Source of the DNA: Bacteriovoracaceae bacterium
GTDB taxonomy: Bacteria; Bdellovibrionota; Bacteriovoracia; Bacteriovoracales; Bacteriovoracaceae
Length of the DNA stretch: 49,430 nucleotides
Assembly (NCBI GenBank): GCA_016786485.1
Contig: JAEUWD010000038.1
Coordinates: forward strand, 1-49,430
Direction: 5' to 3'
Every line of letters begins with the position of its first letter. Position 1 is the stretch's first letter. The position numbers and the translations under genes were made by a program. This document shows, piece after piece, positions 1-49,430 of this stretch. The notes beneath the pieces are model-generated. The model made no database searches and was not told the origin of the DNA. It saw nothing but the letters and a program-made list of their open reading frames with translations.

Positions 1-1
1 T

Positions 2-331
2 GAAACTCCAAATGTGGCAGACTCAGATCGCCGAAGTGCTGCTCGTAAACCTTTCGTAGCGCGTATGTTTTTCCATGATAACAATCAATTATATGAAGGT
101 ATTTGCCGCGATATTTCGATTGGTGGAATGCAAGTACTTGTGGCGGATTATCCTGGAAATGTCGGGGATGAAATTTCGTTGAACGTTCACCCTGAAAATA
201 GTGAACAGCATTTTGTCGCTTCGGGAAAAATTGTACGCATGTTAGATAAAGGCCAAGGATTCTCATTCCGTTTTACGGTGATCGAAACCGACGCCATTAA
301 AGCTATTCAAAAATATATCAGCGCTGAGTAA
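2..331 (+). CDS. PilZ domain protein, 5' end cut by window
   Basis: The frame is open to the left edge, so the gene is probably truncated; a GTG at 14 is possible as a start but has no ribosome binding site before it. The visible part is about 105 residues and is essentially one PilZ domain. It begins with the c-di-GMP binding pattern DRRSAARKPF (RxxxR, Arg7 and Arg11 counted from the GTG) and continues with DISIGG, the second PilZ motif (D/NxSxxG), then beta-rich sequence. PilZ proteins are c-di-GMP effectors acting on motility, secretion or polysaccharide production; the partner here cannot be told. The next gene starts 5 bases after its stop and may be co-transcribed. Confidence 0.85.
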   Translation, partial: ETPNVADSDRRSAARKPFVARMFFHDNNQLYEGICRDISIGGMQVLVADYPGNVGDEISLNVHPENSEQHFVASGKIVRMLDKGQGFSFRFTVIETDAIKAIQKYISAE

Positions 332-336
332 AAAAC

Positions 337-1209
337 ATGCCCAACTCGAATTCTGAATCGGGTACCTTTCTTACCTCGAAAAATGGTCATCAAGTTTATT
401 TTAAAAAAACATTTTTCGCGAAAGAAGGTCAGAAAAAAACTTTAAACCTTTATTTTTTTCATGGTGCCTTAGAGCATCATGGTCGACATGAAATTTTTTT
501 CAATGAACTGGCCAAAATTTATGATGGAAACTTGCGAATGATTTTCATCGATTTTCAAGGTCACGGATTGAGTGCAGGGCCGCGCGCTTATGTGGAAAAT
601 TTAAATATTTATTGCGAAGATGTTTTGACCTTGATGCGTGAACAAAAAGATCTCGACGGTGTGAATGTTTGTATGGGGCACAGCATGGGTGGTTTGATAC
701 TACTGAAAACCATGATTGATTATCCTTCAAATATTCCGATTAAAATCCAAGGCAGCCTTTTTTCCAATCCACCTATTTTGCCGAAAATAAAAATTCCTTT
801 GCCCCTTGAGACTTTGCTCAAGAAAATGAAAGGTGTTGTGACTAAGATTCGTATCCCTAATATCTATAAAGGGTATGATTTAACCAGCCTTGAAAGTCGC
901 GCTAACGATTTTGACTCTGATCCGCTCATTAATAAATTTTTCACACTAGGCTTGGCCAAAGAAATTAAGCTTAATTGTGAAAAAATCAAAGGCTTGGCCT
1001 ACCTTGTTGATACGCCGTGTCTTTTTCTTTTGTCGGAAAATGATGTTATAGTAGACAGCAAGGCGACACAAAAATTTGTTACTGGAATTAATCCTTCATT
1101 AGCTCAGGAATGTGTTTACCCTCACGCAAAACATGACTTACTAAACGAAGCCGATAGTGCAAAAGTTAGAGAAGATATAGTTGTATGGTTAAAAAGTATT
1201 GGTTGTTAA
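337..1209 (+). CDS. Alpha/beta hydrolase, monoacylglycerol lipase-like
   Basis: 290-residue serine hydrolase of the alpha/beta fold, closest in pattern to the S33 / monoacylglycerol lipase group (lysophospholipase, COG2267 type). The oxyanion region is YFFHGALEHHGRH (39-51), the nucleophile elbow is GHSMGG with Ser116, the acid is probably Asp236 in LLSENDVIVD, and the base is His266 in AKHDLLNE. There is no signal peptide, so it should be cytoplasmic. Substrate is probably a mono-acyl lipid, which fits the fatty acid enzymes elsewhere in the window, but this is inference from family. It follows the PilZ gene closely and its 3' end overlaps the next lipoprotein gene by 25 bases. Confidence 0.8.
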   Translation: MPNSNSESGTFLTSKNGHQVYFKKTFFAKEGQKKTLNLYFFHGALEHHGRHEIFFNELAKIYDGNLRMIFIDFQGHGLSAGPRAYVENLNIYCEDVLTLMREQKDLDGVNVCMGHSMGGLILLKTMIDYPSNIPIKIQGSLFSNPPILPKIKIPLPLETLLKKMKGVVTKIRIPNIYKGYDLTSLESRANDFDSDPLINKFFTLGLAKEIKLNCEKIKGLAYLVDTPCLFLLSENDVIVDSKATQKFVTGINPSLAQECVYPHAKHDLLNEADSAKVREDIVVWLKSIGC

Positions 1210-1727
1210 TTTGTATTCTTACCGCATGTACGAGCGCTAGCATGACGGAAAATCGCATTTTCAAAAGCAAAGTTAGATTCAATGGTGGAGCTTCTAAGAA
1301 TCAAACGTGGACTGAGCCTGTTGAGTTTAAGCGTATTTCTTGGCAACGTGGGATTCACCTTATTTACGATGTGATTTATTGGAAAGTCGATAAAAATTCA
1401 CCGTTTGTGAATTGGTTTGCTGATGATGAGAAGGAGTACATGGATAAGTGTAGTCCACTTATTATCACTATGAATTATTATCGCGTTTGGGGTGGATCGT
1501 TTTTCACCTATGCTATGTTCAAGGCCCAAATGGATAAGGCTGGATTCACTGAATATATTATCCCTGATTTCACCGATGCTATTTCCATGCATCCAGACTA
1601 CGAAATGTGGCGTTTAAAGCAACATCAAGTGAAAGCTTTTTGTCGTAAGTCAGAGCATGCTTTAAGAGGGAATTACGTTTATATCGACATTCCAAACTTC
1701 CCACAGACCCATTTAAATCTAGAATAG
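1185..1727 (+). CDS. Predicted lipoprotein of unknown function
   Basis: 180 residues with a short lipoprotein signal: positively charged start MVKKYW, hydrophobic run, and a lipobox LTAC with the lipidated Cys15. The mature part is rich in aromatic residues (Trp, Tyr, Phe) and has no motif I recognise. The start lies inside the end of the hydrolase gene (25-base overlap), typical of translational coupling, and no better in-frame start gives a complete signal. It is the last gene of this short plus-strand group; 93 bases follow before the kinase gene. Function unknown. Confidence 0.75.
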   Translation: MVKKYWLLICILTACTSASMTENRIFKSKVRFNGGASKNQTWTEPVEFKRISWQRGIHLIYDVIYWKVDKNSPFVNWFADDEKEYMDKCSPLIITMNYYRVWGGSFFTYAMFKAQMDKAGFTEYIIPDFTDAISMHPDYEMWRLKQHQVKAFCRKSEHALRGNYVYIDIPNFPQTHLNLE

Positions 1728-1820
1728 TCGGCCATTTAAGCCTCTGAAATAATTTTTATTTAATAAAACTAAACAATTTAAAGATTTTGGCCTATTTGCC
1801 GATACACTTATGAGGTCAAA

Positions 1821-3740
1821 ATGTCTGAAAATGAAAAGTTACAACGATTTGGAAAATATCTCATTCTCGATCACTTAGTTGATGGTGGTATGGCAAAGAT
1901 TTGTCGTGCTCGCTTTTTAGGTGAGCAAGCAGACAAGGTTGTTGCGATAAAAATGGTGCAACAGCAATTTTCAAACGATCCAGCTTTTAAGCAAATGTTT
2001 ATGGATGAGTTGAAAGTTTGTTTCGGACTCAACCACCCAAACATCGCTCAAACTTACGACTATGGTTTGCAAGATGGACAGTTATTTACTGCCATGGAAT
2101 ATGTCGATGGTGCTAACTTAAAACAATTTTTGGATCGTTTGAAGGCCCGAAATTATGTTTTTCCCGTTGAGATTTCGGTTTATATCGTTTCACAAGTTTG
2201 CCAAGCACTTCATTACGCTCATACTTTCACAGATAAACTTTCAGGTGAGAAATACAATATCGTTCACCGTGATATTTCACCTCACAATATTATGATTAAC
2301 TATGATGGAGCAGTGAAGGTTATAGACTTTGGTATCGCTAAAGCTGATACCAATAGTGAAGCGACTCAAGCTGGAACGATTAAAGGTAAACTTTCTTATT
2401 TAGCACCTGAATATCTTGAAGGCTTGGCCCTTGATCATCGTTATGATCAATTTGCTGTTGGAATTACATTGTGGGAATTGCTTTGCAGTCGCAAGCTCTT
2501 TACAGCTGCTAACGACTTAGCAGTATTAAAACAAATTCAGGCTTGTAAAATTCCATCATGTTCTTCAATCAATCCTAACGTTCCAAAAGAGTTAGATGAA
2601 ATTATTTTAAAAGCATTAAGCAAAGATCGTGAAAATCGTTTTGAAGATATGGATAAATTTAACCGTGCATTGGTTAAATTCCTATATTCAAAATATCCAG
2701 ATTTTAACCCAACCGATTTAGCTTATTTCGCTAAGGAATTATTCAAAGAAGAAATTAAAAAAGATCGCGAAGTCCTTGTTCAATTCGGAAAAGTTGATAT
2801 TAGTAGCTACGTTCAAGATTTAAACAACGAACTTGAAGGCGGAACAGGCAATAAGACAAAGGGAACAGAGCCTTTAAGAAAAGAAAGCGAACTTGAATTT
2901 AAGTTGGAAGAGACTGATGCCAAGCTGACACTTGATAATCGTACTAAAGCTGTTTTAGAGAAAACACGAGTTGGTGCTGTTATGAAGAAAGGTCCGACAG
3001 TTGCAGGTGGAGCAAATTATGATGCTACCTACGACGCTCCGGTAGCTTCTGGTAAAACGAGCACTAATACGCGAAATAAAATTCGTCAAGCAGGTGGGAC
3101 AACCACTTCTGCAAAAATACCTCGTACTGTAAGTACATCTTCTTCAGGCGGAATGTCGAAGTTCTTAGTGATGTCACTTTTTGTGGGTGTGTTTGGTTAT
3201 ATGCGACCTGACTTAGTGAAAAAATTTACAGGCTTTGACATTGAGCCGTATTTTAATAATGGTTCACGTTCACTGTCTTCGATTGATACTTCGAATGTCG
3301 ATGTTGGTCAAAGAGGGAAAGTGATAATTGCCGGAATTGATCCTTTGATGGAAGTGTATGTGGATGGCAAGCAGGTTTCGTATCCACTTTCAGGTATCGA
3401 CTTATCACTTAATGTTCAACACCAAATTAAAATAAGCAAACAAGGCTTCGAGCCATATGTCGTTAATGTTATTTTAACCCCAGAAAATGCTTCACAGAAG
3501 TTTGATGTTCCGCCTCTAAATTCACTTAAGGTTGGTTTATTGTCGACCTCTTTGAATTACCCTGAAGGTGCGATCATGAAGTTGAATATTTTTGGTGAAA
3601 TCATCACTCAGAAATTACCAATCGATAGCATGCGAGTCCCAGCAGGAACTTATGAAGCCGTTATCGTTGACCCAAGTTTTGGGACTGAGAAAAAAGTGAA
3701 TTTCACTATTGAAGAAAATAAGCGACTATTCCTGGAGTAA
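1821..3740 (+). CDS. Ser/Thr protein kinase with membrane segment and PEGA-like tail
   Basis: 639 residues. A Hanks-type kinase domain spans about 10-290: glycine loop near LVDGGMAKI (19-27), Lys44 in VAIKM, helix-C Glu63, catalytic loop HRDISPHN (Asp151, Asn156), DFG 169-171 and APE 195-197, so it looks catalytically complete. The HRDIS version, instead of HRDLK, is common in myxobacterial and Bdellovibrio kinases. A low-complexity linker rich in Thr, Ser and Gly (about 390-445) leads to a short hydrophobic stretch at 447-460, then a beta-rich C-terminal part with a PEGA-like repeat (about 499-560) that should lie outside the cytoplasmic membrane. GAGG-like ribosome site at 1811-1815. Its stop codon abuts that of the convergent ppsR with no gap. 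Substrates unknown; the FHA protein at 8468 is a plausible partner but unproven. Confidence 0.88.
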   Translation: MSENEKLQRFGKYLILDHLVDGGMAKICRARFLGEQADKVVAIKMVQQQFSNDPAFKQMFMDELKVCFGLNHPNIAQTYDYGLQDGQLFTAMEYVDGANLKQFLDRLKARNYVFPVEISVYIVSQVCQALHYAHTFTDKLSGEKYNIVHRDISPHNIMINYDGAVKVIDFGIAKADTNSEATQAGTIKGKLSYLAPEYLEGLALDHRYDQFAVGITLWELLCSRKLFTAANDLAVLKQIQACKIPSCSSINPNVPKELDEIILKALSKDRENRFEDMDKFNRALVKFLYSKYPDFNPTDLAYFAKELFKEEIKKDREVLVQFGKVDISSYVQDLNNELEGGTGNKTKGTEPLRKESELEFKLEETDAKLTLDNRTKAVLEKTRVGAVMKKGPTVAGGANYDATYDAPVASGKTSTNTRNKIRQAGGTTTSAKIPRTVSTSSSGGMSKFLVMSLFVGVFGYMRPDLVKKFTGFDIEPYFNNGSRSLSSIDTSNVDVGQRGKVIIAGIDPLMEVYVDGKQVSYPLSGIDLSLNVQHQIKISKQGFEPYVVNVILTPENASQKFDVPPLNSLKVGLLSTSLNYPEGAIMKLNIFGEIITQKLPIDSMRVPAGTYEAVIVDPSFGTEKKVNFTIEENKRLFLE

Positions 3741-4586
3741 TTACTCTTTTGCCACAAAACGATTTGTTTTTCGGTTCTGAATAATTCGGATAATTTCGGA
3801 TGCTGTTTCTTCTAGCGCTTTTCCCGAAACATTAAACACAGGCCATTTTTTATTTTTATCGAAAATGTCATTGGCCCATTCAATTTCATCGATAACTTTT
3901 TTCATGTCAGCATACTGATCTTCTTTATCATTTACACCAAGGCGATTTAAACGATTGAGGCGAATTTTATGGAGAGTTTCAGGATGAATGGTTAAAGCAA
4001 AAATTTTCTTTTGATCAATTTGAAAAAGTTTTTCAGGTAAAACCATGCCACGAACCAAAGGAATGTTCACCACTTTTAATCCTTCGAGCGAGAGATAAAT
4101 AGAAAGGGGTGTCTTTGATGTTCGAGAAACTCCGACTAGCACAATATCGGCTTCTTCAAGTGAATGCAGATTTTGACCGTCATCGTGATTGAGTGTGAAT
4201 TCGATGGCCGCCACACGTTTGAAATAGGCATCGTTTACCTCGTGCAACTTACCCGGCTTCGCTTCTGGTTCAATATCGAAAGCGTTGGAGAGGGCGGATA
4301 ACATAGGTCCTAAAAGGTCGACTGAACGTACATGGTATTTCTGCGCCTGTTGTTGCAAGTATGAGCGAAGTTCGATGGAGACGAGGGTATAAGCGATTAG
4401 GTGATGGTGTTGAGAATTTTCTGCAAAAATTTCTTGAATTTGTTCTTTGGTTCGGATGTTTTTATAACGTGTGAAGTAGATGTCATTGTCCGAGAATTGT
4501 ACCATTGAGGCACGTACCAGTGACGTCGCTGTCTCACCTGTTCCATCCGATATAATAATAATTTTTAGTCTTTTTTGTAGGGCCAT
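3741..4586 (-). CDS. ppsR: PEP synthase / PPDK regulatory protein (bifunctional kinase/phosphorylase)
   Basis: 281 residues, full length for the DUF299 family. These enzymes switch phosphoenolpyruvate synthase or pyruvate phosphate dikinase off by ADP-dependent phosphorylation of a threonine and on again by Pi-dependent dephosphorylation, controlling gluconeogenesis. Seen here: N-terminal ISDGTGETA (12-20) and the P-loop GVSRTSKTPLS starting at 152, both hallmarks of the family. The target enzyme is not in this window, so whether it is PEP synthase or PPDK is not decided. The gene is divergent from the HD-GYP-like gene with only 19 bases between the two ATG codons, and convergent with the kinase. 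Confidence 0.93.
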   Translation of the reverse strand: MALQKRLKIIIISDGTGETATSLVRASMVQFSDNDIYFTRYKNIRTKEQIQEIFAENSQHHHLIAYTLVSIELRSYLQQQAQKYHVRSVDLLGPMLSALSNAFDIEPEAKPGKLHEVNDAYFKRVAAIEFTLNHDDGQNLHSLEEADIVLVGVSRTSKTPLSIYLSLEGLKVVNIPLVRGMVLPEKLFQIDQKKIFALTIHPETLHKIRLNRLNRLGVNDKEDQYADMKKVIDEIEWANDIFDKNKKWPVFNVSGKALEETASEIIRIIQNRKTNRFVAKE

Positions 4587-4596
4587 CTTGTCTTAA

Positions 4597-4602
4597 TATA
4601 AT
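4597..4602 (+). promoter_or_regulatory. Perfect TATAAT in a 19-base divergent gap
   Basis: TATAAT lies 3 bases before the ATG of the HD-GYP-like gene; a weak TTGTAG sits 16 bases upstream, inside ppsR. On the other strand the same bases give TATATT 8 bases before the ppsR ATG. Neither gene has a Shine-Dalgarno sequence. If used, the transcripts would be leaderless or would start inside the genes. Placement by eye only. Confidence 0.35.
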
Positions 4603-4605
4603 GTC

Positions 4606-5943
4606 ATGAGTAATTCGATTTTCATACATCCAAGTTTAGAGTTTCAAAATATTTTAGGAATTAATTTAAAAGTTTATGCTTCTTCTGACGCTATTTTTAA
4701 AGCGAGCGCGAAGGAGGCAATAGAGTTGTTAGAAGTTCTTAGCCATGTTGATCTCATTATCACAATGGATAAAATTGGCACCGAAGATACCGCCAAACAA
4801 GTTTACTTGTGGCTTAAGCAGCAAGCGCTCGAAACCCCCATAATTGTTATGAGCGAAGACAAAAGTAACTTTGAATACGGACGAGTCATCGCTCCTGACT
4901 GTGATATGAAAGAAATCGTTAAACTGGCGACTCAATTGATTGGTATTACCAATGTTGAGCATAATAAAAAATTGGCATCAGAGTTTTTTCCGATCAGTCT
5001 GGCCTATTTCCAGTTTTTGGAAACTGCCATTTGTGACATTTATCAACGTTCGGGCAGTGGTGATAAAGGTGAGTTTATTTATTATAAAATATTTGAACAA
5101 AATAAGAAAATTTCCAAAAGCGAAATGGAGAAATTACAAAAAAATGGTACCAAAAATCTTTTTATTATTTCTGGCCTGCGATTAAAATTTACTAATTATT
5201 TTACCACTATTCTGCTTAAGAAAATTCAAGGCAAGAGTACCGCGGAAGCTAAAATGGTGAGTCTGGAAGCTGCTCGCACGATTATTGCTCAAGAGATAAA
5301 ATCTTTTGGAATAAAAGAAGACACGGTAAAAGTCGCCGATGCTATTATTTCTGAATCATTAAAATTAATCGAGAAAGACAAATCATTTAAAAACTATATT
5401 AAAAATCTACTAACGAATACTTCAAGCTACATTTACCAGCATTCACAAATTCTTACTTATGTCTCATTTCAGATGATCGATAATATGGAGTGGGGAACAA
5501 CTGAACAAAAACAAAAGATGGCATTTATTGCTTTTTTTCACGACATTGTTTTAACCGATGACCGTCTAGCTCAAATTCATAATGAGGGCGATGCCTTAGA
5601 AGCTAATTTAGAATTATCCGAAAAAGAAATTGTTCGAAAGCACGCTTACGAAGCTTCAATACTGATTCAGAAGTATCCAGGAGCACCGATTGGTGCCGAT
5701 GTTATTATTAAACAACATCACGGTACGCATAATGGGATTTGGTTTAAGAATCCACCTAATCACGATATGTCACCACTCACAGTGGTGTTTATGGTAGCAG
5801 AAGAGTTCACATCTTATTATATGAAAAACAAAACTCATTTTGATTTTAAAGCCGCTTTGGAGTTTTTGAATAAACACTTTCCTAATCACAATAAATTTTC
5901 AACGGTAATAGAAGCTTTAGGCAAAGGTAAACTAACGACTTAG
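4606..5943 (+). CDS. HD-GYP-like phosphodiesterase domain protein with receiver-like N-terminus
   Basis: 445 residues, no signal peptide. Residues 1-115 look like a receiver-type alpha/beta fold (a hydrophobic strand ending VDLIITMD near 48-55, then TPIIVMSED at 77-85) but lack the clear acidic pocket of a true receiver. The C-terminal 180 residues carry a spaced metal-site pattern: His279, His312-Asp313 (FFHD), His346, His371-His372 in QHHGTHNG. This matches the HD-GYP order of ligands, while the GYP signature itself is missing. HD-GYP proteins break down c-di-GMP; degenerate versions can be receptors. Activity is therefore uncertain. Its last 12 bases overlap the end of convergent miaA. No Shine-Dalgarno; the ATG at 4606 is the first that stays open. 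Confidence 0.75.
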   Translation: MSNSIFIHPSLEFQNILGINLKVYASSDAIFKASAKEAIELLEVLSHVDLIITMDKIGTEDTAKQVYLWLKQQALETPIIVMSEDKSNFEYGRVIAPDCDMKEIVKLATQLIGITNVEHNKKLASEFFPISLAYFQFLETAICDIYQRSGSGDKGEFIYYKIFEQNKKISKSEMEKLQKNGTKNLFIISGLRLKFTNYFTTILLKKIQGKSTAEAKMVSLEAARTIIAQEIKSFGIKEDTVKVADAIISESLKLIEKDKSFKNYIKNLLTNTSSYIYQHSQILTYVSFQMIDNMEWGTTEQKQKMAFIAFFHDIVLTDDRLAQIHNEGDALEANLELSEKEIVRKHAYEASILIQKYPGAPIGADVIIKQHHGTHNGIWFKNPPNHDMSPLTVVFMVAEEFTSYYMKNKTHFDFKAALEFLNKHFPNHNKFSTVIEALGKGKLTT

Positions 5944-6855
5944 AAATTCTTCTATGGTGGAAATGATTTTTTCTAAATCAGTTAACGGATGATAAGCCAT
6001 TTTATTTTTCTTTTTAAACCACGTACGCTGCGCCTTCGCTAGCTGTCGGGTCGAGATGGAAATCCGCTCGAGATATTCTTCGGTACTGTTAAATTCTCCG
6101 CGCAGCTGCTGAATAGTTTCTTTGTAGCCAATCGATTGCAGCGTTTTCTCTTCGCCCGTAAAACCTTGCGTGAGTAGCGTCTGAACTTCATTCATGAGTC
6201 CAGCTTGAAACATTTTAAGCGTACGCTTTTCAATGAGTGTATTGTGATATTCGCGAGGTAAATCGAGATAAATATGTAAAACGTCCCAACCCATTTTTTC
6301 CCAGAAGTTTAAAGTTTCATTGCGTTGTTCACTAATTTTTTTCTGATTAATCCAATAATATTCGACCGCTCGTCTCAAACGGTAATGATCATTTTGATGA
6401 ATTCGCTCAAGGGATTCAGGATCAACGGATTTTAGAATGTTGATAAAAGCTTCAATGCCTTCGCTGGCATAAAGTTCATCTGAACGTTCCACCGCTTTTT
6501 CAGCACCAGGTAGGGATTCGTACATGCCATTAAGTAATGCCTGTAAATAAAATCCACTGCCGCCCACTAAAATAACCGGCTTGCCACGTTGGTGAATATC
6601 CTGAACTATTGGCAAAGCCTTCTCGACATAGTCAGCTGCGTTCAATGCCTTTTTTGCACTTACAATATTAATCAGATGATGAGGGACTTGTTGGAGTTCT
6701 TCTTGCGTGGGCTTAGCAGTGCCGATGTTTAGTTCATTATAGAAAAGAAGCGAATCGAAGTTCACCACTTCGGCCTGAAATTTTCTAGCGAGTAAAATGG
6801 CCAAGTCACTTTTACCTGTCGCCGTCGGCCCTGAAATAACAAGTATTTTTTTCAT
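5932..6855 (-). CDS. miaA: tRNA dimethylallyltransferase
   Basis: 307 residues, normal length. MiaA transfers the dimethylallyl group to N6 of adenosine 37 in tRNAs reading UNN codons. The P-loop is GPTATGKS (9-16), followed by the family patterns FDSLLFYNELNIGTAKP and VGGSGFYLQALL. It is last in the minus-strand series dgcB-like, mutL, miaA and overlaps mutL by an ATGA of 4 bases, so translation is probably coupled. mutL-miaA linkage is widespread in bacteria. The 3' end overlaps the convergent HD-GYP-like gene by 12 bases. Confidence 0.96.
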   Translation of the reverse strand: MKKILVISGPTATGKSDLAILLARKFQAEVVNFDSLLFYNELNIGTAKPTQEELQQVPHHLINIVSAKKALNAADYVEKALPIVQDIHQRGKPVILVGGSGFYLQALLNGMYESLPGAEKAVERSDELYASEGIEAFINILKSVDPESLERIHQNDHYRLRRAVEYYWINQKKISEQRNETLNFWEKMGWDVLHIYLDLPREYHNTLIEKRTLKMFQAGLMNEVQTLLTQGFTGEEKTLQSIGYKETIQQLRGEFNSTEEYLERISISTRQLAKAQRTWFKKKNKMAYHPLTDLEKIISTIEEFLSR

Positions 6856-8468
6856 GATAAAAGTTGATACGAGCTATGATTGATCGGTTTTAACGCTTTC
6901 GATTGATACAAGAAATCCGCTGACAAAATTTGCAATACTTGGGGCTGGACTTGAATATCAGTTGCCTTATTTAAATACGTAATAAAAAATTCTCTGAAAT
7001 TATCAGTTTTTGTTGGTGACCAGGCCGTTAGCATTTTTTCTAAAAAATCATGGTAATTGGTTAGAGTTAAATAACTAGGAATAGTGCGAACCAAAGCCGA
7101 TGATTCGTTCAGAATATCAATGATAAATTTTTCAGCTTCCAGTTCTTCAGCATGTTTTTTTAAATTCTGAGTTGGCAGATTTATGGGCAGGCTGATGAGC
7201 AGGGGTTGCTCTTCTAGCCACTGCGAAGGCTCAGTCAGTTGTAAAAGGAAGTCAGAAAAAATATTTTTTAATGATAATAAAGAATAATCATTATTTCTTT
7301 CAATTAATAAAATATCTTGATCAAAGTAGCGCTTAACTTGAAAGCTATTTTCTAATGGGAGGCTTGTCATTACTTCTGGTTCGGCCACTTTTAAATCACG
7401 AGGCGCTTCACTCATTTCCGTTTTAAAGAAAGTAGGCTGGATTGGGGTTGGCTGAATACTTATTGGAGTTAGCGCAGGCTTGATCATGTCTTTTAATCCT
7501 GCAGTTAACAATCCTAAAAGATGTGAGAGATTTTCAAATTTAATTTTGGTTTTATGTGGATGAATATTTACATCAATTTCTGCGGGTAGAGATTCGATGG
7601 CGATTAGGTAATCACCACTGCCTTCTTGCCAGAAAGCAGATGTCACCTGACCAATAATGGCTTGAATTTTATTATCATAAATAGGGCGCTTGTTTACAAA
7701 GATGACTTGTTGTTGTTTACGACCTTTATTGCAAGATTTTGATAAAATGAAATTGATGGTGAGATTTCCATAGGACTTAGTCGATAAAAGAAAATCATCA
7801 TTTTTCTTACCAGACAAAATCGCCATACGCTCGAGTACACTATTCACTTTTGGATAGAATTCAGAATCCTCGTCATCCCATTTGATATTGAAACAGACCT
7901 GAGGGTTTATTAATAAGTAGGATGCGATAACTTTTTGAATTTGATTTTTTTCCGTACGTGAAGAACTAATAAATTTAAAACGTGCAGGTGTGTTAAAAAA
8001 TAATTCACGAATAAGAATCTGAGTTCCCACTTTGAAAATGGAATCGTCCTGCGTATGAGAAAGGATTTTATCGCCCGCGATTTGCAATCTGCCCGCATTA
8101 CCGTTTACCGGCTTTGAAAAACACTGAACTTTGGCGACGCTACTCAAACTGGCCAGCGCCTCTCCACGAAAGCCAAAGGTTGCTAACCGGGATAAATCTT
8201 CGTACCTATAAAGCTTCGAAGTGGCGTGACGAGTGAATGCGAGGGGGAGCTGTTCAAAGCGCATCCCGTGTCCGTTATCTTCAATATAAATTTGCTCTAG
8301 ACCTGAATTTTTGATGTGAAGTGTGATTTCAGTGGCACCAGCATCGAGCGAGTTTTCGATCAATTCTTTAATGATATTGGCCGGTCGCTCAATAACTTCA
8401 CCCGCCTTGATTTGATCAATGACATGGTGGTCGAGCAGTTGAATATCAGGCAAAGGAGAATGTTCCAT
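6852..8468 (-). CDS. mutL: DNA mismatch repair protein MutL, lacking the endonuclease motif
   Basis: 538 residues, shorter than the usual 600 or more. The GHKL ATPase half is complete: ELIENSLDAGA (35-45), DNGHGM (64-69), ATSK (82-85) and TFGFRGEALASL (97-108), then LFFNTPAR and VNKRPI. MutL links MutS mismatch recognition to strand removal. In nicking MutL proteins the C-terminal domain has DQHAxxERxxxE; here the corresponding place reads NNDYSLLSLKNIFSDF (about 392-407) with no such motif, and no C-terminal CPHGRP-like motif is visible. It would then need another nicking route, as MutH does in E. coli. Start codon overlaps the stop of the upstream cyclase gene by one base. Confidence 0.94.
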   Translation of the reverse strand: MEHSPLPDIQLLDHHVIDQIKAGEVIERPANIIKELIENSLDAGATEITLHIKNSGLEQIYIEDNGHGMRFEQLPLAFTRHATSKLYRYEDLSRLATFGFRGEALASLSSVAKVQCFSKPVNGNAGRLQIAGDKILSHTQDDSIFKVGTQILIRELFFNTPARFKFISSSRTEKNQIQKVIASYLLINPQVCFNIKWDDEDSEFYPKVNSVLERMAILSGKKNDDFLLSTKSYGNLTINFILSKSCNKGRKQQQVIFVNKRPIYDNKIQAIIGQVTSAFWQEGSGDYLIAIESLPAEIDVNIHPHKTKIKFENLSHLLGLLTAGLKDMIKPALTPISIQPTPIQPTFFKTEMSEAPRDLKVAEPEVMTSLPLENSFQVKRYFDQDILLIERNNDYSLLSLKNIFSDFLLQLTEPSQWLEEQPLLISLPINLPTQNLKKHAEELEAEKFIIDILNESSALVRTIPSYLTLTNYHDFLEKMLTAWSPTKTDNFREFFITYLNKATDIQVQPQVLQILSADFLYQSKALKPINHSSYQLLS

Positions 8469-9382
8469 TATTCCTTATAAAAATTAACCTGATTTCTACC
8501 ATTTTCCTTTGATTTGTAAACAGCCGAGTCGGCACGTTTGAAAAGATCCACACCTGTTGTAATACCTTCGCGATAGTCCGCAATACCAATCGAAGCACTG
8601 ACCGGAAGACGCTTTTTATCGTAGGTAAAAGGATGAATTTCGACCATTTTACGAAGTCTTTCAGCAATTTCAAAACCTTGCTTCAGATTTGTTCCTGGCA
8701 ATAAAACTACGAATTCTTCACCGCCGTAACGAGCAAAGATATCGCCTTCACGAATACCATTTTTACGAAGGAGTGTGCCCATTTCTTTTAAAACATAATC
8801 CCCTGCGTCATGGCCAAAATTATCGTTCAATTTCTTGAAGTGATCGAGGTCGAAGATAATCAAAGTCAGTGGCTTTCCAGTAATTTTTGATTTCTTCACT
8901 TCTGTATCGAGTGCGCGATTAAAGTACATTTTATTATAACAACCGGTGAGGCCATCGGTGTTTGCTTGTAGATGAAGCTTATCGTAAGTCAGTCTTTCTG
9001 GATCACCTTTTGGAATAAACTTCAAAGTGACAGTTCCAATTTTTACGGAATCACCTTTCTGTAATTGAGTCAGTGTGGTGACTTTTTTGTTATTCACAAA
9101 AGTTCCATTGCTAGAACCAAGATCGACAATGGTCGTTTTATCAGCTTCGGTTAAATCAATTTGAAAATGTCGACGAGAGATACCATCGAAATCAAGTGCG
9201 ATATGATTATCAGGATTTCTACCAACATTAACCACACCATTCCCCAGATCGTAAATGGTTCCATTCAATTCGCCACCAACCACCACGAAACAAGCCGACT
9301 TGTTTGAAGCTTCATTTTCTGCACTTTTCAGAGCGGATTGTATATCTTTAAGGACGATGGTGGTGTTGTCATTCGATGACAT
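8468..9382 (-). CDS. FHA-GGDEF diguanylate cyclase, DgcB-like
   Basis: 304 residues. An FHA domain (about 30-125) has GRNPDNH with Arg55, SRRH (69-72) and DLGSSNGTFVN (87-97), the full phosphothreonine-binding set. The GGDEF domain (about 140-304) has the metal Asp pair in FDLDHFKKLNDNFGHD (177-192), an active-site GGEEF (220-224) and an intact inhibitory RxxD site, REGD (211-214). It should make c-di-GMP under control of a phosphoprotein and be product inhibited. Bdellovibrio DgcB has the same order and is needed for prey invasion; orthology here is inference from architecture. The N-terminal tail contains Thr7-Thr8, a possible phospho-ligand for its own FHA domain, as reported for DgcB. Good ribosome site GGAG before the ATG. 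Confidence 0.93.
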   Translation of the reverse strand: MSSNDNTTIVLKDIQSALKSAENEASNKSACFVVVGGELNGTIYDLGNGVVNVGRNPDNHIALDFDGISRRHFQIDLTEADKTTIVDLGSSNGTFVNNKKVTTLTQLQKGDSVKIGTVTLKFIPKGDPERLTYDKLHLQANTDGLTGCYNKMYFNRALDTEVKKSKITGKPLTLIIFDLDHFKKLNDNFGHDAGDYVLKEMGTLLRKNGIREGDIFARYGGEEFVVLLPGTNLKQGFEIAERLRKMVEIHPFTYDKKRLPVSASIGIADYREGITTGVDLFKRADSAVYKSKENGRNQVNFYKE

Positions 9383-9402
9383 ATTTTCTCCAAGTTCAAA
9401 TC

Positions 9403-9431
9403 ATTTTATCGAGAATACGGATAAAGTTCAA
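9403..9431 (-). promoter_or_regulatory. Candidate promoter of dgcB-like-mutL-miaA
   Basis: On the minus strand TTGAAC (9426-9431) and TAAAAT (9403-9408) are 17 bases apart, in the 63-base gap after pgi. The predicted start near 9396 leaves a short leader with a GGAG ribosome site. The octamer AAGTTCAA occurs at 9424-9431 over the -35 and again at 9392-9399 at the transcript start. Confidence 0.5.
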
Positions 9432-9445
9432 TAGAGTTAAAAGCG

Positions 9446-10663
9446 TTAGCGCCGAGAGTTATTTAACCATTCCCAAGCGTACTTTTTGCTGGCCTCAACT
9501 CCTGGTTGATTAAACGGGTCAATTTCTAGTAATTGGCCGTTAATAGTAGTTAAGCATTCAAACCAGAAGATAAGTGAACCCAAATTAAATTCATCAAGCT
9601 TTTCTAGCTGCATATGAATGAGGGGACGGTTCTTTTCTTGCAGTGATTTAAGTGTCCCTGCGAAAGCGGCTTGGTAAAGTTGATTGAGTGAATAGCTTCC
9701 AAGTTGCTGACTTTTTTCAGTTGGGAAAGGCGAAGTTAATTTTAAATCAGTTGGACGGTTTAAAATATCGATGAAAAGATAACTTTTGTTATCCGGACCT
9801 TCGGCGAAGAGTTGTAAAACCGAATGTTGATCAGTTGTCCCGACAGCGGTTACTGGAGTAAAACCTTTTTGTTTTTTTCCTAAACTTTCTGCCCAAAGTT
9901 GAACAAACCATTCATTGAATGTTTTCAATTTATTTGAATAGTTCATTATTACGGTTTGGTTTCTTTGCTCTAAGTAATTTTGGTGTAAAAAAGTAGCGAC
10001 TTGGAAAATAGGTGCTTTTTCTTTTTTATTCGAAATAATTTCGGCCAGTTCTTGTGCCCCTTGCAGTAATTGTTTTAAATCAAGACCGGCCAAGGCGGCT
10101 GGGAAAAGGCCTACGTGACTTAGCACGCTGAAACGCCCGCCGATATTAAGCGGTATTTCTAAATGTGGAATTTTATATTGAGTCGCAATTTTAAATAAAT
10201 CACCCTGGTTTTTTTCAGAACAAAAAACAAAATGTTTAGCTAAATCACTTAAGCTAAATTTCTGTTTCAGGAATTCATTGGTAATGATGTTAAGTACGGC
10301 CAGCGTTTCAGGTGTCGTGCCTGATTTTGAAACCACATAAAAAAGTGAATCTTCAAAATGAATATTAGCAACCACGTCGCTGATGCTTGTGCTATCAATA
10401 TTTTCGAGGAAGTAAAATTGGCGTGAATTTTTTTTAAGTGCATCCACTAGCATTTTCGGGCCAAGTGAACTACCGCCGATACCAATAAGGTAAATATTTT
10501 TTTTGTTTTTATAATTGGCCGCTAAATCTTGGCTTTCTTTGATATATGTTTTATTGGCGGGCAAATGGAAAAAACCAATCTCGGCAGAATTAACAGTGGT
10601 CGAAAACTTTTTATAAAGCTCGGCATTAACACCAAAATTTAATTCTGATTTTAAATTTAACAT
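9446..10663 (-). CDS. pgi: Glucose-6-phosphate isomerase, short form
   Basis: 405 residues; the usual enzyme has about 450-550. It interconverts glucose-6-phosphate and fructose-6-phosphate. The sugar-phosphate-binding stretch YVVSKSGTTPETLAV, the IGIGGSSLGP loop near residue 60 and ESLGKKQKGFTPVTAVGTTDQHS are all present, so the SIS double domain is intact and the shortening is at the ends. Its ATG overlaps the stop of the upstream acyl-CoA dehydrogenase by one base, so it is translated in the same minus-strand operon. A carbon-flow link with the fatty acid or leucine degradation genes upstream is plausible: the product acetyl-CoA would feed gluconeogenesis, where ppsR also acts. Confidence 0.93.
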   Translation of the reverse strand: MLNLKSELNFGVNAELYKKFSTTVNSAEIGFFHLPANKTYIKESQDLAANYKNKKNIYLIGIGGSSLGPKMLVDALKKNSRQFYFLENIDSTSISDVVANIHFEDSLFYVVSKSGTTPETLAVLNIITNEFLKQKFSLSDLAKHFVFCSEKNQGDLFKIATQYKIPHLEIPLNIGGRFSVLSHVGLFPAALAGLDLKQLLQGAQELAEIISNKKEKAPIFQVATFLHQNYLEQRNQTVIMNYSNKLKTFNEWFVQLWAESLGKKQKGFTPVTAVGTTDQHSVLQLFAEGPDNKSYLFIDILNRPTDLKLTSPFPTEKSQQLGSYSLNQLYQAAFAGTLKSLQEKNRPLIHMQLEKLDEFNLGSLIFWFECLTTINGQLLEIDPFNQPGVEASKKYAWEWLNNSRR

Positions 10664-11796
10664 TAATTAAATTCCTTCTTGAGTTCACGAGCGATAACGA
10701 CTCTTTGAATTTGATTAGTGCCTTCAACGATTTGCAGAACTTTCGCGTCTCGCATATAACGTTCAAGCGGATACTCGCTGGTATAACCAACGCCTCCTAA
10801 AATCTGAACAGCGTCAGTCGTAATTTTCATCGCCGTGTCTGTGGCCTTAAGTTTTGCCATGGCACAAAGTTTTGAATTTTTAATTTTGTTATCGTATTGC
10901 TCCGCTGCTTCTTTTACTAACAACCAGCTTGCGGTATTTTCGGTGGCCATGTCTGCCATCATAAATTGCAGACCTTGGAAATCAAAAATAGCTTGGTTAA
11001 ATTGTTTACGCTCAAGCGCGTATTGAATCGATTCTTCAATCGCTCGTTCACTTAAGCCACAGGCGATGGCGCCAATGGTAATGCGACCGCGATCGAGTCC
11101 CGACATTGCCGCTTTAAAACCTGTACCTTCTGTTCCACCAAGTAAATTTTCTTCTGGCACAAAACAGTTTTCAAAAATGACTTCGGCCGTAGCAGATGTC
11201 CGCCAGCCCATTTTCTTTTCTTTTTTCCCGACGCTAAAACCTTTCATATCATCGCGAACGATGAAAGCTGAAACGCCACTTGAGCCTTCGCCACCAGTGC
11301 GGGCCATAACTAAATAGGTTTTTGAATAACCCGCAGTTGAAATCCATAACTTACTACCGTTAAGGATGTAACCACCTTTGGTTTTCTTGGCTTGAGTTTT
11401 TAGGGAAGCAGCGTCTGAACCTGAATGTGACTCTGATAGGCAAAAAGAAGCAATTTCTTCACCTGAAGTAAGGGCAGGAAGATATTTTTGTTTTTGTGCC
11501 TCTGTTCCAAATTCATTTAAAATATTTTGTACCATAGTTGAAACCGAAAGTGTCACAGCGTACGGAACAGAATACTTTGCGATTTCATGCAGAACTAAAA
11601 TAAAATCTTGATAGGTGAGTTCGGCCCCACCAAATTTTTCAGGAAGCGGAATACCGCAAATCCCGTAATCACCAAAACCACGATAAATTTCAGGGCGAAA
11701 ACGATTTTTTTCATCATCTTCCTCCATGAATGGTTCGATTTTATCCAGGCAATATTTTTTTAATTGGTTTTTTAATTCCGTTTGCAATTCGTTCAT
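10663..11796 (-). CDS. Acyl-CoA dehydrogenase (short/branched-chain type)
   Basis: 377 residues, standard length. FAD-dependent enzyme that makes the 2,3-double bond in an acyl-CoA and passes electrons to electron-transfer flavoprotein. Family signatures: SESHSGSDAASL (121-132), WISTAGYSK (151-159), the DRGRITIGA helix (235-243), and the C-terminal QILGGVGYTSEYPLERYMRDAK. The catalytic base is the usual Glu358 in VEGTNQIQR, unlike its neighbour. This separates the two paralogues by mechanism: this one is of butyryl/isobutyryl-CoA type. It overlaps the next dehydrogenase by 4 bases. Exact substrate not determined. Confidence 0.92.
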   Translation of the reverse strand: MNELQTELKNQLKKYCLDKIEPFMEEDDEKNRFRPEIYRGFGDYGICGIPLPEKFGGAELTYQDFILVLHEIAKYSVPYAVTLSVSTMVQNILNEFGTEAQKQKYLPALTSGEEIASFCLSESHSGSDAASLKTQAKKTKGGYILNGSKLWISTAGYSKTYLVMARTGGEGSSGVSAFIVRDDMKGFSVGKKEKKMGWRTSATAEVIFENCFVPEENLLGGTEGTGFKAAMSGLDRGRITIGAIACGLSERAIEESIQYALERKQFNQAIFDFQGLQFMMADMATENTASWLLVKEAAEQYDNKIKNSKLCAMAKLKATDTAMKITTDAVQILGGVGYTSEYPLERYMRDAKVLQIVEGTNQIQRVVIARELKKEFN

Positions 11797-12938
11797 GTTC
11801 TTAGTGCATCCTTTAAGAGGTTTTTCGCGATAATCATAATCATGACTTCATTAGTACCAGCGCCGATTTCATTAAGTTTGTTATCTCTCATCATGCGTTC
11901 AAGTGGGAACTCTCGACTATAACCGTAACCACCATGTAATTGAATCGCGTCCAGTGCAATTTTGGTGGCTCGTTTTGGTAATTCCAATTTTACCATGGAA
12001 GCTAATACGTTATCTTTTTTGAAATGATCATATTCATAACAAACAGTGTATAAAAAGCGTCTTAGCATTTCGGTTTCACTCGCCATTTCTGCTACCATTT
12101 TTTGAATCATTTGGAAGTGCGCCAGATTTTTCCCAAACTGCTTACGTTCACCAGCGTACTTGATACATTGATCAACGCAAGCTTGTGCGATACCAAGCGA
12201 AATACCAGCGATAGTAATACGTTCCAATTCTAAGTTTTTCATCATGTGAATAGTTGATTCACCTTCGCCTCCCACACGTTGAGTTTCTGAAACTTTGCAG
12301 TTTTGAAAACTTAATTCACCGGTTGGAGAAGAGCGCATTCCCATTTTATGAATTTCTTTTGAAACGCTAAAGCCAGGTGTGCCTTTTTCGACGATGAAAG
12401 TTGTGAGGTCATTTTTTTCTGTACCGGTTCGAGTATAGAGATAAACCACGTCAGCATATTGTGCGTTGGTGATCCACATTTTATTACCGTTGATCAAGTA
12501 ACCATCTTTCGCTTTGGTCGCCTTACATTGCATACCAACCGCATCAGAACCAAAACCTGGTTCACTCATTCCCATGCAACCAATATGTTCACCAGAAATG
12601 AGTTTCGGTAGGTATTTTTCTTTTTGAATATCTGAAGCGTTTGAATTGATATTATTCACACACAAGATAGTATGGGCCAAATAACTTAATGTTGAACCGG
12701 CACAAGCTTTTCCAAATTCTTCCATCACGATAGTCGCGGCGGTAGCACCTAGGCCCGCACCACCGTAATCGGGTGAAGAAGTAATACCCAGTAAACCGAG
12801 TTCACCCATTTTTTTGAAGGCATCTAAGTTAAAAGTTTCTTCGTTGTCATGATGTTCGGCTTTGGGTGCTAATTCTTTCTTAGCAAAGTCACGACACACT
12901 TTTTGGATCTGCTTTTCCTCGTCTGAAAAAAACCACAT
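11793..12938 (-). CDS. Acyl-CoA dehydrogenase, isovaleryl-CoA dehydrogenase-like
   Basis: 381 residues. First gene of the minus-strand operon, with a GAGG ribosome site before the ATG. Signatures: MSEPGFGSDAVGM (124-136), MWITNAQYAD (154-163) and QLHGGYGYSREFPLERMMRD. The residue normally serving as base before GTNE is Ala360 (IGAGTNE), whereas Glu239 lies in NLELERITIAG. This is the arrangement of isovaleryl-CoA dehydrogenase, where the base has moved to that helix. The enzyme would therefore act in leucine breakdown, producing 3-methylcrotonyl-CoA. Other leucine pathway genes such as the carboxylase are not in the window. Confidence 0.9.
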   Translation of the reverse strand: MWFFSDEEKQIQKVCRDFAKKELAPKAEHHDNEETFNLDAFKKMGELGLLGITSSPDYGGAGLGATAATIVMEEFGKACAGSTLSYLAHTILCVNNINSNASDIQKEKYLPKLISGEHIGCMGMSEPGFGSDAVGMQCKATKAKDGYLINGNKMWITNAQYADVVYLYTRTGTEKNDLTTFIVEKGTPGFSVSKEIHKMGMRSSPTGELSFQNCKVSETQRVGGEGESTIHMMKNLELERITIAGISLGIAQACVDQCIKYAGERKQFGKNLAHFQMIQKMVAEMASETEMLRRFLYTVCYEYDHFKKDNVLASMVKLELPKRATKIALDAIQLHGGYGYSREFPLERMMRDNKLNEIGAGTNEVMIMIIAKNLLKDALRT

Positions 12939-13105
12939 AAAAAACCTCGGGTATTATTGAAAATTAGTGGTTAGAATTTACAGTGCTTTGCGCCCTTTGA
13001 CATGACACAGGATGACCATAATGAAGAATTTCTGTGCGATCTGTTAAAATGTCTTAACGGACCCATTTTTTTGGCATAAATTTATGGGTAGGTAGGCTAA
13101 CAAGG

Positions 13106-14806
13106 ATGTCGCCATTGTCACTCACTTACCCTGAAGAACGAGCATTTGATTCAAGTATCCCCTCAGAGAATTGGTTTTTTTACTGGAAAACCTCACCAAC
13201 TTTGTGGGAAGCCAAGCTGAATTATTTTCCTGACAATTTCCCGATTTTTATCCCAGTTTTCTGGGGTTTACATGCTCAAGCCAATGGTTCTTATGAGTTT
13301 ACCGATCATACGCCTGAAACCAATTTATTAAAACTTTCTCAGTTAGCTAAAAGCTTGAATAAGAATTTGGTCTTCTTGGTACCTTTAGGTCCAATGCCTT
13401 TCCTCGTGAATGGCGGTTTACCGTCGTTTCTCGCCCGAAAACTGGCACATTTTGAGAATGGTTTGGTCATGAGCGTGATCAATTTCGAAAGAAAAATTAA
13501 TAAGATTTACTCATACCTCGAGCGTGATGTGCTGCTTGAGTACCAACGTTTTACTCGAAGTTTTGGCGAGTTTTTAAAGCACCATGAGCTTAACTCTGAT
13601 GTTTATGGTTTTGAGTCAGGCAAAATTCTAAGTAATGGATTATTTAAATCTTACTTGGAAGATTATTCACCTTCATTTGTAAAATATTACAATTTCTATA
13701 AGCAAAAAAATGCGGAAGTTAAGACGACTGAGAACGAATTCCGCAACATGATTAATAATATGTACGTGGCAACTGCCCGAGACAATATTGCGAAAAACTG
13801 GGTCGGAGAACTGAAGGTTTCTTTCCTTGGTGGTTCGGTGGAAGATTTGTTTTTACGAAGTGAGGACAACGAAGATATCGAAAATTATTTCACTGAGCTT
13901 TTTGATAGTTATACCAATCTTGTTATTCCAAGTTCTTTGTTATTACCTCCAAGTGATACCAAAAAAGTGGTTGATCGCTGTATCAACGAAATGACTAATC
14001 GAAGGTACCTGATGGAGTGTATGCACAAGGCAAGTTATCAAGAAGAAAACTTCGAATTAACACCGTTGAATTTCTTTAATGTTATTCACGATAATTCAAA
14101 TGGTTTCTTAGAGCAAAGTGGCTTGATGGCCTACTTAGAATCAAACTTTAAGTGGTGTTATAACTTTACCAATATCAATATGCTAGAAAATCAAAATGAC
14201 TTTCATGAGAGAATCACTTTGATCAATGGTCAGGCGATTGATGCGACTAATTTCACTAAGTTAATTAATTATTTCTTGGCCGGAAATAAAATTATTCTCG
14301 ATACTCAGTATTTAGATGAAAACCTTTTAAAGAAACTTGAATACTTCGCGCTTGAAAATAATCTTGAAACACAAAATATTCTTCTGCATACCAAGCTAAC
14401 TTATTACAAGCTTCAAGCAGGCGAGATAATTCTTTATAATTCAGAGTCACTCAAGGCAAAAAATCATTCAACTCAGAATGAGTTTTGGAAAAAAATGATC
14501 AATTATTTTGATCTTCACCATCTCGATATCCAAGAAGATAATAAAAACCCTTTGGTTTATTTCTGGCGTCGTCGTGATGTGACTAATCGTGAGTTGAACT
14601 TCCAAGAAATTCGTCGCGTTTCTATTTTTAATAATTCGCACGTAAAAAAATCATGTGTGCTTAATTTTCCTGATAACTTTGCTGTACAAAAAATCTTAGA
14701 TGAAACAGGTGTGAAGCTTCAGCACGAAGGGAAAAATATGAAGATTGAATTTAAACCTTACGCTAAAGTGGCGATCGAATTTGGATTTTATAATGAAAGA
14801 AACTAA
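13106..14806 (+). CDS. Unknown protein, resembling a clan-A glycoside hydrolase barrel
   Basis: 566 residues without signal peptide or membrane segment. The first 120 residues follow the beginning of GH35/GH42-type beta-galactosidases: Trp-rich opening, FPIFIPVFWGLHA (45-57), GSYEFTDHT (61-69), then LVFLVPLGPMPFLVNGGLP (88-106), which recalls the R-x-GPY...GGLP-x-WL stretch of GH35. I could not place both catalytic glutamates, so activity is doubtful; later parts are unrecognised. It has its own 167-base upstream gap shared with the divergent dehydrogenase operon. The ribosome site is unclear: AAGG is immediately next to the ATG. The 137-residue gene behind it overlaps by 14 bases and is likely a partner. 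Function unknown. Confidence 0.6.
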   Translation: MSPLSLTYPEERAFDSSIPSENWFFYWKTSPTLWEAKLNYFPDNFPIFIPVFWGLHAQANGSYEFTDHTPETNLLKLSQLAKSLNKNLVFLVPLGPMPFLVNGGLPSFLARKLAHFENGLVMSVINFERKINKIYSYLERDVLLEYQRFTRSFGEFLKHHELNSDVYGFESGKILSNGLFKSYLEDYSPSFVKYYNFYKQKNAEVKTTENEFRNMINNMYVATARDNIAKNWVGELKVSFLGGSVEDLFLRSEDNEDIENYFTELFDSYTNLVIPSSLLLPPSDTKKVVDRCINEMTNRRYLMECMHKASYQEENFELTPLNFFNVIHDNSNGFLEQSGLMAYLESNFKWCYNFTNINMLENQNDFHERITLINGQAIDATNFTKLINYFLAGNKIILDTQYLDENLLKKLEYFALENNLETQNILLHTKLTYYKLQAGEIILYNSESLKAKNHSTQNEFWKKMINYFDLHHLDIQEDNKNPLVYFWRRRDVTNRELNFQEIRRVSIFNNSHVKKSCVLNFPDNFAVQKILDETGVKLQHEGKNMKIEFKPYAKVAIEFGFYNERN

Positions 14807-15206
14807 TTTATTAAAGATTATTTATTCTTATCGCGTTTTTGTGGACCAAGATGGACTTGAGCGACCTATTTTTGAAGTGGTGAGTATTCTCGATCATAAA
14901 GGGCAGACCCTGACAGAGCAAATTCAGTACAACTTACTTGAGCAAAGTTCGTCAGAACGTCGTACTTTTAAATTTGAAGACATCGAGCTTTTAAAATCTT
15001 ATTTCATTGATAATGCGGAGACTTTGAAAGTTTCAAAAATATATTTCTTAAATATTTTTGATCTGAACTATGCTCTAGAAAATTCCAGCGATATTTCTGA
15101 CCTGGCAAAATATTGGCAACAGTATTCTAGCGTTTGGGAAAAACAAAACTACATCAGCAAAGATAAATTTTCATTAAAAGATTTTTTCAGCGGACCGACC
15201 GCTTAG
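14793..15206 (+). CDS. Small conserved-looking partner protein, unknown
   Basis: 137 residues starting MKETNLLKIIYSYRVFVD. I prefer the ATG at 14793 to one 48 bases upstream because the shorter form overlaps the 566-residue gene by only 14 bases and begins with a natural beta strand. It is acidic, with a predicted alternation of strands and helices and no known motif. The overlap suggests translational coupling and therefore a shared role with the glycosidase-fold protein. The stop overlaps that of the convergent secreted-protein gene by the four bases TTAG. Function unknown. Confidence 0.6.
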   Translation: MKETNLLKIIYSYRVFVDQDGLERPIFEVVSILDHKGQTLTEQIQYNLLEQSSSERRTFKFEDIELLKSYFIDNAETLKVSKIYFLNIFDLNYALENSSDISDLAKYWQQYSSVWEKQNYISKDKFSLKDFFSGPTA

Positions 15207-16132
15207 ATACACTGAGCTTGATCACAGAGACAAAGTCGATGAGCCGCGTTTGGTAACTTTGTCATTTCCATTTTACGATTTAGACGCTGAAACCATCGAT
15301 GCTTGGTAAAGCTAAAGATGGCCTTAGATTCGATGCCACTTGAGACACTATTGTCGGCCAGCCAAAAAGTTTGGTCTTCGAGATGATAACGTAGTTCAGT
15401 TTCATAAAGGGTGTCGTAGTTTTTTTCTATTTCATCAAATGTTGGCTCTCGCCAGTCAGGTCCAAAGATAGCTGAGCAGGTAAAGAGATCATCTGGGTCA
15501 TCTATTTTTTTTATAATAAGTTTACTTCCATCATTTTGTTTTTTCGAATTATAAGCCACTTTTGCCCAATGAATCCGACTGTTAGGATTTCCTGTGACAA
15601 CTAATTGTCGATATGTACCTTCGAAGGCACTCGATCTTAAGGTGCTGAAAAAGCCTGATAGTTTATTTTCCTCTTTTAGCTGAAGTGATTTTTCCCAGAA
15701 AAATTCATGTAATTTTTCACTTAAGTTTTCTGTTTGACTGAGAAGATTCGCCTCGAAGGCTTGATACTCGGGAGTATTTTTGTATTCTTTTTTAAGATAA
15801 GTACTCCAGCTGCCTTTAATATCGACAGATGCTTCCGGGATAACAGTTTTCATGAAGTAATTATTTTCGTCGAGGTAATTTTGAAATTCTCTTAAGCTTA
15901 CTTTGGTTACAACTCGACATTCTTCAAGGTTTTTTATTTCAGAAGCTTTACTACGATCGATGCAGATTCGCTGGACGATTTGACCGCCTTGCACATAATA
16001 AAAGCGGATTTTAAATGGCTCTACGAAATTACCAAAATGCGGATGTTCTAAGGCGATACCCTTAGGCGGGAGAAAGCCGTAAGCTTGCCCACAAAGTAAT
16101 ACTGCGAGAGTGGCTAATCGCATTAAGTTCAT
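15203..16132 (-). CDS. Secreted protein with DUF1566-like C-terminus
   Basis: 309 residues if started at the ATG at 16130-16132, which gives a proper signal peptide (MNLMRLATLAVLLCGQAYG). The open frame extends 67 codons further upstream but that part overlaps rlmN on the other strand and would hide the signal, so I reject it. The last 110 residues run CSAIFGPDWREPTFDEIE, FWLADNS and a tail with paired cysteines (CLCDQAQC); the W-R-x-P-T-x-x-E plus FWL pattern resembles DUF1566 / FGE-type lectin-like folds found in secreted proteins. An exported, disulfide-bonded protein is likely. Role unknown. Confidence 0.68.
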   Translation of the reverse strand: MNLMRLATLAVLLCGQAYGFLPPKGIALEHPHFGNFVEPFKIRFYYVQGGQIVQRICIDRSKASEIKNLEECRVVTKVSLREFQNYLDENNYFMKTVIPEASVDIKGSWSTYLKKEYKNTPEYQAFEANLLSQTENLSEKLHEFFWEKSLQLKEENKLSGFFSTLRSSAFEGTYRQLVVTGNPNSRIHWAKVAYNSKKQNDGSKLIIKKIDDPDDLFTCSAIFGPDWREPTFDEIEKNYDTLYETELRYHLEDQTFWLADNSVSSGIESKAIFSFTKHRWFQRLNRKMEMTKLPNAAHRLCLCDQAQCI

Positions 16133-16262
16133 GAAATTGTTATAGGCTGCATTCCAAAAAAAATCAATTCGCAACTGGTAAATTGAAAATGTGCAAGGCC
16201 TTACTGTAAATTTTACAGGTTCATGAGGCGCAAATACGCGCAATGTGTTATTAAAGAGGTCC

Positions 16263-17336
16263 ATGAAAAATTCATTTTTTACATACACCCTAAGCAGCTT
16301 CGAGACGGCGGTCAAAGACCTCGGTGTGGCCAAGTTTACGGCAAAGCAAATCTATCAGTGGATTTACCAAAAACATGAAAGAAATCCAGAAGCTTGGACC
16401 AATATCTCTAAGAAAAATCGCGACCTCATTACAGAGCATTTTGATTTTTCGATCCCACAAATTGTTTGGAATGGTTTGAGTAAAGATGGAACTCGAAAAT
16501 TTTTAGTTAAAATGCAGGATGGAAATACGGTTGAAACGGTAGCGATCGCAGCGAAGGAAAGATTAACACTTTGTATTTCTTCTCAAGTCGGCTGTGCGAT
16601 CGGATGTACTTTTTGTCATACCGGAACACAAGGACTGAAACGTCACTTAAAGCCGAATGAAATCATTGGTCAGTTTTATACTGTGACAGAGTTTTTAAAT
16701 ACCAATGATCCTGAAGGTCAAAAATTAACCAATATCGTTTATATGGGTCAAGGTGAGCCACTCCATAATTATGAAAATGTGAAATTGGCGACTGAGATTT
16801 TTCTCGAACCTCATGGCTTTGCTTTAAGCCAGCGAAAGATTACGCTTTCAACTTCAGGCCTTGTTCCGCAGATTGAAAAACTAGGTGAGTTTCCGCCAGT
16901 GAATATTGCGATTTCTCTTCACTCAGCAAAGAACAATGTTCGTACTGAATTGATGCCGATTAATAAGGTTTACGACCTTGAACGATTGTTCCAAGCCATT
17001 CGTACCATTCCGTTAAAATCACATCGTCGTATCACGTATGAATATTTATTGATTGATGGTTTGAATGATACGCCAGAAGATGTCATTGCTTTAAGCCAAT
17101 TGTTAAAGCGAAAAGAATCAAAAATTAATCTTATCCCATTCAATGAATATCCAGGTTCAAATTACAAACGGCCATCGAATGAAAAAGTTTTATGGTTTAT
17201 GGATCAGTTAATTCAAAGAGGTTTCACTTGCACCATTCGTGCAACGAAAGGCCACGATATTCTAGCGGCATGTGGTCAGCTAAAAACGCAAGTGGAGAAA
17301 GTGAATCTTTGGAATGAAACGTCCCTAAGTCTTTAG
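16263..17336 (+). CDS. rlmN: Dual-specificity 23S rRNA/tRNA adenine C2-methyltransferase
   Basis: 357 residues from the ATG at 16263, preceded by AAGAGG at 16253-16258; a GTG 18 bases upstream is less likely. RlmN is a radical SAM enzyme that methylates C2 of A2503 in 23S rRNA and A37 in some tRNAs. The cluster motif CAIGCTFC gives Cys111, Cys115 and Cys118, and the methyl-carrying cysteine is Cys337 in ILAACGQL. Family blocks VYMGQGEPLHNY, KITLSTSGLVP and INLIPFNEYPGS are present. Single gene, divergent from the secreted protein and convergent with a small secreted protein whose stop it overlaps by TTAG. Confidence 0.96.
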   Translation: MKNSFFTYTLSSFETAVKDLGVAKFTAKQIYQWIYQKHERNPEAWTNISKKNRDLITEHFDFSIPQIVWNGLSKDGTRKFLVKMQDGNTVETVAIAAKERLTLCISSQVGCAIGCTFCHTGTQGLKRHLKPNEIIGQFYTVTEFLNTNDPEGQKLTNIVYMGQGEPLHNYENVKLATEIFLEPHGFALSQRKITLSTSGLVPQIEKLGEFPPVNIAISLHSAKNNVRTELMPINKVYDLERLFQAIRTIPLKSHRRITYEYLLIDGLNDTPEDVIALSQLLKRKESKINLIPFNEYPGSNYKRPSNEKVLWFMDQLIQRGFTCTIRATKGHDILAACGQLKTQVEKVNLWNETSLSL

Positions 17337-17605
17337 TATTTCCAGTAAGGCACATCGACTTTATGTTTTTGAAGAGTATCTTCAGATTTTTCGTTTTCAG
17401 CAGCTACGTCACGATTTGACTCTTCAACCACTTCAACTTTTTCATCAGAGGGAACAATTTTATTTTCACCAGCAACGTCACGTTTTGATTCTGGCTTTTT
17501 TTCTTCAAATCGGTAGCTAAAAGCATCGTCAATTTTCTGTTGAATGACTTCGCCAAAAGCTGCTGGGGTTAAGAATAAAGACAGTAAAATAAGTGATGTT
17601 TTCAT
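17333..17605 (-). CDS. Small secreted acidic protein with internal repeat
   Basis: 90 residues from the ATG at 17603-17605, which has a strong ribosome site (GGAAGGG) and opens a signal peptide MKTSLILLSLFLTPAAFG. A start 39 bases upstream is open but would spoil the signal. The mature part is highly charged and probably unfolded; it holds a repeat KRDVAGENK (about 41-49) and NRDVAAENE (about 64-72) separated by acidic residues. No known family. Single gene, stop overlapping that of rlmN. Confidence 0.65.
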   Translation of the reverse strand: MKTSLILLSLFLTPAAFGEVIQQKIDDAFSYRFEEKKPESKRDVAGENKIVPSDEKVEVVEESNRDVAAENEKSEDTLQKHKVDVPYWKY

Positions 17606-17695
17606 AAAATCGCCCTTCCTTATCATATCATCGGCTAAACGCACAAAAACTTGAACTGAGTATTTTTAGCCACTTTGCTCACCGCGTTGTTAAGT

Positions 17696-17708
17696 TGTAA
17701 TAATTACA
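17696..17708. repeat. Small dyad in the divergent gap
   Basis: TGTAATAATTACA, six-base arms around one A, lying between the small secreted protein gene and the phospholipase D-like gene. It may be an operator; such an AT-rich dyad can also occur by chance. Confidence 0.25.
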
Positions 17709-17797
17709 GGAAATTGGAGTGACTTAGTAGGTGATTATTAGTAAAAATAATTAAACACATCAGTATTGCTTAAATAATCAGCTTTCGGGGGAGTTTT

Positions 17798-19168
17798 ATG
17801 GGTAAAAAATTTGTAGTCTTGGTTCTACTTACTTTCGTTTTCGCCTTACCTGTGAGAGCACAGAGAATTTACAGTTATTTCAATCATGCCGAATACAATT
17901 CCTATACTGACCCATACCGAAATATCCCACGTAACGGTGACGATCTTGAAGCCGTTTTATTGCATTATATTAGTCAGGCCAAGTCTTCCATTTTGGTCGC
18001 CATTCACGAATTAAGACTTCCTCGCGTTGCCCAAGCTTTAGCCGACGCTAAAAACCAGCGCGGAGTTAATGTGATGGTGGTCTTAGAAAATACTTATAAC
18101 AATACTTTTGTTCATCTGACTCAAGGCCAAATTCGAGATTTACCAGATTACTATCGTTCGAAATATCTTGAGTCGTTGGCGCTGCTGGATCAAAACCAAG
18201 ATGGGCGCGTGACTGAGTTTGAGCGTAGTAAAGGCGATGCTATTTATATTCTTCAGAAGAATAAAATACCACTGGTTGATGATACTTTCGATGGCTCAGC
18301 TGGCTCAGGTTTAATGCACCATAAATTTATGATTATCGATGAAGCAACTTTAATTGTGAGTTCAGCTAACTTCACGACGAGTGATATTCACGGAGATATG
18401 TTGAATCTTCAGTCGCGCGGAAACGCCAATGGACTCATGGTTTTTGAAAGCTATGAGCTTTCGAGCATTTTTAAAACCGAATTTTTTATTATGTTTGGGG
18501 ACGGGACTTACGGTTCAGGTAGAAGTTTTTTTGGAGCGAGAAAACCTTATCGTGGTATTCAAACTGTGATGGTGGGCGGAGTTCCAGTTAGCGTGCAATT
18601 TGCAGCTTCACCTTCTAATATTGATTGGCGTTATTCGACCAATGGATTTATTGCGCAATCTTTAGCGTCGGCAAAACTTAAAGTGCTGATGGCACTTTTT
18701 GTTTTCTCAGACCAACAGCTAGTGGATATTTTGGAAACACGACATGATGCCGGCGTTTTTGTAAGCGCCTTGATTGATCCTAATTTTGCCAGTCGCGATT
18801 GGAGTGAGATGTTAGATATGTGGGGAATTAAGATGCGTAATCGTGAAACTTGTCGTTACGAGGACGGTAATCGCGTTTGGGAAAATCCAATTGAGTATGG
18901 TGGTATTCCGCAACTGCCTTACGGTGATAAACTTCACCACAAGTTTGCTGTTATTGATGATAGCAAAGTCCTTTTTGGCTCTCAAAACTGGTCTTACAGT
19001 GGGGCGTTTACCAATGATGAAAACATTTTGCTGATTCAATCACCGAATGTGGCGCATATGTTCTCGCTTGAGTATCAGCGTTTGGTTCGGATAAGTCGCT
19101 TCGGCCCAACCGAGCGCATTATAAATCAGATCAAAGAAATTGAAATGATCTGTTCTGGCTATAATTAA
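17798..19168 (+). CDS. Secreted phospholipase D-like protein with EF-hand insert
   Basis: 456 residues. A cleavable signal peptide (MGKKFVVLVLLTFVFALPVRA) is followed by two PLD half-domains. Both HxKxxxxD motifs are intact: His174, Lys176, Asp181 followed by SSANFTTSD, and His380, Lys382, Asp387 followed by GSQNWSYSG. This is the full two-site active centre of phosphodiesterases such as phospholipase D, cardiolipin synthase or Nuc-type nucleases. Between strand and first motif sits an EF-hand loop, DQNQDGRVTEFE (131-142), with calcium ligands at positions 1, 3, 5, 7, 9 and 12. An exported, possibly calcium-controlled hydrolase of prey or own phospholipid or nucleic acid is likely. Strong ribosome site GGGGGAG. 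Single gene. Confidence 0.9.
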   Translation: MGKKFVVLVLLTFVFALPVRAQRIYSYFNHAEYNSYTDPYRNIPRNGDDLEAVLLHYISQAKSSILVAIHELRLPRVAQALADAKNQRGVNVMVVLENTYNNTFVHLTQGQIRDLPDYYRSKYLESLALLDQNQDGRVTEFERSKGDAIYILQKNKIPLVDDTFDGSAGSGLMHHKFMIIDEATLIVSSANFTTSDIHGDMLNLQSRGNANGLMVFESYELSSIFKTEFFIMFGDGTYGSGRSFFGARKPYRGIQTVMVGGVPVSVQFAASPSNIDWRYSTNGFIAQSLASAKLKVLMALFVFSDQQLVDILETRHDAGVFVSALIDPNFASRDWSEMLDMWGIKMRNRETCRYEDGNRVWENPIEYGGIPQLPYGDKLHHKFAVIDDSKVLFGSQNWSYSGAFTNDENILLIQSPNVAHMFSLEYQRLVRISRFGPTERIINQIKEIEMICSGYN

Positions 19169-19178
19169 AATTTATATC

Positions 19179-19184
19179 TATAAT
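19179..19184 (+). promoter_or_regulatory. -10 element of sppA
   Basis: A perfect TATAAT ends just inside the left arm of the dyad before sppA; a second TATAAT lies at 19160-19165. No convincing -35 is seen. The predicted transcript start, near 19191, falls within the dyad. Confidence 0.4.
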
Positions 19185-19211
19185 GTGTTTAACTTTAGGA
19201 GTTAAACACAT
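19183..19211. promoter_or_regulatory. Perfect 12-base dyad covering sppA ribosome site and start
   Basis: Arms ATGTGTTTAACT (19183-19194) and AGTTAAACACAT (19200-19211) are perfect complements around the loop TTAGG. The Shine-Dalgarno AGGAG is split between loop and right arm, and the arm ends in the first two bases of the start codon. There is no T-run after it, so it is not a usual terminator. It can act as a DNA operator over the transcript start or as a hairpin hiding the ribosome site. Confidence 0.7.
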
Positions 19212-20130
19212 GAGTTCAGATAAATCGAAAACGGTTGTTGGCATTTTCTTATTAATTTTTGTGCTATTTGTGATCTTTATGGTCTTCGCTTTTTATACGG
19301 TCGCAAATCTTAAGTCAGCTGGTGATCAATCCGAAAATACACTTTTCAATGAAAGCAAAGCTCCCATCGCCGTTCTCTCACTTGAGGGCGTGATTATGGA
19401 TTCAAATAAAGTTATCGAGCGTTTATTAAAACTGGAAGAAGATAAAACGGTGAAAGCGATTATTTTACGAATCGATTCTCCGGGCGGCGCGGTAGGTCCC
19501 ACTCAAGAAATTTACGAAGAAGTTCTTCGTATTGATGAGAAAAAACCGATTTACGCGAGCTTTGGAACAGTCGCGGCCAGCGGCGGATATTATGTTGGTG
19601 CAGCGACTCGAAAAATTTATGCTAACGCTGGAACGCTAACGGGTTCAATTGGCGTTATCATGCAGTTCATGGATATGTCGAAACTTTATGAATTTGCGAA
19701 GGTAAATCCGCAAACAGTAAAAGCCGGTAAATACAAAGACGTAGGTTCACCATTTCGTGGGATGAACAATGAAGAAAAACAATTACTCGATACGATGATT
19801 GATGGTGTCCACCAACAATTTATGGATGATATTCAACGTAAACGAAAAGGTAAAATCAAAGGCAAGTTAATCGATTTAGCTCAAGGCCAAATCTTTTCTG
19901 GAGTTGAGGCTAAGAAATTTGGTCTCGTCGATGAAATCGGTGGTTTATGGGCCGCTGGTCGCGCGATTCATAAAGAATTAAATATTAAAGAAGAGTTTGA
20001 TTTAAGATTTATTCGCAAGAAAAAGCGTATGAACTTTTTGGAAATATTAGATGAAGCTGCTGAATCAGTTTCTTATATTAAAAATATGATATTCAGCACT
20101 TCGAAGCCGCTTTTAATGTTGAATATGTAA
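19210..20130 (+). CDS. sppA: Signal peptide peptidase SppA (short, 36K type)
   Basis: 306 residues from the ATG at 19210, chosen because AGGAG (19197-19201) is well spaced; an upstream ATG at 19183 is in frame but lacks a ribosome site. One N-terminal membrane helix (about 9-33) anchors an external S49 protease domain. The catalytic pair is probably Ser124 in AASGGYY and Lys176 in KYKDVGSPF, as in other SppA proteins; RIDSPGG (88-94) is the usual oxyanion/substrate loop. It degrades signal peptides left in the membrane. lapB follows 10 bases later, so both are probably on one transcript controlled through the dyad. Confidence 0.93.
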   Translation: MSSDKSKTVVGIFLLIFVLFVIFMVFAFYTVANLKSAGDQSENTLFNESKAPIAVLSLEGVIMDSNKVIERLLKLEEDKTVKAIILRIDSPGGAVGPTQEIYEEVLRIDEKKPIYASFGTVAASGGYYVGAATRKIYANAGTLTGSIGVIMQFMDMSKLYEFAKVNPQTVKAGKYKDVGSPFRGMNNEEKQLLDTMIDGVHQQFMDDIQRKRKGKIKGKLIDLAQGQIFSGVEAKKFGLVDEIGGLWAAGRAIHKELNIKEEFDLRFIRKKKRMNFLEILDEAAESVSYIKNMIFSTSKPLLMLNM

Positions 20131-20140
20131 GAAGGATTCA

Positions 20141-21376
20141 ATGGATTTTGTCACTCGTTGGTTACCTTGGTTCCAAGAAAATATTTTAGCGGTTGTTGCC
20201 ATCGTCATAACTTTTGTTTTGATCTATCATTATTTGATCGAAAAAGAGCAGGGGCTAAAATTATCCAAGAAGTTTCGTGATTCGATTTTCGAAGTTCAAT
20301 CAAAAATCTTTTTGAATGCTTCTCAATATTTAATTTCTGGAAATAAAGACCTCGCGATTAAAGAATTCTTAAACGCAGTTGATTTAAATCGTGAAACAAT
20401 TGATACTTACTTTGCCTTGGGCAGACTTTTTCGCAGTAACGGCCAAATAGAAAAATCCATCAGTATTCATCGTTCGCTCATCGCGCGCGAAAATATTTCG
20501 GAATCAACTCGTTTACAAGCACTCAAAGAACTCGCGGTAGATTTTGATAAGGGTGGATTCGTGGATAAAGCGATTGAAACCTATAAAGATGTTTTAAGAA
20601 TTAATCGTGATCAATACGAAGTTATCCAAGCTTTATGTCGTATTTTTGAGAATATCGAAGATTGGGAACAAGCGTACAATTACCGCATCATGCTTTCAAA
20701 AGTGGGACATGAGAATCAATCGGAAACGATTTCACATATCCTGGTGCAAAAAGCGAAAATTTATTTTGAAAAAGAAAAATATAAAGAGTGCGCAGAAGAT
20801 TTGGATGATGCGTTCCGATTTGCACCTTCAGTTTCTGCTAAAATTCTTCGTCTAAAGCTTTGGTTGGTTCAAGGCAATATCGATGAAGCCAAAGCGCTTT
20901 TTCTTGAGTTACTAAAAGAAGAGCCGATTTATACTTCATTTATTTTTCTTTCACTGGAAGAATTTAATCCGAAGAGTAAAATTTATAATGAATACAAAGA
21001 ACGCCTAAAAATCATTAAAGAATATTTCTTAGGTTTAGAAGATGCTGAAATGCTCGCTAGTGCTTCGGTTATTTTATCCAAGATTCGTTTGTTAAAAGAT
21101 TTTGCTCGTTCAACAGAAGCGTACGACTTATTAAACAAGTGGATTACGAGTCATCCTGGTGAGAGTGATGTTCTCAAAATGGAATATATTAAATTGTTAA
21201 TTGAAGTCGGTAAGCAGCCTGAGGCACTTACTCACGCACAAGACTTTTTAAATAATATTCACAAGTCATTGACCCGCCACTTTTGCTCTCATTGTGGCTA
21301 TAATTCTGATCAAATCTTCTGGCGTTGCCCTCAATGTCATAATTGGGAAACGATTCAATTCCGCTGGAAAGTTTAG
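20141..21376 (+). CDS. lapB: LapB/YciM-like TPR protein
   Basis: 411 residues with the LapB order: one N-terminal membrane helix (about 12-30), tetratricopeptide repeats through the middle, and a C-terminal rubredoxin-type metal knot with Cys382, Cys385, Cys396 and Cys399 (CSHC, CPQC). In enterobacteria LapB brings LpxC to FtsH and so limits lipopolysaccharide synthesis. The same role here is inference from architecture; lpxC and ftsH are not in the window. Ribosome site GAAGGA precedes the ATG. It lies between sppA and the Tol-containing envelope operon. Confidence 0.88.
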   Translation: MDFVTRWLPWFQENILAVVAIVITFVLIYHYLIEKEQGLKLSKKFRDSIFEVQSKIFLNASQYLISGNKDLAIKEFLNAVDLNRETIDTYFALGRLFRSNGQIEKSISIHRSLIARENISESTRLQALKELAVDFDKGGFVDKAIETYKDVLRINRDQYEVIQALCRIFENIEDWEQAYNYRIMLSKVGHENQSETISHILVQKAKIYFEKEKYKECAEDLDDAFRFAPSVSAKILRLKLWLVQGNIDEAKALFLELLKEEPIYTSFIFLSLEEFNPKSKIYNEYKERLKIIKEYFLGLEDAEMLASASVILSKIRLLKDFARSTEAYDLLNKWITSHPGESDVLKMEYIKLLIEVGKQPEALTHAQDFLNNIHKSLTRHFCSHCGYNSDQIFWRCPQCHNWETIQFRWKV

Positions 21377-21398
21377 CCTTCTCTGCTACACTATAAAA

Positions 21399-21788
21399 AT
21401 GAACATTTTAAAAGTCATTTATCTGATCGGCTTTGTCAGTTTTTCAAGTTTCGCCCAAGAAACGGTAGGGATATTTTATTACAAAAATGTTTTCGGCCAC
21501 GTTCATTCCAAAAGCGATCGTACTTCAACCAGCTTAACCAATATGTCATGTGGTCATCCGGTGAAAGTTGTTCAATATCAGCTCTCAACTGTGAAAGGCT
21601 GGAGTTTGGTTTCGGTGGGTGATGTGAAAGGTTATGTGGAAACCAGATACCTAGATCAAAAACGCCCTGACTGTTTTCAAAACGCTCATCCTAAATTTTT
21701 TAATGCGCTTAATTTAGATCTGAATGAATTATATTATTGGGGCCGACTTTATGACCAATACCTAGATGGGGAGTCGCGAATTCAATGA
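21399..21788 (+). CDS. Secreted SH3b-like domain protein
   Basis: 129 residues from the ATG at 21399, which starts a signal peptide ending FSSFAQ. The mature part runs HVHSKSDRTSTSLTNMSCGHPVKVVQ and GWSLVSVGDVKGYVETRYLD, the pattern of a bacterial SH3 domain of the type that binds peptidoglycan or sits in envelope proteins. A longer frame upstream overlaps lapB and loses the signal, so I reject it. ATGA overlap with the next gene implies coupled translation. Confidence 0.72.
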   Translation: MNILKVIYLIGFVSFSSFAQETVGIFYYKNVFGHVHSKSDRTSTSLTNMSCGHPVKVVQYQLSTVKGWSLVSVGDVKGYVETRYLDQKRPDCFQNAHPKFFNALNLDLNELYYWGRLYDQYLDGESRIQ

Positions 21789-22645
21789 TGTTCTTGAATA
21801 TTGTTCTGATGACTTTTTTAGCTCAAGCACAAACTTTTCAAGAAAAAGAAATGGAGAATATCGATTTCAAAGAACTTAAAAATGTTTTGAAAGAAGATTT
21901 TCTAGAGCCCGTGGTTGAGCAGAAAATTGAAAAAGTGAAAGAAATTAAAGAACAGCGCCAAGCTCAGCAAATAGAAAAGTTTAATTATCCAACCGAAGAA
22001 AATTTCTGGGGCTTTATTTCAGAATATTGGTTAGTTAAAAATGCTTCTATTTTAAAGTGGGATTTTGAAAAACCGGACTATGGTCTCGAAGGTTCAGTTG
22101 CCGAACTTTTTGAGAAGTTAGGTCTTTATCAGAAAAAATTTAAAATTCTTCCGCTCAATACTCCAGTCGTGGCGCACTTCTCTGTTCCTGGTAACGACGG
22201 AGAAATGATTTACCTTATCTCAGTGCCTTTTTTACGTTCACTAGATTTGAATAAATTAGAAATTTCGCTTTTGATTTTAGAAGATTATTTTCGACAAGAG
22301 ATGGCGTTCTTTCGCGCCAATGTGAATTCACCTGAGCTTGCAGCAAGTTTAGGACAGAACTTTCATAATAAAAAAGTCAGCCTAAAATTTGTGGACGATG
22401 TGCTGAATAACTACACCAAGTTAGCTTTCGATAGTGGTTATACTTTTCAGCAACAGTTTGAAGTGACTAAAAAAATGGATTTGATGTTGAAGTCGCACCC
22501 GCAAATTTGGAACGTTTACTTTCAGCTTTTAAGTAAAATTGATAAATTGGTGAAAACCAATTCTGCCTACGAAATTTACAATAAGATTTATCCTTCGCCT
22601 GAAATGCAGATTAAGTGGTTGAGTCCGAAAGAAAAGGTCTTGTAG
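21785..22645 (+). CDS. Secreted degenerate M48 peptidase-like protein
   Basis: 286 residues with a short signal peptide ending AQAQ. After a charged helical stretch (about 18-66), residues 128-170 read like M48 metalloproteases: a stretch VAHFSVPGNDGEMIYL for the usual NAFALPGG-IYV, then FLRSLDLNKLEISLLILEDYFR, where LEDYFR takes the place of the HExxH zinc site. Near the end, YPSPEMQIKWLS (269-280) matches the THPxxxxRIxxL motif. The metal ligands are therefore gone, suggesting a binding or chaperone role. This is my alignment by eye. It sits in the Tol operon between the SH3b protein and a membrane protein. Confidence 0.6.
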   Translation: MMFLNIVLMTFLAQAQTFQEKEMENIDFKELKNVLKEDFLEPVVEQKIEKVKEIKEQRQAQQIEKFNYPTEENFWGFISEYWLVKNASILKWDFEKPDYGLEGSVAELFEKLGLYQKKFKILPLNTPVVAHFSVPGNDGEMIYLISVPFLRSLDLNKLEISLLILEDYFRQEMAFFRANVNSPELAASLGQNFHNKKVSLKFVDDVLNNYTKLAFDSGYTFQQQFEVTKKMDLMLKSHPQIWNVYFQLLSKIDKLVKTNSAYEIYNKIYPSPEMQIKWLSPKEKVL

Positions 22646-23481
22646 TGTTATTTAGTAATCTTCAGAAACTTTATAAATCCGAATTTAGGAATATTTTAAA
22701 ATATTATTTATTTTACTGTTTTCTTTTTGTCACAATTAACATGATTATCGTTTCGGTTATTACTTTCTTTCATTTTCAGTTGGCCCATGACATTAGTGTT
22801 ATAGAAAACTGGATTTACAATAATAACTGGGAGATTCTGATCCTTTCAAAAGTGACAGCTTTTTATTCGACATTGTATCTACTCAGTTTGAAGTACATTC
22901 CCATTAAAGAGTATGTGGTCTTTCTCAAAAAAGGTTTTCAGAATCCCAATCACTTTATTTTTGTGGCGATGATTTTTCTTTTTACCTTTATGACGGTTCT
23001 AGGCAAGGCGCAATATCAAGAAAACCATTCTCGGTTTACCGGGCATCAATTAGTAGCTTTTATTGGTAATAGCTTGTTCTACTTATTGGATTTTTCTTTA
23101 CTGTATTTCTTGCGCAATATTTTTCCTTTTTATAAGAAATGGGAAAACCAATTTTTTATTAGTTTTTTTACGGCCATGTTTTTTATCATTTCTATTTTGA
23201 CCGTGCCCTACCAAAAGTCTTTGATTGGCTTTTTACTGCTCCATTTTTTAACGATGTTACTGTTTACTTCCAGCCAATCAAATAAGTGGATTGTAGGGGT
23301 GTGTTACGTCATCTTTTTTATTGGACCATCATCCTTTCTGATTGGCATCGATCCGGTGTGGGGCAGTGATTTTGCTGTTTTTAAGTTAACTAAGGTTGTA
23401 TCGCCCATCTATGTTCTTGCATTATGGTTTATCGCGTTATTTTATTTTTATTATATGCGCGGACGTCGTATAATTTATTGA
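22645..23481 (+). CDS. Polytopic membrane protein, unknown
   Basis: 278 residues from the GTG at 22645, which shares a base with the preceding stop (TAGTG) and has AAAAGG about 9 bases upstream; an ATG at 22615 would add ten residues and is the alternative. About eight hydrophobic segments are seen, starting with YYLFYCFLFVTINMIIV. No family motif was recognised. Its placement inside the sequence SH3b, pseudo-M48, membrane protein, tolQ suggests a role in the same envelope process. Unknown. Confidence 0.65.
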   Translation: MLFSNLQKLYKSEFRNILKYYLFYCFLFVTINMIIVSVITFFHFQLAHDISVIENWIYNNNWEILILSKVTAFYSTLYLLSLKYIPIKEYVVFLKKGFQNPNHFIFVAMIFLFTFMTVLGKAQYQENHSRFTGHQLVAFIGNSLFYLLDFSLLYFLRNIFPFYKKWENQFFISFFTAMFFIISILTVPYQKSLIGFLLLHFLTMLLFTSSQSNKWIVGVCYVIFFIGPSSFLIGIDPVWGSDFAVFKLTKVVSPIYVLALWFIALFYFYYMRGRRIIY

Positions 23482-23532
23482 TTAAAATTGATATATCTTT
23501 ATCTAAACTTTTTTGAAAATTGAGGAATGTGT

Positions 23533-24267
23533 ATGAGTGGAACGGAAATGAATTTATTGGTGATTATTTGGGAATCGGGCTTTGTCGTAAAAATGGTACT
23601 CTTGCTTTTAGTTGCGATGTCGGTCTTTTCTTGGACGATCATTATTCAAAAAAATAAAGTGCTTAAAGCGGTTGAAGCTGACGATTTGAAATTTGCTGAA
23701 AAGTTTTCGAGCAACTTAGGTTTAGTTGAAATCTATCATGTGACGAAAGACTACCCAGAATCAACGATGAGCCAAATGTATCAAACGGGTTTTGAAGAAT
23801 TACAAAAAATTACGAAAAAAATTGGCACTTCAAAATCGGGTATCACGCTGGCAGATTATTTTTCTAAATATGGCCTTGAGCCACTTGAGCGTGCCCTTAA
23901 AAAAGGTGCTGTTCTTTCCAATCAAAAATTAAATAAACTAATCACGATGTTAGCGACCATTGGAACTTTGGCACCGTTTGTTGGATTATTTGGAACAGTT
24001 TGGGGGATTATTAATTCCTTCACCGGTTTAGCCTCAGGCGGCGGTTCCATTGAATCAGTTGCACCTGGTATCGCTGAGGCGCTAGTTGCGACAGCGATCG
24101 GCTTAGCGGCAGCCATTCCAGCTGTTTGGTTCTTCAATATTTTTAATAACCGTATTGGAAAAATTAATTCTCAGATGGAAGCTTTTGCTGAAGATTATTT
24201 GAACCTTATTGCTCGTTCCATTTTGATTTCGAAAGAGTCGATCCCTGGAGACAATAATGGGGTTTAG
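23533..24267 (+). CDS. tolQ: TolQ proton-channel subunit (MotA/TolQ/ExbB family)
   Basis: 244 residues from the ATG at 23533; the ATG two codons earlier is too close to GAGG (23522-23525). Three membrane helices are visible (about 15-37, one around IGTLAPFVGLFGTVWGIINSF and one around EALVATAIGLAAAIPAVWFFN), the last two being the conserved channel helices of the family. With TolR it uses the proton gradient to energise TolA-type periplasmic proteins during envelope constriction. The gene overlaps tolR by 11 bases. Confidence 0.92.
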   Translation: MSGTEMNLLVIIWESGFVVKMVLLLLVAMSVFSWTIIIQKNKVLKAVEADDLKFAEKFSSNLGLVEIYHVTKDYPESTMSQMYQTGFEELQKITKKIGTSKSGITLADYFSKYGLEPLERALKKGAVLSNQKLNKLITMLATIGTLAPFVGLFGTVWGIINSFTGLASGGGSIESVAPGIAEALVATAIGLAAAIPAVWFFNIFNNRIGKINSQMEAFAEDYLNLIARSILISKESIPGDNNGV

Positions 24268-24670
24268 TTTAAACAATAAAAAAGGCGCTCCGATTTCAGA
24301 AATTAACGTAACTCCGTTAGTTGACGTTATGCTGGTGCTTTTAGTTATTTTTATGATTAGTGCACCGTTGATGTTCAGCGGGATTAATTTAGATCTACCG
24401 AAGACAAAAAAAGTGAATACATTAAAAATCACGAACACTCAGGTGGTGCTTTCTTTTTCACCGGGATTAGAACTTTATCTTGGTGACCAAAAAGTTCTGC
24501 GAGAGGAATTAATTCCAGAAATTAAGGCCTTATTTAAAGAACATAATACTCAAGTCGTCTACCTTCGGGCCGATTATGAAATTCAATATGGTCACGTCGC
24601 GAAGTTGATGGCCTTTTTGAAACATGGTGGTATTTCACAAATCGCCTTGGTGACTGAGAACGAAAAATAA
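24257..24670 (+). CDS. tolR: TolR/ExbD stator protein
   Basis: 137 residues: short cytoplasmic start, one membrane helix, periplasmic domain. The proton-carrying aspartate is Asp23 in INVTPLVDVML, the universal motif of the family. It pairs with TolQ. The start lies within the end of tolQ and its stop overlaps the next start as TAATG, so the set is translationally coupled. ExbD and TolR are hard to tell apart by sequence; the following tolB favours TolR. Confidence 0.92.
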   Translation: MGFSLNNKKGAPISEINVTPLVDVMLVLLVIFMISAPLMFSGINLDLPKTKKVNTLKITNTQVVLSFSPGLELYLGDQKVLREELIPEIKALFKEHNTQVVYLRADYEIQYGHVAKLMAFLKHGGISQIALVTENEK

Positions 24671-25497
24671 TGAAGCAGAAATACTTCGATAATCTATTAA
24701 TAGATCTCGATGCAGCAGGACTCAAGAAGCCTCTGATTTATTCTCTTTTATTGCACTTAGTTTTCCCGCTTATCATTTATCTGATAGTAAGTCTTAATAT
24801 TAAGTGGGAGCCTACTTTTATTAAAAATGTTGTGACCATTCAAAGTGCTGTGCGAGTGGATGTGGTGGATATGCCAAAATATACTATCCAGGAACTTAAG
24901 GCGATGAAGTTGCCACCGATCGCAACTACTGTCACGTCGCCACCTCCAGCAAAATCGGTGAATGAAAAAACGATCAATCCCGAAGTCCAAGATGAATTAA
25001 CCTTTAAAGAAAAAGGTAAAAAAAGTTTAAACGAAATTCTTAAAAATCTAAGCAAAAAAGATATTAAGCTGGATAATAAAAAAGCTGCTGAGAAAAAAGT
25101 TGATGGCGATGGAAAAAACACCCTAAGTAAAAATGAATTAAAGCAATTGATCTTGGAAGGTAATAAATTAAGTAAAGGCTCGGCCCTCGTAGGTGATAGT
25201 AGTGAAGTGTCGATGGCGGAATTTGAGAGTTATGCTAACACTCTGCCGGACCTCGTGAAGCGTTATTGGAAACTTCCTAGTTATTTGATGGATGCTAATT
25301 TAAAGTGTAGAATTAGGGTCTATATTTCTTCGAAAGGTAAATTAATTAAAGCAATTGTTTATGAGTCGAGTGGAGTGGTTGAGTATGATCAAAAAGCCGT
25401 TAGTGCCGTTGAGCAAGTTCAGTCTTTTCCGATTCCACCTAATTCAGTTATCCATCGCCTTTCGTCTGGCGATGTTATTTTAGGATTCCCATTATGA
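24670..25497 (+). CDS. TolA/TonB-like energy transducer
   Basis: 275 residues: one N-terminal membrane helix (about 18-44), a proline- and lysine-rich periplasmic stretch (about 85-155) and a C-terminal TonB-fold domain (about 190-275) with YWKLPSYL, RVYISSKGKLIKAIVYESSG and AVSAVEQVQSFPIPP. It would couple TolQR to the outer membrane partner. The position between tolR and tolB makes it the TolA equivalent although the C-terminal domain reads like TonB. ATGA overlap with tolB. Confidence 0.88.
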   Translation: MKQKYFDNLLIDLDAAGLKKPLIYSLLLHLVFPLIIYLIVSLNIKWEPTFIKNVVTIQSAVRVDVVDMPKYTIQELKAMKLPPIATTVTSPPPAKSVNEKTINPEVQDELTFKEKGKKSLNEILKNLSKKDIKLDNKKAAEKKVDGDGKNTLSKNELKQLILEGNKLSKGSALVGDSSEVSMAEFESYANTLPDLVKRYWKLPSYLMDANLKCRIRVYISSKGKLIKAIVYESSGVVEYDQKAVSAVEQVQSFPIPPNSVIHRLSSGDVILGFPL

Positions 25498-26834
25498 AAT
25501 TTTTTATCCTCTGCAGTTTTCTTTTATCCCTCAATCTTTTCGCTCAAGGCGATTTAACCATCGTCGCCGTTGGGGATGCTGAACAAGAAAAACAAGCTTT
25601 CGTGGTGGCAGACCCAGAATACATCGGAAGTCTTAAAGGTGAACAAAAAGCACTGGCGATTGAAATCACCGAATTAATTCGTAATGACTTTTCTTTCTAT
25701 CGTCACGTCTTTCAAGTTTTTGATTATGATAAATCTTTTGGTGATCCTTATCAGTCCGCTAATTATGCCAAGTGGAAAGGCAAAAATTATAGTTACGTCG
25801 TTGGTACACAAGTAACAGCGAACGGTTCAAATATTACTTATTCGATCAAAGCTTTCAATGTGCTTAAAGGTGAAGAGTTATATTCTCAATCAGTTTTAAT
25901 TTCGGCCCGCGATGTTCGTTCCGAAGGACATAAACTGGCCAATGGCATTTACCACGCCATTCTTGGTAAAGAATCGATCTTCACAACGAAGATTTATTTC
26001 GTGTCAGACCTTCCAACTGTTGATCGTGATAAGCAGATGATTAAAGAACTTTATATGATGGACTTTGATGGCAGAAATGTTGAACGTCTCACTTTCCACC
26101 AGGGTTATGTTATTTCGCCAGCAGTGTCGCCTGACCAATCTCGTGTCGTTTATAGTTATGTGCCAAATACCAAAATTAAAGCTAAGCGAAACGTAAACTT
26201 GTTTGAAATGGATTTGACGACGAGACGTTCGAAACTTATTTCCGAAAAACCAGGTCTTAACTCTGGAGCGACCTTCTCGTCTGATGGTAAGAGAATTTTG
26301 TTAACACTTTCAATGGGTGAGAACTCAGATATCTATGAAATGGACCTGTCCAACGGCGCTTTAAGAAGAATTACCACACATTATTCAGATGATGTGGACC
26401 CTTCGTTAAATCAAGCAGGTGACTTAATGAGTTTCCTTTCAGGTCGTTCGGGTCGTGCCATGATTTACACCATGGATCCTACTGCGACCGAGAAAAACGT
26501 TAAGCGTATTAGTTTTGTGGGACGCTTTAATGCGACTCCGCGCTTTTCACCAGACGGTAAAGAGATTGTCTTTAGTTCGTGGGTCGATAATCGCTTTGAT
26601 ATCTATAAGATAGGTAGTAACGGTCAGGACCTTGTAAGAATGACAAAAAACTTCGGTTCTAATGAGGAGCCAGGCTTTTCTAAGGACGGAGAGTTTATCA
26701 TTTTTACATCCCAACGGGTTCTTTCGGCCAAAAAGGCCATCCAAAACGTCTACATTATGAACAAAGAAGGCGAGATTTTAGGTCAATTGACCCGAGATTT
26801 TGGAAATTGTTCATCTCCAAGATGGACTAACTAG
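25494..26834 (+). CDS. tolB: Tol-Pal system protein TolB
   Basis: 446 residues with a signal peptide (MKFFILCSFLLSLNLFAQ), an N-terminal alpha/beta domain and a C-terminal beta-propeller built of PD40-type repeats: ISPAVSPDQSRVVYS, GATFSSDGKRILLT, ATPRFSPDGKEIVFSS and EEPGFSKDGEFIIFTS. Periplasmic partner of the TolA-like protein and Pal. It is the last gene of the operon; no pal or cpoB follows, which is unusual, and the next gene is a cytoplasmic regulator after a 140-base gap. Confidence 0.94.
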   Translation: MKFFILCSFLLSLNLFAQGDLTIVAVGDAEQEKQAFVVADPEYIGSLKGEQKALAIEITELIRNDFSFYRHVFQVFDYDKSFGDPYQSANYAKWKGKNYSYVVGTQVTANGSNITYSIKAFNVLKGEELYSQSVLISARDVRSEGHKLANGIYHAILGKESIFTTKIYFVSDLPTVDRDKQMIKELYMMDFDGRNVERLTFHQGYVISPAVSPDQSRVVYSYVPNTKIKAKRNVNLFEMDLTTRRSKLISEKPGLNSGATFSSDGKRILLTLSMGENSDIYEMDLSNGALRRITTHYSDDVDPSLNQAGDLMSFLSGRSGRAMIYTMDPTATEKNVKRISFVGRFNATPRFSPDGKEIVFSSWVDNRFDIYKIGSNGQDLVRMTKNFGSNEEPGFSKDGEFIIFTSQRVLSAKKAIQNVYIMNKEGEILGQLTRDFGNCSSPRWTN

Positions 26835-26884
26835 TCGAAATCACGTAGAGTGTGTAAAAACTTCAACACTTGAGCGCTTTGCTC

Positions 26885-26912
26885 TTGTAAATTTTCCAGA
26901 CATAGGTATACT
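26885..26912 (+). promoter_or_regulatory. Candidate promoter of the NtrC-like regulator
   Basis: TTGTAA (26885-26890) and TATACT (26907-26912) with a 16-base spacer, in the gap after tolB. The leader to the ATG at 26975 is about 56 bases and ends with a strong AAAGGAG ribosome site. Confidence 0.45.
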
Positions 26913-26974
26913 ATTCATAGTTGTGCGTTGCATAAAAATTAAACATTGTTATCTATATTTTAAAGGAGCCTGTC

Positions 26975-28480
26975 ATGAGAACAGCTGAAGAACTAAGTGA
27001 TATCAATTCATTATCTAACTTTCTAATCTCGACCTTAGACGAAGGCGTATTCTTCGGAAAATTATCTGAATTCATTATGTCCCACTTTAAAGAATATAAA
27101 GTTCAAATTTATAAATCGTTTGACGATGGTTCAACTCAGTTGATCGCTGAAAATGGCCGCTCAGTAACAGATGCGGAAATCACAACTCGTTCTCATGGTT
27201 TATCAAGTTATGTAACAAGAACTCGCAGAGCCTACTATAGTAACGCTGTTAAGCGTGATCCTCTATTAGCTAATGTTGAATACGAAGAAGGCACTCAAGC
27301 GGAACTTTGTATTCCGGTAAATGCTCAAGGGACGATTCTTGGAACAATCCACGTACGTTCATCAAAAGAAGGTAAAGGTTTCGCTGAAAAAGATATTACA
27401 GAAGTACTAACCATACTTAAGGGTGTGGAGCTACCTCTTAACAATATGAGAATGTACCTTTTAGCGAAGCATTTAAATCGCGAACTTACTAAGAAAATTG
27501 AAAGCCGTGAAAAAGAAATCGCTAACCGTGACATCTCAACTAACTTCATCAATGTTATTGAACAAGAGATTAAAGTTATCGGTCATAGCAAAATTTTTAC
27601 TGATATTATGAATCTCATTAAGAAAGTATCGCCAGAAGATTTCCCCGTATTAATCGAAGGGGAAAATGGTGTTGGTAAAAAATTAATCAGCAAGAAGATT
27701 CATTCACTCAGTCTTCGTAAAGAAGGACCATGTATCGTAGCTCACTGTAGTGCCCTTCATGATGATGTTTTAGAAGCAGAATTATTCGGAAAAAATGATA
27801 AGAAAGGTCTATTAGAGTTAGCTAACGGCGGAACATTAATCCTGAACGAGATTTCAGAATTATCGGCTTCGCTTCAAGGTAAATTATTACGCTTCCTTTT
27901 AAGCGGTGAGATTTACCGTGTAGGTGGTGAAAGAGGTTTACCAGTAAGTGTACGCATTCTTTCAACATCGAAAAAATCACTTCAAAAAGAAGTTGATGAA
28001 GGCAGATTTAGAGAAGATTTATTATACCGATTAAATACTGTGTCAGTTTTCGTGCCATCTTTAAGAGATAGAGCTGAAGATATCAAAATTTTATCTGAGC
28101 ACTTCTTAAATTTAGGTCGTGATAAGGAACAATTTAAAGTTCTAACGAACAAAGCAGTAGATGCACTTTCTAAGTATAACTGGCCAGGTAACGCTCAAGA
28201 GTTAAGAAACATTATGGAGCGTACTTATGTCCTAGCGGAAGGTAAGTATATCGATGACGAGCATCTTCCACAGTTTGTAAGAGAAGAGCATAAAGTCGAG
28301 AAAATCGCTGAAGATATCTTTATGGAAATCACGCTTGCTGACCTTGAGAAGCGTCACATCGTGAGAACTTTGGACCATTTGAGTGGAAATAAAACGAAAG
28401 CGGCCAAAGCTCTAGGTATCACCGTGAAGACTTTATATAACAAGCTTCATAGCTACGGTCTCGTACACACAAAAATATAG
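26975..28480 (+). CDS. GAF-AAA+-Fis regulator of NtrC family lacking GAFTGA
   Basis: 501 residues. GAF-like domain at about 10-155, helical linker, AAA+ domain at about 200-430 and a Fis-type helix-turn-helix at about 455-497 (GNKTKAAKALGITVKTLYNKL). Walker A is GENGVGKK (229-236). The loop that carries GAFTGA in sigma-54 activators is deleted: sequence passes from AELFGKNDKKG straight to LLELANGG. Walker B reads LILNE with Asn291 where Asp is normal. FREDLLYRL and WPGNAQELRN are retained. It therefore probably cannot remodel sigma-54 polymerase and likely acts as a repressor or sigma-70-type regulator, like TyrR. Ligand for GAF unknown. Followed by a large dyad. Confidence 0.88.
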   Translation: MRTAEELSDINSLSNFLISTLDEGVFFGKLSEFIMSHFKEYKVQIYKSFDDGSTQLIAENGRSVTDAEITTRSHGLSSYVTRTRRAYYSNAVKRDPLLANVEYEEGTQAELCIPVNAQGTILGTIHVRSSKEGKGFAEKDITEVLTILKGVELPLNNMRMYLLAKHLNRELTKKIESREKEIANRDISTNFINVIEQEIKVIGHSKIFTDIMNLIKKVSPEDFPVLIEGENGVGKKLISKKIHSLSLRKEGPCIVAHCSALHDDVLEAELFGKNDKKGLLELANGGTLILNEISELSASLQGKLLRFLLSGEIYRVGGERGLPVSVRILSTSKKSLQKEVDEGRFREDLLYRLNTVSVFVPSLRDRAEDIKILSEHFLNLGRDKEQFKVLTNKAVDALSKYNWPGNAQELRNIMERTYVLAEGKYIDDEHLPQFVREEHKVEKIAEDIFMEITLADLEKRHIVRTLDHLSGNKTKAAKALGITVKTLYNKLHSYGLVHTKI

Positions 28481-28494
28481 AAACTACCCATAGA

Positions 28495-28534
28495 ATACAA
28501 CTCTAGACCCTTTGACCAGGGTTTAGAGTTGTAT
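28495..28534. terminator. 16-base stem-loop, terminator or operator
   Basis: Arms 28495-28510 and 28519-28534 are complementary at 15 of 16 positions, the exception being a G-T pair, with an 8-base loop. No good T-run follows (TTATAG), so termination would be weak. The loop holds TTGACC (28512-28517), and TATAGA (28536-28541) lies 18 bases on, so the stem also overlaps a possible promoter for the next gene. Confidence 0.6.
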
Positions 28535-28583
28535 TTATAGAGTGAAAAAAGTAGAATAGCCCTTAGCAACTCAGGGGGAGTTA

Positions 28584-28811
28584 ATGACAACTGAACGAAC
28601 AACAACGCCAAGTGCCATTTTAAACGCAGCAATCGAAGAAACTCATTCAACCATCGAACACAAGTCAGTTAAATCAAGTCCAGATATCGAAAATTTTTAT
28701 CGTTTTGTTTATGAAAATTCGCTACGTGAAGAAGCTCATAAACTTTTAGCTTTTATCGTTGATAGAGCTAAGCCTAAGAAAAAAAGAAAGAAAAAAAATA
28801 GCGACGCTTAA
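28584..28811 (+). CDS. Small protein with basic C-terminal tail
   Basis: 75 residues, with a strong ribosome site (GGGGGAG) before the ATG. The body is acidic to neutral and probably helical (YRFVYENSLREEAHKLLAF); the last 15 residues are nearly all Lys and Arg (PKKKRKKKN), suggesting nucleic acid or membrane-surface binding. No family recognised. It stands between the GAFTGA-less regulator and the HD phosphohydrolase, 21 bases before the latter, and may be co-transcribed with it. Confidence 0.65.
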   Translation: MTTERTTTPSAILNAAIEETHSTIEHKSVKSSPDIENFYRFVYENSLREEAHKLLAFIVDRAKPKKKRKKKNSDA

Positions 28812-28832
28812 GTCATAAAAAGAAGCGAATCC

Positions 28833-30263
28833 ATGGAACGGACTCCAACCGCAAAAAATAAAATCATTTACGACGTACTTTACGGCTTTATCCGCCTCAA
28901 TGAAATTGAGTGGGAAATTATCCATACCCCTTTTTTCCAAAGATTACGTTGGATTAAGCAATTAGGTTTTTCAAGTTACACTTTCCATGGTGCTGAGCAT
29001 TCGCGCTATGGTCACTCAATTGGTGTTATGTTCAATGCCCATTCGATTCTTCATTCCATCAAAAAAGCCGTACCAGACGAAAAACTTTTTGATGAAAGTA
29101 ATCACGAACCCGATACGATTTTCCATAAAAGTATTCGAATCGCAGCGATGCTACACGATTTGGGAACTTTTATGTTCTCGCATACCACTGAAATGGCCTA
29201 CATCGAGTTCGGAAAAACCCTGAACGATAAAGAAGGTAAGGGACGTAACGACGATCACGAACACTTGGGCTCATTCATTATTAAAAATACTAATTATCCA
29301 GGCGGTATTACTCATATTCTGAAAAAATACGGGATTGATCCGCAACGCATTTCTGATTTAGTTAAAGGCAAAGACTCTTCAGTTTTGGCCAATCAGATTC
29401 TGCATTCGGAAATCGATTGCGATCGTATGGATTATCTTTTACGAGATGCTTATTACACCGGCTTAAAATACGGTGCTTACGATCGAGATTATATGCTTCA
29501 CCATTTTTCAGTCGAGCAGGTGAATAATACCGACATCCTTACGCTGAAACTCAATGCCCTTCACTGTGTTGAAGATTTCTTGATGGCGCGTTTTGCGTGG
29601 TATTCGCAAGTGGTTCGTTCTCCTCGTGGAGCGAAATACGATGCCCTGGCGGAGGAAGTTTGTTTCTATCTCTTAGAAAAAGGTCTTATTTATCGCTACT
29701 CCGAATTGCTTGATATGGTGGCCAATGACCCGGTTCGTTTTTATGGCTTCAATGATCAGTATTTTATCACTTTAATTCATAAATTATTCCTCGATGGAAG
29801 TTTGGATAAAGAGCCTCGGATTAAAGATTTAGTGGAGAGTTTACTCTTTGAAAAATCACCGCGAACAGTGAAAGCAGAAGAACTCAAGCAGCGTATTCTT
29901 AATCAAGATGAAGAGCAAAAAAATGATAAAGTGCTTAAACGCGCCAATGAAAAAATTGAAAAGATCGCGGACACTTTAAAAAAGCACGGAACGAGCAAAG
30001 ATTGGATCGTTATTGATTTACCAAAGAAGGATCTGCTTTTTGTAAAATCTCAGCGTAATATCAAAAAGCACTCTGGCCCCAATATTCTCCTGGAACGCGA
30101 TCCCGTGAAGATTTCTCTTGGAAACGGAGAGGTAAAACTGCTCGTGGACGTAGAAAATTCCATTATTTCCAATCTGCAAAAAACGGTAAACTTCATTCCG
30201 AACGTTTTCTGTTCTGATTCGGCTTATGAAATCCTCAAAGAGCATCAACTAGTAGTTGAGTAA
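28833..30263 (+). CDS. HD superfamily phosphohydrolase, dNTPase-like (COG1078 type)
   Basis: 476 residues. The HD metal site is complete: HSRYGHSIGV (His56, His61), HD 108-109 in AAMLHDLGTFMFSH, and the downstream Asp in HSEIDCDRMDYLLRD (191-205). This set matches the YwfO/COG1078 group related to dGTP triphosphohydrolases. It may hydrolyse dNTPs; substrate is not certain. Because the organism appears to feed on imported nucleosides, pool control is a plausible use. No good ribosome site; the ATG is 21 bases after the small basic protein. Confidence 0.87.
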   Translation: MERTPTAKNKIIYDVLYGFIRLNEIEWEIIHTPFFQRLRWIKQLGFSSYTFHGAEHSRYGHSIGVMFNAHSILHSIKKAVPDEKLFDESNHEPDTIFHKSIRIAAMLHDLGTFMFSHTTEMAYIEFGKTLNDKEGKGRNDDHEHLGSFIIKNTNYPGGITHILKKYGIDPQRISDLVKGKDSSVLANQILHSEIDCDRMDYLLRDAYYTGLKYGAYDRDYMLHHFSVEQVNNTDILTLKLNALHCVEDFLMARFAWYSQVVRSPRGAKYDALAEEVCFYLLEKGLIYRYSELLDMVANDPVRFYGFNDQYFITLIHKLFLDGSLDKEPRIKDLVESLLFEKSPRTVKAEELKQRILNQDEEQKNDKVLKRANEKIEKIADTLKKHGTSKDWIVIDLPKKDLLFVKSQRNIKKHSGPNILLERDPVKISLGNGEVKLLVDVENSIISNLQKTVNFIPNVFCSDSAYEILKEHQLVVE

Positions 30264-30297
30264 AAAACTCTGGAAGTGAAAAAATCACAACAGAACT

Positions 30298-30326
30298 TTG
30301 CTTATGTAAAATAATAAAGATACAAT
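30298..30326 (+). promoter_or_regulatory. Candidate promoter of the ftsEX operon
   Basis: TTGCTT (30298-30303) and TACAAT (30321-30326) with a 17-base spacer. The expected transcript start is about 30333, at the first base of the first leader hairpin. Confidence 0.5.
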
Positions 30327-30332
30327 TTAATT

Positions 30333-30364
30333 GGGCGTTGTGCCCTTACAACCATGAAGGTTGT
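30333..30364 (+). promoter_or_regulatory. Two hairpins at the start of the ftsEX leader
   Basis: GGGC and GCCC (30333-30336, 30342-30345) around GTTGT, then ACAACC and GGTTGT (30348-30353, 30359-30364) around ATGAA. They stand between the predicted transcript start and the ribosome site GGAG at 30369-30372. An ATG in the second loop is in frame with ftsE. Confidence 0.45.
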
Positions 30365-30380
30365 TAGCGGAGAAAGTCAT

Positions 30381-31076
30381 ATGGAAATGACACAGATAGA
30401 TTTACGAAGTAAAAATCATCCCCTGAAAAGTTACCAGTACTATCTGGACAATGTTTCAGTTCAATTTGGTAAGACTGTCGCACTTAAAAATCTGAAATTT
30501 ATTGTGAATACCGGAGAAGTTCTTTTTCTTACCGGTGCTTCAGGTGCAGGAAAAACCACACTATTACGTTTACTCGCGGGTGAAATTGCTCCCACCTCAG
30601 GTGAATTAAAAACTATGCCAGCGGCAGATAATTTTGTCGGACGTGTGTTTCAAGATTTGCGCCTAGTTAGTAATTTGACTTGCGAAGAAAATCTTTATTT
30701 TTCATTTGATAATAAAATCTACAAAAGCGTAAAACAATTTCGAGATGAAATGGATATGATTGCTAAGGCTCTTGGCGTTTATGATCGTCTCAATACTAAG
30801 ATTGTTGATTGTAACGGCGGACTTAAGCAGAAAGTCGCCATGATGAGAGCCCTCCTTGCTCATCCAACGGTCTTATTAGCAGACGAGCCAACGAGTGCTT
30901 TGGATAAAACCAATGCTGCAAAACTTTTTGATGTCCTAAGTTTTTATAATTCAAAAAAATCCATGACAGTTGTTTGGGCCTCTCACAATCGTGAACTGGT
31001 AAAACAATTTCCGGGAAAAATTCTTAATTTAGAAGCCGGACGAATGGTATATGCAGGGAACTCATGTTTTATTTAA
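30381..31076 (+). CDS. ftsE: FtsE-like ABC transporter ATPase
   Basis: 231 residues from the ATG at 30381, with GGAG 8 bases upstream; an ATG at 30354 lies within a hairpin and has no ribosome site. Walker A is GASGAGKT (52-59), Q-loop Gln91, Walker B LLADEP (165-170) with Glu169 and switch His202. The signature reads CNGGLKQK (144-151) in place of LSGGQQQR, an altered form still keeping the two glycines. FtsEX does not transport; it drives a periplasmic activator of cell wall amidases in division. It overlaps ftsX by 13 bases, and an EnvC-like gene follows, which supports the call. Confidence 0.9.
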   Translation: MEMTQIDLRSKNHPLKSYQYYLDNVSVQFGKTVALKNLKFIVNTGEVLFLTGASGAGKTTLLRLLAGEIAPTSGELKTMPAADNFVGRVFQDLRLVSNLTCEENLYFSFDNKIYKSVKQFRDEMDMIAKALGVYDRLNTKIVDCNGGLKQKVAMMRALLAHPTVLLADEPTSALDKTNAAKLFDVLSFYNSKKSMTVVWASHNRELVKQFPGKILNLEAGRMVYAGNSCFI

Positions 31077-31867
31077 GTCGTTATTTTAAATTTATTATCA
31101 ACTCTGGTTTAAACGGTGTGCAGTTTATTTTTGTCCTCGCACTCGCACTCGTACTGCTCCACAGTTCACCTTGGATTGAAAAGCAACTCAAGTCGACTTT
31201 GGAATCAACTAAAGGTAATCCGTATTTCAATATGCTGGTGGATGCTGACGTTAACCCAGATGAGTTCCGCGTGAAACTGAATAAGCTTCCAGAAATTCTG
31301 AACGTCTATCTTTCAGAAAAAGCAGCTTTAGATAAAAATATTAACCAAAAGCTAGGAGAGTTGTCGCTCGATATTCCGGCATCACTTACTGAAGTGAATA
31401 TGTACGGGTTGAAAGTTGAGTTATCGAATAAGGTGACTCCGGCGGTTTTCGAATTGATTAAAGAATATATTTATAAACTCGTAGGAAAAGAAAAAGTTGT
31501 TTTCACTGGCATACGGAATCAATCAACAGTAAAAAATCATGTGATTGATTATTTAATCAATTATTTTATGTATGCTTTCTCGGCAGCTGTTTATTTCACC
31601 ATCGTGTTGTCGTTCATGTTTACGCAAAAGAAAATTAAATACCAAGCTTATTTGGTGGAAAGTTTTCAAAGAAAAGAAAATGTATTTTTGAAAACTCAAA
31701 TTGCCGGAGCCATCACACTTGGCTTTCTAAGCACCATTCTTCACGGTTATGTGAAAGAATATTTTGATGTGAAAATCCTAGCTTTTGCTTGGGCCGTGAT
31801 TGCAGTCTTTTGTGTCACGCTAATGTTTTTGGCGAACGTACTAAATAAAAATGTGCATGAAGTTTAG
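31064..31867 (+). CDS. ftsX: FtsX-like division permease
   Basis: 267 residues with four membrane segments in the FtsX order: one N-terminal (about 17-34), an external domain of about 130 residues (PYFNMLVDADVNPDEF and following), then three near the C-terminus (SAAVYFTIVLSFMF, AITLGFLSTILHGY, FAWAVIAVFCVTLMF). It connects FtsE in the cytoplasm to the periplasmic EnvC-like protein. Its start overlaps ftsE, and its stop lies 8 bases inside the next gene. Confidence 0.88.
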   Translation: MFYLSRYFKFIINSGLNGVQFIFVLALALVLLHSSPWIEKQLKSTLESTKGNPYFNMLVDADVNPDEFRVKLNKLPEILNVYLSEKAALDKNINQKLGELSLDIPASLTEVNMYGLKVELSNKVTPAVFELIKEYIYKLVGKEKVVFTGIRNQSTVKNHVIDYLINYFMYAFSAAVYFTIVLSFMFTQKKIKYQAYLVESFQRKENVFLKTQIAGAITLGFLSTILHGYVKEYFDVKILAFAWAVIAVFCVTLMFLANVLNKNVHEV

Positions 31868-32948
31868 CAAACATATTTTGATTGTGGTTCAGTCTCTCTT
31901 TATCACAGGTGCTTTCGCCGCCACATCATCCTCTTTGCCTGAACTTCGCAAGCAAGAACGTTCTATTGAAAAAATCAAAAGAAAAATCGATGAGAAAAAT
32001 GCGGAGCTGATAAAAGTTAATGCTGAACTAGCAACGATTGAAAAAAATCTAGGAAAAACGAATACGGACTATATCGAGAAAGTAAAACAAATCGAAGCGC
32101 TAGAAGCGCAAATCACACAAACTCGCCAGGACTTTGAAACCGCACGTATCACCATGAATAACGAGTATAAAAAAAGTAAAATTCTTTTGAATCAATATTT
32201 AATCAACGAAGTGGAAGTGGAAAGCGTTGACGAACTATATGCCGCCAAAGTTTATAAAAAACTGCTAAACGATAATATCGCCAATCTTAAGGCGCAGATG
32301 GAAAACATCGAACAGATGGAAGCCAACCTTGAAAAAACTAACGCTGAACTCGCCGACCTGAAGGAACAAGAAGTTTATTTGTATAAGCTTATTATGGAGC
32401 TGGAAGAAGATAAAAAAGTACGGGCCAATAAATATCTGGAAGCCGTTGCTAAAAAAGAAAGTTACGAAGAAAAATTATTGGATAAAAAAAGTCAGATCAA
32501 AAAATCAGTAGCGGTCATCGAAGCAACGGATGTTACTGAAGAAGCACCGGTTAGTGTAAGTGCCGAAGACAGCATTTATAAATTCCAATTGCCGATTAGA
32601 GTCTTTGAGAAGTTTAAAGTCGAGAAAAAAGGTATTACCTTAACTTATGCTCAACCTTCCGATATTCGCGCCACAGGGAAGGGAAAAATTGTCTATAAAG
32701 GTGTTTTATCTAATTATGGTAATCTAGTTATCATAGAGCATGTTAACGAACTAAGAACAATTATTCTTGGTGATTTTAAACCGACAGTTGAGCAGGATCA
32801 GATGGTTGAGATGGATGATAAAATCGGTGAAGCGACAATGGTTCAAAATACTGTGAAAACAGTTTATTTTGAAGTTCGCAAAAGCAACAAGGCCCAACCA
32901 ACCACTCAGTGGCTTGATCAGAAAAGTTTAGCTTTATTAGGAAATTAA
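31857..32948 (+). CDS. EnvC-like murein hydrolase activator
   Basis: 363 residues from the ATG at 31857 (an ATG two codons earlier is possible). Signal peptide MKFSKHILIVVQSLFITGAFA, then a long coiled coil (about 30-215, rich in Glu, Lys, Leu heptads) and a C-terminal LytM-like domain (about 245-350: GKGKIVYKGVLSNYGNLVIIEH). The HxxxD and HxH zinc motifs of M23 peptidases are missing, FEVR standing at the HLH position, as in EnvC. It should activate amidases when pulled on by FtsEX. It overlaps ftsX by 11 bases and precedes ctpA by one base. Confidence 0.88.
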   Translation: MKFSKHILIVVQSLFITGAFAATSSSLPELRKQERSIEKIKRKIDEKNAELIKVNAELATIEKNLGKTNTDYIEKVKQIEALEAQITQTRQDFETARITMNNEYKKSKILLNQYLINEVEVESVDELYAAKVYKKLLNDNIANLKAQMENIEQMEANLEKTNAELADLKEQEVYLYKLIMELEEDKKVRANKYLEAVAKKESYEEKLLDKKSQIKKSVAVIEATDVTEEAPVSVSAEDSIYKFQLPIRVFEKFKVEKKGITLTYAQPSDIRATGKGKIVYKGVLSNYGNLVIIEHVNELRTIILGDFKPTVEQDQMVEMDDKIGEATMVQNTVKTVYFEVRKSNKAQPTTQWLDQKSLALLGN

Positions 32949-32949
32949 A

Positions 32950-34329
32950 ATGAAAAAAATAGTTCTCACGAGCGTCCTTTTATTGTCGCTTGCCACTCTT
33001 ACGATGGCAGCACAGAAAAAATCTCGCTTTGAAAAACTCGAATTGTTTAACAAAATTCTTTATCTCATCGAAAGCCAATATTATCGCGAAGTCGATACTG
33101 GCAAACTGATTGAAGGTGCAATTAAGGGTATGATGGAAACACTTGACCCACATTCGGCTTACTTGAATGCAGAATTATTTCAAAAAGTTGAAGAAGATAC
33201 CTCTGGTGAGTTTGGTGGTTTAGGAATTGAAGTCACCCATCGTGATGGAATTCTTCACGTTATTACTCCGATTGAAGATACTCCAGCTTACAAAGCAGGA
33301 GTAAAAGCAAAAGATAAAATTGTGGAAATTAATCACGAGTCAACTGTTGGTATGACTTTGGAAGACGCCGTAAAAAAAATGCAAGGCCCCGAAGGCAGCA
33401 AGGTGCATATGGGCATTAAGCGTGAAGGCAAAGACGGTATTATCAACTTTGAAATTGCTCGCGCTAAAATTAAAATTAAAGCGGTGAAGGCGCAGGTGGT
33501 ACGTGATAATTTTGCTTATATTCGTCTGACGCATTTCCAAAAAGATTCAACCGAAAGTATCGTGAAAGCGCTCCAAGATATGAATAGTAAAACCAAAATC
33601 AAGGGCATCGTGCTTGACTTGCGTGCGAACCCAGGTGGCTTACTTGATCAAGCGGTGGATGTTTCTTCGATCTTCTTAAAAGATGGCATCGTAGTTTCGA
33701 CTGAAGCTCGCGACATTACCAAAAAAGATATACGTTACGTGAAGAAAATGGGCTACAAAGATTTAGAAACGCCGCTAGTCGTACTCATCAACGGTACTTC
33801 AGCTTCGGCCTCAGAAATTGTGGCGGGAGCGCTTCAAGATTATAAGCGTGCGATTATCATGGGCACGCAATCATTCGGAAAAGGTTCGGTGCAAACGGTA
33901 GCGAAAATCGATGAAGAAAATGGTGTGAAGTTAACCATTGCTCAGTACATGACTCCGACGGGTCGAAAAATTCAAGCGGTTGGAATTCGCCCAGACGTTG
34001 AATTATTTGATATCGATAGCGAGGTGGTGGAAGATTCAAAGCATGCTGCAGAATATATTCGTGAAAAAGATCTTAAAAATCACTTAACCGCCACGATTGA
34101 AACAGAAGAAGAAAAGAAAATTCGTTTAGCGCAAGAAAGTGAAGAGCGTAAATCGCGTATTGAACGGGTGCGTAAGAAAAAATTAGCTAAATCGAAAGGT
34201 AAAAAAGAAGAAAAAGAAGAGGATATTTTCAAAAAATACGAACCAGCAGATGACTTTCAGGTCATTCAGGCGATTAATTATTTGAATACTTTCAAAGTCT
34301 TTAAAGAGTTCATAAAAGGTAATGGCTAA
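32950..34329 (+). CDS. ctpA: Carboxy-terminal processing protease CtpA (S41)
   Basis: 459 residues. Signal peptide (1-20), helical segment, PDZ domain (about 85-165: GEFGGLGIEV), then the S41 protease core with VLDLRANPGGLLDQAVD, NGTSASASEI (281-290, nucleophile within the Ser cluster) and FGKGSVQT with Lys311. The C-terminal 80 residues are highly charged and Lys/Glu rich. These proteases trim periplasmic proteins, often cell wall hydrolases. An envC-ctpA pair next to ftsEX is a known arrangement in proteobacteria. Ribosome site AGGA before the ATG. Confidence 0.94.
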   Translation: MKKIVLTSVLLLSLATLTMAAQKKSRFEKLELFNKILYLIESQYYREVDTGKLIEGAIKGMMETLDPHSAYLNAELFQKVEEDTSGEFGGLGIEVTHRDGILHVITPIEDTPAYKAGVKAKDKIVEINHESTVGMTLEDAVKKMQGPEGSKVHMGIKREGKDGIINFEIARAKIKIKAVKAQVVRDNFAYIRLTHFQKDSTESIVKALQDMNSKTKIKGIVLDLRANPGGLLDQAVDVSSIFLKDGIVVSTEARDITKKDIRYVKKMGYKDLETPLVVLINGTSASASEIVAGALQDYKRAIIMGTQSFGKGSVQTVAKIDEENGVKLTIAQYMTPTGRKIQAVGIRPDVELFDIDSEVVEDSKHAAEYIREKDLKNHLTATIETEEEKKIRLAQESEERKSRIERVRKKKLAKSKGKKEEKEEDIFKKYEPADDFQVIQAINYLNTFKVFKEFIKGNG

Positions 34330-34357
34330 TCGCTTTTTTATTGTCTAGCATGTACCC

Positions 34358-35620
34358 ATGCAGGCTTTAAAAGTATCAGATTTAGTAAACCAAATTAAAA
34401 ATAATCTTGAGTCCAGCTTCCCCGCGGTTTTAGTGGAGGGGGAGATTTCCAATCTCTCATTTTCGATGGCAGGTCACTGGTATTTTAATGTTTCTGATGA
34501 AGACGCGTGTATCAGCTGTGCTCTTTTTAAAATGGATGCACTTCGAAATCCACTCATTAAAAATTTAAAAGACGGAGATAAAATTATTATTTCCGGACCT
34601 ATTACCGTTTATCAAAAACGCGGAACTTTTCAAATCTTAGTCAAAAAATTAATCACGGCGGGCAAAGGAAATCTGCAGCAGCAGTTTGAAATGTTGAAGC
34701 AAAAACTAAGTGCCGAAGGTCTCTTTGATCTTAATCGCAAAAAAAAGATTCCAAGTTTCCCGCGCAAGCTTGCGATTATCACGGCCCTTCAGGGAGCTGC
34801 CTTACAGGATTTTCTATCGGTTATGAAACGCCGGGCCTTTTCTTATGAAATCCTGGTGGTGCCAGCGGTGGTGCAGGGTCAGCAATCAGCGGCTTCGATT
34901 ATAAAAGCGATTAATTACGTCGAATCTCGTGATGATTTTGAGGTACTCATCTTCGCTCGGGGTGGGGGAAGTATTGAAGACCTGTGGTCATTTAACGATG
35001 AAAAACTGGTACGCCGTATGGCCGAGATAAAAATCCCAACTATTTCAGCGATTGGACACCAGACCGACTATACGCTTTCCGATTTTGTCTGCGATTTACG
35101 TTGTGAAACACCAACGGCCGCGGCTGAAATTTTGTCGCAACCACAGACCGAGATTCAAAATAAGTTCTATTTAATCCAAAAGAAACTGAGCTTGAACTTT
35201 CACTATTTGCGCGAGCGTTTTGTGAGCGAAACACGACGTTATCATCCCTACAATCTGCTCAAGCTTTTAGAGGCGAAAAAACAGAGTATGGCCCAAAGAT
35301 TTCATGCCATTCCTATTCGACATAAGTTCTATGAATTGACTGGGCTTTTTGCATTTATGCAGCGCTTGGATGAGTCCTATAACAGTATTGTTCAATCCAC
35401 TTCCACGCAGCTGCAGGAACGTTCGGCCCAGCTCGAGAAAATGCACAGTATTCTTCACGCCGTAAATCCGAACAATGTGCTCAATCGTGGTTATTCCTAT
35501 GTTGTGGATAATCAAAATAATGTGTTAACATCTTACCAGTCGTTTACCAAATTAGGTGAGGGCGTAAAGCTCAAAATTAAATTTCATGATGGAGAAGGTC
35601 ATGTTCAAAAAAGCCATTAA
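34358..35620 (+). CDS. xseA: Exodeoxyribonuclease VII large subunit
   Basis: 420 residues, slightly under the usual 440-450. N-terminal OB fold (about 1-100: LVEGEISNLSF, HWYFNVSDEDACISCALF) and the catalytic domain with RGGGSIEDLWSFNDE, IPTISAIGHQTDYTLSDFVCDLRCETPTAAAE. XseA with XseB degrades single-stranded DNA. No xseB is adjacent, so the small subunit must be elsewhere. The gene starts 28 bases after ctpA and overlaps the M23 lipoprotein gene by 20 bases. Confidence 0.95.
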   Translation: MQALKVSDLVNQIKNNLESSFPAVLVEGEISNLSFSMAGHWYFNVSDEDACISCALFKMDALRNPLIKNLKDGDKIIISGPITVYQKRGTFQILVKKLITAGKGNLQQQFEMLKQKLSAEGLFDLNRKKKIPSFPRKLAIITALQGAALQDFLSVMKRRAFSYEILVVPAVVQGQQSAASIIKAINYVESRDDFEVLIFARGGGSIEDLWSFNDEKLVRRMAEIKIPTISAIGHQTDYTLSDFVCDLRCETPTAAAEILSQPQTEIQNKFYLIQKKLSLNFHYLRERFVSETRRYHPYNLLKLLEAKKQSMAQRFHAIPIRHKFYELTGLFAFMQRLDESYNSIVQSTSTQLQERSAQLEKMHSILHAVNPNNVLNRGYSYVVDNQNNVLTSYQSFTKLGEGVKLKIKFHDGEGHVQKSH

Positions 35621-36479
35621 TCTTTTAGCAGTTTTATTAATATCAGTTTCGTGTGCGAATTTATCGAGCAAAACGAAATCGCCGATTAAAATCGAAGTGA
35701 AAGAAATTCAGATTCAGCCAGGCATGGTGCAGTTTCTTTCTTTCCCACTGCCAGATGATTTAGCTTCATCTGAACTTTATTGCAAAAATAAAAAATTAAC
35801 TTATTTCCAAAAAGATAACCAAGGCATTTCTTATTTACCGGAAGATTATTTTTCAGATCAAAAACCGTTTGATTGTTATTTACAAGTAGGGAAATATAAA
35901 GAGCAAATTTATAAAGTGAAAGTGGCCGATTACAAATATCAAGAAGAAGTTTTAAAAGTCGATCCGAAAAAAGTAGAGCTTTCAAAAGAAGATCAAGAAA
36001 GAGTTAATCGCGAAAATATTATGTTAAATAAAGTTTATGCGGAGTCTTCGTACCGCCCGCTTTTTGATGGACCTTTTACGACGCCACTTAAAACCAAAGT
36101 GACCAGTGAATTTGGAACGAAGCGTACTTATAATAAGAAAATGAAGGGCCAGCACTTGGGCATCGATTTTAGAGCGCCAGTAGGTCTTCCTATTCCAAAT
36201 TCGAATCGCGGCAAGGTTGTTTTCGCAGCGGACCTCTTTTATACCGGTAATACCATCATTATTGACCACGGGATGACCATTTTTACAGTTTACGCTCACC
36301 TCGATTCTATTGCGGTGAAGGAAGGTCAAATTGTAGATAAAGGTGATATTTTAGGCAAAGGTGGGATGACAGGAAGAGTAAGTGGACCGCATCTTCACTG
36401 GGGCGTTAAGATACAAGGCGAAAGGGTTTCCGGCTTCTCATTAATTGAAGCAAGTAAGAAACATTTTGCGACGAAATAA
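35601..36479 (+). CDS. M23 family metallopeptidase, lipoprotein
   Basis: 292 residues from the ATG at 35601, preceded by GGAGAAGG; an ATG at 35586 is open but would interrupt the signal. Lipoprotein signal MFKKAINLLAVLLISVSC with lipidated Cys18 (a weak lipobox, SVSC). The C-terminal LytM domain is complete: HLGIDFRAP (first His and Asp), AHL and HLHW (last His pair), so it should cut peptidoglycan cross-links. This contrasts with the inactive LytM of the EnvC-like protein in the same gene run. Its stop is followed at once by the ATG of the histidine kinase gene. Confidence 0.9.
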   Translation: MFKKAINLLAVLLISVSCANLSSKTKSPIKIEVKEIQIQPGMVQFLSFPLPDDLASSELYCKNKKLTYFQKDNQGISYLPEDYFSDQKPFDCYLQVGKYKEQIYKVKVADYKYQEEVLKVDPKKVELSKEDQERVNRENIMLNKVYAESSYRPLFDGPFTTPLKTKVTSEFGTKRTYNKKMKGQHLGIDFRAPVGLPIPNSNRGKVVFAADLFYTGNTIIIDHGMTIFTVYAHLDSIAVKEGQIVDKGDILGKGGMTGRVSGPHLHWGVKIQGERVSGFSLIEASKKHFATK

Positions 36480-38201
36480 ATGGAACACACACACAGTTTG
36501 CCCGTTAAAATTTATGTCGATGCGACGCTGAAATCCAAAGATCGTGGATTTTACGACTCCGTATTCAAAAAACTCGATAAATTCTCACCTATCAGTTTAG
36601 ATTTTGAGCATGCGAATGATTTAACTGAAGGTTATTTCATCCTGGCCCAAAAATATAACTTATCTCGTTTATCAAAACAGATAAAAGATGATTCGCAATT
36701 TTTTATCTATGAATCATATCACCCGGAATTACCACTGGCCGATCTTTATCAGGACCAAGGTATTTATAAAATTTCAGAAGAGTCTTTATCAGCACTGAAA
36801 GATTCAATTGAAAGTGCGTTGACGGCGAAAGAATCAAAACTGCTTAATGAAACTCTGACAAACTCTTTAGAGAATCTGAAAAAACTGCGCAAGAAATCAA
36901 AACGTTATCACAAATACCTGGATGAAAAACTGGATACGCTTCGAAATAAAACCACGGAAGTGGGAATTATTTCTGAGCTGAATAAATTGGAAGAGACCAG
37001 CTTGGGTTTTTTAGAAAATGAAAGTGTCCGCGAACTTTTAAAAGAATTTTCTAAAACCTACGGTATTATGAATTTTGATTTTATGACAGAAGAACGAATC
37101 CTTACTCAGGAAGAAACTCGAATTTATTTGCCAGTGATTATCAAAGGTAATCTTTTTGAATATATTGCTTTTGAGAGTATTGATGAAGATATTCAAGCTT
37201 TCGTGGCCCTGAATCTTTTAAAAATTTATTATCAATTTATTGATCGCAATGGTTTATTTCATCGTTTTGATGAAGGTGAGATTTGGGAAAAAGTCTTTAA
37301 TAATATTAAAAATCCTGTGGCGCTTTTCAGTGAAAAAGGCGATCTTATTCGTCACAATATTCAATTCATTAATCTTTCGTTAACAGCGAAAGAGTGCTTA
37401 GCGATGGTGGATGCCCAGTCGATTAATCTTCCGCTGAATACCTATAAAGTGTATCGCCGAGAAATTGTCTATAATCACATAAAAACTTACCTGTATGTTT
37501 TCTTGTCGACCGAGCAAATTTCAAATAACGAAAAAATTCTTCCCTCGAATGAAGAATTAGGAATTGTCAGTAGTTCGATCGCTCACGAATTAAATAACCC
37601 ACTAGCGGGAATTTTAGCGGCACTATCATTACTGGAACTGGAAGAAGAAATTCAAGATGACGTGCAAGAAGCTATTTCAGAAATGAAGAATGGGACTAAA
37701 CGTTGCAAGGATCTGGTCGAAACATTCTTGGGTTTTTCAAAATTAAAACCGATTCAAACTTATCATTTAACGCCACCGAAAAAATCTTCAGAGTTTGTCA
37801 GTAATGCTCTCGAGCAGGCGATGAACCTGGTACGTTTCCGTTTGATTGAAAACAATATTAAACTAACTCTTAAGCATCAATTAGAAGATGTTTTTCCGCA
37901 TCAATTAAATAGTTCGATTCTGTCTATGGTCTTCTATTTAATCTTGGGTGAATTAGTAACGGCCATCTCTCACTACCAGCTTATTTCCGATAACGTAGAT
38001 TTAACCATCAAAGGCGAAATGATTGAACGTCGAGATGGAATCGTGCTCTCGATTCCTGATAAGTACGATTATTATCAGCGCATTCGCACTTCGAAATTAA
38101 TTTCACACTTAACTGATTATTTAGGACTAAGCCTACACTTTACTGATGTCCTCACCATTAGCTCAAAAGATAAGCAGCTAAATTTTAAAGGTGATTCATA
38201 G
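36480..38201 (+). CDS. Histidine kinase-like protein with degenerate ATPase domain
   Basis: 573 residues, no membrane segments. N-terminal receiver-like or unknown region (1-110), coiled coil (about 112-175), a GAF/PAS-like region (about 180-345) and a dimerisation/phosphoacceptor domain with His369 in SSIAHELNNPLAGI. The following ATPase region (about 440-573) has no recognisable N box Asn (SMVFYLILGELVTAI) and no DxGxG; it ends PDKYDYYQRIRTSKLISHLTDYL. It may therefore accept phosphate or signal without autokinase activity. It starts directly after the M23 gene (TAAATG) and overlaps the end of the convergent exonuclease gene by 17 bases. Confidence 0.8.
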   Translation: MEHTHSLPVKIYVDATLKSKDRGFYDSVFKKLDKFSPISLDFEHANDLTEGYFILAQKYNLSRLSKQIKDDSQFFIYESYHPELPLADLYQDQGIYKISEESLSALKDSIESALTAKESKLLNETLTNSLENLKKLRKKSKRYHKYLDEKLDTLRNKTTEVGIISELNKLEETSLGFLENESVRELLKEFSKTYGIMNFDFMTEERILTQEETRIYLPVIIKGNLFEYIAFESIDEDIQAFVALNLLKIYYQFIDRNGLFHRFDEGEIWEKVFNNIKNPVALFSEKGDLIRHNIQFINLSLTAKECLAMVDAQSINLPLNTYKVYRREIVYNHIKTYLYVFLSTEQISNNEKILPSNEELGIVSSSIAHELNNPLAGILAALSLLELEEEIQDDVQEAISEMKNGTKRCKDLVETFLGFSKLKPIQTYHLTPPKKSSEFVSNALEQAMNLVRFRLIENNIKLTLKHQLEDVFPHQLNSSILSMVFYLILGELVTAISHYQLISDNVDLTIKGEMIERRDGIVLSIPDKYDYYQRIRTSKLISHLTDYLGLSLHFTDVLTISSKDKQLNFKGDS

Positions 38202-39486
38202 GAAAATTATAAGGATTGATATTCGCCATCAGGATATCGTCAATCTTAGCGTTAATCACATTTGGCATTTCACGCACGTGTTTCCGCTCAACAAAAAGAT
38301 ACTTGTCATCTTTCTGTGCAATATGCAGGAAGTTCACAAAGAGATCATTTAATTCTTTGCAGATATTGGCTTTCTTTTTTCCTTTGGCATTTTTTTCAAA
38401 ACGTATGACCTGACTCCCTAAGAAGTTAATGAACTTTTTCTTATGGCCAGGGAATTTGAAAATAAGCTGATTGTTTGTTGTTAAATTAAAAAATGAATAA
38501 ACCGTCAGCTGATTTGAAATTAAATGTGGTGCCACGATGAAATCAATATCATTAATAATATTTTTATTCGTGATCTCTGGAGCTTTATATTTCTCTTGCA
38601 GATATTGAAGAATCTCAAATTTATATTCAGGATTAAATTTATTAAAGTGATTATTAAATTGCAGTAGTGCTTCAAAAAATGGGCCAACTAATTTAATTGT
38701 GAGCATTTCCCATTTCACGGTCTTAATCATTTTTAATAAGAACGCCATGTCGTCTTTGACTTTATCCACGGGGATGGTCGACAAGAGTAATCCTTGCTCA
38801 CCTTTAAATGACATCACAAAGGGAGCATTAATTTTCTCTAAACATGCTTGGATTTTTTCGATAGGGTCTTTGTTTTTAAAATGAATTCGATCTAACTCGA
38901 ACTTGTTACGAGGGTAGTAAAGTTGATTGATTTTTCGAATGTTTTTTTCAACGAAAATATCTAAGTACTTAATGAGTAACAACGCTGTCGCGCGCGCATC
39001 TTCAATCGCTCTGTGGGCCTTCACGTGACGAATATTAAAAAGTTGGCTCATGTAATTTAAGTTGGAATTCATGATTTCAGGGATGAGATATTTCGTCATA
39101 ACGTTAGTACAAATAACTTTATTCTCGAGTTTCTTTTTCTTTAGCTTCTCTAAAATGCCATTAAGAAAGGGGATATCAAATGACGTATTGTGGGCGACTA
39201 AAATGCTATCACCGATAAAAGCTAAAATATCATCGATCACTTCTTCAATTTTCGGACTGTCTTTAATATCAGCTTGTTTAATTGAAGTTAGTTTTTGAAT
39301 AAACTCAGGAATAGGGATTTGAGGATTAATTAAATAATTTTTTTCTTCAATTACTTTTCTCTTAGCAATTGTGACTAAACCGATTTCGATAATTTGGTCA
39401 TTGGTCGGGTTACCACCAGTGGTCTCTAAATCAATCACACAAAATTTGAGGGAGTCTACGAGTTCGACAGAGTTTTGATCTTCCAT
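38185..39486 (-). CDS. DnaQ-like DEDDh exonuclease with long C-terminal extension
   Basis: 433 residues. Residues 14-178 form a 3'-5' exonuclease of the DNA polymerase III epsilon type with a complete DEDDh set: Asp19 and Glu21 (VIDLETTG), Asp104 (HNTSFDIPF), His158 and Asp163 (AHRAIEDARAT). About 250 further residues have no motif I recognise, include several charged helices, and end with KHVREMPNVINAKIDDILMANINPYN. Stand-alone proofreading or RNase T-like function is possible. A gene alone on the minus strand, upstream of punA by 49 bases in chromosome order but transcribed after it. Confidence 0.88.
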   Translation of the reverse strand: MEDQNSVELVDSLKFCVIDLETTGGNPTNDQIIEIGLVTIAKRKVIEEKNYLINPQIPIPEFIQKLTSIKQADIKDSPKIEEVIDDILAFIGDSILVAHNTSFDIPFLNGILEKLKKKKLENKVICTNVMTKYLIPEIMNSNLNYMSQLFNIRHVKAHRAIEDARATALLLIKYLDIFVEKNIRKINQLYYPRNKFELDRIHFKNKDPIEKIQACLEKINAPFVMSFKGEQGLLLSTIPVDKVKDDMAFLLKMIKTVKWEMLTIKLVGPFFEALLQFNNHFNKFNPEYKFEILQYLQEKYKAPEITNKNIINDIDFIVAPHLISNQLTVYSFFNLTTNNQLIFKFPGHKKKFINFLGSQVIRFEKNAKGKKKANICKELNDLFVNFLHIAQKDDKYLFVERKHVREMPNVINAKIDDILMANINPYNFPMNHL

Positions 39487-39535
39487 TCTGGTTTCCTTGG
39501 GACATTCGCCCCATCCATTTTTCTAATTCTACTAT

Positions 39536-40354
39536 TTAAGCGACTAAATTTTTTACCACATCTTTAAGTAGTAATGAAAACTTTTCTTTCGCCGCTATTG
39601 CAACTTTTTTAACGTCTTCATGGTTCAGATGTTCTAATGATATACCTGCGGCCAAATTTGTTACACAGGCAATTCCGGCCACTTTTAATCCTGCGTGATG
39701 AGCAGCGATAACTTCTGGAACGGTACTCATTCCAACTAAATCACCACCTATCGCTTTAAGCATTTGAATTTCTGCCGGTGTTTCATAAGAAGGGCCTAAA
39801 ACTGAACAATAAATTCCTGTTTTATAAGGAATTCCGACATTTTTGTATGACTTTTCAATGATGCTTCGGAGTTCCTTATTATAAGTATCAGTCATGTCGG
39901 GAAAACGCACACCTAAATCAGAAAGGTTTGGTCCGACTAAGGGATTACGGCCAGTGAGATTGATATGGTCTTTAATCACAACTAAATCACCAGGGCGATA
40001 GTTGGCATTAATGCCGCCTGAAGCATTGGTAAGAAGCGCATATTTGCAATTGAGCCGTGCTAAAGTTCGAACAGGAAAAACAACATTTTCAATCGGCTGA
40101 CCTTCATAAAGGTGAACGCGTCCTTGAAAACAAGCCACGTGTTTTTTATTTATCGTACCACAAACCAGATGTCCTTCATGACCCTCAACTGTCGTTTGAC
40201 TAAAATGAGGAATATCAGCGTAATCAATCACGGTTGGGTTTTCGATTTCTTTGGCAAAATCACCTAGTGCCGAACCGAGTACAACTCCCGCAAGAATTTG
40301 ATGAGGGTAGCGCTTTTGAATATACTTCGCAGCTTCGTCTAATTTTTTCATCAT
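39536..40354 (-). CDS. punA: Purine-nucleoside phosphorylase (PNP-I, trimeric type)
   Basis: 272 residues. It splits inosine, guanosine and deoxy forms with phosphate to base plus pentose-1-phosphate. Family patterns: GVVLGSALGDF, VEGHEGHLV, GRVHLYEG, TNASGGINANYRPGDLVVIKDHINLTG, GPSYETPAEI and MSTVPEVIAAHHAGLKVAGIACVTN. The start could also be one codon later. It follows the pyrimidine phosphorylase by two bases, forming one salvage operon that faces nupC. Confidence 0.94.
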   Translation of the reverse strand: MMKKLDEAAKYIQKRYPHQILAGVVLGSALGDFAKEIENPTVIDYADIPHFSQTTVEGHEGHLVCGTINKKHVACFQGRVHLYEGQPIENVVFPVRTLARLNCKYALLTNASGGINANYRPGDLVVIKDHINLTGRNPLVGPNLSDLGVRFPDMTDTYNKELRSIIEKSYKNVGIPYKTGIYCSVLGPSYETPAEIQMLKAIGGDLVGMSTVPEVIAAHHAGLKVAGIACVTNLAAGISLEHLNHEDVKKVAIAAKEKFSLLLKDVVKNLVA

Positions 40355-40356
40355 AA

Positions 40357-41679
40357 TTATTTTCCTATTTTTTCGATGATAACTTTTAGCGCTTTCACTT
40401 TCTTCGCTGAAACTTTAATAATTTCTTTGGTGAAGATTTTTTTCAAATCTTGAATTTGCGCTTTCTGATTTTCGTTATGGTAAATAGTTAAAAGTTTTTC
40501 ACCTTTTTTGACAGGGTCGCCGACTTTTTTGTGGAAATAAAAGCCTACACCAAAATCAATTTTATCAGTTTTGACTTTTCGACCACCACCAATTTCGTTT
40601 AAGTATTGGCCGATGGCCTGATTTTCAAAAGATTGTACGTAGCCACTTTTTTCTGAAAGCACGTCGGTTTTCACTTTTGCGAGTGGAAGCAAATCATAAT
40701 TTCCAATCACGCGTTCATCGCCACCTTGATTTTTAATCATCTCGCGAAACTTCTCGAGCGCTTTGCCCGATTTTAAAACGGCTTGCGCTTTCTTTATTCC
40801 TTCAGCTGGAGTTTTAGCGATGCCACCTAAATAAATCATTTGGCCCGCAAGCTCGACTGATAATAATTCCAAATCAGCAGGGCCTCGACCTTTAAGGGTT
40901 TCAATACTTTCAATAATTTCTAATGAATTTCCAACCGCAAAACCTAAAGGCTGATTCATATCAGAAATAATTGCGGTACATTTTCGATCAAATCTTTTCG
41001 CCGTAGCGATGATTGATTTTGCTAATGCACGAGCATCTTTGATTTTTTTCATGAATGCGCCATGACCGACTTTAATATCCATGACAATTCCACGCGCACC
41101 TTCCGCCAGTTTTTTACTCATGATGGAAGCCGTAATAAGTGGAATAGAATCGATGGTGGCGGTGACATCGCGAAGAGCGTAAATCAATTTATCTGCTGGA
41201 GCGATTTCTTCCGTTTGCCCGATAAGTACCAGTCCACGTTTCGTCACCATATTTTTAAATTCATCGAGAGGCATTTGGGTTTTGAAACCTTTGATGGCCT
41301 CGATTTTATCTATCGTTCCACCGGTGAAGCCAAGACTACGTCCCGCCACCATCGGAATTTTCACGCCAGCTGCCGCTGCGATCGGTGCTAAAATAAAAGA
41401 AGCTTTATCGCCAATACCGCCGGTTGAATGTTTATCCACCACGGTTGGATCGGTAAAGTTGATGGTTTTACCCGAGTAAAGCATAGAATCAGTGAGCGCC
41501 GCGAGTTCAGTTACGCTCATGCCTTGAAAGTAAACTGCCATGAGAAAAGCCGACATCTGATAATCAGGAATGGTTTTTTTCAGATACCCGTCAATAAACC
41601 ACTTAATTTCTTCAGTGCTTAAATCTTGCGCGCGCTTCTTTTTATCAATAATTTCATAGGTCGAAAAAACCTGCGTCAT
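40357..41679 (-). CDS. deoA: Thymidine / pyrimidine-nucleoside phosphorylase
   Basis: 440 residues, the length of E. coli DeoA. It cleaves thymidine (and perhaps uridine) to base and pentose-1-phosphate. The signature STGGIGDKASF, GRSLGFTGGTIDKIEAI, ALRDVTATIDSIPLI and SKKLAEGARGIVMDIKVG are all present. AAAGGA ribosome site before the ATG. First gene of the operon with punA. Strict separation from pyrimidine-nucleoside phosphorylase Pdp is not possible by eye. It suggests that DNA breakdown products are used for carbon as well as for bases, since no deoB or deoC is seen nearby to say more. Confidence 0.93.
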   Translation of the reverse strand: MTQVFSTYEIIDKKKRAQDLSTEEIKWFIDGYLKKTIPDYQMSAFLMAVYFQGMSVTELAALTDSMLYSGKTINFTDPTVVDKHSTGGIGDKASFILAPIAAAAGVKIPMVAGRSLGFTGGTIDKIEAIKGFKTQMPLDEFKNMVTKRGLVLIGQTEEIAPADKLIYALRDVTATIDSIPLITASIMSKKLAEGARGIVMDIKVGHGAFMKKIKDARALAKSIIATAKRFDRKCTAIISDMNQPLGFAVGNSLEIIESIETLKGRGPADLELLSVELAGQMIYLGGIAKTPAEGIKKAQAVLKSGKALEKFREMIKNQGGDERVIGNYDLLPLAKVKTDVLSEKSGYVQSFENQAIGQYLNEIGGGRKVKTDKIDFGVGFYFHKKVGDPVKKGEKLLTIYHNENQKAQIQDLKKIFTKEIIKVSAKKVKALKVIIEKIGK

Positions 41680-41701
41680 CTTTTTCCTTTGGTCTTAGAG
41701 A

Positions 41702-41731
41702 TTGCATTCCACAGCTGTGTCACGTTAGAAT
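41702..41731 (+). promoter_or_regulatory. Candidate promoter with palindrome, nucleoside locus
   Basis: TTGCAT (41702-41707) and TAGAAT (41726-41731), spacer 18, facing the small membrane protein gene. The spacer holds the perfect palindrome CACAGCTGTG (41710-41719). Inverted copies of GCATTCC are at 41704-41710 and 41758-41764. The palindrome also lies about 30 bases upstream of the deoA start, so it could govern both directions. Confidence 0.45.
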
Positions 41732-41788
41732 AATGGTAGGTTAAAAGGCATCAAATGGGAATGCCTGAGTTAATAGGTAGGGATAATT

Positions 41789-42199
41789 ATGATGAAATCA
41801 ATCTTTTTATGCTTCTTAATGAGTCTAATGATTTCAGGTGCTCTGGCCCAGGATTCTGGTACAAGCGAAAGTAATCTGGCCGAAGATACAAAAAGAGATT
41901 TAATTATTATTTCTGGCGCTGGACTTGGTGGCGCGATTCTCGGATTATCGACACTTTCATTCGTGAATGAACCAAGTAAACACTGGAAGAACGTTATGGT
42001 CGGTGGTGCTGTGGGTATCATCGTTGGGGTTATCGTTGTTGCTTCAATTCAAGCGGAAAGAACAGGAAGTTATCTTGAACCAACCGCGATGAAAGACTTT
42101 GACACAACGCTTCGAAATAGCTGGCACGTGGCCTCACATCAAGCGCGAGATATCACGTCACAAAATGTTCCAACCATGGGTTGGAATTTTCAATTCTAA
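41789..42199 (+). CDS. Small exported membrane protein, unknown
   Basis: 136 residues. Signal peptide ending SGALAQ, then one or two hydrophobic segments (LIIISGAGLGGAILGLSTLSF and VMVGGAVGIIVGVIVVASI) rich in Gly and small residues, and a polar C-terminal tail. The ATG three bases later is an equally good start; GGTAGGG lies just upstream. No family recognised. Location between the nucleoside phosphorylase operon and nupC hints at a role in uptake, but that is only context. Confidence 0.65.
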   Translation: MMKSIFLCFLMSLMISGALAQDSGTSESNLAEDTKRDLIIISGAGLGGAILGLSTLSFVNEPSKHWKNVMVGGAVGIIVGVIVVASIQAERTGSYLEPTAMKDFDTTLRNSWHVASHQARDITSQNVPTMGWNFQF

Positions 42200-42283
42200 A
42201 TATTCTGGCCGTAAATTTCTTGTCATCTAAACACCCAAAGTATATCTGTCTTTAGTCAATTATTTTTAAGGACGGGTGAGCTC

Positions 42284-43498
42284 ATGGAACGTTTAATTTC
42301 GTTAGTTGGATTGTTTTCCTTTCTGGGTATTTGTTATGCCTTAAGTAACAACCGCAAAAAAATTATCTGGCGACCAGTGATTTACGGAATTATCATTCAG
42401 CTTACCTTCGGAATTTTTATTATCAAAACGCAAATTGGTCTTTCGTTTTTTGATTTAGTTAAAGACATGTTCAACGCTATTTTAGGCTTTAGTACCAAGG
42501 GTGGCGCTTTTATTTTTGGTGACTTAGCTTCGCAAGCAAAAGTTGGTTTTGTTTTCGCGACGATGGTTATTCCAACCATCATCTTCATGGGATCACTCAT
42601 GAGTGTTCTTTATCACATTGGAATTATGCAAAAGATCGTTGGTTTTACCGCATGGATCATGATGAAAGTTATGGGTACTTCAGGGGCAGAATCATTAGCG
42701 GCTGCTGCGAATATTTTCGTCGGTCAAACGGAAGCTCCTTTAGTTGTTCGCCCATATATTGAAAAAATGACAAATTCAGAATTGATGGCACTGATGGTGG
42801 GTGGTTTTGCCACCATCGCTGGTGGTGTTCTCGCTGCGTTCGTTGGGCTTGGAATTGATGCTGGTCACTTGTTGGCAGCTTCAGTTATGTCGGCCCCAGC
42901 AGCACTTGTTTGTGCAAAAATTATGTATCCAGAAACCGAAGTTCCAGTGACTAAAGGAAATGCGAAACTGAAAGATGCTGCCATTTATACTAACGTGGTT
43001 GAAGCAGCTGCGGCTGGTGCGGGCGATGGTATGATGTTAGCACTTAACGTAACGGCGATGTTGCTAGCGTTTATCGCTTTGATCGCAATGCTTAACGCGC
43101 TGATTAGTTGGGGTGGTGGTTTCGTTGGAATGCCGCAATTAAGTTTTGAACTTATTCTTGGTTATTTATTTTGGCCAATTGCTTTTTTAATGGGAACACC
43201 AGTACCTGATTGTTTAAATGTTGGGATTTTATTAGGTAAAAAAATGGCGTTGAATGAATTTGTCGCTTATTTAGATTTGATGGCGATGAAGGGAACCATG
43301 TCTGAGCGAGCAACCGTTTTATCAACTTATGCTCTGTGTGGATTTTCAAATTTCAGTTCAATTGCTATTCAGATCGGCGGCATTGGGACTTTAGCACCTT
43401 CGCGTAAGCCTGATTTGGCACGTTTAGGTCTTAAGGCCATGTTTGCAGGGACGCTTGCTTGTCTCATGACGGCAGCCGTTGCAGGTCTTTTTATTTAG
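42284..43498 (+). CDS. nupC: Concentrative nucleoside transporter
   Basis: 404 residues, a typical CNT-family length, with 8 or more membrane segments. Signature blocks: VGQTEAPLVVRPYIEKMTNSELMALMVGGFATIAGGVLAAFVG and the CNT end region ALCGFSNFSSIAIQIGGIGTLAPSRKPDLARLGLKAMFAG. It imports nucleosides with a proton or sodium ion across the inner membrane. With deoA and punA across the gap it makes a compact nucleoside-use module. Ribosome site: AAGGA about 13 bases before the start, GGTGAG closer. Confidence 0.95.
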   Translation: MERLISLVGLFSFLGICYALSNNRKKIIWRPVIYGIIIQLTFGIFIIKTQIGLSFFDLVKDMFNAILGFSTKGGAFIFGDLASQAKVGFVFATMVIPTIIFMGSLMSVLYHIGIMQKIVGFTAWIMMKVMGTSGAESLAAAANIFVGQTEAPLVVRPYIEKMTNSELMALMVGGFATIAGGVLAAFVGLGIDAGHLLAASVMSAPAALVCAKIMYPETEVPVTKGNAKLKDAAIYTNVVEAAAAGAGDGMMLALNVTAMLLAFIALIAMLNALISWGGGFVGMPQLSFELILGYLFWPIAFLMGTPVPDCLNVGILLGKKMALNEFVAYLDLMAMKGTMSERATVLSTYALCGFSNFSSIAIQIGGIGTLAPSRKPDLARLGLKAMFAGTLACLMTAAVAGLFI

Positions 43499-43555
43499 AT
43501 TAAATAAAGTTATTATAGAATTGATTTAGATTTAAGTTTTTAAGGATACGTTTAA

Positions 43556-45133
43556 ATGTCAAAAGAGTTGTTGATCAACCTGACTCATAATGAGAGTCGG
43601 TTGGCACTAATTAGTAACGGAGAAATCCAGGATTTCTTGGTTAATCGCTCAAGCTACAACGATGAAACATTCCCAACTGTCGGCGATGTTTATCTCGGAA
43701 AAGTTTTGAGAGTCTTACCTGGGATGCAATCTGCGTTTGTCGATATCGGACACGAAAAAGCCGCATTCCTATACGTTAACGATGCTTATATTCCAACCCT
43801 GGAAGAGCAGCGTGAAATGACCAAAAAACTCACCGAAAAAAATGCTGAAGAAGAAAGCAAACTAGGTGAAACCATTCCAGATGAAATGAGTACGTTCACT
43901 GAAACAGTGGATTTACGTTTTCGTCCTGATGTGAGAATCGAAGATTTTGTGCGTGAAGGTGATGAGCTTGTGGTGCAAGTGGCGAAAGAGCCTATTTCAA
44001 CCAAAGGTCCTCGCATCACTCGTCATATCACTCTTGCTGGTCGCTTTATTGTTTACATGCCTTTTATTGAACATACTGGTGTTTCTCGTCGAATAGAAAA
44101 TGAACAAGAGCGCACACGTTTAAAAGAAGTGCTCGATTCGATTCGTCCAGAAGGTGTTGGCGTTATCGCTCGTACTGTAGCAGAAGGTCAGTCATATAAA
44201 GTTTTAAAGCAAGACTACAATGATCTCGTTAAAGCTTGGAAAGATATCCAGCGTGGAATTGAAAAAGGAAAAGCTCCGAATCTGGTGCATAAAGATTTAA
44301 GTTTCGTGCAAAGATCTTTGCGCGATATTCTGGATGAGAAAGTCGAAAAAGTGATCGTGGATGATAAAGGTGTGCTCAAGCAAGTTGAGAAATTTATCAT
44401 GAAATATCAGCCGGAACTTAAAGGTAAAATTAAAATGTGGGACAGTGATATTCCCCTTTTTGAACAATACGGTGTGGAAAAAGAAATTCAAAAAGCACTG
44501 GCCCGAAACGTAGAATTAAAATCGGGCGGACATTTAACCATTGATCAGACTGAAGCCTTGGTTTCTATAGACGTTAACACTGGAAAGTTTGTCGGTAAGA
44601 AAACGCTCGAAGATACTATTTTAAAAACGAACCTCGATGCGGTTTCAGAAATTTGTCACCAATTAAAAATGCGAAATTGTGGTGGGATTATTATTCTCGA
44701 TTTCATTGATATGGAAAAAGAAGAACACCGTAGTAGGGTTTACAATGCGCTTCTCGAAGGTTTAAAACACGATAGAGCGAAGACCAACGTGTTGCCTATA
44801 TCAGGTCTCGGTCTCGTTGAAATGACACGTAAACGCACGCGAGATACGTTAATTCGTATGATGTGTGAGCCTTGTCCTTATTGTGTTGGGACAGGTAAAG
44901 TAAAATCAGCTGAGTCTGTTTGTTATGATTTATTACGCGAACTAAATAAAATTGTTCGCAAGGCCCAGTCTAATAAAATTTCTGTTTTCTCTCACCCTGA
45001 AGTGAGTGCGAAATTAACGAATGATATGGGAATTATTGAAACGATTGAAGAGCTTTACGATAAGCAGATTGTTATCCGCGCAGATAATAACTATCACATC
45101 GAACAATACGAAATCTATAGTCACGATTTTTAA
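43556..45133 (+). CDS. rng: Ribonuclease E/G family endoribonuclease
   Basis: 525 residues, RNase G size. S1 domain at about 38-168, interrupted by an acidic and polar insert (about 80-130), then the 5'-sensor and DNase I-like regions. The catalytic aspartates are Asp339 (SIDVNTG) and Asp382 (ILDFIDM), and the zinc link is CEPCPYC (Cys437, Cys440, Cys443). It ends soon after, without an RNase E scaffold tail. It processes rRNA and decays mRNA. AAGGA ribosome site. Its stop overlaps that of the convergent secreted-protein gene by TTAA. Confidence 0.95.
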   Translation: MSKELLINLTHNESRLALISNGEIQDFLVNRSSYNDETFPTVGDVYLGKVLRVLPGMQSAFVDIGHEKAAFLYVNDAYIPTLEEQREMTKKLTEKNAEEESKLGETIPDEMSTFTETVDLRFRPDVRIEDFVREGDELVVQVAKEPISTKGPRITRHITLAGRFIVYMPFIEHTGVSRRIENEQERTRLKEVLDSIRPEGVGVIARTVAEGQSYKVLKQDYNDLVKAWKDIQRGIEKGKAPNLVHKDLSFVQRSLRDILDEKVEKVIVDDKGVLKQVEKFIMKYQPELKGKIKMWDSDIPLFEQYGVEKEIQKALARNVELKSGGHLTIDQTEALVSIDVNTGKFVGKKTLEDTILKTNLDAVSEICHQLKMRNCGGIIILDFIDMEKEEHRSRVYNALLEGLKHDRAKTNVLPISGLGLVEMTRKRTRDTLIRMMCEPCPYCVGTGKVKSAESVCYDLLRELNKIVRKAQSNKISVFSHPEVSAKLTNDMGIIETIEELYDKQIVIRADNNYHIEQYEIYSHDF

Positions 45134-46911
45134 GGTTCTAAATCTTTTAAAGCGTCTACCACACCGTCAGGCTTTTCCGTTTTTTCCATAAATTCTTTGA
45201 GATCTTTTGAAATGCCAGGATCACGACCAGTATCTTCAAGCGATTTTTTCATTTCAGGAAATTCTTTTAAATAAAGATCAACGGCATAAACATAACCATC
45301 GCCAACTTGTTTTTGAAGTAAATCTTTGCTCTTGATAATAACGGAATCAGCTTCGGCATCTTGTACACTTAAAATATAGTCGCGAGCGAGTTTAGAAACT
45401 TCTGGTTTGTCTTTAAACTGCTGCTGCATTGTTTGGATGAATTCTTCATTTAAATAACTTGGGTATGCATTTTTATAAAGATATTCGCTATTTTCTTGGT
45501 GTATTTTTCCGTAACCAAATTTGTCACGTCTTGCGATGAAAATTTTGGCCAGTTCTTTTCTACGTTTATAGAAATAACTATTTTTATTATTCAGATCATA
45601 ACCATCATAAACACTGAGTAAGTGATAATACGATAAATGGGCCATGATAAATTTATTAAAACAGACTTCATCGACGTTAAATTTTCGATACTCTTCGGCG
45701 CAACTTTTTAAATCGACGGTTAAAAGCCCCAAATCAAGCATCGTGTTGTTAATCCAATTAATAGTAACGGCTTGTGTTTTTCGAACATGCTCATTGTCTG
45801 AAAAAGGCGAGGTGATTGCGGTGTAGATAGATGCGCCAATGCCAAGTGTAATTAGACCAATAAAATATTTTTTGAGTGATATTGTCACTTTCTTAACGTT
45901 TTCTTGAGCTTCATATTCTAAGAAATTAGGTACTAATTGCTTTTCGCGTTCTTTGCCTTTCTTGCGCATGAAGAAAGCTCGGACTTCACTTAACAGTTCA
46001 GTCTTGTAAGTTTTTGCGACAGCATCGCTGCGTGGATTTAAAAGTGGATTGCTTAATGAATCCTTAATTTTTTCAATATATTGTTCTTGAATGGGAACTC
46101 GTTTATGAATAGGAATATCACTTAGTTTATCTAAAAGAAAAGTTAATCTTCTGCGCATGGAAGCTTGTTCGATCAAGATGTGGTGTATTTCACTATTTTT
46201 TAGCATCGAGCTCACCGACGCATTTGTTGGAAAAATGGCTTCTATCGTTTTCTGTACGATATTTTTGTAATAGTGACGAAGTACGCTCTTCTCCGCAAAT
46301 GTTTTTTCCTGGATAATAAGTTGACCATTGTGAATAAAAGGTAGTTCAAGTTTAATGTAATCAACGGTTAAAAAATCCTCATAAGAAACTTTTTTAAGCA
46401 AATCTTCTAAAATAGGGGCTTGTAAACGTGCCTGAAAACCTTCATCAATTTTGTCATTAATTTTTTGATGATAACGACTGTAATCTTCTAGCCAAAAATC
46501 CGCTTGCTCTAAAAGACTTTTAATCTCATCAGGGTTTTTAAGTTCAGTGAAATAAGTCAGATTTTCGATGACGTACAAAGTTTTAAAACTGCGCTCAAAA
46601 TATTGGTAGTGACTTGGAATATAGCTTTGATTATTAATCGAACCTAGCCACGCTCGGAATTTATCAGCTCTAACATTGAAGCCATTTAAGATCGGTTTAT
46701 TTTTTCGATTGTCATGGGTCTTCCAAAGAATTTCTTTGTATTTTTTGAAGTCATTTTCTTTGATAGCCTCTGCGTATAGAGCTTTGCGCTCAGCTAACGC
46801 AATAATCTCATCTTGGATGAGAATATATTTCGAGCACTCATTGTGATCTATCGGCAGCTCGGGCATCTGAGCTTGAGCAAACAAAATTAAATTTAAAAAT
46901 AACCAAATCAT
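45130..46911 (-). CDS. Large exported protein with one internal membrane segment, unknown
   Basis: 593 residues. Signal peptide MIWLFLNLILFAQAQ. The rest is helical and charged, with a Cys at position 26 and another pair near 405-420 (KSCAEEYRKFNVDEVCFN), and one hydrophobic segment at about 350-370 (KYFIGLITLGIGASIYTAI) that may anchor it. No family recognised. It is divergent from the partial gene at the right end, across 158 bases. Role unknown. Confidence 0.7.
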   Translation of the reverse strand: MIWLFLNLILFAQAQMPELPIDHNECSKYILIQDEIIALAERKALYAEAIKENDFKKYKEILWKTHDNRKNKPILNGFNVRADKFRAWLGSINNQSYIPSHYQYFERSFKTLYVIENLTYFTELKNPDEIKSLLEQADFWLEDYSRYHQKINDKIDEGFQARLQAPILEDLLKKVSYEDFLTVDYIKLELPFIHNGQLIIQEKTFAEKSVLRHYYKNIVQKTIEAIFPTNASVSSMLKNSEIHHILIEQASMRRRLTFLLDKLSDIPIHKRVPIQEQYIEKIKDSLSNPLLNPRSDAVAKTYKTELLSEVRAFFMRKKGKEREKQLVPNFLEYEAQENVKKVTISLKKYFIGLITLGIGASIYTAITSPFSDNEHVRKTQAVTINWINNTMLDLGLLTVDLKSCAEEYRKFNVDEVCFNKFIMAHLSYYHLLSVYDGYDLNNKNSYFYKRRKELAKIFIARRDKFGYGKIHQENSEYLYKNAYPSYLNEEFIQTMQQQFKDKPEVSKLARDYILSVQDAEADSVIIKSKDLLQKQVGDGYVYAVDLYLKEFPEMKKSLEDTGRDPGISKDLKEFMEKTEKPDGVVDALKDLEP

Positions 46912-47011
46912 TTGTATCTCTATTTTGGGCGTAATTTGACGCAGAATTCCCAGAATGACAAGACTGGCCAGAAAGAAAGTAATTATTACGGCCTAATAAA
47001 TTCGATGATTT

Positions 47012-47028
47012 AGTGAAAGTTTTTCACT
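47012..47028. promoter_or_regulatory. Seven-base dyad upstream of the -35
   Basis: AGTGAAA and TTTCACT around GTT, perfect, ending five bases before the -35 of the right-end gene. A candidate operator in the divergent gap. Confidence 0.45.
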
Positions 47029-47032
47029 TTCG

Positions 47033-47061
47033 TTGACGCTCTGGGCCCTGAGAGCTATTTT
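47033..47061 (+). promoter_or_regulatory. Candidate promoter of the right-end gene
   Basis: TTGACG (47033-47038) and TATTTT (47056-47061), spacer 17. The expected start, near 47068, is 2 bases before the ATG, so the message would be nearly leaderless; there is no Shine-Dalgarno. The spacer contains the near-palindrome CTCTGGGCCCTGAG (47039-47052). Confidence 0.55.
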
Positions 47062-47069
47062 GCTGGTGC

Positions 47070-49430
47070 ATGGCGAAATTAAAACTTATTTGGCTCGTGT
47101 TCCTAGGGCTCAATTTAACCTCTGCTTTCGGGCAAAGCGGTGAAAATGTATACGCGGAAGAAATCAAATTTCTCCGAACTTTTTTACAACTAGCACCTAA
47201 TGGTTTGGATAATTCAGAATATTATAAGCAAGATGCTGTCCAGCTGGTCCAGACTTTTTTTAACTTGGAAAAAAAGTTAAATGAAACTTTTGGGACGAGT
47301 CAAGATTTTATGCAGTTACCGAAAGGTGGCTTTCTTGAGAAAGTTCAAATCATTCCTCCGCAAGTTGAAAAAAAAACTCACATTAAAAAAGCTAAATTGA
47401 AAGAAGGTGCGCTTCGTAATTTTTTTTATTATCCGAAATCGACTTCCATTTACGATAAAGATAGTTGGTCTTACCGATTTACTTTAGAAGGATTGCTAAC
47501 GGGGCTCATTGTTAGCTCTGACTTTCCTGAGGAAAAACTAAGATATGTGTGGAAATTGCCTGTCGAGGCAAAAATTGAATGGCTTGAGATGAATTTACAT
47601 AAGCAAGTCGAATTGGAAAAACAAGGTTTTCGTTATCAGCAATATGAATTGCCATCCAGTATTAAGAAAGATGAATTAATTTTGTATTTGAATAACTTAT
47701 TAGAAAAAGAAAAAATTATTTTGGCCACTATTAAGGAAAAAATCAATTTAAACGTTCGTGGTCAGCAATACAGAGTTCATGATGAAGCTGTTTTTGATTA
47801 TATTCGCGATCAAGTTATCTATGAAGAAACGTTAAAGGGACGATTGCCGCTTGATGAAGAACAAATCAAGTTGGCGAGAAAATATCTCCTACGAGAAATA
47901 AAAAACTTGTACGAATATGAATGGGTGGATATGTCGATTCCACAAAACACCTTAACCCTCTTGCGAGTTCCTTCTCGATTATCAGGTTTGCGGGGTTGTA
48001 TTGGAACAGACTGCTCGACCAGCCACTCTTATGCCTACGCCTATGATCAGAATGAAACGACTTTTTTTATCTATTCTTCAACTGAACCTGAAAAGGTATC
48101 AGAAGCTCCTTTGGGTCATATCACTGGAACGTGGCTGACCAGTCAGGGGAAAAAAACATTTTATGCTCATACGATTAACGGCGCTACTCTCGATGGACAA
48201 AAAGCTTGGTTGGTGATTTCTGGAATTAAAAAATGGGCCGAGCAACAAGGTGCTGCACAAACTTTAATCCCTCTGACGAATCGCCTTAAGGAAAATATCA
48301 ATTTTGAAGGAATACGTTCGACTTTAGAATCGTTAGTAAATGCGAACGATTTTTTGCCAATAGAATACACGAATCCACAATTGCGAAGCTTATTAGAAGA
48401 AATTACACCTAGCACATATGATCAAATGAAAAGCAACACTCAAGGCTTAAAAATTAACGAAGATGTTTTAGTTCAGGTGGAAATAAAAACGAAGCTGATT
48501 CAAGAGCAACCGGTTTTAGAACCTCTGGATCTGGTCTCCAAAATTCGAATTTATAAATATTTTTCACCTGATTGGGTAAATGTTGATTCTTTTAATTATT
48601 TTGCCACCGTTATGGTCCGTAACATCTTTTATTCTTTGGAGAAAGAACATGCGGTTAAACATTTGAACGTGGCGGAATATCTACAGCTCATGAAAGATTC
48701 TTTTGCTAAATACGGTGAGGTTTTTGATAAAAGGGTTATTAAAAAAAATTTGGATCTTTTTTTCCCGGCCTTACTAACGGCACCTGATGCCTTTAGCGAA
48801 AATTATGCCACTGAGCATGTGAAATATTTGTTCGAATATTTAAAAAAGTCCCCATTAGATGGGTGCGGTGGGGCCAGTCTTCATTATCCGATTCGAGGTG
48901 GAGCTTTTTGCATGAGTGAGAATTTTGAAATTCGGCAACTCAGTGATCTCGATCAAAAATTTCAATTAACCGGACCTGAAAGCTTCGAAGCTCAAGCCAT
49001 TAAATTTTTAGACAAGGCAGGTCGGACTCAAGTCTTACGCTTTATTTATATTTTGGAAGATGCTCTTGTAAATATGGATCTTAAAAACTATCCCATGCTG
49101 ATGAAAAAGATTTTTGAGAAGCTGGATGTCTTAGAGGCTGAAGATTTAAAAAAGATTATTCAAATGTTAGGAAGGCAAAAAGAATCTGTACATGAAAAAT
49201 ATATAGTTGAATTGATTTCTTATATCGGAAATCGCTTCCCAACTGAAGAATTGAAAAATTTCAAATGGGATTTTTTGAATCTCGTTACCAAACCCATTGA
49301 TGAACATCGTAAATACCATTCGCTAGAATTGTCGCTTCCAGACGTTATAAAATTTGTTTTAAATCATTCAACTTATGAAGAAGCCTTTAAATTACTTAAA
49401 GAGACTGAGTATAAAGGGTATGGACAACTA
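47070..49430 (+). CDS. Large exported protein, unknown, 3' end cut by window
   Basis: An open frame of 787 codons from the ATG at 47070 to the window end without a stop. Signal peptide MAKLKLIWLVFLGLNLTSAFGQ. A paired cysteine segment CIGTDC (310-315) within RVPSRLSGLRGCIGTDCST is followed by aromatic strands (YAYAYDQNETTFFIYSS) and GHITGTWLTS; a second Cys-containing segment is near 599-612 (DGCGG, GAFCM). The remainder is helical, perhaps repeat-like toward the end. No family recognised. Function unknown; the divergent neighbour is another large exported protein. Confidence 0.75.
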   Translation, partial: MAKLKLIWLVFLGLNLTSAFGQSGENVYAEEIKFLRTFLQLAPNGLDNSEYYKQDAVQLVQTFFNLEKKLNETFGTSQDFMQLPKGGFLEKVQIIPPQVEKKTHIKKAKLKEGALRNFFYYPKSTSIYDKDSWSYRFTLEGLLTGLIVSSDFPEEKLRYVWKLPVEAKIEWLEMNLHKQVELEKQGFRYQQYELPSSIKKDELILYLNNLLEKEKIILATIKEKINLNVRGQQYRVHDEAVFDYIRDQVIYEETLKGRLPLDEEQIKLARKYLLREIKNLYEYEWVDMSIPQNTLTLLRVPSRLSGLRGCIGTDCSTSHSYAYAYDQNETTFFIYSSTEPEKVSEAPLGHITGTWLTSQGKKTFYAHTINGATLDGQKAWLVISGIKKWAEQQGAAQTLIPLTNRLKENINFEGIRSTLESLVNANDFLPIEYTNPQLRSLLEEITPSTYDQMKSNTQGLKINEDVLVQVEIKTKLIQEQPVLEPLDLVSKIRIYKYFSPDWVNVDSFNYFATVMVRNIFYSLEKEHAVKHLNVAEYLQLMKDSFAKYGEVFDKRVIKKNLDLFFPALLTAPDAFSENYATEHVKYLFEYLKKSPLDGCGGASLHYPIRGGAFCMSENFEIRQLSDLDQKFQLTGPESFEAQAIKFLDKAGRTQVLRFIYILEDALVNMDLKNYPMLMKKIFEKLDVLEAEDLKKIIQMLGRQKESVHEKYIVELISYIGNRFPTEELKNFKWDFLNLVTKPIDEHRKYHSLELSLPDVIKFVLNHSTYEEAFKLLKETEYKGYGQL

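What the first reader, a model, noticed from the sequence alone, without database searches (positions are those of the whole stretch)
13106..15206. Cytoplasmic glycosidase-fold protein with a coupled small partner
The first 120 residues follow the GH35/GH42 barrel, including GPMPFLVNGGLPSFL, but catalytic glutamates are not evident and no signal peptide exists. The gene behind it overlaps and is novel. It could be a carbohydrate-binding or remodelling protein for an intracellular or surface polymer.
Basis: inference. Interest (0 to 1): 0.55.

Follow-up and report, generated by a model that had tools for sequence, protein, structure and literature searches.

The report
Disarmed sugar-cutting enzyme with partner
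Bacteria related to the predator Bacteriovorax carry a cytoplasmic protein shaped like a sugar-cutting enzyme that has probably lost its cutting residues, paired with a small partner that often ends in a membrane-anchor-like tail, which suggests an undescribed core scaffold or sensor at the inner membrane.

Summary
Window 13106-14806 encodes a 566-aa protein without a signal peptide. Its AlphaFold2 model (pLDDT 88.6) matches GH35 glucosaminidase GlmA, GH35 transferase IaSGT and GH42 enzymes over residues 19-561. The beta4 catalytic Glu is not conserved (a Glu occurs in that strand in 28 of 101 homologues; the window has one); the presumed beta7 position is Glu in 39 of 101 and Asn in the window. 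The gene is near-universal in one family, by record titles Bacteriovoracaceae (123 of 129 genomes; 0 of 239 sampled others), and is followed by a coupled ~130-aa partner of unmatched fold in 75 of 75 named loci with a complete gene. The partner mostly ends in a basic-aromatic tail (74 of 86) like that of E. coli MinD; the window's own tail does not fit. A sister family has a shorter homologue in an LpxH-linked operon with a different partner. Best reading: a non-hydrolytic GlmA-fold scaffold or sugar sensor held at the inner membrane by its adaptor. Fold, loss of a conserved beta4 Glu and pairing rest on computation; complex, membrane binding and ligand are inferred. I found no description in the papers searched.

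The parts
13106..14806 (+). GH35/GlmA-like probable pseudo-glycosidase gene, 566 aa
   Evidence: homologues; fold
13160..14185 (+). (beta/alpha) barrel domain, residues ~19-360 (boundary approximate)
   Evidence: model secondary structure; e.g. GH35 8fa5_A over residues 20-303, Z 12.1, rmsd 3.5, 206 aligned
13613..13615 (+). residue 170 in barrel strand beta4, where the GH-A acid/base Glu is expected: Glu here, not conserved in the family
   Evidence: Glu in 7 of 30 and 28 of 101; strand
14078..14080 (+). residue 325 in beta7, the presumed nucleophile place: Asn here
   Evidence: Glu in 16 of 30 and 39 of 101; placement by strand order, indels nearby
14213..14506 (+). alpha/beta domain, residues ~370-467, in the place of the GlmA dimerisation domain
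   Evidence: full-length structural matches span it
14555..14788 (+). C-terminal beta domain, residues ~484-561
14793..15206 (+). coupled small partner gene, 137 aa, ATG start inside the end of the first gene
   Evidence: homologues; model pLDDT 84.7
15144..15203 (+). linker and C-terminal tail of the partner (residues ~118-137); MinD-like tail in most homologues, degenerate here
   Evidence: pLDDT 55-58 over residues 121-137; tails; regex test

Best explanation
A two-gene operon encodes a cytoplasmic complex. The large protein is a GH35/GlmA-related three-domain protein (barrel, alpha/beta domain, beta domain) that probably no longer hydrolyses by the clan GH-A mechanism and now serves as a scaffold or sugar-ligand sensor. 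The small protein is its dedicated partner: its folded domain binds the large protein (inferred from the constant pairing and the overlapping or closely spaced genes), and a flexible linker ends in a short basic-aromatic tail that in most homologues resembles the MinD membrane-targeting tail and would hold the complex on the inner face of the inner membrane. If the large protein is oligomeric as GlmA is, several weak tails would act together. Shown by computation: fold, non-conservation of the beta4 Glu, core status, pairing, tail conservation. Inferred: physical complex, membrane binding, oligomer. Not known: the ligand; because a sister lineage places its homologue directly behind an lpxH-like gene, a glucosamine lipid (lipid A precursor) is the best single guess.
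For: Model pLDDT 88.6, pTM 0.87; Foldseek 8oug E 1.6e-13 and 7vkw_A E 2.5e-12; VIA-align 6jow_A Z 13.3, rmsd 7.4, 451 aligned over residues 19-561, and 8fa5_A Z 12.1, rmsd 3.5, 206 aligned over 20-303. Beta4 segment 166-174 holds a Glu in 28 of 101 homologues and any acid in 40 of 101; in residues 1-360 the columns at least 85% acidic are 15, 21, 58, 64, 71, 139, 186 and one insertion column after 205, none within the beta4 or beta7 strand. Large gene in 123 of 129 family genomes; partner in 119 of 129, and two of its ten misses show a partner-like ORF by eye (L146, L147). Pairing in 75 of 75 named loci with a complete large ORF. Nearest conserved upstream gene divergent in 67 of 67 loci where one could be assessed. 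Tail regex: 74 of 86 distinct tails, 1 of 1151 control ORFs, 0.8 expected from shuffled tails; 0 of 856 tails of conserved neighbour families, and mean net charge of the last 14 residues +2.8 against +0.5. The E. coli MinD tail fits the same regex. Sister family: GH-like gene followed by a different adjacent partner in 14 of 14 loci, LpxH-like gene just upstream in 13 of 14, the 14th contig being cut there; homology to the window family by hhalign 94.4%, E 9.3e-8, 390 columns.
Against: Foldseek TM-scores are modest (0.38-0.45 by query for the GlmA and IaSGT rows, global rmsd 10-14) and sequence identity is 10-16%. The tail regex was written after seeing the tails, and the window's own tail (FSLKDFFSGPTA) is one of 12 that do not fit. 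Helical hydrophobic moment is no higher in the tails than in controls (0.51 in both; MinD itself 0.50), so amphipathicity is not shown. No complex could be modelled. A GlmA review (PMC6566704, passages) states that GlmA's catalytic residues could not be predicted from sequence, so loss of catalysis is not proven; invariant D186 lies in the loop after beta4, and 91 of 101 homologues have some acid in the ten residues around beta7. Alignments of the window family to two long GH35 proteins of relatives are weak (hhalign 17% and 18%). The LpxH-like gene of the window's own genome lies on another contig (C22).
Confidence: 0.45

Rival explanations
1. The large protein is an active cytoplasmic glycosidase or transglycosidase with an unusual catalytic set, for example invariant D186 or a beta7 acid with an activated donor that needs no acid catalyst; the partner is a subunit or regulator.
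For: D186 is Asp in 101 of 101; position 325 is Glu or Asp in 62 of 101. IaSGT shows that a GH35 protein without a signal peptide can be a transferase (PMC8861115, passages). GlmA's catalytic residues escaped sequence prediction (PMC6566704, passages).
Against: Position 325 is Lys in 15, Asn in 6, Tyr in 5 and His in 5 of 101 and Asn in the window; no conserved acid in the beta4 strand. In the sister family a position (272) is acidic in 13 of 13, but hhalign does not align it with 325, so it does not decide.
Confidence: 0.2
2. The two proteins form a soluble complex; the C-terminal tail is a docking peptide for the large protein or for a third protein, not a membrane anchor.
For: Tail conserved but short; hydrophobic moment not raised; in several homologues polar residues follow the aromatic core (e.g. 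GKFFNNNRKS).
Against: The basic-aromatic pattern fits E. coli MinD; a low-confidence linker precedes it.
Confidence: 0.3
3. A purely structural role without a ligand; conservation reflects assembly into a larger machine.
For: Invariant residues are spread over all three domains; a weak hhalign alignment to a relative's GH35 puts invariant P50 at a Tyr of the enzyme's beta1 motif (17% probability).
Against: Invariant W34, H56, D186, S188 and the 102-106 loop (N102 94 of 101, G104 101 of 101) lie in barrel segments that in GH35 are near the pocket (recalled and by alignment only; not mapped on coordinates).
Confidence: 0.15

Closest known systems
[quoted passage not shown] 8oug, 6jow, 5gsl, 5gsm)
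   Same: Best-ranked structural match over residues 19-561, tied with IaSGT and GH42 by Z; same order barrel - alpha/beta - beta domain (architecture from PMC6566704 passages).
   Different: 566 aa against 762-786; no conserved beta4 acid/base; presumed nucleophile not conserved; small partner.
Beta-1,2-glucosyltransferase IaSGT of Ignavibacterium album (GH35; 7vkw)
   Same: Among the top structural matches; no signal peptide (PMC8861115 passages).
   Different: IaSGT keeps E176 and E343 and its subsite -1 residues (same passages); it lies in a beta-1,2-glucan gene cluster (abstract).
GH42 beta-galactosidases (e.g. 1kwg)
   Same: Same three-domain order; Z 13.0, rmsd 6.0, 430 aligned.
   Different: No Pfam GH42 hit among 30 members at E <= 1; catalytic position on beta4 not conserved.
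MinD C-terminal membrane-targeting sequence
   Same: Short basic-aromatic C-terminal tail; the E. coli tail fits the same pattern.
   Different: The partner has no ATPase domain match; membrane binding untested; helical-moment test not informative.
Klotho-type inactive glycosidase relatives (recalled; of 3 papers listed for 'pseudoglycosidase', 2 are on FGF/Klotho)
   Same: A glycosidase fold reused after loss of catalytic residues.
   Different: Klotho is GH1-like, extracellular and animal (recalled); this is a GH35-like bacterial protein without a signal peptide.

Membership tests
GH35 (PF01301 / CAZy GH35) | GH-A (beta/alpha)8 barrel | tested here: met
   model and structural matches
GH35 (PF01301 / CAZy GH35) | Sequence score above the Pfam gathering cut-off for the window protein | tested here: not met
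   no PF01301 hit for the window protein at E <= 10; 12 of 30 homologues hit at E <= 1
GH35 (PF01301 / CAZy GH35) | Conserved acid/base Glu in beta4 | tested here: not met
   Glu anywhere in 166-174 in 28 of 101; no column from 140 to 185 is 85% acidic. The window itself has E170
GH35 (PF01301 / CAZy GH35) | Conserved nucleophile Glu in beta7 | tested here: inconclusive
   position 325 Glu in 39 of 101, Asn in the window; placement by strand order, and 91 of 101 have some acid within 321-330
GH35 GlmA/IaSGT subgroup | Subsite -1 Tyr (Y53 in TkGlmA) | tested here: inconclusive
   a weak hhalign alignment (17%) to a relative's GH35 puts P50 at a Tyr; P50 in 101 of 101; that this Tyr equals Y53 was not checked; residue list from PMC8861115 passages
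GH35 GlmA/IaSGT subgroup | Three-domain architecture: barrel, alpha/beta, beta domain | tested here: met
   full-length matches over residues 19-561; sister family has weak PF22369 GLMA_2nd hits in 3 of 13, best E 0.021
GH35 GlmA/IaSGT subgroup | Homodimer | not testable with these tools
   no complex prediction available
MinD-type membrane-targeting tail (partner) | Basic-hydrophobic C-terminal motif | tested here: met
   74 of 86 distinct tails of the family, 1 of 1151 control ORFs; not met by the window's own tail, one of the 12 misses; regex written after seeing the tails
MinD-type membrane-targeting tail (partner) | Amphipathic helix | tested here: inconclusive
   moment 0.51 in tails and in controls, 0.50 in MinD itself
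MinD-type membrane-targeting tail (partner) | Membrane binding | not testable with these tools
   needs experiment

The most novel reading that the evidence does not exclude
A pseudo-glucosaminidase that is a core part of envelope control in Bdellovibrionota: the dead GlmA-like barrel binds a glucosamine-based lipid (a lipid A precursor) at the cytoplasmic face of the inner membrane. One lineage tethers it with a MinD-like adaptor, another encodes it in an lpxH operon with an unrelated partner, so the same dead enzyme was kept while its partner was replaced.
Probability: 0.12. Interest if true: 0.8.

Novelty: new variant of a known kind. Interest (0 to 1): 0.52.

Why it matters
A single-copy, near-universal, family-specific gene pair is probably part of the basic physiology of a group that includes predatory bacteria, yet no Pfam or NCBIfam model names either protein. 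If the large protein is a pseudoenzyme, it is a bacterial cytoplasmic case of a glycosidase fold kept for a non-catalytic role across a whole family, and the lpxH link in the sister lineage gives a directly testable route into how these bacteria control their envelope.

Tried and rejected
Viral contigs: no relative found with the single protein as query, which reaches close relatives only. PDB by sequence: none at E <= 1 for the single protein; the profile gave beta-galactosidases 3d3a (E 0.15) and 6eon (E 0.2), residues 31-79 only. Pfam hits RPM2 and Eaf7 of the window protein are below cut-off and seen in 1 of 30 members; treated as chance. Partner: no Foldseek match at E <= 0.001; best VIA-align row Z 4.2, rmsd 4.2, 103 aligned; SUKH-type hits (E 0.04-0.08), each in 1 of 30 members, and 2m7b (E 0.011) not pursued. 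Relation of the sister family's partner to the window's: hhalign probability 0.2%, none seen. LpxH neighbours in other families: no GH-like ORF seen by eye in the 4 short loci read. Hydrophobic moment as a test of the tail: uninformative. MinD in the own genome: 8 matches to TIGR01968, none over its cut-off. Neighbouring genes of the window look like housekeeping genes in conserved order (names recognised from sequence, not scanned) and say little about function.

Literature: searches (listings with abstract starts seen); passages read of PMC6803595, PMC6566704, PMC8861115 and PMC8155659; no paper was read whole. No paper on this pair was seen in those listings, which hold open-licence papers only.

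Rows dropped or left out: one search kept 80 of 86 relatives; 75 of those 80 loci gave complete ORFs of the large gene. One search used 101 distinct large proteins, after removing ORFs of 520 aa or less and duplicates. A5 uses 13 of 14 sister-family loci (L170 left out, frame split); A6 uses 11 of 14 (L160, L168, L170 left out). Tails: 86 distinct of 75 + 30 collected. The 1151 controls are mechanical ORFs of 120 aa or more, not all proven genes. In one search the partner ORF was picked wrongly for L007 and L008 and corrected.

Full report
Observation. The window holds a 566-aa ORF at 13106-14806 and a 137-aa ORF at 14793-15206 on the + strand, overlapping by 14 nt. The window is one contig of a 2.98 Mb, 67-contig genome, in which the first protein has one match at E <= 10, itself. 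Of 80 named relatives kept, most titles read Bacteriovoracaceae, Halobacteriovoraceae, Bacteriovorax or Halobacteriovorax, others are broader (Oligoflexia, Bdellovibrionales, Proteobacteria), and one metagenome bin is labelled Bdellovibrio sp. (L115). That the own family (f1) is Bacteriovoracaceae is inferred from these titles.

Fold. With a 30-sequence alignment (A1) AlphaFold2 gives pLDDT 88.6 and pTM 0.87. Foldseek against the PDB returns 76 matches at E <= 0.001, led by archaeal GlmA (8oug, E 1.6e-13; 6jow_A, E 2.3e-13) and IaSGT (7vkw_A, E 2.5e-12), then GH42 and GH35 beta-galactosidases; TM-scores by query are modest (0.38-0.45 for the GlmA and IaSGT rows) with global rmsd of 10-14. VIA-align gives 6jow_A Z 13.3, rmsd 7.4, 451 aligned over residues 19-561; 1kwg Z 13.0, rmsd 6.0, 430 aligned; and for the barrel alone 8fa5_A Z 12.1, rmsd 3.5, 206 aligned over residues 20-303. 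Rows within 1 Z are tied, so GlmA, IaSGT and GH42 cannot be ranked. The glycosidase resemblance covers the whole protein.

Catalytic residues. A review places GlmA's acid/base Glu179 on beta4 and nucleophile Glu347 on beta7 (PMC6566704, passages); IaSGT keeps both (PMC8861115, passages). In the window family beta4 is residues 165-174 by strand order. Position 170 is Glu in 7 of 30, among them the window; a Glu occurs anywhere in 166-174 in 28 of 101 homologues and any acid in 40 of 101. Position 325 in beta7 is Glu in 16 of 30 and Glu 39, Asp 23, Lys 15, Asn 6 of 101; the window has Asn. In residues 1-360 the columns at least 85% acidic are 15, 21, 58, 64, 71, 139, 186 and one insertion column after 205. 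D186 is invariant and lies in the loop after beta4; a role in catalysis is not excluded. Alignments of the family to two long GH35 proteins of relatives that keep a DNE motif are weak (hhalign 17% and 18%); in the first, invariant P50 falls on a Tyr of the beta1 motif. The review warns that GlmA's catalytic residues could not be predicted from sequence. The protein is probably not a classical hydrolase, but this is not proven.

Distribution. A search of 59 genomes finds the gene in 36 of 37 of the own family (own genome included) and a weak hit in one of the other 22. The profile finds it in 123 of 129 family genomes and in 0 of 239 other sampled genomes of the phylum at E <= 0.001; the six family genomes without it are 56-92% complete. 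The partner profile finds 119 of 129 family genomes and three weak matches elsewhere; two of its ten misses (G106, G137) show a partner-like ORF by eye. In named loci the partner follows the large gene on the same strand in 75 of 75 loci with a complete large ORF; in one of them (L090) the large gene is split into two ORFs. The nearest conserved upstream gene is divergent in 67 of 67 assessable loci; the downstream one is co-directional in 37 and opposed in 28. The pair thus heads its own small transcription unit amid conserved synteny.

Partner. The model of the 137-aa protein has pLDDT 84.7 and pTM 0.74, with 55-58 over residues 121-137. No fold match is convincing and no Pfam family fits. 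Mean column identity is 23%, yet the C-terminus carries a recurring pattern such as RKKKGFLSRFF or KKGLFGKLF. A regular expression written after seeing these fits 74 of 86 distinct tails, 1 of 1151 control ORFs from the same loci and the window, and 0.8 expected in shuffled tails. The E. coli MinD tail fits it too. MinD's tail is an amphipathic helix whose single copy is too weak for lasting membrane binding (PMC6803595 and PMC8155659, passages). The window's own tail is one of 12 that do not fit, and hydrophobic moment does not separate tails from controls. By hydropathy, 2 of 30 large proteins and 0 of 30 partners have a 19-residue stretch above 1.6, so neither looks like an integral membrane protein as a family.

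Sister lineage. Weak GH35-like hits in family f3 led to 372-448-aa proteins that hit PF01301 (11 of 13 members, best 1.1e-9), PF02449 (4 of 13) and weakly PF22369 GLMA_2nd (3 of 13, best 0.021). They align with the window family over 390 columns, probability 94.4%, E 9.3e-8. The phylum scan finds them in 13 genomes of f3 and 1 of f23, besides 7 weak hits in the own family (how many f3 genomes lack it is not shown). In 14 of 14 loci the gene is followed by an adjacent, often overlapping partner gene, unrelated to the window's partner by hhalign, and in 13 of 14 it is preceded by an LpxH-like gene, the 14th contig being cut there. The LpxH assignment comes from two members scanned: NF003743 E 5.7e-40 and 2.9e-41, over that model's cut-off, but below the cut-off of TIGR01854; the other eleven were found by similarity to one of these. 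Aligned to a GH35 of a relative (hhalign 91.9%), the sister family has a gap where the enzyme has its DNE motif, and no column of its beta4 region is acidic in 12 or more of 13. Whether its constant acid at position 272 (13 of 13) corresponds to a nucleophile is open.

Reading. The most economical account is a GH35/GlmA-related protein kept as a scaffold or sensor with a dedicated partner, working at the cytoplasmic face of the inner membrane. The membrane step rests on tail similarity; the ligand (a glucosamine lipid) rests only on the LpxH neighbourhood in another family and on the GlmA likeness. The pair is not filed as a GH35 enzyme because the beta4 catalytic feature was tested and not met.

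Novelty. No description was found in the paper listings searched; that library lacks most subscription papers.

Noticed in passing
L142-L144, L160-L170 (families f3 and f23): Conserved order LpxH-like gene - short GH35-like gene - unrelated ~240-aa partner of no known family, in most loci beside genes that look like ispE, spoVG and rpsF (these three recognised from sequence, not scanned).
   Followed up: partly
L170:2935-4426: The GH-like gene of genome G302 is read in two ORFs (frameshift or assembly error); left as it is.
   Followed up: no
L090:9206-10939: The large gene is split into two ORFs in this Halobacteriovoraceae bin, with the partner intact behind it.
   Followed up: no
L121, L122: Two family members carry a long GH35 protein (open frames of 838 and 820 aa) with a DNE motif, one with a leader-like N-terminus, so active-looking GH35 proteins coexist with the probable pseudo-glycosidase in the family.
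   Followed up: partly
window 23527-26834 and 30354-32948: Clusters that look like TolQ/TolR/TonB/TolB and FtsE/FtsX/EnvC genes (recognised from sequence, not scanned); the genes from 23527 to 25497 recur in conserved order in many relatives.
   Followed up: no
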